A DNA stretch of 39,636 nt from the NCBI GenBank assembly GCA_947626515.1, contig CANQSL010000009.1, forward strand, positions 1 through 39,636, written 5' to 3'. Below, one piece after another: positions 1 to 39,636 of this stretch (its first letter is position 1; each line of letters begins with the position of its first letter). The notes under the pieces are model-generated. The model saw only the letters and a list, made by a program, of their open reading frames with translations, was not told the origin of the DNA and made no database searches. The translations under genes and the position numbers were made by a program. The DNA is from an uncultured Bacilli bacterium (GTDB taxonomy: Bacteria; Bacillota_I; Bacilli_A; RF39; UBA660).

Positions 1-569
1 ATTCAACTTCTTGTATGAAAACACAATTTGATAATTGGTTTAATGAACAATTTACAAATACACAAGATAAATTAAAATATGAAACATGGAATTTAGGAGA
101 TTTAGAAGCATTTTATGATTCTGTAGGTAATATAAAAGATTATAGTAATAATCTATTATATTTTAATACCGCGCTTAGAGTTTGGCATTTAATACTTCCA
201 GTAACTCTACTAAAAAGTGGAAAAGAAAGTATAGTTAAAGACTACGTTGCAACATTAAATGTAGATGAAGTAGCATTTGCAGGAGGAGTTCGGAATATGC
301 CAAATATCAGTTATTATTTGTATAATACTGCACAAATGTGGGGATTATTATCTTTATTTAAAATACAAAATAATTCGATACATCCGTATGTTATTACAAA
401 TGAGAATTTTAAAAATCAATGGTATTCTGGAGAAGGTTCTATAATTGAATATGGAATTTATACTAATCATAATTTTGTTAGTGAATATTTAAGACCATCC
501 ATAGTACTAAAAAGAGGAATAAAATTAACAGATGGAAATGGATTAAAAACAAGCCCATATAAAGTATAA
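1..569 (+). CDS. C-terminal part of a repeat-domain surface protein (5' end outside window)
   Basis: This is the 3' end of a gene that starts before the window. The frame is open from base 3, and the residues before the first ATG (Ser-Thr-Ser-Cys at 3-14) continue the family pattern, in which a Cys-Met-Lys comes just before the WFN segment. Visible domain marks are WFNEQF, TWNLGD, VDEVAFAGG, RPSIVLKRGI and a terminal DGNG..TSPYKV. They match the later halves of the domains in the next two genes. No reaction is known for the domain; an extracellular or cell-surface place is inferred from the membrane segments of the relatives downstream. The layout loosely resembles the uncharacterised DUF6273 family, which needs a profile search. 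The next gene follows after about 40 bases with no terminator between, so co-transcription is likely. Confidence 0.75.
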   Translation, partial: STSCMKTQFDNWFNEQFTNTQDKLKYETWNLGDLEAFYDSVGNIKDYSNNLLYFNTALRVWHLILPVTLLKSGKESIVKDYVATLNVDEVAFAGGVRNMPNISYYLYNTAQMWGLLSLFKIQNNSIHPYVITNENFKNQWYSGEGSIIEYGIYTNHNFVSEYLRPSIVLKRGIKLTDGNGLKTSPYKV

Positions 570-612
570 AGATATTAAATAAAGAAATATAAAAGTATAG
601 AAGGTGAAAAGG

Positions 613-2073
613 ATGAAGAAAATATTAAAAAATAAGATTTTTTTAATATTAACAATATGTGTAATATTAGTAATATCAATAAATCTAATAACATATACGT
701 ATTCAAGATATGTATCAAAAGCAGATGTATTTGTAGTATCAAATACAGGAAGTTTGAAATGTGATGCAATAATAGATGCAAAAGATGAATACATAGAAGA
801 TAATGAAAGATACTTTTATATAAATGTAAAAAATAGTAAAGATAATATAGAATCAGATACAGATATAGGATATATATTAACAATAGAAAATATAGAAGAT
901 TCAAAAGGATTATATAGATATATAGATTCATATGGAAATAGTAATAATGAATATAAAGACAAGTTAGAAATAGAAGAACATATATTAAATAAAAATAATA
1001 AAGAAGAAAGATTTAAGATAAGAGTAAAAAGTGAAAATGCAATAAAAACAAAAATAAAATATAAAGTAAAAATAAATTGTTATCAAAAAGAGAATACAGA
1101 TATAGTAAATCCATATAAAGAAAGTACACTAGCTTATAATATATTTGAAAATGCAAAGAAAGCATATTTAGAAAATAGTGAAGATAGAACAATATTATCA
1201 AAAACACCAAAAACAATACCAGTACAACAAATAAGTGGAGAAAAAGAAAAAACATTATCAATGACAGAAGATGACTATGGTAATTCTTACTATTATAGAG
1301 GAAATGTTACTGATAACTATTTAAATTTCAATAATATGTGCTGGAGAATAGTAAGAATAGAAGGAGACGGAAGTATTAAATTAATACTTTATGATAAAAC
1401 AAAAACATGTAAAGATGCAACAGGAGGAGACAATGCATTTATAGGAACTGGTCAATATGGTTATAAAATTGGTACAATTGACGAATTAGAAAATATTGAA
1501 ATACCAGACTATGAAAATTGTACAGCTAATAAAGAAACTTGTGCATATCCAAAATTACAAGAATGGTATAACGAAAATTTGATTAGCCAGGAGGATTCAT
1601 TAAAAAATGAAATATGGAATATTGGTGATATTGAAACTTTATATAAAGATGAAGAAGAACTTAACTATGGTTATTATGCATATTTTGATAATGGGCATAG
1701 ACTTTCAAATAAAAATTTAAGTTCAAATTATGCAACTTTATTATCAAAAGGAGTATCTTTTGAAAGTTATATAGGATTATTAACATTCGATGAAGCTGCA
1801 CTTGCAGGCGTTAAATATGCAGATTCGAATGTGAAAAATAATAATATATATTTAAATTTAAATGGTGTAACAGATAACACTGTTATGATGCTATTATCTC
1901 CTATGGGAATATGGCAAAAACAAGCGGGTATATATACTTTAGATTTTCAAAATTTTCATCCAGGAAATATAGGGGTTAGAGCTAATTTTATTATAAGACC
2001 CTCTATTACACTAAAATCAGGAATAAATTTAACAAGTGGAGATGGAACAAAAGAAAATCCATATACTGTGTAA
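613..2073 (+). CDS. Membrane-anchored surface protein with one CWRIVR/TADE repeat domain
   Basis: The start is taken as the ATG at 613, six bases after AAGGTG; an in-frame GTG at 604 lies in the ribosome site itself. A hydrophobic segment (residues about 6-27) ends in TYTYSRY and acts as signal or anchor. About 125 residues of probable beta-sandwich follow. Then comes one full copy of the array domain: LAYNIFENA, TLSMTEDDYGNSYYYRGN, CWRIVRIEGDGSIKLIL, paired cysteines in ENCTANKETC, a WYNENL..IWNIGDI segment, LTFDEAALAG, RPSITLKSGINLTSGDGT and NPYTV at the end. The gene lies between a partial relative upstream and a broken three-domain relative downstream, with short gaps and no terminator, so one operon is likely. 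Function is unknown; adhesion or another surface role is inference. Confidence 0.8.
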   Translation: MKKILKNKIFLILTICVILVISINLITYTYSRYVSKADVFVVSNTGSLKCDAIIDAKDEYIEDNERYFYINVKNSKDNIESDTDIGYILTIENIEDSKGLYRYIDSYGNSNNEYKDKLEIEEHILNKNNKEERFKIRVKSENAIKTKIKYKVKINCYQKENTDIVNPYKESTLAYNIFENAKKAYLENSEDRTILSKTPKTIPVQQISGEKEKTLSMTEDDYGNSYYYRGNVTDNYLNFNNMCWRIVRIEGDGSIKLILYDKTKTCKDATGGDNAFIGTGQYGYKIGTIDELENIEIPDYENCTANKETCAYPKLQEWYNENLISQEDSLKNEIWNIGDIETLYKDEEELNYGYYAYFDNGHRLSNKNLSSNYATLLSKGVSFESYIGLLTFDEAALAGVKYADSNVKNNNIYLNLNGVTDNTVMMLLSPMGIWQKQAGIYTLDFQNFHPGNIGVRANFIIRPSITLKSGINLTSGDGTKENPYTV

Positions 2074-2129
2074 AATCTTATTAAATTATTTAAATAATAA
2101 AACGTGGAAAGGAGTATTGCAGTTAATGT

Positions 2130-2939
2130 ATGAAGAGAAAAAATATAATAATATTAGCGATATGTATAATAATTATATTAAGTATAATAGGATTTACATA
2201 TGGAAGATTTACCTATGAAAGTGAAACAATAGGAAGTGTAACAACAACATCAAGAAATCCATTTGAAATAGGAACATTAGCATATAATATAGTTAATAAT
2301 GCAATGCATACTAAAGATAAAGAAAGTACAATCTATAGTGAAGAACCATTAACAACACCAGCAAAAGAAATAAATAGAGAAGATGAAAGAACATTATCAG
2401 TAACAGAAGATGACTATGGAATTTCATACTATTATAGAGGAAATGTAAAAGATAATTATATAGATTTTAATGGAATGTGTTGGAGGATAGTAAGAATAGA
2501 AGGCGATGGAAGTATTAAGTTAATACTAGAAGATAAAACAAATACATGTAAAGATGCAATAGGAGGAGAAAATGCAAGTATAGGAACAGGTACTTTTGGA
2601 TATAAAGGTGAAAAAACAGAAGACAATCCATACAAAGCAGATTATGAAGAATGTACTTCTAATAAAGACGATTGTATGAAAACGAAATTTGATATTTGGT
2701 TAAATGAAAATAATTTTGATAAAAGACTGTTAAAAGAAGACACATGGAATATAGGAGATATAGGAACTATATATAAATATGATAGTACGGAATTATCGCC
2801 AAATATTAAAAGTTGCGGAGGACATGAAAGTTGTTTTTATGAATCAAGAAAAAGATTACAGGTAGAAGGAACAGCAAGATTAAAATCCACAGAAAAAGCA
2901 ACAAAAATAAATTCATATAGGTACATTAACAGCAGATGA
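2130..2939 (+). CDS. N-terminal fragment of the three-domain surface protein
   Basis: The start is the first ATG after an in-frame TAA at 2124, with AAAGGAG at 2108-2114 somewhat far upstream. Residues about 4-22 form a hydrophobic anchor ending in FTYGRF, similar to the TYTYSRY end of the anchor in the gene before. A short linker leads at residue about 43 into NPFEIGTLAYNIV, then TLSVTEDDYGISYYYRGN, CWRIVRIEGDGSIKLIL, the cysteine pair ECTSNKDDC, and WLNENN..TWNIGDIG. The last ten or so residues are out of frame and unlike any relative. If translated as written, this gives a membrane-anchored protein with a truncated first domain. Confidence 0.6.
   Translation: MKRKNIIILAICIIIILSIIGFTYGRFTYESETIGSVTTTSRNPFEIGTLAYNIVNNAMHTKDKESTIYSEEPLTTPAKEINREDERTLSVTEDDYGISYYYRGNVKDNYIDFNGMCWRIVRIEGDGSIKLILEDKTNTCKDAIGGENASIGTGTFGYKGEKTEDNPYKADYEECTSNKDDCMKTKFDIWLNENNFDKRLLKEDTWNIGDIGTIYKYDSTELSPNIKSCGGHESCFYESRKRLQVEGTARLKSTEKATKINSYRYINSR
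2451..2550 (+). repeat. Near-identical coding repeat, copy A (partner 3421-3520)
   Basis: This block codes for DNYIDFNGMCWRIVRIEGDGSIK and the residues after it in domain 1. By direct base-by-base comparison it matches 3421-3520 in domain 2 at 97 of 100 positions. That is much closer than the flanking parts of the two domains, which suggests recent duplication or gene conversion limited to the core. Confidence 0.85.
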
Positions 2940-3081
2940 AGCAGCATATGCAGGAGCAATATATTATCAAGATAAAATACATTCAAATTATTATTTATTT
3001 AAAAATTTTGATTTTTTACTTTTAACACCATCAACATATTATGGTGATGGTGCAACATCAACTGTTTCATTTTCTGATATT

Positions 3082-5112
3082 ATGTTTATTTTGCAGTCAA
3101 GAGGTTATATAGGAAATGGTGAAATTGGCTATAAAAGAGCTTTAATTCCATCTATAGTCTTAACGGAAGGTATAAAATTACTAAGTGGAGATGGAACAAA
3201 GGATAATGCATATAAAATAGATGAAAATCCGTTTGAGAGTGGAACACTTGCATATAGTATAGTAGATAATGCAATAAATTCAAAAGTAGAAACAAGTACA
3301 ATATATTCACCATCTCCAAAGACAATACCAGCACAAGAGGTAAATGGAGAAAATGAAAGAACACTTAGTATAACAAAAGATGATTATGGAAATAGTTATT
3401 ATTATAGAGGCAATGTACAAGATAATTATATAGATTTTAATGGAATGTGTTGGAGGATAGTAAGAATAGAAGGAGACGGAAGTATTAAGTTAATACTAGA
3501 AGATAAAACAAAAACATGTAAGAATGCAACAGGAGGAGAAAATTCTTTTATAGGAAGAGGTACTTATGGCTATAAAACAGAGGATGATATTGAAAAATTT
3601 GATTATTTAAATTGTACTGATGATAGTAGCACTTGTATGAAAAATAAATTAGAAACATGGTTTAATGCTAATTTTACAAATTTAAAAGATAAATTAAAAG
3701 AAGATACATGGTATATAGGAGATACAACTAATCTTATAGATAAATATTATCAAACAGGTTCAAGATTAATGCTTAAACATAATGCAACATTAAAGGAAAC
3801 AGAAAATAATTTTGATAGTTATATAAGTATATTAACAGCAGATGAAGTAGCATTTGCAGGGGCTAAGGTAATACAATCAAGTAATGGCTCTGGCAATGAA
3901 AATTGTTATTTACATTTACCTTTAGAAGCAAACAAATGGTGGCGAACATTAACAACATATAGACAATCTAGTGATGAAGCACATGGAACCTATGATGTAG
4001 CATTCTGTGTATATCAAACTACATTTGTTGCAAATTGCGAAGTATGGCAAGCACCTTATATTAGACCATCCATAGTCTTAAACTCAGGTATAAACTTAAT
4101 AAGTGGAGATGGAACAAAGGATAATGCATATAAAATAGATGAAAATCCATTTGAGAGTGGAACACTTGCATACAATATAGTAAATAACGCAATAAATCCA
4201 AAAGAAGATACAAGTACAATATATTCACCAGTTCCAAAGACAATACCAGCAAAAGAAGTAAGTGGGGAAAATGAAAGAACACTGTCAGTAACAGAAGATA
4301 CATTAGGACGATCATATTACTTTAGGGGAAATGTAATAGATAATTACTTAAACTTTAATAATATGTGTTGGAGAATAGTTCGTATAGAAGGAGATGGTTC
4401 AGTAAAATTAGTACTTCAAGATAGTGAAGAAAATTGTAATGCTAATACTTCTCAAAACAATGCTACTATAGGTGAAGGTACATTTGGTTATAAAGGAGAT
4501 GGAACAATAACTAGTTCTAGAAAAATAGATTATGAAAATTGTGAAAAAGATAATGAAACATGTATGAAAAAGAAACTTGATACTTGGTTTGAAAATAAAT
4601 TTAATAATATAAATAAAGAAAATTATATCAAAAAAGAAAAATGGTTTTTAGGAGATATAGATAATTGGTATAGAAATGCAAATACATTAATACCTGGCTA
4701 TAATGGGCAAGAAAACGCATATTCTTCAACATGGTATAGATTAGTAACAAAAGGAACTACAAATTTATTAGATAATAAAAATGCAATAGAAGATTATATA
4801 GGAATATTAACAGCAGATGAAGCAACACTTGCAGGAACAGCATATAGTGAAAATGCTAAAACACATTATTTATATTTAAAAGATAAAAAATATTGGACAC
4901 TATCTCTTGCCTATCATGAATCAGATTTACCAAAAGATGATAAATCAGGAGATAGAATATTAATTATAGATGGACATAATGGAGGATTACATTATCAACC
5001 TTTACAAAGTGCTTATTTAATAAGACCTTCTATAGTACTAAATAAAGATATAAAAATAACAAGTGGAGATGGAACAAAGGAAAATCCATATATAATAGAG
5101 AATACTAATTAA
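3082..5112 (+). CDS. C-terminal part of the three-domain surface protein, two intact domains
   Basis: This frame is really open from before 3082; the ATG used here lies inside domain 1 and has no ribosome site, so separate translation is doubtful. It carries the end of domain 1 (IPSIVLTEGIKLLSGDGT) and two full domains of about 306 and 322 residues. Each runs NPFESGTLAY, PKTIPA.EV.GENERTLS, YYYRGN or YYFRGN, CWRIVRIEGDGS, a TCMK.KL.TWF segment with paired cysteines, W.IGD or WFLGD, ILTADE..xAG, RPSIVLN and SGDGT..NPY or NAY. It ends in ENPYIIENTN with no sorting signal or membrane helix. A terminator lies directly after the stop. Ligand and reaction are unknown. Confidence 0.7.
   Translation: MFILQSRGYIGNGEIGYKRALIPSIVLTEGIKLLSGDGTKDNAYKIDENPFESGTLAYSIVDNAINSKVETSTIYSPSPKTIPAQEVNGENERTLSITKDDYGNSYYYRGNVQDNYIDFNGMCWRIVRIEGDGSIKLILEDKTKTCKNATGGENSFIGRGTYGYKTEDDIEKFDYLNCTDDSSTCMKNKLETWFNANFTNLKDKLKEDTWYIGDTTNLIDKYYQTGSRLMLKHNATLKETENNFDSYISILTADEVAFAGAKVIQSSNGSGNENCYLHLPLEANKWWRTLTTYRQSSDEAHGTYDVAFCVYQTTFVANCEVWQAPYIRPSIVLNSGINLISGDGTKDNAYKIDENPFESGTLAYNIVNNAINPKEDTSTIYSPVPKTIPAKEVSGENERTLSVTEDTLGRSYYFRGNVIDNYLNFNNMCWRIVRIEGDGSVKLVLQDSEENCNANTSQNNATIGEGTFGYKGDGTITSSRKIDYENCEKDNETCMKKKLDTWFENKFNNINKENYIKKEKWFLGDIDNWYRNANTLIPGYNGQENAYSSTWYRLVTKGTTNLLDNKNAIEDYIGILTADEATLAGTAYSENAKTHYLYLKDKKYWTLSLAYHESDLPKDDKSGDRILIIDGHNGGLHYQPLQSAYLIRPSIVLNKDIKITSGDGTKENPYIIENTN
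3183..3333 (+). repeat. Domain-junction repeat (partner 4101-4251)
   Basis: The junction between domains 1 and 2 (SGDGTKDNAYKIDENPFESGTLAY at the protein level) recurs at the junction of domains 2 and 3, exactly 918 bases downstream. The first 58 bases differ at one position only; identity falls off after about 100 bases. In-frame recombination between the copies would remove or add exactly one domain. Confidence 0.8.
3421..3520 (+). repeat. Near-identical coding repeat, copy B (partner 2451-2550)
   Basis: This is the domain 2 counterpart of the block at 2451-2550. The three differences are two in the GDG codons region and one in the codon before CK. A related but more diverged version is in the single-domain gene near 1330-1430. 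Confidence 0.85.
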
Positions 5113-5127
5113 TTTTAGTATTTTTTT
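5101..5127 (+). terminator. Stem-loop terminator after the surface-protein array
   Basis: AATACTAA (5101-5108) pairs with TTAGTATT (5115-5122) around a six-base loop and runs into seven T. It overlaps the last codons of the gene before it. Confidence 0.75.
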
Positions 5128-5188
5128 CATATGTATAGTTAACTATGAATAAATATTTTTAATTCATAAAATATATTGGTGAAGAAAA

Positions 5189-5242
5189 ATGAAAGAAAAA
5201 TTAAATATATCAAAATGTTTAATGCTAGAGGGTGAAAAATAA
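5189..5242 (+). CDS. Possible 17-residue leader peptide coupled to the endopeptidase gene
   Basis: A GGTGA site (5179-5183) lies six bases before an ATG that opens a 17-codon frame. Its TAA (5240-5242) shares one base with the ATG of the endopeptidase gene, giving TAATG. The second half of this small frame contains GAGGGTGA, the ribosome site for the next gene, so translating ribosomes would end at the correct place to restart. The peptide has no recognisable match. It may be a chance frame; the start-site spacing and one-base overlap are the only support. Confidence 0.35.
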   Translation: MKEKLNISKCLMLEGEK

Positions 5243-6030
5243 TGGGTGTTTTAAATGGAGTAGTAGTTAGCCCAATAAAAGATAAAATTGGGACATTAAA
5301 TTATAGTAGTGAGTTTGGTTATAGAGATTTATCTTATAAAGGAAAAAGTCATGATGGGATGCATAATGGATTAGATATTACATCTATTGGTACTGTAGTT
5401 TCTGTAGAAGATGGAATTGTCATAGAAAAAAGAGATGGAGTAACTGGTTATAGTGAAACGGAATCTAGTGGTAATTTTGTCGCTATAAAACATAGTAATA
5501 ATATATATACTACATACTGTCACTTAGATAATGGAAGTGTAAGAGTCAATATAGGTGATAGTGTCAAAAAAGGTGATGTTTTAGGTACTGTAGTTATTAA
5601 AACAACGGGATTTAGTACAGGATTACATTTGCATTTTGGAGTAAATGAAAACGGAGATTGGGTTAATCCAATAGATTATTTACAAGGTAAAAAATCTTTT
5701 AAAAATACTTCTGAAGTAAATGATAATATATATATAGTAAAAAAAGGAGATACTTTAAGTGAAATAGCTTTAAAATATAATATGAATTATATTGATTTAG
5801 CTAAATATAATAATATATCAAATCCAAATTTAATATTGATTGGTCAAGAATTAAAAATTCCAAGCATTGGAACTGATAAAGAAATAACTTATACAGTAAA
5901 AAAGGGAGATAATTTAACTAAAATTGCAAAAATATATAATATGACTTGGCAAGAATTATATGAAAATAATAAGGATGTAATTGGAAATAATCCAAATGTA
6001 ATTAAACCAGGGCAAATTTTAAAAATTTAA
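5242..6030 (+). CDS. M23-family peptidoglycan endopeptidase with two LysM domains
   Basis: The M23 zinc metallopeptidase part spans residues about 5-150. Its ligands and catalytic residues are visible as H41 and D45 in HNGLD, H94 in YCHLD, and H129 and H131 in GLHLHFG. M23 enzymes cut peptide cross-bridges or stem peptides of peptidoglycan. Two LysM domains follow (about 163-206 and 217-262), each opening with VKKGD; these bind glycan chains. There is no signal peptide or membrane helix, so export would need another route or cell lysis, as in endolysins; the start is firm because GAGGGTGA lies just upstream. The 3' end of this gene is repeated as a damaged fragment at 10284-10395. A terminator follows the stop. 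Confidence 0.88.
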   Translation: MGVLNGVVVSPIKDKIGTLNYSSEFGYRDLSYKGKSHDGMHNGLDITSIGTVVSVEDGIVIEKRDGVTGYSETESSGNFVAIKHSNNIYTTYCHLDNGSVRVNIGDSVKKGDVLGTVVIKTTGFSTGLHLHFGVNENGDWVNPIDYLQGKKSFKNTSEVNDNIYIVKKGDTLSEIALKYNMNYIDLAKYNNISNPNLILIGQELKIPSIGTDKEITYTVKKGDNLTKIAKIYNMTWQELYENNKDVIGNNPNVIKPGQILKI

Positions 6031-6040
6031 TATAACTCAG

Positions 6041-6062
6041 AAAAGCTATATTTATAGCTTTT
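6041..6062 (+). terminator. Terminator after the endopeptidase gene
   Basis: A perfect 10-base-pair stem, AAAAGCTATA with TATAGCTTTT, closes a two-base loop and is followed by an AT-rich tail. The A and T ends could serve both directions. Confidence 0.7.
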
Positions 6063-6165
6063 AATTTATTATAAATATATGTAGTTTCCAATTAGTATAG
6101 GATAAAAATTTTAAAGAATAAAAAAATAAAAAACAGTTGAAAATAATTACGTTTTATGTTATTAA

Positions 6166-6171
6166 TATAAT
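6166..6171 (+). promoter_or_regulatory. Possible -10 box (TATAAT) in the 304-base gap before the BIG2 protein gene
   Basis: The gap 6031-6334 holds the terminator at 6041, this TATAAT, the G-run hairpin at 6221-6262 and the ribosome site AGAGGT at 6324-6329. No convincing -35 sits at the right distance (TTGAAA at 6137-6142 is 23 bases away). If used, the transcript would begin near 6178 and carry the hairpin in a leader of about 155 bases. Confidence 0.35.
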
Positions 6172-6220
6172 ATAGAGGGTATTAAAATATATTATTTTTA
6201 AAAGATTAAATTATATAACC

Positions 6221-6262
6221 AATCCCTCCTCATAGGAACAAAAGTTCGTATGGGGGGGGGTT
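6221..6262 (+). other. Strong hairpin with a nine-G run in the leader of the BIG2 protein gene
   Basis: The left arm (AATCCCTCCTCAT, then GGAAC) pairs with the right arm (GTTC, GTAT and nine G at 6252-6260, then TT) around an AAAA loop. About 17 pairs form with a few G-T pairs and one G-G mismatch. The G run is the longest in the window and very unusual in DNA this AT-rich. The C-rich arm resembles the anti-Shine-Dalgarno end of 16S rRNA. A seven-T run starts 12 bases after the stem, so an attenuator role is possible but not shown. Confidence 0.55.
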
Positions 6263-6334
6263 ATACTTATATAATTTTTTTATGTAATAAATAATTTAAT
6301 TTTAAAAAGAATTTTATCGGAGTAGAGGTAATTT

Positions 6335-7870
6335 ATGAAGGAAAAAGATATGGAATCATTAAATCAAAATTATAATTCAGAAAATAATTTGTGGAAAGAA
6401 GAAACAACTGAAAGTAGTACGAATAATAATTATATAAATAATAATGATTTAAATAATGACAAAAATCGAAAAGGGAAAATAATTGTACTAATTATTTTAA
6501 TTATTTTGCTTATAATATTATTAATTCTAATATTTAGGTTTATATTTAAAAAATCATATAATGTTACTTTTGAAACAGATGGTGGTACTTATATTGAGCC
6601 ATTTAAAATTAATTCGGATGGCTTGATTGAAAAACCAGAAGATCCTAAAAAAGAAGGTTATGTTTTTGTAGGTTGGTATTATAATGATGAACTATTTGAT
6701 TTTAATACTAAAATAGAAGGTGACATATTATTAGTAGCAAAATGGGGTGAAGTTTCAGGAATAAAGTTTAATACAGAAACTTTAAGTTTATTAGTTGATA
6801 AAAAAGAAAAATTAGAAGTAATATTTACAGGAAATGTAGAAGATAAAACTTTAGAGTGGAAATCTAGTAATGAAGAGATAGCAACTGTTGATAAAGAAGG
6901 TTATGTTACTGCTATTAAAGAAGGTGAAGCAGTTGTATCTGTTGTAACTGAAGATGGAAAATATAGTGCAGATTTAAAAATAACAGTTACTAAAGAAGCA
7001 ATTCTTGTAACATCAGTAACAATTGATAGTTTAAATGAAGTTACTATTGGAAATAATATTAAATTAGATGCAAAAATAGCTCCGGAGAATGCGACAAATC
7101 AAAAAGTTAAGTGGGAAGTAAATGATACTACTAGAGCAACTATTGATGAAACCGGATACTTAAAAGGAATTGCACCGGGAGTCGTAGTAGTAACAGTAAC
7201 TACAGAGGATGGTGAATTTACAGCAACTAAAGAAATAAATATAAAGAGTATAGAACAGCCAACTACTCAAGCTCCAATTGAAAATCAAAATACTACAAAG
7301 AAAACAACTACAAAAACAACAACAACTACTAAAAAAGTTGTGCCTGTTAATAGTGTAAAGATAACTGGTAATAATGTTGTGGTTGAAGGAAAAACAATAC
7401 AATTGACAGCTAGTATTTCTCCATCAAATGCAACAAATAAAAGTGTTACTTGGACAAGTAGTAATAATTCTATAGCGAAAGTTGATAAAAATGGTGTCGT
7501 AACAGGAGTAAAAGCAGGAAATGTAGTAATTACAGTTACAACTCAAGATGGTAAAAAGATAGCGACACATGAAGTAAAAGTAAAAGAAAAACCAGGTACA
7601 TATGTAATAACATTTACTGCAATTCAAACAACAGCGGGAGTAAAACAATATAATTTCAGTTTAACTAGAAATGGTGTCCCATTTACAACTGGATATGATT
7701 GGATAGATATAGGTAGTTATGGTAATCCATTCCCAGCTAGCCAAAAAGTTTCGGCTTCAACAGTTGAAAAATATATTAAAGGAAATTCCAAAGCTACTAT
7801 AAGTATTGTTGATCCAAATTATGTAGATATTGATGGTTCAAGCGTTACAGCTTCCATAGTTATAAAATAG
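6335..7870 (+). CDS. Membrane-anchored surface protein with InlB-type repeat and three BIG2 domains
   Basis: The start follows AGAGGT by five bases. Residues 1-48 are polar and Asn-rich and probably cytoplasmic. Residues 49-70 are one membrane helix with basic flanks (KNRKGK before, FKK after), so the rest should face outward. A Listeria-Bacteroides (InlB B-type) repeat lies at about 75-137 (VTFETDGG through GYVFVGWYY to AKW). BIG2 immunoglobulin-like domains lie at about 140-218, 224-302 and 339-420, each with the EIATVDKEGYVTA or SIAKVDKNGVVTG type core. A Thr-rich linker (about 303-337) separates the second and third. The last 90 residues are unassigned beta-rich sequence. There is no LPXTG-like tail. 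The next gene starts 14 bases later, so both are one operon. An adhesive or stalk role is inference. Confidence 0.85.
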   Translation: MKEKDMESLNQNYNSENNLWKEETTESSTNNNYINNNDLNNDKNRKGKIIVLIILIILLIILLILIFRFIFKKSYNVTFETDGGTYIEPFKINSDGLIEKPEDPKKEGYVFVGWYYNDELFDFNTKIEGDILLVAKWGEVSGIKFNTETLSLLVDKKEKLEVIFTGNVEDKTLEWKSSNEEIATVDKEGYVTAIKEGEAVVSVVTEDGKYSADLKITVTKEAILVTSVTIDSLNEVTIGNNIKLDAKIAPENATNQKVKWEVNDTTRATIDETGYLKGIAPGVVVVTVTTEDGEFTATKEINIKSIEQPTTQAPIENQNTTKKTTTKTTTTTKKVVPVNSVKITGNNVVVEGKTIQLTASISPSNATNKSVTWTSSNNSIAKVDKNGVVTGVKAGNVVITVTTQDGKKIATHEVKVKEKPGTYVITFTAIQTTAGVKQYNFSLTRNGVPFTTGYDWIDIGSYGNPFPASQKVSASTVEKYIKGNSKATISIVDPNYVDIDGSSVTASIVIK

Positions 7871-7884
7871 AAAGGATAAGTTTT

Positions 7885-10239
7885 ATGGTGAAAAGATATA
7901 AATTCCTAATAGTTACTTTGTTAGCTTTTTTAACTTTTTCTTTGAATGCATTTGCTAAGGAAATGAAACTTGAAGAATTAAGTAAAGAAATAGAAAATAT
8001 AAATCCTAGCGCACAAAGTGCTTATATTATAGGAAAATATGTATTTACTTCTGAACATGAATTGACTACTCAAGATATTATGCTTGCTGCAAGAAGTATT
8101 GATGTTAAAGATAAACTTGGTGGTACAGAAAATGATTCAATTTACGGTGAAATGACAATTCATGAAATTATAAAAGTTTATAATCCAAAAAGTCATAAGT
8201 CATTAGGATGGATTGCTAGTAGTAATACTGATGGCGAAACTGTGCTAGATGCAAAGACTAATCTAAGTATTCAATATATTGATTATGAAAGATTAGAAGA
8301 AGCTACAGAATTTGACGTTACTACAGATATCGCTTTAGCAGAGTATAAAAATACACTTGCTGGATATAAATTTGATGAAAAATTTCAATCTAAACCAAGT
8401 GAAAAGTTATATAGTAAAGATTTAGCTTTGGCGAAAGATGGAAAACTAACAGGGTTAGTTAGAATGAATTCTAAAGTTGATAATAAAGTATTCCCAGATG
8501 AAACACGTACAGGATTTTATGTTCCAATTGTAATAACTGTACCAAATGCAAATAATGAAACTACAGTAAAAATCAAGAATTGGTGGGGAGAAAAAACTAT
8601 AAAATATAGTGAATTTGAACACAAAGATACAAAAGAATCAGGAACAGTAGTTTTAATTGCTTTAAATAAAAATGAGGATTCAAAAGAAACTACAATTATT
8701 GTAGACTTAGATGGTGATAACCAAGTTTATGGAGAAAAAAAATATACGATAGATTGGTCTAATTTAGTATTTGAATCATCATTATATGAAACAATTAAAA
8801 AAGATGCTAAATCTGATACAAATGTTAATTTCCAAAAAGTACCATCTGAAACTAATGGTCAGGGAGTATTAACAATTAATTCTACTATAGCCTCTCAATT
8901 CCCAATTTATTATTATCGTGGAAAAGTGGATAATAATGTAATATTTAATAATATATGCTGGCAAATTGTAAGAACAACAGATACTGGATCAATAAAATTA
9001 ATTTACAATGGTTTACCTAATAATGGTAAATGTAATAATGAAGGAGAATCATCAGTAGTTACAAATATAACAGATAATAAACATAGTTTTAGTACTGGAA
9101 GTGGTTATCCAACATTTGTAGGTTATACAGTTCCAACAATTGATCAATTTAAAATTAAAACAAATGCTGGTATTGCCTTTGCAAGAGCATCGGTGTTTGA
9201 TAGTATGAGATATGCGAAAGATGTAGAATATAGCAATGGAGTATATCATTTAAAAGATAGTGTTGAAATTGATAAATCTTTATTTGGTACTAGTGATAAT
9301 CCTCAAATAGGACAAAAATATACATATAGATGGTTAGAAGATAATGAGATAAATACTAAGGAGTTTGAAATTACAACAGGAAACATTGAAGATGCAAGAA
9401 ATAAATTGATGGAAAATCGTTACACGTGTATTCCTAGTAGTAATGCTTACGTAAAGGATGGCGTCACGACATGTGAAAAAGTTGCATATATTGTATATGC
9501 TAGCGATACATATACTAGTGGAGTTGGACAGCAAAAAACAGGCGTTATTGGTTATATTGAATTTCAAGGTGGCATAAAATTTAATTCAAAAATAATTGAA
9601 GATTTTAATAGCCATGAAAAAGCTGTTAAATCACAAATTAAAATAAATAATGATAATTTTTATGCAAGTTATATTGAAAATACTCCTAAAGCGGAAGCCT
9701 TAATAGATAAAACTGCTAAATATTGTAATAGTCGTTCTATTAATGATGGTGGATATTACTCAACAGATCATAGTAAGTCTACACTATTAGAAACAAAAAC
9801 AAAAACTAGAAATTCTACAAATATTAAATATTCTATATTGTATAAGAATTTCTCTAACTTATTAGATGGAAATAATCCAACATTAGAATGTGATGAAAAT
9901 GATACATATTCAACAATATTAGGTGATGAATTTTACTATCCAATTGGGCTTTTAAGTGCCGACGAGGCTAATTATGCTGGTGTAGTATTTAATGCTAATG
10001 ATAGTAGTGAATCAAATACTTATTTAAATACTGGGGCTGCTTATTGGTTAATGACACCTGCTTATGTAAATGGAACAAATGCATATATGCTAACCATTTC
10101 TGCTCTTGGTAGATTTAATACTACAATAAGTACTATGGCAGTGCAAACTTATTTAAAACCTGTAATAGCTCTTAAAGGCTCTGCTACTTATTCAGAAGGT
10201 AATGGAACTGTTGAGCATCCTTATGTTATAGTACAATAA
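7885..10239 (+). CDS. Secreted protein with a divergent copy of the array repeat domain
   Basis: A clean signal peptide (residues 1-24, LIVTLLAFLTFSLNAFA) suggests export. Residues about 25-300 are an N-terminal region I do not recognise. From about residue 330 the marks of the array domain appear in order: FPIYYYRGKVDNN, FNNICWQIVRTTDTGSIKLIYNG, much later LLSADEANYAG, a WLMTP segment, LKPVIALKG, and EGNGTVEHPYVIV at the end. This domain is longer than those at 1-5112 because of an insertion of about 150 residues with two cysteine-containing segments. AGAAAGGA lies eight bases before the ATG, and the gene is 14 bases after the BIG2 protein gene, so the two products may work together outside the cell. 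No catalytic motif is recognised. Confidence 0.8.
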   Translation: MVKRYKFLIVTLLAFLTFSLNAFAKEMKLEELSKEIENINPSAQSAYIIGKYVFTSEHELTTQDIMLAARSIDVKDKLGGTENDSIYGEMTIHEIIKVYNPKSHKSLGWIASSNTDGETVLDAKTNLSIQYIDYERLEEATEFDVTTDIALAEYKNTLAGYKFDEKFQSKPSEKLYSKDLALAKDGKLTGLVRMNSKVDNKVFPDETRTGFYVPIVITVPNANNETTVKIKNWWGEKTIKYSEFEHKDTKESGTVVLIALNKNEDSKETTIIVDLDGDNQVYGEKKYTIDWSNLVFESSLYETIKKDAKSDTNVNFQKVPSETNGQGVLTINSTIASQFPIYYYRGKVDNNVIFNNICWQIVRTTDTGSIKLIYNGLPNNGKCNNEGESSVVTNITDNKHSFSTGSGYPTFVGYTVPTIDQFKIKTNAGIAFARASVFDSMRYAKDVEYSNGVYHLKDSVEIDKSLFGTSDNPQIGQKYTYRWLEDNEINTKEFEITTGNIEDARNKLMENRYTCIPSSNAYVKDGVTTCEKVAYIVYASDTYTSGVGQQKTGVIGYIEFQGGIKFNSKIIEDFNSHEKAVKSQIKINNDNFYASYIENTPKAEALIDKTAKYCNSRSINDGGYYSTDHSKSTLLETKTKTRNSTNIKYSILYKNFSNLLDGNNPTLECDENDTYSTILGDEFYYPIGLLSADEANYAGVVFNANDSSESNTYLNTGAAYWLMTPAYVNGTNAYMLTISALGRFNTTISTMAVQTYLKPVIALKGSATYSEGNGTVEHPYVIVQ

Positions 10240-10244
10240 AAAAT

Positions 10245-10282
10245 AAAAAGACGCTTTATTAAAAAATATTAGTGTCTTTTTT
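10245..10282 (+). terminator. Terminator after the two-gene surface operon
   Basis: AAAAAGACGCT (10245-10255) pairs with AGTGTCTTTTT (10271-10281), with one G-T pair, across a 15-base AT loop. A T run ends the 3' arm. Confidence 0.75.
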
Positions 10283-10283
10283 C

Positions 10284-10395
10284 AAATTGTAAAAATATAC
10301 AATATGACTTGGCAAGAATTATATGAAAATATAAAAATGTAATTGGGAATAATCCAAATGTAATTAAACCAGGGCAAATTTTAAAAATAAAATAA
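10284..10395 (+). pseudogene. Degraded copy of the second LysM domain of the 5242-6030 gene
   Basis: The bases from AAATTG at 10284 match the end of the endopeptidase gene (about 5923-6030) almost base for base. They code for the IYNMTWQELYEN part and then, after a one-base deletion near 10332, for VIGNNPNVIKPGQILKI plus one extra Lys and TAA at 10393-10395. No start codon, M23 region or first LysM remains. It is the tail of a lost duplicate gene or the footprint of a recombination that placed the operon at 6335-10239 between two copies. Confidence 0.85.
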
Positions 10396-10397
10396 AT

Positions 10398-10419
10398 TGA
10401 CATATATATGTCATTTTTT
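10398..10419 (+). terminator. Terminator downstream of the LysM remnant
   Basis: TGACATA and TATGTCA (10398-10413) form a palindromic stem followed by six T. It does not resemble the terminator after the intact endopeptidase gene. Confidence 0.6.
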
Positions 10420-10432
10420 ATTTAAATTAAAA

Positions 10433-10461
10433 TTGTAAAAATGGTTTATAAATGATATAAT
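10433..10461 (+). promoter_or_regulatory. Promoter of the beta-helix adhesin gene
   Basis: TTGTAA at 10433-10438 and TATAAT at 10456-10461 are 17 bases apart, and a TG one base before the -10 (TGATATAAT) makes it an extended -10. The gene begins about 40 bases downstream. Confidence 0.75.
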
Positions 10462-10500
10462 CTAACTATAATAGAGGGGAGTATTATAAAATAGTTGTAT

Positions 10501-12957
10501 ATGAAAAAAATAAAAATATTTTTTGCTTTTGTTTTAGTAGTTTTATTAATGCAATTTAAGAATGTTTATGCTGATAGTAAAGTTTATGTGGATAAGGATA
10601 CTGAAGGTCAAAACACTTATACTACTTTAACTGAGGCGGTTCAAAATGTTTCTAATAATGGTACGATTTATTTGAAAGATAATATAGATGCTACTCAAAC
10701 TATAACAATTCCAGAGAATAAAAATATTACTATAACATCAGAGAATAGTGCAAAAACAATATCAAAAAATTATAATGGGGTTTTATTTTATGTTTCACCT
10801 TCTGCAACATTAACTTTGGAAAATGTTATATTAGATGGGAAAAATGTTGAGGCAACTGGAGATAACTTTTTTGTAAATGTAAAAGGTGTATTAAATATAA
10901 AAGATGGTGCGGTTTTAAAAAATAATACATCTAAATGGAATGCTGGTGCTATTAAATTAGAGGCAGGAACATTAAATATGACTGGTGGAACAATTACAAA
11001 TAATAAGACTGAATATGGTGGAGCCATATTTGCAACAAATGGTGATTCTTCTACAATTAATATAAGTGGTGGAGAAATTACAAATAATAATGCAACACTT
11101 TATGGTGGTGGTGCAATTAATATTACAGGAGGTTATACATTAAATATTAGTGGTGGATCTATAACAAATAATCACTCAGAAAATTTTGGTGGTGGTGCAA
11201 TAAAAGTAGATAATTCTAAAGTATTTATAACTGGAGGAAAAATAAAAAATAATACTGCTACTAATGGTGATGGTGGTGCTATTTGGTTATATAATACAGA
11301 TTGTACAATAAAAAATGTTGAAATATCAGGAAATGAAGCTAAAGGAAAATTGCCAGATGCTTCTTATAACAATGTTCGTGGTGGTGCTATATTTGTTCAC
11401 GGAGCATCTAAATTAAATATTGAAGAAAATACAATAATTGATAAAAATAAGGCTCCATATGGCGGTGGAATATATGCGCTAGATAGTTCTATTGTTAATA
11501 TGAATGGTGGAATAATAGAAAATAATACAGCATCAGTTAATGCAGGTGCTATATGTGCGTTTTCAAATGATGGTTCTCCAACAATAAATATAAACAAAGG
11601 AGAAATAAAGAATAATATAAATACTGGAGTAGATATTAATCCATCTTTTGTTAGTGATCAAGAATTTAACGGTGGTGCAATATATATTGGTGAGAACGCT
11701 AATTTAAACCTTTCAAAAGCTGTTATATATAATAATAGAAATGAGCAAGCCTTTTTAAATAATCGAAATCAAGATAAAGGAATTTATGCTAACGGAATAG
11801 GATTATGTCCAAATTCAAAATTATATATTACTAATGGAGGCGCAATATATAATAATAATTATAATGGAGGAGCAGATATTCTATTTATTCCTGTATCAAC
11901 AAATATACCTTTCCAAGAGGGAGAAGAATTATATATTTCAAATTATTCATTAGGTGGTGGTACATATAATTGGACAAATTTTGCTAATAAAAATGTAATA
12001 CATGGTTTTCAAAAAATAACTGAAACTGAAAAACTAAGTTATATATCACACTTATCTAACGCTGATAAAAATAAAGCTGTAAAAGTGGCTGATGTAATAA
12101 TAACAAATAACGTTTCTAAAGCAGTTTATGGCGGTGGAGCTATAATGTGTAATGGAACTTTAAGAATGGGAACTTATGGGGATTTAAAAATAACTGAAAC
12201 TGTAATTGGAAAAGAAGATGACGATTTAAAATATGATTTTACTATTACTTTAGATGATGCAACTATTGATGGTAGATATGGTGATATGGTATTTGAAAAA
12301 GGTGTTGCTGAAATAGAATTAAAAAATAACGAAAGTATGACTGCAAAAGATTTACCTTCTGGTATTAAATATACAGTAGAAGAAAAGAATGTACCTAAGT
12401 ATGATACAGTATTATCAAAAAATGATACTGGAACACTAAATGATTCAATAACAAATGTAGATTTTATAAATCTAAATGTTAAACCAATAAAATATGGAAT
12501 AACAGTAGAAAAACAAATAAAAAATATTGATAAAACAAATGATATATTTAAATTTGAATTAAAAACAGAAGATCAAGACGGTCTTATTATGCCAGAGAAC
12601 AATGTTTTGTCTATTAAGGGTAAGAAAAAGGCTACATTTGACGAAATAACATTTTATAAACCTGGAATATATACTTTTACAATAAATGAAATTAATGAAA
12701 AATTAGAAAATTATCAATATGATTCATCTTCATGGAAGGTGATTATGAATGTTGAATTAAAAGATAAAAGTTTAGTTATTGAATCTGTAAAATTCGTAAA
12801 AGATAATAAAGAATATGATAAGATTACTTTTGTAAATCAATATATTAAAAACCCACAAACATATGATAAAACAGTATTATCTATAATAAGTTTATTAATT
12901 TTATCTATAATATTAGTTGTGATAAGATTAAGATATAAGAAGGTAAAAAGCTATTAA
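10501..12957 (+). CDS. Beta-helix adhesin with pilin-type domains and NPQTYD sorting signal
   Basis: The start is ATG 10501; an in-frame TTG at 10495 would add two residues and sits nearer the GAGGGGAG site (10474-10481). A signal peptide ends near VYA. Residues about 30-590 form a right-handed parallel beta-helix with about eleven GGAI-like turns (YGGAIFA, YGGGAINI, FGGGAIKV, RGGAIFV and others) and many NN ladders. Two Ig-like modules follow. The second, from about residue 675, has the features of the streptococcal pilin isopeptide-linker (FctA) type: VEKQI, FKFEL, FTINEI and a final FVNQY. The tail reads NPQTYDK, a hydrophobic stretch of about 17 residues and RLRYKKVKSY, the pattern of a sortase sorting signal; NPQT recalls the sortase B motif NPQTN. 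No sortase is in the window. It has its own promoter and terminator. Surface adhesion is inferred. Confidence 0.85.
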   Translation: MKKIKIFFAFVLVVLLMQFKNVYADSKVYVDKDTEGQNTYTTLTEAVQNVSNNGTIYLKDNIDATQTITIPENKNITITSENSAKTISKNYNGVLFYVSPSATLTLENVILDGKNVEATGDNFFVNVKGVLNIKDGAVLKNNTSKWNAGAIKLEAGTLNMTGGTITNNKTEYGGAIFATNGDSSTINISGGEITNNNATLYGGGAINITGGYTLNISGGSITNNHSENFGGGAIKVDNSKVFITGGKIKNNTATNGDGGAIWLYNTDCTIKNVEISGNEAKGKLPDASYNNVRGGAIFVHGASKLNIEENTIIDKNKAPYGGGIYALDSSIVNMNGGIIENNTASVNAGAICAFSNDGSPTININKGEIKNNINTGVDINPSFVSDQEFNGGAIYIGENANLNLSKAVIYNNRNEQAFLNNRNQDKGIYANGIGLCPNSKLYITNGGAIYNNNYNGGADILFIPVSTNIPFQEGEELYISNYSLGGGTYNWTNFANKNVIHGFQKITETEKLSYISHLSNADKNKAVKVADVIITNNVSKAVYGGGAIMCNGTLRMGTYGDLKITETVIGKEDDDLKYDFTITLDDATIDGRYGDMVFEKGVAEIELKNNESMTAKDLPSGIKYTVEEKNVPKYDTVLSKNDTGTLNDSITNVDFINLNVKPIKYGITVEKQIKNIDKTNDIFKFELKTEDQDGLIMPENNVLSIKGKKKATFDEITFYKPGIYTFTINEINEKLENYQYDSSSWKVIMNVELKDKSLVIESVKFVKDNKEYDKITFVNQYIKNPQTYDKTVLSIISLLILSIILVVIRLRYKKVKSY

Positions 12958-12976
12958 TATGTAGCTTTTTATTTTT
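12945..12976 (+). terminator. Terminator overlapping the adhesin stop codon
   Basis: AAAAAGCTA (12945-12953) pairs with TAGCTTTTT (12962-12970), and more T follow. The TAA of the gene lies in the loop side. Confidence 0.75.
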
Positions 12977-13014
12977 AATATGCTTAATATTTTTATATTT
13001 TTTAACTAAAGAAA

Positions 13015-13043
13015 TTGCATAAAATAATAAATTATAGTATTAT
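13015..13043 (+). promoter_or_regulatory. Promoter of the small membrane protein gene at 13062
   Basis: TTGCAT (13015-13020) and TATTAT (13038-13043) are separated by 17 bases. AGGAGG follows at 13050-13055. Confidence 0.6.
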
Positions 13044-13061
13044 ATATTTAGGAGGTTTATG

Positions 13062-13550
13062 ATGGATAGTGAAGACATCTCGAGTTTAACTGATAATTAT
13101 GAACATTTAAATAAGGAAAAGCTTTATTTAGCAGAAATAAATAATAAGTTAGATTTAATATATGAAAAAGAAGAAATGAGAAAATCTGGGCATAAATTTA
13201 TTTTATTAGGTATACCTGCACTTGCTATTTTATTAACTTTTTTTGTTGCACCTTTTTTAACTGTTGAACAAATGACTTATCAAATTTCTTTTGTTGTGAC
13301 AATAATGGCGTCCGCAGAAGTTATAAATTATTCATTTAATGGTAGCAAAAGTAAAAATAAGAAAAAAATTAAATATTTAAACAATAGAAAAATGTCTACT
13401 GAATTAGTTATTGATACTATATCAAAAGAACTTGAAAATGAGAAAAAAACTATATTTGATGATGTAGATAAAAATAAAGAAATAATACCTGTATCAGAAA
13501 ATATAGAGTTAGATATTAATAAATCATTAAAATTAACTAATAATAATTAA
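13062..13550 (+). CDS. Small two-helix membrane protein, unknown function
   Basis: I do not recognise this family. AGGAGG at 13050-13055 favours the second of two adjacent ATG codons (13059 and 13062). An N-terminal acidic, probably coiled-coil region (about 15-42) is followed by two membrane helices (about 46-66 and 73-92), a Lys/Asn-rich stretch, and a charged C-terminal helix ending in ELDINKSLKLTNNN. The gene at 14837 has the same build: charged helix, two central membrane segments, charged helix, and a tail with LDNDMKLNLKK. The two may be distant paralogues either side of the methyltransferase gene. It has its own promoter and possible terminator. Confidence 0.65.
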   Translation: MDSEDISSLTDNYEHLNKEKLYLAEINNKLDLIYEKEEMRKSGHKFILLGIPALAILLTFFVAPFLTVEQMTYQISFVVTIMASAEVINYSFNGSKSKNKKKIKYLNNRKMSTELVIDTISKELENEKKTIFDDVDKNKEIIPVSENIELDINKSLKLTNNN

Positions 13551-13587
13551 GTTGCTTTTTATATAATTAAGTAAAAAATTAAAGTAG

Positions 13588-13614
13588 AAAGAAAATAATT
13601 TTTTCTTTTTTTTT
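13588..13614 (+). terminator. Weak A/T stem terminator after the 13062 gene
   Basis: AAAGAAAA (13588-13595) can pair with TTTTCTTT (13601-13608), followed by more T. The stem has almost no G-C pairs, so efficiency is doubtful. Confidence 0.4.
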
Positions 13615-13629
13615 GCCATAAAATAGTTG

Positions 13630-13635
13630 TATAAT
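13630..13635 (+). promoter_or_regulatory. Likely -10 box for the FkbM methyltransferase gene
   Basis: TATAAT lies 15 bases before the ATG at 13651. No good -35 is seen at 17 bases. Its position argues against the in-frame TTG at 13627 as the start codon, because the -10 would be inside the gene. Confidence 0.5.
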
Positions 13636-13650
13636 TTAGTTGGTGATGGT

Positions 13651-14781
13651 ATGAAAGATGAGTTACTTACTGAAATTAAATCTTTTGAAAAAGAAAAGGA
13701 AAAATATATAAGTGAATTAGTCTTAAAATTAAAAAAATACAGTAAAGTAATTTTATATGGAACTAGTGAAGGTACTATAAATGTAATTAAATTATTAAAT
13801 GAAAATGATGTTAAAATAGATTCTATTTATGATGATGACGATAAAAAGAAAAATACTATATTTTTTGGATATAAAGTTACTAAGCCTAATATAGAATGCA
13901 ATGATAAAGATATTGCTATTGTAGTTACAATATCCTTTTATGATAATATAAGAGATAGATTTATTAAGTATGATAAAGATATTGATAAAAGATTATTTAT
14001 GTGTGATGGATATTTTTATGAAGATATAGATGAAGAATATTTTTATGAAAATTTAGATAAAATAGTAGATTGTTATGAATCATTAGAAGATGATTTATCT
14101 AAAAAGTTGTATATTGCATTATTAAAATATAGATTTATAAGAGATGGGAAATTAATTAATGAATTAAGAGAACATAGAGATAAATGCTACTTTGATAAAG
14201 TATTTATGGACAAATTTCAAAATGGTCTATTTATTGATGCGGGCTCTTATAATGCTGATTTTATTACGACTTTAGCTAAATTTAAAAATTTAAATAATTC
14301 TAGATTTTATATTTTTGAACCAAATAAAAATTTTGTTGAACAAATAAGAAATAATTTGAAAGATCAATTTAATTATAAAGTGTTTGAAGTAGCGTTATGT
14401 GATGTTAAATCTAAAATGGAATTTCAACAAACTAAAACTAGTACTAGTCACTTGGTTGATTCCAAATATAATGCTTATAAAAATATGTTAGAAAATACTG
14501 TTGATTTAGTAGATACTGATACTTTAGACAATATAGCTAAAAATGATAAAGTTTTTTGTATAAAAATAGACATAGAGGGATCTGAACAATCTATGATAAG
14601 AGGAACAACTGAAACTATAAAAAGAGATAGACCTATTATGTTAATTAGTATATATCATAAATGTAGTGACTTATGGGAAATAGAATATTATATTAAAAAT
14701 TTAAACTTGAATTATAAATTTTATATAAGACATTATTCATATAGTGTTGCTAAAACTATACTTTATTGTATTCCTCAATAA
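13651..14781 (+). CDS. FkbM-family SAM-dependent methyltransferase with N-terminal Rossmann-like region
   Basis: The start is ATG 13651, preceded by GGTGATGG; the longer frame from TTG 13627 crosses a promoter -10. Residues about 30-110 hold a nucleotide-binding-like fold (KVILYGTSEGTINVIKLL) of the kind often fused to sugar-modifying enzymes. The methyltransferase part spans about 185-376: SAM-binding FIDAGSYNADF (about 194-204), the acidic EPNKNF strand end (about 223), and KIDIEGSE (about 305-312), which are hallmarks of FkbM enzymes. These usually O-methylate sugars or related small molecules. The substrate here cannot be read, but the neighbouring surface genes make a cell-envelope glycan plausible. 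It stands alone, with a promoter for the next gene just after its stop. Confidence 0.8.
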   Translation: MKDELLTEIKSFEKEKEKYISELVLKLKKYSKVILYGTSEGTINVIKLLNENDVKIDSIYDDDDKKKNTIFFGYKVTKPNIECNDKDIAIVVTISFYDNIRDRFIKYDKDIDKRLFMCDGYFYEDIDEEYFYENLDKIVDCYESLEDDLSKKLYIALLKYRFIRDGKLINELREHRDKCYFDKVFMDKFQNGLFIDAGSYNADFITTLAKFKNLNNSRFYIFEPNKNFVEQIRNNLKDQFNYKVFEVALCDVKSKMEFQQTKTSTSHLVDSKYNAYKNMLENTVDLVDTDTLDNIAKNDKVFCIKIDIEGSEQSMIRGTTETIKRDRPIMLISIYHKCSDLWEIEYYIKNLNLNYKFYIRHYSYSVAKTILYCIPQ

Positions 14782-14785
14782 AATC

Positions 14786-14814
14786 TTGACAATTGGTATA
14801 AATAATATTAATAT
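14786..14814 (+). promoter_or_regulatory. Promoter of the 14837 gene
   Basis: A consensus TTGACA (14786-14791) is 17 bases before TAATAT (14809-14814). It begins five bases after the stop of the methyltransferase gene. Confidence 0.6.
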
Positions 14815-14836
14815 ATTAGCTATTAAAGAGGTGTTT

Positions 14837-15427
14837 ATGAAGAAAGAGTCTGTACAGATGACAAAAGATATTTATGTTGTATCTGATGAAAAAGGGAGAT
14901 TAGAAGTTGTAAAAAAAACTGGAGATGAAATAAGTCTAGATGAAATATATGCTAAAGAGGAAGAACTTAAAAGTGCAAAAAATGTATTAAAAAAAGCACA
15001 AGAAGATTTTATAAAAATTAATAAATTAGAAAAGGGAAGAATATCTTCTAGAATTAGATCATTTTTTACAGTTCCTTGTACGACTATAATAGCTAGTATA
15101 CCTATAATTGCTATAATGGGGTTTACAACTAATACTTTAATTGAAATAATATGTTTTGCAGCTGGTTCTTTTGTGGGCAATAGGATATATGTTAGAAGTA
15201 AATATGGTACAAAAGTTGATAATATTAAGAAAATAGATAAAGCTTATTTAAAAAAAGTTAATTATGAAAGATTAGTGGAAGAATTAGAAAGACAATTAAT
15301 AGATATAAAGACAAGAGTAAAATTTGAAGTTTTATCTAAAAGAAACGATGAAAAAAAATCAAAAAAACTAGTTCCAGATAACAATGCCGTATTAGATAAT
15401 GATATGAAATTAAATTTAAAAAAATAG
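14837..15427 (+). CDS. Small coiled-coil membrane protein, unknown function
   Basis: AAAGAGG at 14825-14831 fixes the ATG at 14837; the same frame is open further upstream but runs through a promoter and the end of the gene before. Residues about 30-70 are charged and helical (YAKEEELKSAKNVLKKAQEDF). Two hydrophobic segments (about 78-94 and 97-113) probably span the membrane as a hairpin. The remainder is a Lys-rich helix ending in VLDNDMKLNLKK. No known domain is recognised. The layout and tail resemble the 13062 gene. A hairpin terminator follows at once. Confidence 0.65.
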   Translation: MKKESVQMTKDIYVVSDEKGRLEVVKKTGDEISLDEIYAKEEELKSAKNVLKKAQEDFIKINKLEKGRISSRIRSFFTVPCTTIIASIPIIAIMGFTTNTLIEIICFAAGSFVGNRIYVRSKYGTKVDNIKKIDKAYLKKVNYERLVEELERQLIDIKTRVKFEVLSKRNDEKKSKKLVPDNNAVLDNDMKLNLKK

Positions 15428-15451
15428 AAACATCATTTTGATGTTTTTATT
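15428..15451 (+). terminator. Terminator after the 14837 gene
   Basis: AAACATCA (15428-15435) and TGATGTTT (15439-15446) close a three-base loop, followed by a T-rich tract. Confidence 0.75.
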
Positions 15452-15455
15452 TTTA

Positions 15456-15464
15456 TGATATACT
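15456..15464 (+). promoter_or_regulatory. Extended -10 promoter of the HEXXH/DUF5662 operon
   Basis: TGATATACT is an extended -10 (TG at 15456-15457, TATACT at 15459-15464). It lies directly after the upstream terminator and 16 bases before the start codon; no -35 is needed for this class. Confidence 0.6.
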
Positions 15465-15480
15465 AAAAAAGGTGGGTATT

Positions 15481-15882
15481 ATGCATGACATTGAATTATT
15501 AAATAAATATTGTATGGAAAATAATATTATTTTTAATTTTGATGATATAAAAAAATATTTAAATTATGAAAAAGAATTTTGGGAATTTATAAAAAGTAAG
15601 ATTTTATTTATTTCAGATAATATTGAATCTAATAAATATTTTTATAGTGTTTTAAGAAAAGAAAAAGACGATATATTAATTGATATAAAAATTATTGTTC
15701 CTAAAATAATAGATCTTAAAACTGCACTGATAAATATACACGAATTTAAACATGCATATGATTTATACAAAGTTTTTGGTAAAAAAGTATACATAAGTGA
15801 TACCGAATACGAGAAAAGAGCAATGAATGAAGAAATAAAATTTATAGATAATAAAATTTTAAACAAAGTTGGAAGGTTTTAA
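15481..15882 (+). CDS. Small HEXXH-motif protein, putative zinc metallopeptidase
   Basis: The ATG at 15481 is placed by AAAGGTGG six bases upstream; a GTG at 15472 is inside that site. The 133-residue product carries INIHEFKHAYDLY with H87-E88-x-x-H91, the zincin signature. A Glu-rich segment (TEYEKRAMNEE, about 108-118) could give the third zinc ligand on the next helix, as in gluzincin-like and ImmA/IrrE-like proteins. No signal peptide or membrane helix is present, so a cytosolic role is likely. The N-terminal 80 residues are unassigned. Its stop overlaps the start of the next gene by one base (TAATG), so the two are translationally coupled. Confidence 0.7.
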   Translation: MHDIELLNKYCMENNIIFNFDDIKKYLNYEKEFWEFIKSKILFISDNIESNKYFYSVLRKEKDDILIDIKIIVPKIIDLKTALINIHEFKHAYDLYKVFGKKVYISDTEYEKRAMNEEIKFIDNKILNKVGRF

Positions 15883-16439
15883 TGAAAACAATATATATAA
15901 AGAATTTTTTTAAACATTTAAATGTGGTTAACAAACATAGATTTCAAGTATTTATACTTTGTTGCAAAGTAGGGATACCAATAAGAGGTTTAGTTCACGA
16001 TTTATCAAAATATTCTCCTACTGAATTCTTTGAAGGAGTTAAGTATTTTAGTGGAATTAAAAGCCCTATTAGTAATTGTAAAAAAGATATGGGATATTCT
16101 AAAGCATGGTTACATCATAAAGGTAGGAATAAACATCATTATGAATATTGGTATGATTACGATGCACCAATAAATATTCCAATTATGCCATTTAAATATT
16201 TTTTAGAAATGATATGTGATAATCTTGCAGCAGGAATAGTTTATCAAGGAAAAAATTGGACAAAAGAATATCAATTAACATATTGGAATAGAGTTAAAGA
16301 TAGAGCTAAATTGCCAGATTGTATGAAGAAATTATTAACTAAAATTTATACTGATTTAAGTAAATATGGTATTAATAAAGTATTGAATAAAAAATATTTG
16401 AAAGATAATTATTCTAAATATACTAAAATAAAATTATAA
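15882..16439 (+). CDS. DUF5662-family protein (HD-like His-rich protein)
   Basis: The ATG shares its first base with the stop of the HEXXH gene, which fixes the start. The 185-residue product matches my memory of the DUF5662 family: GLVHDLSKYSPTEFF (H39, D40) near the N-terminus, WLHHKGRNKHHYEYW (H78, H79, H85, H86) in the middle, then an ICDNLAAGIVY segment (D113). The spaced His and Asp residues suggest a metal site like that of HD-domain hydrolases, but no reaction is established for the family. No membrane segment is seen. It is the second gene of a two-gene operon. Confidence 0.75.
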   Translation: MKTIYIKNFFKHLNVVNKHRFQVFILCCKVGIPIRGLVHDLSKYSPTEFFEGVKYFSGIKSPISNCKKDMGYSKAWLHHKGRNKHHYEYWYDYDAPINIPIMPFKYFLEMICDNLAAGIVYQGKNWTKEYQLTYWNRVKDRAKLPDCMKKLLTKIYTDLSKYGINKVLNKKYLKDNYSKYTKIKL

Positions 16440-16484
16440 TTTATTTAAAACTATTTTTTGCTACTTTTTTTTAAATATTTTTTT

Positions 16485-16493
16485 TGGTATACT
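16485..16493 (+). promoter_or_regulatory. Extended -10 promoter of the first zinc-ribbon paralogue
   Basis: TGGTATACT, with TATACT at 16488-16493, lies about 20 bases before the start codon at 16514; a T-rich stretch sits where a -35 would be. Confidence 0.55.
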
Positions 16494-16513
16494 TATAATA
16501 ATAAGGTGAAGGT

Positions 16514-17416
16514 ATGAAAAGGGTAATAGTTAGTTTTATAATTTTATTTTTTAGTTTTGGAATGATTACTGAAGTAAATGCTGATAGTATAAATTATAAT
16601 ATTAGTACTGTTAATTACAAAAATAATTTGTTTTTATTAGAAAGTATGACATTATTTGAGAGTGATAATGCTGACATAAGTATTACGTCTAATTATTCAG
16701 TACCTTCTGGATTAGTTGATATTGTTAAAGTTGTATCAATTATCCTAACAATAATAATTGCGTATAATTTACTTACTTATAGTTTTAATAAAGTTGTGCC
16801 ACAAAAAAAAGAATTACCTATGCCAGATATAGATGCTATGATAGAAAAAGAAAAACAAAAAAATGCAGAACTAACTGAAGAAAAAATTCATAGTGTAGAT
16901 TCTAATTTAAATATAGCTAAATTTAAAGAAAATTCATTTAAAATATATAGGGCAATTCAAATTGCATGGATGAATTTTGATTATACTAATTTAAAAAAAT
17001 TAACTACTGCAGAATTATATAATATATATGAATCTCAATTAAAAACTTTAAGTTTAAAAAAGCAAAAAAATATAATGAAAGATATTCATTTGAATAATGT
17101 TAAAATAATGGATATTCAAAAAATAGATAATAATATATATATTAAAGTTAGTATGATTGTTAATATGTTTGATTATATAATAAGTACGGTTACTAATGAT
17201 GTTATACGTGGTACTGATAAAAATAAAATAGAAGTAGAATATATAATAACATTTGTAAAGTCTTTAGATTCAATTGATGATTGTCCAAATTGTGGAGCAG
17301 ATATAAGTTTAATAAGTAATGACACTTGCCCATATTGTAAATCTAAATTAGTAAAAACTTCTAGCTCTTATGTAATGAGCAAAAAGAGTTGCAACAGCCA
17401 AAGAATACTAAGATAA
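16514..17416 (+). CDS. Membrane protein with Tim44-like region and C-terminal zinc ribbon (paralogue 1)
   Basis: AAGGTGAAGGT precedes the ATG. A signal peptide (residues 1-24) is followed by a short outer region, a membrane helix (about 67-89) and a Lys/Glu linker. Residues about 130-250 resemble the Tim44-like domain: FKIYRAIQIAWMNFDY, TAELYNIYESQL and a late VEYIITFVKS strand. The C-terminal zinc ribbon is C257-x2-C260-x11-C272-x2-C275 (CPNCGA..CPYCKSK). Two paralogues follow at once. In mitochondria Tim44 links the import channel to its motor; the bacterial relatives have no settled role. With this topology the Tim44-like and zinc parts should face the cytoplasm. Confidence 0.75.
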   Translation: MKRVIVSFIILFFSFGMITEVNADSINYNISTVNYKNNLFLLESMTLFESDNADISITSNYSVPSGLVDIVKVVSIILTIIIAYNLLTYSFNKVVPQKKELPMPDIDAMIEKEKQKNAELTEEKIHSVDSNLNIAKFKENSFKIYRAIQIAWMNFDYTNLKKLTTAELYNIYESQLKTLSLKKQKNIMKDIHLNNVKIMDIQKIDNNIYIKVSMIVNMFDYIISTVTNDVIRGTDKNKIEVEYIITFVKSLDSIDDCPNCGADISLISNDTCPYCKSKLVKTSSSYVMSKKSCNSQRILR

Positions 17417-17428
17417 TGTATTCTTTTT
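17401..17428 (+). terminator. Terminator overlapping the end of paralogue 1
   Basis: AAGAATAC (17401-17408) pairs with GTATTCTT (17418-17425) and is followed by T. It starts inside the last codons of the gene. Confidence 0.7.
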
Positions 17429-17468
17429 GTAAATTAATAATATTTTTGTTTTGTTAAAGATAAAATAT

Positions 17469-17477
17469 TGATATACT
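17469..17477 (+). promoter_or_regulatory. Extended -10 promoter of paralogue 2
   Basis: TGATATACT (TATACT at 17472-17477) lies 25 bases before the start codon, so paralogues 2 and 3 have their own promoter. Confidence 0.6.
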
Positions 17478-17501
17478 TAAATTAACAAAGTAGGTAAAAA
17501 T

Positions 17502-18416
17502 ATGAAAATGAAAATATTATTTACAATTCTAATATTGTTATTAAGTTTTGGAATTTTCACATATGCAAAAGCTGATAGTGGGTGGGATACTTCATATGAT
17601 TATGGTGGAAGCTCTTGGAGCAGTGATTCCAGTTGGAGTAGTGGATCAAGTTGGAGTAGTGGTTCTAGCTGGAGTTCAAGCTATGATAATGATCATGATT
17701 ATGGTAGTAATACAAGTTATAGTGGTTCACAATCAGATCCAGTAGTAGTGATAATTACATTTTTTATGTTAGTAGTGCTTACTTTAGTTTTTGCTTATAT
17801 ATTTGCTAAATTAGGGAAAATACAATCAAGTAGAATTCCGGCTAAAGATATAGAAGATTTAATTACTCCAGATAACTTTAAAGATATAGATCCTTCTTTA
17901 ACGCTAGAAGAGTTTAAACAAAATGCATTTGATATTTTTAAATCTGTTCAAGAATCGTGGATGAATTTTGATTATGATACTTTGAAAACTTTAGTAACAG
18001 ATGAAATGTATAATATGTATGAGTCTCAATTAAAAGTTTTAAAATTAAAACATCAAAAAAATATAATGAAAGATATTGAACTTGTCGATACACAAGTGGT
18101 ATATGCCAATTTAAATAGAAATAGTAGTATTGAAGTTAATTTAACCATGATAATAAAAATGTATGATTATGTAATAAATGAAACATCAAACGAAGTTGTT
18201 AGAGGTGATGATAAACATAAATTAGAAGTTGAATATAATATGACTTTTCTAAAATCAGATAATGATGTTAAGTTAGATACATGTCCAAATTGCGGTGCCA
18301 AAATTGAAGATGAAACACAAGATATTTGTTTATACTGTAGAAGTAAGTTAGAAAAGTTATCTAATAAATATGTGTTAAGTAAAAAAGAATGTAAAAATCA
18401 AAGAGTACTATATTAA
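17502..18416 (+). CDS. Membrane protein with Ser/Trp repeats, Tim44-like region and zinc ribbon (paralogue 2)
   Basis: A signal peptide (residues 1-24) leads into a low-complexity outer segment with repeated SSW-SSG units (about 36-60) and an Asp/Tyr-rich part. A membrane helix spans about 81-103. Residues about 130-252 repeat the Tim44-like pattern of the gene before: FDIFKSVQESWMNFDY, YNMYESQLKVL, KNIMKDIEL, YDYVINET and RGDDKHKLEVEYNMTFLK. The ribbon is C261-x2-C264-x11-C276-x2-C279. The Ser/Trp/Gly region probably arose by short tandem duplication, as its DNA repeats a 15-18 base unit. Paralogue 3 follows after 34 bases without a terminator. Function unknown; all three are likely to share it. 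Confidence 0.75.
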   Translation: MKMKILFTILILLLSFGIFTYAKADSGWDTSYDYGGSSWSSDSSWSSGSSWSSGSSWSSSYDNDHDYGSNTSYSGSQSDPVVVIITFFMLVVLTLVFAYIFAKLGKIQSSRIPAKDIEDLITPDNFKDIDPSLTLEEFKQNAFDIFKSVQESWMNFDYDTLKTLVTDEMYNMYESQLKVLKLKHQKNIMKDIELVDTQVVYANLNRNSSIEVNLTMIIKMYDYVINETSNEVVRGDDKHKLEVEYNMTFLKSDNDVKLDTCPNCGAKIEDETQDICLYCRSKLEKLSNKYVLSKKECKNQRVLY

Positions 18417-18450
18417 TATAAAGATTTATAAGTTTAGAAAGAGTGATTTT

Positions 18451-18960
18451 GTGAAAGAATTTGATGAAGCTTTATTTAAAACAAAAGTAGATAATGTATT
18501 TGTTAAATTATTTACTGCAATTATGTTTGGAGATTTAAAAGAAGTAGATCATTTTATAAATGATGATGTCTATAATAAATATAATTCATATATAAAAGAA
18601 TTAGATAGCAAAAATGAACGTCAAATGTATGATGAATTAAATGTCAAAAGTACTACTGTTTTAAGTAGAGAAAAATTAGCTGATAAAGAAATAGTTAAAG
18701 TTGAGTTAATTTCTAGATATATGGATTATATTATTGATAAAGACACAGGAGATTATAAACGTGGAATAAACGATCATAGAATTGAAAAAAAATATATTTT
18801 GACATTTGAAAAAAGATTAGATGCTAAAAATGTAGGTATAGTAAGAAAATGTCCAAATTGTGGTGCAAGTATGGATATAAATAAAACTGGTGTATGTGAA
18901 TATTGTAAGACAGTTTATAAATTAGAAGATTATGATTATATTCTTACGTCAATAGAATAA
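18451..18960 (+). CDS. Soluble short paralogue with Tim44-like region and zinc ribbon (paralogue 3)
   Basis: The start is GTG, placed by AGAAAGAGTG just upstream; the next in-frame ATG would cut into the conserved region. There is no signal peptide or membrane helix. The whole 169-residue protein corresponds to the cytoplasmic half of the two genes before it: a helical start (ALFKTKVDNVFVKLFTAI), YMDYIID, RGINDHRIEKKYILTFEK, then C134-x2-C137-x11-C149-x2-C152. It probably works with the membrane-bound paralogues, perhaps as a soluble partner; this is inference from operon order and homology only. A terminator shared with the opposite gene follows. Confidence 0.75.
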   Translation: MKEFDEALFKTKVDNVFVKLFTAIMFGDLKEVDHFINDDVYNKYNSYIKELDSKNERQMYDELNVKSTTVLSREKLADKEIVKVELISRYMDYIIDKDTGDYKRGINDHRIEKKYILTFEKRLDAKNVGIVRKCPNCGASMDINKTGVCEYCKTVYKLEDYDYILTSIE

Positions 18961-18984
18961 AAATACGAATTATTCGTATTTTTT
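18960..18984. terminator. Bidirectional terminator between paralogue 3 and the LigD-like gene
   Basis: AAATACGAA (18961-18969) pairs perfectly with TTCGTATTT (18973-18981), flanked by A on the left and T on the right. It serves convergent genes, whose stop codons lie on either side. Confidence 0.8.
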
Positions 18985-20350
18985 AATTAAAAAAATTTTT
19001 CCATGGATCTACTTTTTTTAATCTTTCTAATGCAGACTTAATAGTTATTTCATTAGGTTTAATCTTATCTAACTCAGTCCACTTTATTGGCATAGAAACT
19101 GTTCCATTTTTTCTTAATCTCAATGAATATGGGGCAACACTTGTAGCAGATCTAGTATTTCTTACCCAGTCAATAAAAATTTTTCCTTTTCTTTTTTCTT
19201 TTCTAATATTTGTTGTATATTTATCTGGCCATTTTTTAACCATTATATTTGCAATTTCTTTAGATATATCTCTAAATTTTTTCCAACTAACTTTAGCTTT
19301 AATTGGCACAACAATGTGGTATCCTTTTCCACCACTAGTTTTTAAGTAGGATTTTAAATTTAATTCATCTAATATGCTTTTTAAGTCTTTAACGCCATCT
19401 CTAATTTTTTTCAAACTTAAATGTTCATCGGGATCTAAGTCAAATACCATCATATTCGGTTTTTCTATATTTTTTATATTGCTTCCCCATATATGAAATT
19501 CAAAACTATTCATTTGTACTTCAGATATAAGTCCATTTAAATCTTTTATATAGTAATAATCTTCTTTTTTATTATTATTATTTTTTACTTTAATTTTACC
19601 TAAATTTTTATTATCTAAATGTTTCATAAAAAATATATCGTTATTTATGCCATTAGGACATCTTATTGTACTAATTATTCTATTTTCTATATATGGTAAC
19701 ATTCTAGGACCGACTTTTTTATAATAATTAACAATATCTAATTTAGTTATTTTAGGATTTTTAAATATAATTTTATCTGGATTGCTAATCTCTATATTAA
19801 TTTTTTTATTAGTAATATTTTCTTCTATCTCTTTCATAGTTCTATCAGTTCTAATACTTTTTTTAAATTTATTAATATCATTAAAACCTTTAATATTATC
19901 TTTTTCTTTTATTAATAACCAATTGTTTTCTTTAAATTTAATTAAAGTCCATTTTCCTTTTAATCTATTACCATATAAAATAAATTTTAAAGAACCGTTT
20001 TTAAATGATTTGGCAAAATTTTCTATTTCATAATAGCCTTCATCCCAAATCATTACAGTTCCTCCACCATATTCGCCTTTTGGAATAGTTCCTTCAAAAT
20101 TTCTGTATTCAAGTGGATGATTTTCTACTAAAACTGCAAGTCTTTTATCCTTAGTGTTATATGATGGACCTTTTGGAATTGCCCAACTAACTAATGTACC
20201 ATTGTGTTCTAATCTAAAATCATAATGATCTTTTCTTGCTAAATGATGTTGTACGACAAATCTTAATTTTTTATTACTCTTTTTTATTTTCTCAGGTGGT
20301 TCTTTAGTTTTATTAAAATTTCTTTTGGAATTATATTTTTTTAGACTCAT
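18983..20350 (-). CDS. LigD-type 3'-phosphoesterase-polymerase protein without a ligase domain
   Basis: Residues about 29-150 are the LigD phosphoesterase domain, with H36, H42, D44 and R46 in VQHHLARKDHYDFRL, H78 and Y82 in ENHPLEY, and the KGEYGGGTVMIWDEG strand. Residues about 205-455 are the LigD primase-polymerase domain: catalytic DLD (304-306) in VFDLDPD, SGGKGYH (339-345), and D394 in IFIDWVRN followed by RSATSVAPYSLR. In bacterial end joining these trim 3' ends and add nucleotides at breaks held by Ku. The central ATP-dependent ligase seen in the Pseudomonas PE-LIG-POL protein is absent, and the linker of about 50 residues is too short to hold one. No Ku gene is in the window. AAAGAGG lies before the ATG. 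All catalytic residues I can name are intact. Confidence 0.85.
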   Translation of the reverse strand: MSLKKYNSKRNFNKTKEPPEKIKKSNKKLRFVVQHHLARKDHYDFRLEHNGTLVSWAIPKGPSYNTKDKRLAVLVENHPLEYRNFEGTIPKGEYGGGTVMIWDEGYYEIENFAKSFKNGSLKFILYGNRLKGKWTLIKFKENNWLLIKEKDNIKGFNDINKFKKSIRTDRTMKEIEENITNKKINIEISNPDKIIFKNPKITKLDIVNYYKKVGPRMLPYIENRIISTIRCPNGINNDIFFMKHLDNKNLGKIKVKNNNNKKEDYYYIKDLNGLISEVQMNSFEFHIWGSNIKNIEKPNMMVFDLDPDEHLSLKKIRDGVKDLKSILDELNLKSYLKTSGGKGYHIVVPIKAKVSWKKFRDISKEIANIMVKKWPDKYTTNIRKEKRKGKIFIDWVRNTRSATSVAPYSLRLRKNGTVSMPIKWTELDKIKPNEITIKSALERLKKVDPWKNFFN

Positions 20351-20461
20351 GTAAATAACCTCTTTATTAGTATTATAAATATAAATTAAAATATTCTTGA
20401 AATAAATAAAAAGTTGATAAACTAAATTATATTTCTTTACAATTTAAAGTAATTTTTTATA

Positions 20462-20490
20462 TTGAAATAAGATTAAATATATATTATACT
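20462..20490 (+). promoter_or_regulatory. Promoter of the rubrerythrin gene
   Basis: TTGAAA (20462-20467) and TATACT (20485-20490) are 17 bases apart. The expected transcription start near 20497 falls at the edge of a palindrome. Confidence 0.75.
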
Positions 20491-20498
20491 TAAATTAA

Positions 20499-20519
20499 TT
20501 AAGAACAATATGTTCTTAA
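20499..20519. promoter_or_regulatory. Palindromic operator at the rubrerythrin transcription start
   Basis: TTAAGAAC (20499-20506) and GTTCTTAA (20512-20519) form a perfect inverted repeat with a five-base spacer. It sits just after the -10 and before the ribosome site TAGGAGG, where a bound repressor would block transcription. It is not the PerR box (TTATAATnATTATAA), although rubrerythrin genes are often under peroxide or redox control. Confidence 0.6.
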
Positions 20520-20534
20520 AATAGGAGGATTTAT

Positions 20535-21074
20535 ATGGAACTTAAAGGAAGTAAAACAGAACAAAACTTAATGGCTGCTTTTGCTGGAGAAAGTCAAGCT
20601 AGAAATAAATATACATATTTTGCATCAGTTGCAAAAAAAGAAGGATATGAACAAATTGCAGAAATATTTGAAGAGACAGCAAATAATGAAAAAGAACATG
20701 CTAAAATGTGGTTTAAAGAATTAAATGGAGGAAGTGTTCCTACTACAAAAGAAAATTTGCTTGCAGCTGCTGAAGGAGAAAACTACGAATGGACAGATAT
20801 GTATGATGAATTTGCTAAAGTTGCAAAAGAAGAAGGCTTCGATAGAATAGCAAAATTATTTGAAGGCGTTGCTGCAATAGAAAAAGAACATGAAGAAAGA
20901 TATAGAAAACTTCTTAAAAATATTGATGATGAAATAGTATTTTCTCGTGATGGAGATAAGATATGGCAGTGTAGAAATTGTGGACATATCGTTGTTGGAA
21001 AAAGTGCTCCAAAAGTATGTCCAGTATGTTCTCACCCACAATCATATTTTGAAATTAAAAAAGAAAATTATTAA
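20535..21074 (+). CDS. rbr: Rubrerythrin
   Basis: The 179-residue product is a typical rubrerythrin, a di-iron peroxidase that reduces hydrogen peroxide in anaerobes. The N-terminal ferritin-like four-helix part (about 1-135) has the iron-ligand motifs [43 protein letters not shown] and [13 protein letters not shown]. The C-terminal rubredoxin-like iron site has four cysteines in [18 protein letters not shown]. The ATG is fixed by TAGGAGG. It has its own consensus promoter, an operator-like palindrome and a terminator, so it is a single-gene unit. This supports an oxygen-sensitive, anaerobic host. Confidence 0.95.
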
Positions 21075-21096
21075 GAGACTTAATCAAGTCTTTTTT
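21073..21096 (+). terminator. Terminator after rubrerythrin
   Basis: AAGAGACTT pairs with AAGTCTTTT around AATC, with one G-T pair, and continues into T. Confidence 0.75.
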
Positions 21097-21143
21097 ATTT
21101 AATTTTAAATTAATATAATATATAATGTAGTTAGGAGGCCTAT

Positions 21144-21698
21144 ATGGATATTTTTGTATTAAGACACGGTGAAACAGATTGGAATAAAGAAAATAGAATA
21201 CAAGGTAGTATCGATATTCCTTTAAATCAAGAAGGTATAAAACAAGCCAAAGAAACTAGAGATTATTTGAAACATTATAAAATAGATTTAATTATATGTT
21301 CACCTTTAAAAAGAGCAATTCAAACTGCAAATATTATTAATGAAGTATTAAATTGTGAAATTAAATATAGTGAAGCTTTGAAAGAGAGAAATTTTGGTGA
21401 ATATGAAGGCAAGAAAAAACAAGAGTTGAATGATGATCAAGTTATACGATCAGGAATACTTTTTAATTATGAGGTAAATAAAAAATATAAAGGAATCGAA
21501 CCAATTAAAGATTTTTATGAGAGAGTTTATTTATTTTTAAATGAATTAAAAGAAACTTCAAATTCAAATATATTATTAGTTACACATGGTGGAACTATAA
21601 ATATTATTAATACATATTTTAATGGATTCGATAAACAAGGATATATTAGAAATTTAGCTACAAAGAATGCTAAAGTTTTAAAATATAAGCTTAAATAA
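21144..21698 (+). CDS. Histidine phosphatase family protein (phosphoglycerate-mutase-like)
   Basis: The catalytic LRHGETDWN motif (R7, H8, G9) is at the N-terminus, followed by GSIDIPLNQEG, the CSPLKRAIQTA segment (R54 region), KERNFGEYEGK with the usual Glu, and the second catalytic His in LLVTHGGTINI. At 184 residues it is close to CobC/GpmB-like phosphatases rather than a true glycolytic mutase. Such enzymes remove phosphate from small metabolites; the substrate cannot be read here. TTAGGAGG precedes the ATG by several bases. The PcfJ-like gene starts eight bases after its stop, so the two form an operon. Confidence 0.88.
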   Translation: MDIFVLRHGETDWNKENRIQGSIDIPLNQEGIKQAKETRDYLKHYKIDLIICSPLKRAIQTANIINEVLNCEIKYSEALKERNFGEYEGKKKQELNDDQVIRSGILFNYEVNKKYKGIEPIKDFYERVYLFLNELKETSNSNILLVTHGGTINIINTYFNGFDKQGYIRNLATKNAKVLKYKLK

Positions 21699-21706
21699 GG
21701 CAAATT

Positions 21707-23185
21707 ATGCAATTAAAATATGATAATGACTTTAAAAATATAATAGATGATTTAAATATAATAACAGATATAGAAAATATACCTTTTAAAATATTAGATT
21801 ATTTAAATAGTATTAATAATGAACTAGTAATTAATGACATAAATACAAACAAATTATATTGTCCTATATGTTTTAAAAAATTAAATAAAAATATTTGTTT
21901 GCACTGCAATAAATTATTTAAATATTATAAAATAGAAAAATATAAAATGAATTTAAATGTTTCAAATATTAAAGAATGTAGACATCGAATAAATTATTAT
22001 ATTTTTGATACTAAGGAAGATTACTTAGTTTTATATATTATCAATAATACTATAGGATTTGATAATCCTAATTCTTTTATGCTTAAAAAATTTAATAAAT
22101 ATAGTATTGAAAAGATTTATCAGGTTAAAAAAGATGGATTATTTGATATAAATTTAAATAAATATATATATTTTAATGAGTATAAAAAAATAATAGATTA
22201 TTTTCAAAGCGATAGTGAAACAGAATATGATTTTGATGACGATATTTTTAATACATTTGAAACATTTAGAGAAAAGAGTTTTCTATATTTAGAGAATCTA
22301 GAAGATTTAAAAAAATATGATTTTTATAAATACAGCTATATATGGACTTTAAAAGATTATTTTAAAACAGGTTTAGTTAATTTGAAATTGCTTACTTATT
22401 TGCCTATATATATTAAAGAATTTGAGTATTTAGTTAAAATGAAGTTATATAATTTAGCTATAGATGCTGATTCTATAACTTATAAAGGTAATTTTAATGA
22501 TACATTTGGAATAGATAAAAAATATTATAAATTTATGCAAAAAATAGATATATCATTGCTAGAACTATATAGTTTAAGATTGTATCCTACTACTAATAAA
22601 AAAATACTTGATTTTGTATGTGATTATAATGGACCTTTAAGTTTTTTAAAAGATTATGCTGATATTTTAAAAATAAAAGAATATATGGATAATCAAAAGT
22701 TAGATTATAATTATTTATATGAATATGCTGATTATATTTCAGCTTCTAAAGAATTAAATATGGATTTAAAAGACAAAAATATTTTATTTCCTAAAAATTT
22801 AATAGAGTCACATAATAAATTAATAAAAGAATTAGAAATAAGTAAAGATCCGGAAATTGATGAAAGAATAAAAAAACTTTCTATAAAATTAGAAAAAAAT
22901 AAATATATTGATGATAAATATATTATATTTCCAGCAAATAGTATAGATAGTTTAATAGATGAATCATCACAAATGGCAAATTGTGTAAAAACTTATTGTA
23001 AACCTTATAGTGAAAATAAATGTCAAATATATTTTATGAGATATAAAGATAATGTAAATAAATCATTAGTAACTATAGAAGTAAAAAATAAAAAGATTGT
23101 TCAAGCAAAAATGAAATATAATGAAGAAATAACTGAAGAGATTAGAAAAATTATAAGTGAATGGGAAAAGAGAATTATTATTTAA
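21707..23185 (+). CDS. PcfJ-like protein with N-terminal zinc-ribbon cysteines
   Basis: TAAGG six bases before the ATG supports the start, directly after the phosphatase gene. Residues 52-67 hold CPIC..CLHC, a four-cysteine zinc ribbon. The middle (about 90-390) is helical and very rich in Tyr, Lys and Asn. The C-terminal 90 residues fit the PcfJ-like family: SSQMANCVKTYC, then QIYFMRYKD, SLVTIEVKNKKIVQAKMKYN and a closing IISEWEKRI. PcfJ was named in the pCF10 conjugative plasmid, but chromosomal relatives are widespread and their role is unknown. No other conjugation gene is nearby. Fold and function beyond the C-terminal match are not assigned. Confidence 0.65.
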   Translation: MQLKYDNDFKNIIDDLNIITDIENIPFKILDYLNSINNELVINDINTNKLYCPICFKKLNKNICLHCNKLFKYYKIEKYKMNLNVSNIKECRHRINYYIFDTKEDYLVLYIINNTIGFDNPNSFMLKKFNKYSIEKIYQVKKDGLFDINLNKYIYFNEYKKIIDYFQSDSETEYDFDDDIFNTFETFREKSFLYLENLEDLKKYDFYKYSYIWTLKDYFKTGLVNLKLLTYLPIYIKEFEYLVKMKLYNLAIDADSITYKGNFNDTFGIDKKYYKFMQKIDISLLELYSLRLYPTTNKKILDFVCDYNGPLSFLKDYADILKIKEYMDNQKLDYNYLYEYADYISASKELNMDLKDKNILFPKNLIESHNKLIKELEISKDPEIDERIKKLSIKLEKNKYIDDKYIIFPANSIDSLIDESSQMANCVKTYCKPYSENKCQIYFMRYKDNVNKSLVTIEVKNKKIVQAKMKYNEEITEEIRKIISEWEKRIII

Positions 23186-23201
23186 TTTATAATATAAAAA
23201 A

Positions 23202-23228
23202 TTAGCACTTTAACTTGACATGTGCTAA
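23202..23228. promoter_or_regulatory. CIRCE element (HrcA operator) of htpG
   Basis: TTAGCACTT (23202-23210), nine bases, then ATGTGCTAA (23220-23228). This matches the CIRCE consensus (TTAGCACTC-N9-GAGTGCTAA) with changes only at the inner arm ends. HrcA represses class I heat-shock genes through this site. Confidence 0.9.
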
Positions 23229-23243
23229 GAATGGAGTTATAAC
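23215..23243 (+). promoter_or_regulatory. htpG promoter overlapping CIRCE
   Basis: TTGACA (23215-23220) lies inside the CIRCE spacer and is 17 bases from TATAAC (23238-23243), so HrcA binding would cover the -35. Confidence 0.8.
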
Positions 23244-23268
23244 ATATATATAACTAAAGGAGATAATT

Positions 23269-25155
23269 ATGAAGAAAAAAGAATTTAAATCAGAATCAAA
23301 GAGATTGTTAGATTTAATGATTAATTCAATATATACTAATAAAGATATATTTTTAAGAGAATTAATCAGCAATGCTAGTGACGCTATTGATAAATTATAT
23401 TATAGATCTTTAACAGATAAGAAAGTAAAAATCAAAAAAGAATCATTAGAAATTAATGTTAATTTTGATGAAACACTTAGAACTATAACTGTTAGTGATA
23501 ATGGTTGTGGTATGACTGAAGCTGAACTTGAAAATAATTTAGGTACTATTGCAAAAAGTGGTTCACTTGCCTTTAAAGAATTAAATGATACTAAGAAAAA
23601 AGATATAGATATTATTGGACAATTTGGTGTAGGATTTTATTCAGCATTTATGGTAAGTGACGAAATAACTGTTATATCAAAATCATTTGAAAGTGACAAA
23701 GCATATAGATGGAATTCTAAAGGTTTAGATGGCTATACTATTGAAGAATGCGATAAAACTAATATAGGTACAGATATAATACTTCATATTAAGGAAGATA
23801 CTGAAGATGAAAAGTATAGTGACTATTTAACAGAATTTAAAATTAAAGATTTAATAAAAAAATATAGTGATTATATAAGATATCCTATTAAAATGGAAGT
23901 GACTCATCAACATAAAAAAGATAAAAAGAATAAAAATGATGAAGATGAATTTGAAACTGTAAAAGAAATAGAAACAATTAATAGTATGATTCCTATATGG
24001 AAAAAAAGTAAAAAAGAAGTTAAGGATGAGGATTATAATCATTATTATTGTGATACTTATTATGATTACGAAAATCCTTTAAAAGTTATTAGTACATCTG
24101 TAGAAGGAGTAGTAAGCTACAATGGGCTTTTATTTATTCCAAGTCATGCTCCATATGATTTTTATACGAAAGAATATGAAAAAGGTTTAAGTCTATATTC
24201 TAATGGAGTACTAATAATGGATAAATGTCCTGAATTATTACCGGATTATTTTAGTTTTGTCAAAGGTGTTATTGATACTGAAGATGTTTCCTTGAATATT
24301 TCAAGAGAAATGTTACAAAAAACTAAAGCAGTTAATTTAATTGCTAAAAATATAGAAACTAAAATTTCAAAAGAGTTAGCTGACATGTTAGCAAATGACA
24401 GAGATACTTATACTAAATTCTTTAAAGTATTTGGTACTAATTTAAAATTTGGAATTTATAATAATTATGGAATGGATAAAGAAAAATTACAAGATTTAAT
24501 TATGTTTACATCTTCAAAAACAAAAGAATTAATAACATTAAAAGAATATGTTTCAAATATGAAGGAAGGACAAAACGATATATATTATGCAAGTGGAGAA
24601 TCTATAGAGAAAATAGATAGTCTTCCACAGGTAGAACAAGTTAAAGATAAAGATTATGAAATATTATATTTAACTGATTATGTAGATGAATTTACTTTAA
24701 ATGCTTTAGTTGAATATGATAAAAAGAAATTTAAAAATGTTAGTAGTGCTGAATTAGACTTGGAAGATAATAAAGAAGAGATAAAGCAATTAAATGAAGA
24801 AAATAAAGATTTATTAACATTAATGAAAGATGAAATTGGAGTTAATGAAGTAAGATTTACTAATAAATTAAAGACTCATCCAGTATGCTTAACAAGTGTT
24901 GGAAATATTTCTGTAGAGATGGAAAAAGTAATTAATTCTATGCCTGGAGATGAATCTATAAATGCTCAAGTCGTTCTTGAAATAAATGAATCTCATCCTA
25001 TTGCAGATAAAATTAAAAAGCTATATAAAACTGATAAAGAAGAACTTAAAAAATATAGTAAAGTGTTATATTCAGAAGCTAGATTAATAGAGGGATTAAC
25101 AATTGAAAATCCTACAGAGATTAGCAATATAATATGTGAATTAATATCAAAATAG
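23269..25155 (+). CDS. htpG: HSP90-family molecular chaperone HtpG
   Basis: The 628-residue protein has the full HSP90 layout and near-standard length. The ATP-binding N-domain shows FLRELISNASDAIDKL, DNGCGM and IGQFGVGFYSAFMV. The middle domain contains RGVxD-type FVKGVIDTEDVSLNISREMLQ, and the C-terminal dimerisation domain runs to the end. A Lys-rich charged linker (about 213-232) joins N and middle parts and is longer than in many bacterial HtpG proteins. AAAGGAG six bases before the ATG fixes the start. It has a strong promoter overlapped by CIRCE, so HrcA control is expected, unlike Bacillus subtilis where htpG is outside the HrcA regulon. A terminator overlaps the stop. Confidence 0.97.
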   Translation: MKKKEFKSESKRLLDLMINSIYTNKDIFLRELISNASDAIDKLYYRSLTDKKVKIKKESLEINVNFDETLRTITVSDNGCGMTEAELENNLGTIAKSGSLAFKELNDTKKKDIDIIGQFGVGFYSAFMVSDEITVISKSFESDKAYRWNSKGLDGYTIEECDKTNIGTDIILHIKEDTEDEKYSDYLTEFKIKDLIKKYSDYIRYPIKMEVTHQHKKDKKNKNDEDEFETVKEIETINSMIPIWKKSKKEVKDEDYNHYYCDTYYDYENPLKVISTSVEGVVSYNGLLFIPSHAPYDFYTKEYEKGLSLYSNGVLIMDKCPELLPDYFSFVKGVIDTEDVSLNISREMLQKTKAVNLIAKNIETKISKELADMLANDRDTYTKFFKVFGTNLKFGIYNNYGMDKEKLQDLIMFTSSKTKELITLKEYVSNMKEGQNDIYYASGESIEKIDSLPQVEQVKDKDYEILYLTDYVDEFTLNALVEYDKKKFKNVSSAELDLEDNKEEIKQLNEENKDLLTLMKDEIGVNEVRFTNKLKTHPVCLTSVGNISVEMEKVINSMPGDESINAQVVLEINESHPIADKIKKLYKTDKEELKKYSKVLYSEARLIEGLTIENPTEISNIICELISK

Positions 25156-25172
25156 ACTAATGTCTATTTTTT
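25149..25172 (+). terminator. htpG terminator
   Basis: AAAATAGAC (25149-25157) and GTCTATTTT (25162-25170) form a nine-pair stem with a TAAT loop and further T. Confidence 0.8.
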
Positions 25173-25181
25173 AAATTCAAA

Positions 25182-25210
25182 TTGACATTTTATTATAATA
25201 AAGTTATAAT
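25182..25210 (+). promoter_or_regulatory. Consensus promoter of the permease gene
   Basis: TTGACA (25182-25187) and TATAAT (25205-25210) are exact consensus boxes with a 17-base spacer, the strongest-looking promoter in the window. No CIRCE arm overlaps it. Confidence 0.85.
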
Positions 25211-25237
25211 TTGTACTATATTTAAGGGGTGATAAAT

Positions 25238-26080
25238 ATGAAAGATATAATAATTGATACATTATTAGATGGAATAAAGCTCATTCCTTTTCTATTGTTT
25301 ACTTTTATTATACTTGAGTTAATTGAACATAAATTTAAAAATAAAACAGAAAAAATAATAAGAAAATCCGGTAAATTTGGTCCTCTAATTGGAAGTTTAT
25401 TGGGAATTTTTCCACAATGCGGTTTTTCTGTAGCAGCTACAAATTTTTATACTACAAGAATAATATCCTTAGGTACTTTAATTGCAATTTATTTATCTAC
25501 TAGCGATGAAATGTTACCTATAATGCTAAGTGAAAAAACTGATATTAAAATAATTTTAATTTTTTTAATCATAAAATTATTTGTTGGAATTATATTTGGC
25601 TTTATATTAGATTTTATATTTAAAAGTTCAGAAAAAAATAAATTTAATTATAATATATGTGAAGAAGAACATTGTCATTGTGAACATGGATTACTCAATT
25701 CTAGTATCGTACATACATTTAAAACTTTTATTTATATACTAATTTCTACTTTTATAATTAATATACTATTTAGTTGTGTTTCTACTACTAATATAGAAAA
25801 GATATTTTTTAAAAACAATATTTTTGGTCCATTTATTGGTTCATTATTTGGTTTAATACCAAATTGTGGTGCAAGTATACTTTTAACTGAACTATTTATT
25901 AATAATACTATTAGCTTAGGAACATGCCTATCAGGTTTGTTAACAGGTAGTGGTGTAGCATTATTAGTATTGTTTAGAACAAACAAAAATCTTAAAGATA
26001 ATTTAAAAATAGTTAGTATTTTATATACAATTGGTTTAATTGTAGGTATATTTATAGATTTTTTACATATTATAATATAG
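25238..26080 (+). CDS. Putative metal or arsenic efflux permease (ArsP_2-like, internally duplicated)
   Basis: The ATG at 25238 follows AAGGGG by eight bases; an upstream GTG at 25229 overlaps that site. The protein has about eight to ten hydrophobic segments in two similar halves. Each half has the block FGPLIGSLLGIFPQCGFS / FGPFIGSLFGLIPNCGAS followed by an ISLGTL / ISLGTC segment. The central loop contains CEEEHCHCEHG, likely to bind soft metals. This fits the family annotated as a putative ten-helix heavy-metal exporter (ArsP_2), but transport has not been shown for close relatives as far as I know. It lies between two HrcA-controlled genes, with its own promoter and no terminator before the hsp20 CIRCE site four bases after its stop. 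Confidence 0.75.
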   Translation: MKDIIIDTLLDGIKLIPFLLFTFIILELIEHKFKNKTEKIIRKSGKFGPLIGSLLGIFPQCGFSVAATNFYTTRIISLGTLIAIYLSTSDEMLPIMLSEKTDIKIILIFLIIKLFVGIIFGFILDFIFKSSEKNKFNYNICEEEHCHCEHGLLNSSIVHTFKTFIYILISTFIINILFSCVSTTNIEKIFFKNNIFGPFIGSLFGLIPNCGASILLTELFINNTISLGTCLSGLLTGSGVALLVLFRTNKNLKDNLKIVSILYTIGLIVGIFIDFLHIII

Positions 26081-26083
26081 AAA

Positions 26084-26110
26084 TTAGCACTTGATATTGA
26101 CAAGTGCTAA
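26084..26110. promoter_or_regulatory. CIRCE element (HrcA operator) of hsp20
   Basis: TTAGCACTT (26084-26092), nine bases, AAGTGCTAA (26102-26110): a perfectly symmetric CIRCE-type repeat. It begins four bases after the permease stop codon. Confidence 0.93.
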
Positions 26111-26124
26111 AAAAGTGGTATAAT
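26097..26124 (+). promoter_or_regulatory. hsp20 promoter overlapping CIRCE
   Basis: TTGACA (26097-26102) is within CIRCE; TATAAT (26119-26124) follows after 16 bases and has the extended TGG before it. Confidence 0.82.
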
Positions 26125-26149
26125 TAAATTATGAAAGGAAGGATATATA

Positions 26150-26539
26150 ATGGATTTGATTCCAAGAAAATATTTTTTAGATGATTTTTTTGACGATTTT
26201 GTTTCATCAAAGGGAAATGATATGAAATGTGATATTTACGAAAAGGATGGACTATATAACATAGAAATAGATGTTCCAGGATTTGATAAAAAGGATATCA
26301 ATATTGAATGTAAAGACGGATATTTAACTGTATCTGCAAAAAAGGAATCTAATGAAGAAAGTTCTGATAAGAACTATATTAGAAAAGAAAGAAGATATGG
26401 CAGTTTTTCAAGAACATTCTATCTTGGTGAATTAGATGAAGATAAAATAAAAGCTACATTTAATAATGGCACATTATGTATAGTAGTTCCTAAAGAAGAA
26501 AAACAAAACGATAAAAAAATTATTGAAATAGGTGATTAA
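26150..26539 (+). CDS. Small heat-shock protein, Hsp20/alpha-crystallin family
   Basis: The alpha-crystallin domain spans about residues 24-120 of 129: MKCDIYEKDGLYNIEIDVPGF, DINIECKDGYLTVSAKKE, ERRYGSFSRTFYLG and the signature AxxxNGxLxIVVPK seen as ATFNNGTLCIVVPKEE. Small heat-shock proteins hold unfolding proteins in a refoldable state without using ATP. A purine-rich site (GAAAGGAAGGA) precedes the ATG. The overlap of CIRCE with the promoter predicts repression by HrcA and release on heat or misfolding stress, together with htpG. A clear terminator follows. Confidence 0.95.
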   Translation: MDLIPRKYFLDDFFDDFVSSKGNDMKCDIYEKDGLYNIEIDVPGFDKKDINIECKDGYLTVSAKKESNEESSDKNYIRKERRYGSFSRTFYLGELDEDKIKATFNNGTLCIVVPKEEKQNDKKIIEIGD

Positions 26540-26540
26540 G

Positions 26541-26570
26541 AATATTTGAAGATAACTTCAAATATTTTTT
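26541..26570 (+). terminator. hsp20 terminator
   Basis: AATATTTGAAG (26541-26551) pairs with CTTCAAATATT (26556-26566) around ATAA and ends in T. Confidence 0.85.
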
Positions 26571-26573
26571 AAA

Positions 26574-26601
26574 TTGACAAAAAAATAAAATATATTATAA
26601 T
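26574..26601 (+). promoter_or_regulatory. Promoter of the lipid kinase gene
   Basis: TTGACA (26574-26579) and TATAAT (26596-26601) are 16 bases apart. Confidence 0.8.
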
Positions 26602-26619
26602 CTTGTTTAGGTGAAAAAA

Positions 26620-27558
26620 ATGAAAAACTGTGTTTTAATATATAATCCTAACAGTGGGCATACTATGAATGAATCAAATTTAAAAAAAGCAAAAAAGATT
26701 TTGAATGATTATGGTTATAATGTAAGAATAATACCTACAAAGTATGCAGGGCATGCCATTGAAATAGTTAGCCATTTAAATAATACTGATTTAGTCATAA
26801 GCGTTGGCGGAGATGGTACATTTAATGAAGTTGTAAATGGTAATATGCAAAGAAACACAAGATTACTTCTTGCAAATATTCCTATAGGAACTACAAATGA
26901 TGTTGGCACTATGTTTGGCTATGGGAAAAGTTTTGAACAAAATTTAAAATCTTTATTAGAGGGTAGAGAACAAGATATAGATATATGTACAGTAAATGGT
27001 AGTGCTTTTATTTATGTTGCCGGATTGGGAAAATTTGTAAATATAGCTTATGATACTCCTAGATATTTGAAAAAAAAGTATGGATATTTTGCTTATATTT
27101 TTGAGGGAGTTAAAGATTTTTTTAAACCGATAAAAACATATAAAGTAAATTATGAAGTTAATGGATTAAAAAAAACAGGATATTTTTCATTTATATTAAT
27201 TAGCAATGCTAATAGAATAGCTGGAGTAAATACTTTTTATAAAGATGTTAAATTAGATGATAATCAATTTGAAGTTTTATTATGTAATTTTTCTACTAGA
27301 AGACATATTATTAGAACTTTAAGATTATTAATAGATAATGATCCTAATAATATAAGTGGGTTAGAATTTTATAAAACTAATAAAATTAAATTTGAATTTG
27401 AAAATGCTCCTAAAAAAGCTTGGTGTATAGATGGCGAAAAATTAAAAAGATATAACAAAACATATGAATTTAATACTATAAATAATTTTAAAATATTAAT
27501 GCCTAGAAAGAATATAAATAAACTATTTATAAAAAGATCTAATTTAATTGATGATTAA
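26620..27558 (+). CDS. Diacylglycerol-kinase-family lipid kinase (DagK/YegS/BmrU type)
   Basis: The ATG at 26620 follows TTTAGGTG; a GTG at 26611 lies in that site. The protein begins NCVLIYNPNSGH, typical for the family. It has the nucleotide-binding SVGGDGTFNEVVNG (about residues 65-78) and ANIPIGTTNDVG (about 90-101), then a C-terminal beta-rich lobe ending in AWCIDGEKL. Family members phosphorylate diacylglycerol or related lipids at the inner membrane face; in Gram-positive bacteria this recycles diacylglycerol released when lipoteichoic acid is made. The YfhO-type gene converges on it, and the two stop codons overlap by four bases inside a shared stem-loop. Confidence 0.88.
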   Translation: MKNCVLIYNPNSGHTMNESNLKKAKKILNDYGYNVRIIPTKYAGHAIEIVSHLNNTDLVISVGGDGTFNEVVNGNMQRNTRLLLANIPIGTTNDVGTMFGYGKSFEQNLKSLLEGREQDIDICTVNGSAFIYVAGLGKFVNIAYDTPRYLKKKYGYFAYIFEGVKDFFKPIKTYKVNYEVNGLKKTGYFSFILISNANRIAGVNTFYKDVKLDDNQFEVLLCNFSTRRHIIRTLRLLIDNDPNNISGLEFYKTNKIKFEFENAPKKAWCIDGEKLKRYNKTYEFNTINNFKILMPRKNINKLFIKRSNLIDD

Positions 27559-27569
27559 TTAGATCTTTT
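27532..27569. terminator. Bidirectional terminator built into the overlapping ends of two convergent genes
   Basis: AAAAGATCTAATT (27532-27544) and AATTAGATCTTTT (27557-27569) form a perfect 13-pair stem with a 12-base loop, flanked by A on the left and T on the right. Both stop codons fall in it, so the last codons of both genes are set by the hairpin. Confidence 0.85.
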
Positions 27570-30107
27570 CTTTTTTATAAATAAATATATAATTGAACTT
27601 ATTAATGTAAGAATACTTATTAATGTATATAAGTAAATATTTTTAGGTCTATATTTAAGTTTAATATTATGCATTCCTCTATTTAAATCGAAACCTAATA
27701 AACTCTCATTAATTTTATATGTATTTATCTTTTTATTATCTACATATACATTCCATCCTTCATCATATGGAATTGATGTATATATTGACATATCTTTATT
27801 TAAATTACTTTCTGCTAATATTGTATCTTCTTTAAAAGATGTTATATTTAATTTATTATTTTTTAATATATTATAGGCTTCTTCAAATTTATCATTGTTA
27901 ATTGTATATACATTACACTCTTCATTAAGATATGTGTTATAACTTACATAAATGTCAAATTCATTATTTGATATATTTTCTGTAATAATATAAGGTTCTT
28001 CATAGCTAATATAATTATTTATATCAATATTATTTTCTATAGCAATATCTTCAATTCTTTCGTTATTTTTATAATATGCTGTATTATTTATTATAAAATA
28101 GTCAACTAAGTTATTGTTTAAATAAAAGTATACAATATCGTCTATATTTTTTTTGTATGTAAATTTAACAATTGTCTTATCTTCATTTTGATAAATTATA
28201 TCTTTTGTTATTAAGTCAAGTCTGTATAAAATATCTTCTATATTAGTAGTTTTATACATAAAATCATTTTGATAATCGAATGGAGTAATATAGTTATTAT
28301 TCCAATTTTTAATTTCACTATTTACTCCATACATTAAACCAATATTGTAATTGTATTTATAAGTAATTGTTCCATTTGAGTTATAAAACTTGGTGTAATG
28401 TTTATAATCTTTATTATTGCCTATTATGTATTTTATATTAAACATTAAATCATAAATTGGTGTATTTTGTTTATAGTAGTAGCTATTAATATAATTTCCT
28501 GGCATTCCTAAATTATTTGATAATTCGCTTAAACTATTATATGCCATTGAACTAAATGTTGTAAGCCCATAATAATCATACCAAGCTCCATCATTATATG
28601 TTAAAATGAAGTTTTTTTCTGTTCTATAAAATAAATCTTTATCTTTTGTTGATATATATTTTATAGAATTATTTATTTTATTATAATCTTCATAAAATTC
28701 ATCTATATATTGTAAAATGTCCCAATTATTATTTATACTTATTATACATTCAGCAACTATAGTTAACATAAATAAATAGATAGATACTTTTCTAAATTTT
28801 TTAAAGAAATGATTTAGTGTATATATTATAAAGTATATTGTTATTAATGCGTAATTTACATATATCATTGATGTTAATATATTATCGTACTTACTTAAGT
28901 ATACATACGTTATAAATAACATACATAATATATATGTTATTAGTACTGTTCTATACTTATGCTCTTTTATATATTTTAACGAATATGCTGACATTATTAT
29001 AAATATAAATGAATATATGAATGAATATCTATATGGTAAATCATTTGGTACGTGAAATGCATGCCATATATAATCTAATGGTGCTATATAAAATGATGCT
29101 ATTAATATAAGTAACATTGTTGTATATACAAATTTTCTTTTAAAACTTATTTTTTTATTTAAATAAAATAATATTAATAATCCTATTGTTAGTATTCCAG
29201 TACTTACATTTGGAGCATTTGAAATTCCAGATGCAAGTACTGTAGGTATTATTCCAGTTAAATGATTTTTAAAAAATTCTAAAAATGTAAAAGAATAGTA
29301 TTGGCTTGTAGGCATAGTACTACCTATTGTTGCGTTAGTAGTTTTTAGAGCTTCAAACATAGGAACTAATGCCCACATCATTACCATTCCAGAAAGCAAT
29401 GAACATAATCCAAATTTTAAACACTTTTTAAATACTTTCTTAAAATTGAATTTTTTAGTTTTTATTATTAAGTATCCAATAAAATATATTACAGAAAATA
29501 TACATATCATATAAGATATGAAATAATTAGAATATAACATTATAATTAAACTTATTGTATAAAGTACTCCATTATCTTTATTAACTATATTTTCAATACC
29601 TAATACAATTAGAGGAAGCATCATCATTCCATCTAGCCACATAATATTCCAATAATATGCAGCAAAATAAGAAGAAAAAGAATAAAGTAAACTAAGACCA
29701 ATAATATAATTATTTTTAAAATTAAGTTTCTTTTTTAGAAAATAAGACATAGTAGTACCAGTTAGAGCACATCTAATTGCAATAATGATAGAATAAGACA
29801 TAATTAGGTTTTCTCTTTTAAAGAAAAACATAATAATATTTAAAGGACTAGATAAATAATTAAAGAAATTTCTGAAAAAAGGAATACCTAAACCTAAATT
29901 AAAAGAATAAATTAAACTTTCGCCAGATTTAATTCTATCGTAAAGTTCAGCAAGCATAGGACCATATTGATGAAAGAAATCAATAGTTAATAATGAATTT
30001 CTTCCAAATGGAGCAACGCTCTGTAACTTATAAATAATGCCAACTGCAAAAAGCGATAGAAAAAAAGTTATAAATAAAAAATAATAATTTTTTAAAAATT
30101 TTTTCAT
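27555..30107 (-). CDS. YfhO-family multi-pass membrane protein
   Basis: The 850-residue protein has the YfhO family layout. A first membrane helix is followed by the outer-loop motif TIDFFHQYGPML, then FNLGLGIPFF and NYLSSPLN, then many helices including YYWNIMWLDGMMMLPLIVLGIE up to about residue 450. A large soluble C-terminal half follows, ending in a beta domain (DEGWNVYVDNKK, GMHNIKLKYRPK), a last helix and a basic tail. YfhO proteins have the GT-C-like glycosyltransferase fold; in Bacillus and Listeria a relative acts with CsbB/GtcA-type partners in glycosylating teichoic acids. No such partner is in the window. A minus-strand promoter is visible. The ribosome site before the ATG is weak (TGAGATG). 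Confidence 0.85.
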   Translation of the reverse strand: MKKFLKNYYFLFITFFLSLFAVGIIYKLQSVAPFGRNSLLTIDFFHQYGPMLAELYDRIKSGESLIYSFNLGLGIPFFRNFFNYLSSPLNIIMFFFKRENLIMSYSIIIAIRCALTGTTMSYFLKKKLNFKNNYIIGLSLLYSFSSYFAAYYWNIMWLDGMMMLPLIVLGIENIVNKDNGVLYTISLIIMLYSNYFISYMICIFSVIYFIGYLIIKTKKFNFKKVFKKCLKFGLCSLLSGMVMMWALVPMFEALKTTNATIGSTMPTSQYYSFTFLEFFKNHLTGIIPTVLASGISNAPNVSTGILTIGLLILFYLNKKISFKRKFVYTTMLLILIASFYIAPLDYIWHAFHVPNDLPYRYSFIYSFIFIIMSAYSLKYIKEHKYRTVLITYILCMLFITYVYLSKYDNILTSMIYVNYALITIYFIIYTLNHFFKKFRKVSIYLFMLTIVAECIISINNNWDILQYIDEFYEDYNKINNSIKYISTKDKDLFYRTEKNFILTYNDGAWYDYYGLTTFSSMAYNSLSELSNNLGMPGNYINSYYYKQNTPIYDLMFNIKYIIGNNKDYKHYTKFYNSNGTITYKYNYNIGLMYGVNSEIKNWNNNYITPFDYQNDFMYKTTNIEDILYRLDLITKDIIYQNEDKTIVKFTYKKNIDDIVYFYLNNNLVDYFIINNTAYYKNNERIEDIAIENNIDINNYISYEEPYIITENISNNEFDIYVSYNTYLNEECNVYTINNDKFEEAYNILKNNKLNITSFKEDTILAESNLNKDMSIYTSIPYDEGWNVYVDNKKINTYKINESLLGFDLNRGMHNIKLKYRPKNIYLYTLISILTLISSIIYLFIKKKRSN

Positions 30108-30144
30108 ATAAGCATCTCATTTCAATAGTTTTAATACTAACTAA

Positions 30145-30173
30145 ATTATATCTTATTGATTTTTATTTATCAA
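30145..30173 (-). promoter_or_regulatory. Promoter of the YfhO-type gene
   Basis: Read on the minus strand, TTGATA (30173-30168) and TATAAT (30150-30145) are 17 bases apart, about 38 bases before the start codon. Confidence 0.7.
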
Positions 30174-30203
30174 TTATAAAAACAATATAATAATATATTT
30201 TTC

Positions 30204-30232
30204 TTGCAAAAAATGGCACTTTGTTGTATTAT
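30204..30232 (+). promoter_or_regulatory. Promoter of typA
   Basis: TTGCAA (30204-30209) and TATTAT (30227-30232) are 17 bases apart in the divergent gap; the start codon follows after about 30 bases. Confidence 0.65.
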
Positions 30233-30263
30233 TATCTAGACGTTAAAAAGGAAGTGTTTTTTT

Positions 30264-32063
30264 ATGGACAAAATAATTAATATTGCTGTAGTTGCACACG
30301 TTGATGCTGGCAAAAGTACTTTAGTTGATGCTTTGCTTGAACAAAATGGTGTTTTTAGAGAAAATGAAACAGTAGTTGATTGCGTAATGGATTCTAATGA
30401 TTTAGAAAGAGAAAGAGGAATAACTATATATTCTAAAAATTGTGCTATAAGATATAAAGATTATAAAATAAATATAGTTGATACTCCAGGACATGCTGAT
30501 TTTTCTAGCGAAGTTGAAAGAGTTATAAAAACAGTAGATACAGTAATTCTTTTAGTAGATAGTGCAGAAGGTCCAATGCCTCAAACCAGATTTGTATTAA
30601 AAAAAGCATTAGAACAAAATTTGAGACCTATATTGTTTATTAATAAAGTCGATAAAAAAGATGCACGTCCTGAAGAAGTTGTGAATATGACTTTTGATTT
30701 ATTTTGTGAATTAAATGCAACAGATGAACAATTAGATTTTCCAATAGTATATGGAATTGCAAAAGAAGGAAAGTCAACATTGGATTTATCCAAAATGGAA
30801 GATAATATTTCACCTTTACTAGAAACTGTATTAAAGCAAGTAAAACCATTTGAAGGAAATGAAAATGATAATTTGCAATTACAAATAAGTCAATTAGATT
30901 ATGATGATTATATTGGAAGATTAGGTATTGGTAGAATTAATAAAGGCAAAATAAAAAGCGGAGAAACTGTAACGTTAGTTACTAATAATGGAAATGAATC
31001 AAGTTTTAGAGTTAGCAAATTATTTGTTAATGAAGGAATTAAAAAGGTAGAAAAAGATGTTGCTTATTATGGAGATATTGTAACAATAGCTGGTTGTAGT
31101 ACAATAACTATTGGGGATACAGTTTGTGAATATGGTATAAAAGATCCACTACCTCCAATACACATAGATAAGCCAACTTTATCGATGAATTTTTTAGTAA
31201 ATAATAGTCCTTTTGCGGGATTAAGTGGAAAATATTTAACAAATAGACATATAAAGGAAAGATTAGAAAAAGAGCTTGAAACTAATGTAGGATTAGAAGT
31301 TGAAGAGTTAGAAAATAGCGATGGATTTAAAGTAAGTGGTAGAGGCGAATTACATTTATCAGTACTTTTAGAAAATATGAGAAGAGAAGGTTATGAATTA
31401 GGTGTTTCAAAACCTACGGTTTTATTTAAAGAGATTGATGGAGTAAAATGTGAACCATTTGAAACTGTAATAGTAAATTGTCCAAGTGAGTATGCAAGTA
31501 CAATTATAAACGATATTCAAGAAAGAAAAGGTATTTTACAAAGCATGCAAGCTGGAGAAGAAAATTTCACTCACTTAGAATTTAGTGCTCCAACTCGTGG
31601 TTTAATTGGATACAGAGGTACATTTATAACAAATACTAAAGGCGAAGGTACAATGGTAAGAAGCTATGACACTTATAAACCCTATGTTGGAGAATTAACA
31701 ACGAGAAAAAACGGAGTTTTAGTTTCTATGGAAAATGGTAAGACATTAGGATATTCATTATGGAATTTACAAGATAGAGGTACTTTAATAGTTGGTCCAC
31801 AAGAAGATGTATATATTGGAATGATTGTAGGTATAAACAATCGAGACAATGATTTAAATGTAAATCCATGTAAAAATAAAGAGATGTCTAATACAAGAAG
31901 TAAGTCTAGTGACGATGCTATACAATTAGTGCCACCAAAAGAATTTACACTAGAATCAGCTTTAGAGTTTATAGAGGATGATGAACTTGTAGAGATTACA
32001 CCAGAAAAGATTAGATTAAGAAAAAAAGTTTTAGATCCAAAAGATAGATATAGAAATAAATAA
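30264..32063 (+). CDS. typA: Translational GTPase TypA/BipA
   Basis: The 599-residue protein starts with IAVVAHVDAGKSTLVDALL (G1), has ERERGITI (switch I), VDTPGHADF (G3) and INKVDKKDARPEEV (G4), then an EF-Tu-like beta-barrel, EF-G-like domains III and V, and the TypA-specific C-terminal part with FSAPTRGLIGYRG. TypA binds the ribosome and aids ribosome assembly and stress adaptation, including growth in the cold. AAAAAGGAAGTG precedes the ATG. It is a single-gene unit with its own promoter and terminator, between two genes on the other strand. Confidence 0.97.
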   Translation: MDKIINIAVVAHVDAGKSTLVDALLEQNGVFRENETVVDCVMDSNDLERERGITIYSKNCAIRYKDYKINIVDTPGHADFSSEVERVIKTVDTVILLVDSAEGPMPQTRFVLKKALEQNLRPILFINKVDKKDARPEEVVNMTFDLFCELNATDEQLDFPIVYGIAKEGKSTLDLSKMEDNISPLLETVLKQVKPFEGNENDNLQLQISQLDYDDYIGRLGIGRINKGKIKSGETVTLVTNNGNESSFRVSKLFVNEGIKKVEKDVAYYGDIVTIAGCSTITIGDTVCEYGIKDPLPPIHIDKPTLSMNFLVNNSPFAGLSGKYLTNRHIKERLEKELETNVGLEVEELENSDGFKVSGRGELHLSVLLENMRREGYELGVSKPTVLFKEIDGVKCEPFETVIVNCPSEYASTIINDIQERKGILQSMQAGEENFTHLEFSAPTRGLIGYRGTFITNTKGEGTMVRSYDTYKPYVGELTTRKNGVLVSMENGKTLGYSLWNLQDRGTLIVGPQEDVYIGMIVGINNRDNDLNVNPCKNKEMSNTRSKSSDDAIQLVPPKEFTLESALEFIEDDELVEITPEKIRLRKKVLDPKDRYRNK

Positions 32064-32089
32064 AAGATACTAAATCCAGTATCTTTTTT
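32062..32089. terminator. Terminator between typA and the convergent FemAB-type gene
   Basis: AAAAGATACT (32062-32071) pairs with AGTATCTTTT (32078-32087) around AAATCC, with T after and A before, so it can act in both directions. Confidence 0.82.
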
Positions 32090-32091
32090 AA

Positions 32092-33330
32092 TTATTCTTT
32101 TTTCTTAGTGAACTCAGCAGATAATAAATTATTTTGTTCAACTAATTTAAATTTCCACTCACTTATTATTATATCTAATTCTCCAATATATTCAGTAATT
32201 GTAGGATTGAATCCAAATTTGAATTTATTTAATCCGGCAAATTTAGAATCTTCTTTAAAATCATTAGCAATTCCATTAATATCTGCAACATCGTATTCAT
32301 CTTTATACATATCTAGTATTTTATTATGCAAAAAGTAATTAGGATTTAAATAATTATAATTTTTATCAACACCTGCAATAAATATAGATATTTTTTTATT
32401 ATATTTTATTATTATTGCACCAGCTATATATGTTTCATTTTCTTTTTTTAATCCTTTAGTTGCATAAACTACATCTTGCTTATATTCTTCTAATACTTTA
32501 TCGCTATTCATTTTTTCATTTAATACTTTTTCGCTAGTATCTTTTTGTAATTTAAGATTTAATTCTTCATTTTTAGCTTGTTCTTCTTCGACTTTCTTTT
32601 TAGAACTTATTAAATATTTTTCATAATTTATTTTTACGAGTATTAAATCTGCTTGATTATCTTTTTTAAAAGTATTATATATATTTCTATAATAATTTAT
32701 AGATCTATCTTTCATATTTTTTACAAATTCATAAAGAATATCTATTTTAGTAGCATCTGCTATTTCGATTTCTAAACCTTTATTTTCTGTAGATCTTATT
32801 TTATTTCTAAATTTTTTATCTAAATTATTAATATCGTATTCTTTTAAATTTATTAAAGCAACTAATTTAGGTTGTAAAAGTTCCAATGGTTTTATTTCTT
32901 TTCTCTTTTTAAAGCCAAGGGCTTTTAATTCCTCTAAAATATTTTCATTATCATTAGCTGTTCTTTCAAAATTATTATTTTGATCAATTGTTGCTATAGG
33001 AATTTCAGGATTTATTTTTAAAAATATTACCTTTTTTTTCTTGTAGTATTTTACTAAACTATGAACAAATTTCTTTAAAAGTTCAGAATCGGTATAGTCA
33101 ATTAAAAAACCTTTAGGAGCATAAGCATAATAAAATTTCCCAATTTTCTTTGTTAGAAACATTCCTGCTGCTAAAATTTCATTATCATTGCTAGTATATC
33201 CAATAAATGAATAGTCAAAACCAGTTTCGGACATGATTATCCCATAGTTAGATGTTTGACAATAATTATTATATTGGTTATTGTCTGCAAATTCTTCAAA
33301 TTTTTCTTTAGTTAACTCAACTATTTTCAT
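32092..33330 (-). CDS. FemAB-family aminoacyltransferase (peptidoglycan cross-bridge synthesis)
   Basis: The ATG at 33330 is preceded at the right distance by AAAGAGG; a GTG at 33339 lies in between and would add three residues. The protein shows the FemX/FemA/MurM pattern: YCQTSNYGIIMSETG near the start, AGMFLTKKIGKFYYAYAPKGFLIDY, FLKINPEIP, DKKFRNKIRSTENKGLEIEIA, a helical coiled-coil insertion (about residues 228-275), and the second GNAT-like half with AGAIIIKYNKKISIFIAGVDKNY, YFLHNKILDMYKD and FKFGFNPTITEYIGE. Such enzymes use aminoacyl-tRNA to add amino acids to the lipid II stem peptide. The added residue cannot be inferred. It shows the host makes branched peptidoglycan. Confidence 0.88.
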   Translation of the reverse strand: MKIVELTKEKFEEFADNNQYNNYCQTSNYGIIMSETGFDYSFIGYTSNDNEILAAGMFLTKKIGKFYYAYAPKGFLIDYTDSELLKKFVHSLVKYYKKKKVIFLKINPEIPIATIDQNNNFERTANDNENILEELKALGFKKRKEIKPLELLQPKLVALINLKEYDINNLDKKFRNKIRSTENKGLEIEIADATKIDILYEFVKNMKDRSINYYRNIYNTFKKDNQADLILVKINYEKYLISSKKKVEEEQAKNEELNLKLQKDTSEKVLNEKMNSDKVLEEYKQDVVYATKGLKKENETYIAGAIIIKYNKKISIFIAGVDKNYNYLNPNYFLHNKILDMYKDEYDVADINGIANDFKEDSKFAGLNKFKFGFNPTITEYIGELDIIISEWKFKLVEQNNLLSAEFTKKKE

Positions 33331-33348
33331 TGAATACACCTCTTTATA

Positions 33349-33357
33349 ATTATAACA
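33349..33357 (-). promoter_or_regulatory. Possible extended -10 of the FemAB-type gene
   Basis: On the minus strand TGTTATAAT (33357-33349) gives an extended -10 about 18 bases before the ATG. It implies a leader of only about 12 bases, so it is offered with caution. Confidence 0.4.
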
Positions 33358-33445
33358 TATCTTATTTTCTTTAATAAAGTAATTTATGTGGTTATTTACA
33401 ATATTTTTAAAATAATAGATATTTTTGAAAAGTGTTAAAAAAAAC

Positions 33446-33474
33446 TTGAAATAATTTTAGATATATGTTAGATT
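33446..33474 (+). promoter_or_regulatory. Promoter of secG
   Basis: TTGAAA (33446-33451), 17 bases, TAGATT (33469-33474), with TG one base before the -10. Confidence 0.55.
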
Positions 33475-33501
33475 AATAAGGAATTGTGATTAGGTGATTG
33501 T

Positions 33502-33717
33502 ATGGAAACAGTTTTATTGATTTTATCTATATTAATTATAGTGTTAGTATTGTTACAAAGTAATAAAGCAAATAGTGGTGCTCAAATAATTTCAGGAGGT
33601 AATAGCGACTTATTTCAAAATCAAAAAGAAAGAGGAGCTGAGCTTTTAATTAGTAGATTGACTCTTATTTGTGGAATATTATTTTTTGTAATATCATTTA
33701 TACTTTATATTAAATAG
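33502..33717 (+). CDS. secG: SecG preprotein translocase subunit
   Basis: The 71-residue product has two membrane helices (about 2-18 and 50-69) joined by the family loop LLQSNKANSGAQIISGG..DLF. SecG binds the SecYE channel and helps protein export. TAGGTGA precedes the ATG. The order secG, rnr, smpB is common in Bacillota, which supports the call for so short a gene. A terminator and a new promoter separate it from rnr here. Confidence 0.92.
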   Translation: METVLLILSILIIVLVLLQSNKANSGAQIISGGNSDLFQNQKERGAELLISRLTLICGILFFVISFILYIK

Positions 33718-33724
33718 ACGTATT

Positions 33725-33757
33725 AAAATACAAATTTTATATAATTTGTATTTTTTT
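33725..33757 (+). terminator. secG terminator
   Basis: AAATACAAATT (33726-33736) pairs with AATTTGTATTT (33743-33753) around TTATAT and is followed by T. Confidence 0.78.
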
Positions 33758-33758
33758 G

Positions 33759-33767
33759 TGGTATACT
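33759..33767 (+). promoter_or_regulatory. Extended -10 promoter of rnr-smpB
   Basis: TGGTATACT (TATACT at 33762-33767) starts straight after the secG terminator, 26 bases before the rnr start. Confidence 0.6.
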
Positions 33768-33792
33768 AATTTTAGTATAAGGTAGGTTGGTA

Positions 33793-35928
33793 ATGATGAA
33801 AGAACAAGTGATAGATTTATTAAATTCAAAATACGAAGCATTAGATATAATAGAAATTAATGATTTATTGTCTTTAAATACTCCTGAAGATTTAAGTAGA
33901 TTGAATAATGTTATTGATTCTTTAGTTAAAGAAAATTTATTATATAAAACCAAAAAAAATAAATATATAATGTATAAAAATTGTCCTAATTTAAAAGTTG
34001 GAAAACTTATATTAAATAAAAAGGGATTTGGATTTTTAGATGTTCCAGGAGGAGAAGACATATATATTGATAAAGACAATATAAATGGTGCTGTTAATGA
34101 TGATAAAGTATTAATTGAACTAATCAATACAATGGATGGCGTTGAAGGAAAAGTTTTGAGAGTACTAAACAGAGATTTAAATAATTTGATAGGCGAAATT
34201 TATATTGAAAATAATAAAGTATGTGTTAGATTAGAAGATGAAACAAAAAAATTAGACATAAAGTTAGATCAAAAAACTTCAAAAGGATTAGTAGAAGGTA
34301 CAAAAGTAATCGTTTCAGTTACAAAGGAAATGTCTAAAAATAAATACGCTGGAAAGGTTACAACTGTAATCGGACATAAAGATGATCCAGGAGTTGACAT
34401 AAAATTAATAGCATATAAATATGCTATTTATGAAGAATTTTCTAATAGTGCAATGGAACAAACAGAAGCAATACCTAATGAAGTATCTGAAAATGATTTA
34501 ATTGGTAGAACTGATTTAACAAATGAAGTTATATTTACAATTGATGGGGCAGATACAAAAGATATAGATGATGCTATAAGTTACGAATATAAAGATGGAT
34601 TACATGTTTTGGGTGTACATATTGCAGATGTAAGCTATTACGTTACTGAGGATAGTTTTTTGGATAAAGATGCTTTATCTAGAGGAACTAGTTCATACTT
34701 AGCCGATAGTGTTATACCAATGTTGCCACATAAATTATCTAATGGAATATGCTCTTTAAATGAGGGGGTTGTTAGATTAACCCAATCTTGTGTAATGAAA
34801 ATAGATGACATGGGCAATGTAAAGGAATATGATATATTTCCAAGTTATATAAAATCAAGAAAGAAAATGACTTATGATAAAGTAAATGATATTATAATGA
34901 GAGATATTATCGATCCAGAATATGAAGCTTTTGCAGATACTTTAAAGCAAATGAATAAATTAGCACATATATTGAGAGAAAATAAAATTAGAAAGGGATA
35001 TATTGATTTTGATTTAGATGAAGCTAAGATAATTGTTGATGAAAATAAATGTGCAATCGATATTAAAAAGAGAGTTAGAGAAGATGGAGAAAAATTAATA
35101 GAAGATTTTATGATTGCAGCAAATGAAACTGTAGCAACTCATATTTATAATATGGATTTGCCTTTTATATATAGAGTTCACGATGTTCCTAATTCTGAAA
35201 AAATAGATAAATTTGTAAATATTGTAAGTAATTTAGGTTATAAGTTAAATGGTAATTTAAAATCTATAACACCTGTTACTATGCAAAAAATGTTAGAACA
35301 ATTAAAAGATGTTCCACAATATAAAACACTTTCAAGTATGTTGTTGAGAAGTATGAGGAAAGCAGTATATCAGAAGGAAAATATTGGACATTTTGGCTTG
35401 GGAAGTGAATGTTATACACATTTTACTTCTCCTATTAGAAGATATCCAGATTTAGAAGTACATAGATTACTTAGAAAATATTTGTATGAACATAAAATTG
35501 ACAATGAAACAATTGATTATTATGAAAATAATTTGGATTATATTACTAGTCAGTGTAGTGAAAGAGAACAGGCTGCTGTTTCTGCAGAAAGAGAAGTTAC
35601 TGATATGAAAATGGCTGAATATATGGAAAAACATATTGGAGAAGAGTATACTGGAGTTATTACAGGTGTTGAATCCTTTGGATTTTTTGTCGAATTAGAT
35701 AATTTAGTAGAAGGATTAGTACATATAAATACATTAAAAGGTGATTTTTATAATTTAGTAGAAGAATTAATGTGTTTAATTGGAGAAAATACAAAGAAAA
35801 AGTATACGCTTGGAGATACTGTCAAAGTTAAAGTTGTGGCAGCTTCAAAAGAAGCAAAAACAATAGATTTTGAATTAGTGGGGGATGAAGAAAATGATAG
35901 AGATAAAGAACAAGAAAGCATATTATGA
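33793..35928 (+). CDS. rnr: Ribonuclease R
   Basis: AAGGTAGG six bases upstream favours ATG 33793 over TTG 33787. The protein has an N-terminal winged-helix region (about 1-55), two cold-shock/OB domains (GKLILNKKGFGFLDVPGGEDIYI), the RNB catalytic domain with the magnesium-binding aspartates in TIDGADTKDIDDAI, and HFTSPIRRYPDLEVHRLL. A C-terminal S1 domain (EEYTGVITGVESFGFFVEL) follows. At 711 residues it lacks the long basic tail of E. coli RNase R. It degrades structured RNA 3' to 5' and, with SmpB and tmRNA, clears defective messages. The 3' end overlaps smpB by 35 bases in another frame, so the two are co-translated. Its stop is TGA. Confidence 0.97.
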   Translation: MMKEQVIDLLNSKYEALDIIEINDLLSLNTPEDLSRLNNVIDSLVKENLLYKTKKNKYIMYKNCPNLKVGKLILNKKGFGFLDVPGGEDIYIDKDNINGAVNDDKVLIELINTMDGVEGKVLRVLNRDLNNLIGEIYIENNKVCVRLEDETKKLDIKLDQKTSKGLVEGTKVIVSVTKEMSKNKYAGKVTTVIGHKDDPGVDIKLIAYKYAIYEEFSNSAMEQTEAIPNEVSENDLIGRTDLTNEVIFTIDGADTKDIDDAISYEYKDGLHVLGVHIADVSYYVTEDSFLDKDALSRGTSSYLADSVIPMLPHKLSNGICSLNEGVVRLTQSCVMKIDDMGNVKEYDIFPSYIKSRKKMTYDKVNDIIMRDIIDPEYEAFADTLKQMNKLAHILRENKIRKGYIDFDLDEAKIIVDENKCAIDIKKRVREDGEKLIEDFMIAANETVATHIYNMDLPFIYRVHDVPNSEKIDKFVNIVSNLGYKLNGNLKSITPVTMQKMLEQLKDVPQYKTLSSMLLRSMRKAVYQKENIGHFGLGSECYTHFTSPIRRYPDLEVHRLLRKYLYEHKIDNETIDYYENNLDYITSQCSEREQAAVSAEREVTDMKMAEYMEKHIGEEYTGVITGVESFGFFVELDNLVEGLVHINTLKGDFYNLVEELMCLIGENTKKKYTLGDTVKVKVVAASKEAKTIDFELVGDEENDRDKEQESIL

Positions 35929-36331
35929 TTATACAGTTTTAAAAGAAATAGAAACGGGCATAGTACTTACTGGAACAGAGGTAAAGTCGATAAGAAAGGG
36001 AAGCTCTAATTTAAAAGATACTTATGCAAGAATAAAAAATAATGAAATATATATAATAAATATGTATATTGCTCCATATGAAGAAGGTAATAGATATAAT
36101 GTTCCAGATAGAAGAGAAAGAAAGTTGCTTTTACATAAAAATGAAATTTTGAAATTAAAAAATGAAGTTTTTATAGATGGATATAGTTTAATTCCTTTAA
36201 AATTATATTTCAAAGGAAATAATGCTAAAATTTTATTGGGATTATGCAAAGGAAAAAAATTGTATGATAAAAGAAGGACTATTAAAGAAAGAGATTTAAA
36301 AAGAGAAAATAAAAATATTGAAGTATATTAA
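35894..36331 (+). CDS. smpB: SsrA-binding protein SmpB
   Basis: Start ATG 35894 gives the usual N-terminus (NKKAYYDYTVLKEIETGIVLTGTEVKSIR); another ATG at 35885 would add three residues. The core continues through GSSNLKDTYARI, MYIAPYEEGN, RERKLLLHKNEI and LIPLKLYFKGN..ILLGLCKGKKLYDKR, and the tail REKxxKR-like segment (TIKERDLKRENK) is the part that enters the ribosome mRNA channel. SmpB delivers tmRNA to stalled ribosomes. The gene begins inside rnr, as in many Bacillota. No tmRNA gene follows; the next gene lies on the other strand. Confidence 0.96.
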   Translation: MIEIKNKKAYYDYTVLKEIETGIVLTGTEVKSIRKGSSNLKDTYARIKNNEIYIINMYIAPYEEGNRYNVPDRRERKLLLHKNEILKLKNEVFIDGYSLIPLKLYFKGNNAKILLGLCKGKKLYDKRRTIKERDLKRENKNIEVY

Positions 36332-36359
36332 AAGTTCTAAATTTCATTAGAACTTTTTT
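36330..36359. terminator. Bidirectional terminator between smpB and the convergent membrane protein gene
   Basis: AAAAGTTCTAA (36330-36340) pairs with TTAGAACTTTT (36347-36357) around ATTTCA. The stop of the minus-strand gene lies in the left arm. Confidence 0.85.
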
Positions 36360-36768
36360 CTTCTTCATTAATAAACATTTTAGAATTAATTACTATATTA
36401 TTGCTGGAATCTATGATTCCTTTTATTTGATCATTAAAAATAATTTCGTTATTTTTGACTGTTATACTACCTTCAAAATATTCTTTTTCACATTTATCAT
36501 TAGTTAGTTGAAGCGAGTATGATTTATCTTGAGAAATAATAACATAATCTAGTGTATTACAATCTGTTAATAGTACTCTTTTTCCAGCTATTCTATTAAT
36601 ATCTACAGCATTGATATATGGTAAAAAATATTTGTATGCAAAATATCCTCCAACTCCTAACATACCTAAAAAAATAATAGTAATAATAAAACCAACTATC
36701 GAAAATTTTTCCTTTTTTTCATCTGGAAGAGAAGGAATAATTTTTATTTTCTTTTTCAAAACAACCAT
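36337..36768 (-). CDS. Single-helix membrane protein, unknown function
   Basis: The ATG at 36768 follows GGTGA by five bases; a GTG at 36780 lies upstream. The 143-residue product has a Lys-rich cytoplasmic start, one membrane helix (about 24-46, with GMLGVGG) and an outer domain of about 95 residues rich in beta strands. That domain has a Cys pair (TDCNT..NDKCEKEY) and the pattern GKRVLL..VIISQDKSYSLQL..YFEGSITVKNNEIIF, which recalls small lipocalin-like folds, but this is weak. I do not recognise the family. The leader RNA would be very short. It shares a terminator with smpB. Confidence 0.6.
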   Translation of the reverse strand: MVVLKKKIKIIPSLPDEKKEKFSIVGFIITIIFLGMLGVGGYFAYKYFLPYINAVDINRIAGKRVLLTDCNTLDYVIISQDKSYSLQLTNDKCEKEYFEGSITVKNNEIIFNDQIKGIIDSSNNIVINSKMFINEEEKSSNEI

Positions 36769-36785
36769 ATTATTCACCAATTATT

Positions 36786-36814
36786 ATTATAATCTATATT
36801 TTTAACTTCATCAA
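36786..36814 (-). promoter_or_regulatory. Promoter of the minus-strand membrane protein gene
   Basis: On the minus strand TTGATG (36814-36809) and TATAAT (36791-36786) are 17 bases apart, ending about 18 bases before the start codon. Confidence 0.6.
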
Positions 36815-36863
36815 TAATAAAAGTTACATATGTAAATAAAACAATTTACAAAATACCAAACAG

Positions 36864-36892
36864 TTGTTTATAAAGTTAAATTATGATATACT
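36864..36892 (+). promoter_or_regulatory. Promoter of the three-gene helical-protein operon
   Basis: TTGTTT (36864-36869), 17 bases, TATACT (36887-36892), with the extended TGA before the -10. Its place shows that the longer frame from 36883 is not the coding start. Confidence 0.7.
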
Positions 36893-36915
36893 TTAAAATA
36901 GTAGGGAGGCTAGAT

Positions 36916-37869
36916 ATGATGTATATCAAATCCTTTGTAACTGAATTAACTAAAAAGATAGAAACAGTTGAATTGCAATTAAAAGAGTTTGAAAGTAAAA
37001 TGGAAAAAATTAATTCTATTAAAAAAATACTTACTTTGAATACTCTAAAAAGTATTGATGAATTAAAAGGGGAAGATCTAGCATTAATAGAAAAAGATGA
37101 TTTTATAAAAGTATTAGAAATATTAAATTTTGAAGACCCAGATGAAAAAATAAAAATGTTTTTTAATGCATCACTTGCAATTAAAGTAAATCAAAAGATT
37201 ATAAGTGATGGAGAAACAAATATAAAACCAAAAAAAGATTTAGAAAAACATGTCAAATGGTTAGAAGAACAATTGAAATATATAAAAGAATATATTAAAG
37301 ATTTTAATGATAATAATAAAGAATATTATAATTCATTAAAAATTAGTGATAATTTATATAAAAAATACTTATCTAATTTTAAAAATAATAAGTTGGTTAA
37401 ACCAATATATAATATTGAAGAGTTCAATGAGTTACTAAAAAAGAGTGGGATAATAACTTCTGAAAAATGGCAATTATTAAAATATATAGGTGAAAAAAAT
37501 TTAGAGCTTGGCAAAAAGGATAGCGATGAAGAAGCAGAATATAATGATGATGAAATTTTATCTTTTGCAGAAACAATATTGAAAAAAGAAGAAAGTTTAA
37601 TTAATAAGATTACTCCAGAATTAGTTGAAGAATCATTAAATATTATTAATGCAAAAGATGAAAATATTTCTAATTTAAAATTAACAGAAGACGATATTGT
37701 TATGTATGAAAAAATCCCTATACTTAATACTTTATTTAAAATATATCAAGAAACTAAAGAATTGATAAAAAATGAAAAAGATGAAGATGCTAAAATTATT
37801 GAATCAAATTTAGAACACATACTTCAATTAGTAGATAGCTACAACATAATAAAAAAGATAGAAAGTTAG
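36916..37869 (+). CDS. Helical coiled-coil protein, unknown function (operon gene 1)
   Basis: GGGAGG at 36904-36909 places the start at ATG 36916 (a second ATG follows directly). The protein of about 317 residues is almost wholly charged and helical. A coiled coil near the N-terminus (KKIETVELQLKEFESKMEKI) is followed by several predicted helices separated by short turns. There is no signal peptide, membrane helix or cysteine motif. Glu and Lys are very frequent. I recognise no domain. Gene 2 begins ten bases after the stop, with the ribosome site TTAGGAGA overlapping the stop, so the two products are made together. A structural or regulatory cytosolic role is possible but not shown. Confidence 0.65.
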   Translation: MMYIKSFVTELTKKIETVELQLKEFESKMEKINSIKKILTLNTLKSIDELKGEDLALIEKDDFIKVLEILNFEDPDEKIKMFFNASLAIKVNQKIISDGETNIKPKKDLEKHVKWLEEQLKYIKEYIKDFNDNNKEYYNSLKISDNLYKKYLSNFKNNKLVKPIYNIEEFNELLKKSGIITSEKWQLLKYIGEKNLELGKKDSDEEAEYNDDEILSFAETILKKEESLINKITPELVEESLNIINAKDENISNLKLTEDDIVMYEKIPILNTLFKIYQETKELIKNEKDEDAKIIESNLEHILQLVDSYNIIKKIES

Positions 37870-37879
37870 GAGATTTCAT

Positions 37880-39232
37880 ATGTTAAACGGTATAGATGCT
37901 TTAAATAAGATTTTTACTAAATACAAAAATATAGAATTAAGAACAGAAAAAGATGAATCTTACTCAAAAAAAATAGATAATATTTTAAATAATATTGAAA
38001 ATAGAAAATATATTGAAAACTATGATATTGTTGAAGAAATAGTAAAAAGATATGAAACTTCTGAAATGGATTTAAAACTATTAGAATGTATGTTGAATGT
38101 TAATAGATATAACATTTATATTATGAATAAAAACTTAAAATTTGTGGAACCAGACTTAAATAAAAATATAGAATTTAATGAAGTAAAAATTGATGTTAAA
38201 GACGTATTAAATTATTTGGAAGTTGATATAGAAGATTTAAATTCTGATTTGATTTCTGATTTGGAAAAATATATTGATAAAGATAAGTTTATAGAATTGG
38301 CTACTTATTTAAAAGGAAGTCAAGATATTGAACATATTATATATGATAAACTAAATAAAGATGAATTAGTTTCATTAATACTTAATTCAAACATAGATCT
38401 TATAAAGGAAGTCATTTCTAAATTTAAAAAAGAAGAATGTAATTTATCTAAAATCATTTCTATTATTCCTTCTATCTTTGTTAAAGATTTAGTTAGTAAA
38501 AAATGCAAATATAATATAATGTGTAATTACGATATTTTTATGGAGAATTGTTCATTATTAGAAAAATATAAAATACCATTTAGGTTGATGCTAAATTATC
38601 CTATATTTTTTATTAATGATAACAAGCATTTTTTAGAAGAATTAGACGAAAGAAATTTAAATGTATACAATATAATTTGTTATACAGGTAATATTTCTGT
38701 ATTGAGAAAAGATATAATTTTAAAAAATATAGATTTACTTAAATTTCATAAAATTGAACTTACAGATGATAACAATAATAATGGATATACAATTTTAGGA
38801 ATGGAACATCTTGACGATAGAATAGATTATTTAATAGAGCAAGGAAAGTGGAATATTAGCTTGGGTGAAAAACATGATAATATTGATTTGGTTCGAGCTT
38901 TAATAATAAAAGATGATTATATAAAATGGAAAAATAAAGAAGTAAAAGATATAGAATTAAACGATAATTTTTTAAATAAAATATTAACTGAAGAGGATAT
39001 AAAAAAATTATATGAAAAGCACGAATTATTAACTTTATTAGATAAGAAATATAAGAAAGATAATAATTATAATATAAATGATGTAATTATAAGCAAACAT
39101 AGATTGCTTTCTAATATGAATAATTATATTGGTTCTGGAAATCAAATTAAAGAGTCATTAGGTTACAAAAGTACTCATAGTAATGAAAAAATTGAAAATA
39201 TTTATAAAATAATAATGGAGATGGATAAATAA
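37880..39232 (+). CDS. Helical-repeat protein with mTERF-like pattern (operon gene 2)
   Basis: TTAGGAGA six bases before the ATG fixes the start. The 450-residue protein is helical throughout and very rich in Asp, Asn, Ile, Leu and Lys. Part of it (about residues 230-295: YKIPFRLMLNYPIFFINDNKH, then NLNVYNIICYTGN) has the spacing of mTERF-type repeats, where a turn, a helix and a Pro-containing helix alternate. The C-terminal region (ISKHRLLSNMNNYIGSG) is unassigned. mTERF proteins are nucleic-acid-binding helical repeats known mainly from mitochondria and plastids, so the resemblance may be convergence. The last gene follows after one base. No cysteine cluster or membrane helix is seen. Confidence 0.6.
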   Translation: MLNGIDALNKIFTKYKNIELRTEKDESYSKKIDNILNNIENRKYIENYDIVEEIVKRYETSEMDLKLLECMLNVNRYNIYIMNKNLKFVEPDLNKNIEFNEVKIDVKDVLNYLEVDIEDLNSDLISDLEKYIDKDKFIELATYLKGSQDIEHIIYDKLNKDELVSLILNSNIDLIKEVISKFKKEECNLSKIISIIPSIFVKDLVSKKCKYNIMCNYDIFMENCSLLEKYKIPFRLMLNYPIFFINDNKHFLEELDERNLNVYNIICYTGNISVLRKDIILKNIDLLKFHKIELTDDNNNNGYTILGMEHLDDRIDYLIEQGKWNISLGEKHDNIDLVRALIIKDDYIKWKNKEVKDIELNDNFLNKILTEEDIKKLYEKHELLTLLDKKYKKDNNYNINDVIISKHRLLSNMNNYIGSGNQIKESLGYKSTHSNEKIENIYKIIMEMDK

Positions 39233-39233
39233 T

Positions 39234-39530
39234 ATGTTAAATTTTTTAAAAGCTTATTCTTTAACAGATGAGCAGATACAAAAAATTATTAATGCATACG
39301 GTGAAAATTTAATAAAAAATTTAGATTATAAAAAAAATAATACAATGGAAGCTTTGAACTTTTTTAAAGATTTTGGGGTTAATGATATATATAATTTGCT
39401 TATGACAAGATTAGATTTAGTTTTTTTATCTGTTAATCATATTAAGCAAAATTTTAGTAAATTAGATAAAGGTATGTTATTATATATTTTAAATAATTCT
39501 ATTGATGATTTAATTAATTTTAATATTTAA
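39234..39530 (+). CDS. Short helical protein with mTERF-like repeat (operon gene 3)
   Basis: The ATG lies one base after the TAA of gene 2, and GGAGATGG inside the end of gene 2 can act as its ribosome site, so translation is coupled. The 98-residue product contains EALNFFKDFGVNDIYNLLM followed by LDLVFLSVNHIKQNFSKL. This fits one mTERF-type unit (helix, xFG turn, helix, then a segment before a third helix), although the usual Pro after the second helix is replaced by Leu-Asp. No other domain is recognised. It is complete, with a TAA stop, and no clear terminator follows. Confidence 0.6.
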   Translation: MLNFLKAYSLTDEQIQKIINAYGENLIKNLDYKKNNTMEALNFFKDFGVNDIYNLLMTRLDLVFLSVNHIKQNFSKLDKGMLLYILNNSIDDLINFNI

Positions 39531-39574
39531 ATTGTATTAATAAAAGGAAAAGATATATTTTTTTAAAAAAATAC

Positions 39575-39603
39575 TTGCAAAAAAGAAAAAAGTGTAGTAA
39601 TAT
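39575..39603 (+). promoter_or_regulatory. Promoter-like sequence at the window edge
   Basis: TTGCAA (39575-39580) and TAATAT (39598-39603) are 17 bases apart. The final 33 bases (richer in G and C) hold no start codon with a ribosome site, so the product, possibly an RNA or a gene further on, is out of view. Confidence 0.5.
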
Positions 39604-39636
39604 TAAACACGTTGTGCAGAAAAGACATGACAAAGA

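Follow-up and report, generated by a model that had tools for sequence, protein, structure and literature searches.

PilE/PilS, VlsE and VlhA are surface repertoires that pathogens vary by gene conversion. The gut-associated Bacilli considered here are not known as pathogens. The gene family described here, carried by an uncultured Bacilli bacterium, resembles these repertoires in that it comprises many related surface genes with homogenized constant parts and with variable parts. One feature expected of antigenic variation by gene conversion, namely paralogues that recombine along their constant parts, was found as well. In contrast to the pathogen systems, silent partial cassettes and a single expression site are not seen here, and some of the variable heads recur across species. 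Searches of the open-access literature found no described system of this kind.

A second point of comparison is provided by the DUF6273 proteins of phages, which have been given a C-type-lectin-like fold and are targets of diversity-generating retroelements (DGRs) (PMC10743442; PMC11792537). Their variable hairpin is surface-exposed and lies at the C-terminal end of the domain, and their receptor-binding role is itself largely inferred (PMC10743442; PMC11792537). Our proteins share with these phage DGR targets (tentaclins) the Foldseek fold family, a variable segment in the C-terminal half of the domain, and the display of multiple domains. Unlike the phage proteins, they form a bacterial chromosomal multigene family, are membrane-anchored and bear heads in tandem; no DGR-type reverse transcriptase was found in the 95.6%-complete genome, and the diversity here appears to come from recombination and old divergence.

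Two further described proteins resemble parts of this architecture. The solved IgAse of Thomasclavelia ramosa (9qa6) is also a gut Bacilli surface protein, and its N-terminal domain is annotated as DUF6273 and called a double-size C-type-lectin-like domain (PMC12237041). The ligand of that domain is not known, and cleavage proceeds without it (PMC12237041). Foldseek aligns our full-length model of the one-head protein to 9qa6 over 312 columns with a probability of 0.96, but the E-value is only 0.016, and the IgAse has just one such domain, which is joined to a metallopeptidase in a protein anchored by sortase. TasA/camelysin (PF12389) resembles the stalk of relatives: the stalk of relative L068 scores 29.3 bits against a Pfam cut-off of 22.5, with an E-value of 0.007 to the NCBIfam TasA/camelysin model. 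Here the similarity concerns the stalk sequence of relatives alone, as the stalk encoded by positions 604-1107 has no match to PF12389. Likewise, no window protein matches the NCBIfam SipW signal-peptide and TasA family models.

The window, which is the whole stretch of 39,636 nucleotides that was analysed, is contig C9 of a 1.37 Mb assembly in 61 contigs. Named relatives are uncultured Bacilli, many of them out of rabbit, goat and rumen samples. Positions 1-5112 hold five copies of one domain of about 305 residues: one cut by the contig end, a single one in a larger protein, and three arranged head-to-tail and connected via two-residue linkers. A divergent sixth copy lies downstream (Table 1). 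An earlier note, made from the letters of this DNA, had described the five copies, and they are borne out: ten copies from the window's genome have more than 40 invariant columns in common and profile E-values within the genome go down to 6e-113, and chance is therefore excluded. The ordered sequence marks, the cysteine pairs and the NPY end are likewise as described. The five copies stand, but the gene with three copies proves not to be one frame and the sixth copy had been missed.

Table 1. Features of the domain locus, and the reverse transcriptase gene of the same genome (G000). Positions are those of the window unless a contig or locus is named.
Feature	Position	Strand	Details
Gene cut by contig end	3..569	+	~60% of a copy, from its C-terminal side, spanning profile positions 138-310; E 1.4e-41
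Copy within cut gene	3-566	+	C-terminal part only
One-head protein	604..2073	+	489 aa; AlphaFold pLDDT 84; hydrophobic helix residues 2-33, then TYSRY; all-beta stalk (predicted) residues 41-162; one head
Domain copy of one-head protein	1108..2070	+	profile E 1.4e-109
Homogenized tract	2029..2653	+	DNA 92% identical to G000:C13:857-1479
Three-head gene, first part	2130..2939	+	TYGRF-ending anchor and copy 1 until just before LTADE
Copy 1 of three-head gene, before break	2256-2933	+	
Copy 1, remainder	2911..3219	+	LTADE, variable hairpin, C-terminal end; shifted frame; 63.9 bits
Domain copy 2	3226..4137	+	AlphaFold pLDDT 95.3, pTM 0.93
Domain copy 3	4144..5097	+	ORF end = 5112
3' homogenized tract	5020..5126	+	DNA 96% identical to array end on C20 (1798-1903)
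Fourth gene of locus	7885..10239	+	signal peptide, unrelated N-terminal region, divergent insert-split domain copy
Pieces of sixth copy	8785-9102 and 9532/9898-10230		separated by insert
Retron reverse transcriptase	G000:C15:3641-4216 (L049:1345-2319)		near sortase gene

The three-head gene consists of two frames, the second (2911-5112) running to the end of the array, with the shift falling between 2911 and 2939, just before the LTADE of copy 1. A phase-variable repeat behind this break was considered and rejected. The site carries only a short TA stretch, and a second broken copy (L090:1660-1800) changes frame mid-domain at a position that does not correspond to the window's break; a programmed switch is therefore not supported.

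Other products that Pfam identifies at the locus are an M23/LysM hydrolase, one protein carrying Big_2/Listeria-Bacteroides repeats and another carrying a Spy0128-like isopeptide domain, which makes this a cell-surface gene region. The product of positions 10495-12957, just past the array, combines a Chlamydia PMP-type repeat, DUF7601 and Spy0128-like isopeptide domains, a set as found in pilin-type surface proteins. The start of the window is a contig end. Domain loci lie within 1 kb of contig ends in 27 of 32 cases in the genus mate G003 (p 6e-14) and at contig ends in 5 of 11 cases in the window's genome (p 0.002). Because of this excess, the true array at the window start is probably longer than the part that is seen. 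The genomes were assembled from short metagenome reads and break at the domain genes, and more copies may be hidden; such breaks fit repeats or mixed strains and limit certainty.

About 17 distinct domains are present in the window's genome and about 40 in genus mates. This figure of 17 was counted separately from the matches per genome, which include pieces and number 22 (window's genome), 39, 40, 16 and 5 within the genus in single-sequence searches. A profile search, which the earlier note had proposed as a check, matched 55 of the 58 genera sampled in the same Bacilli family, with 0-29 matches per genome. In a class-wide sample of 120 genomes, a single genome outside the family matched, weakly. 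The domain is found almost exclusively in this one Bacilli family. Two proteins on a contig labelled Candidatus Saccharibacteria RGIG6027 (L110) carry divergent copies, reflecting either inter-phylum transfer or a mislabelled contig. A domain-profile scan of viral contigs gave no match, and thus none of the sampled phages carries the array.

Window copies do not match DUF6273 in Pfam even at E=1, and searches of these copies against NCBIfam, and of the head proteins against PDB sequences, gave nothing meaningful. DUF6273 (PF19789) is matched by 15 of 66 homologous domains at E<=0.1, the best at 9.7e-8. Relative to the Pfam gathering score of 23.5 bits, the same-genome paralogue C16 reaches 23.6 bits and L102 reaches 26.3 bits. 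The latter, from the yak rumen bacterium RGIG10332, is one open frame of 3099 residues (L102:1-9297) with about six domain copies, far exceeding the window's tandem genes in length. Because there is no direct Pfam match, DUF6273 membership of the window copies runs via relatives and structure, and the copies are distant DUF6273 relatives that fall outside Pfam's own membership rule.

Structure prediction for one copy, also proposed earlier, gave a model of copy 2 (Table 1) that matches phage DUF6273 models. Foldseek against viral models (BFVD) yields a best E-value overall of 5.6e-7 with a probability of 1.0, and phage proteins named DUF6273 show fold similarity at E 2.5e-5 to 6e-4 with probabilities of 0.85-1.0. 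The PHROG match of the family is a Hoc-like decoration family. Neither the head alone nor the full-length model has a PDB match at E 0.001 or better; C-type lectins recur among the weak matches of the head alone, none of them significant, and it is by analogy with the DUF6273 literature that the heads may be assigned a C-type-lectin-like fold. The kinship to DUF6273 that the earlier note had seen therefore stands, but not its description of DUF6273 as uncharacterised, given a lectin-like fold, a role as DGR target and a solved member. The domain is most probably not an enzyme, and it is not wholly uncharacterised. Two cysteine pairs behave as putative disulfides should, with C75/C98 invariant in 57 of 57 copies and C130/C137 either kept or missing as a pair in 56 of the 57 (both in 36, neither in 20, one alone in 1). 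The most variable segment of the window model, residues 215-277, includes strands 239-250 and 254-262, and from its order along the chain this hairpin would correspond to the hypervariable hairpin of phage DUF6273 proteins. The segment from LTADE to RPSI, with its beta-hairpin, is likely the ligand face.

An N-terminal hydrophobic helix is common to relatives and ends in T-[YF]-[AGS]-x-[YFW], which takes the form TYAYF in many. The TYSRY and TYGRF ends, which had seemed special to two genes, are variants of this family-wide motif. In single-head proteins a stalk follows the anchor, whereas in the three-head gene the heads come almost directly after it. Paralogue C22 carries a Listeria-Bacteroides repeat slightly below the Pfam cut-off and a sortase-like NPQT-TM-charged tail at its C-terminal end, and a sortase is encoded in the same genome. 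The domain proteins are probably exposed at the surface, as judged from these sequence features, and the earlier proposal of a modular, membrane-anchored surface family is supported. Downstream of the C13 array, L009:4516-5064 encodes a headless stalk-like protein of 182 residues with a TYAYY anchor, after which come ORFs resembling ruvA and ruvB.

Within a genome, the core has a median amino-acid identity of 0.75-0.78, against 0.20-0.22 for the segment preceding LTADE and 0.14-0.15 for the one following it, in agreement with the earlier picture of a conserved scaffold with strongly variable segments around LTADE. Identity between heads is roughly 20-30% within a genome with a cross-species median near 25%, and heads differ by length as well as by scattered substitutions. 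However, the data do not support taking the variable segments for fast-mutating loops: particular heads persist across species. In C13:1947-2933 the head shares 80% identity with the L075 head in G003, that of copy 2 in the window is 67-69% identical to G003 L056:1553-2494, and cross-species loop identity reaches 83%. For the C13:1947-2933/L075 pair, synonymous divergence (pS) is 0.19 in the head versus 0.42 in the N-terminal segment, and heads of closely paired copies have dN/dS of about 0.4-0.8, where dN/dS and pS are simple pairwise estimates and pS is approximate and partly saturated. Individual heads, loops included, thus appear to persist between species under moderate purifying selection, and at least some seem to be old and kept. 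Other heads of the window's genome have no close partner among G003 heads.

The constant parts show the reverse pattern within a genome. The tract at 2029-2653 spans a gene end, the intergenic stretch, and the anchor and core of the next gene, and along it synonymous divergence rises from 0-0.05 to 0.4-0.7 nearing the right edge. Several independent gene pairs (L052/L062, L051/L052, L053/L088, and window 2130 versus C13:957) likewise jump from pS 0-0.05 over anchor, stalk and domain start to 0.4-0.6 at the conserved core. The contrast between anchor-side and head pS within the window's genome gives Fisher p down to 6e-8, and homogenized tracts also flank variable heads both 5' and 3' in L088/L091. 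Pure purifying selection on the constant parts is ruled out by the synonymous sites. Because the genes downstream of C9, C13 and C20 differ, these are true paralogous loci, and mixed-strain alleles in one bin are not favoured.

Trees of the two parts disagree. For the N-segment, the six array copies of the window's genome form one clade (95/87), whereas in the head tree three of those six pair with G003 heads (100/97-100). AU tests reject swapping the N and head patterns, the pairs at p 0.002-0.004 and the clade of six copies at p 0.0003 (log-likelihood losses 55-265), with tested clades that were named after the trees were seen. Grouping in the N-segment tree tends to follow tandem position (first, middle or last copy), as if like positions of different loci exchange. 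The jumps in pS and the AU results show that recombination has occurred. Together with the reversed cross-species pattern, they indicate concerted evolution of the constant parts inside each genome while at least some heads are kept. Homologous recombination between paralogues is the simplest source of the mosaics, and it is the junction between constant parts and heads that appears to move.

We therefore consider it probable that these genes provide the cell surface with a repertoire of lectin-fold binding heads, and that their constant parts undergo concerted evolution. Each protein would consist of an N-terminal membrane helix, a beta-sandwich stalk in single-head genes, and one to three DUF6273-like heads built on a C-type-lectin-like core. 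In each domain, the conserved half would serve as scaffold. About 17 different heads are present side by side in the genome. Gene conversion or unequal exchange between paralogous loci would homogenize anchor, stalk, core and C-terminal end per genome, and breakpoints in or around the conserved core would leave similar anchors carrying quite different heads, which would themselves be old and selectively kept. Binding is the function that fold and family suggest for the heads. We entertain more tentatively, as possible though on balance doubtful, the reading that this is a DGR-independent diversity system of uncultured gut Bacilli, in which lectin-fold heads are shuffled among membrane stalks via recombination in the core, strains hold different combinations of old conserved heads, and the shuffled heads would form a combinatorial receptor or antigen repertoire.

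The same mosaics could reflect active cassette switching, in which recombination moves heads from stalk to stalk within a population, so that cells or strains come to differ in their antigens or receptors. Such variation might help them to evade IgA or phage, or might alter their adhesion. An identical anchor joined to different heads, homogenized tracts 5' and 3' of variable heads, assembly breaks of the kind expected from repeats or mixed strains, and the broken copies in the window and in L090 all fit such switching. We nonetheless regard it as rather unlikely: in a comparison that covers one genome per species, the cross-species conservation of some heads suits a kept repertoire better, and most copies are complete genes, each with an anchor of its own, rather than silent cassettes.

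Because the sole solved relative belongs to an IgA protease, the heads might instead be enzyme or protease accessory domains, like the N-terminal domain of IgAse. This is quite improbable, since Pfam and NCBIfam reveal no catalytic domain in the window proteins and the family's matches are phage binding or decoration proteins. An ordinary birth-and-death family, made of old duplicates whose core is held by purifying selection without recombination, would account for a core conserved across all members and for old heads. It would leave unexplained why one side shows almost no synonymous divergence and the other side nearly saturated values, and why across species this divergence is lower in the head than in the core; the incongruent trees also speak against this scenario, which we judge highly improbable. 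Finally, DGR-driven hypermutation of the heads, as for phage DUF6273 proteins, is given next to no chance: the fold family and variable segment are those of known DGR targets (PMC10743442; PMC11792537), but RVT_1 has a single match in the genome, to a retron Ec107-like reverse transcriptase (PADLOC E 1.1e-126), which excludes the retroelement route as far as the assembly goes, and the heads vary in length besides substitutions, with some stable between species.

What is new in the system of concerted constant parts and separately kept heads is this mode of evolution. In phages, the fold is a proposed receptor-binding scaffold on which retroelements generate diversity. The gut bacteria described here, an entire family with small genomes, devote many genes to such a scaffold, with recombination appearing to replace retroelement mutagenesis. 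The pattern predicts one ligand per head lineage, kept across species, and these ligands would show what the uncultured bacteria attach to inside the gut.
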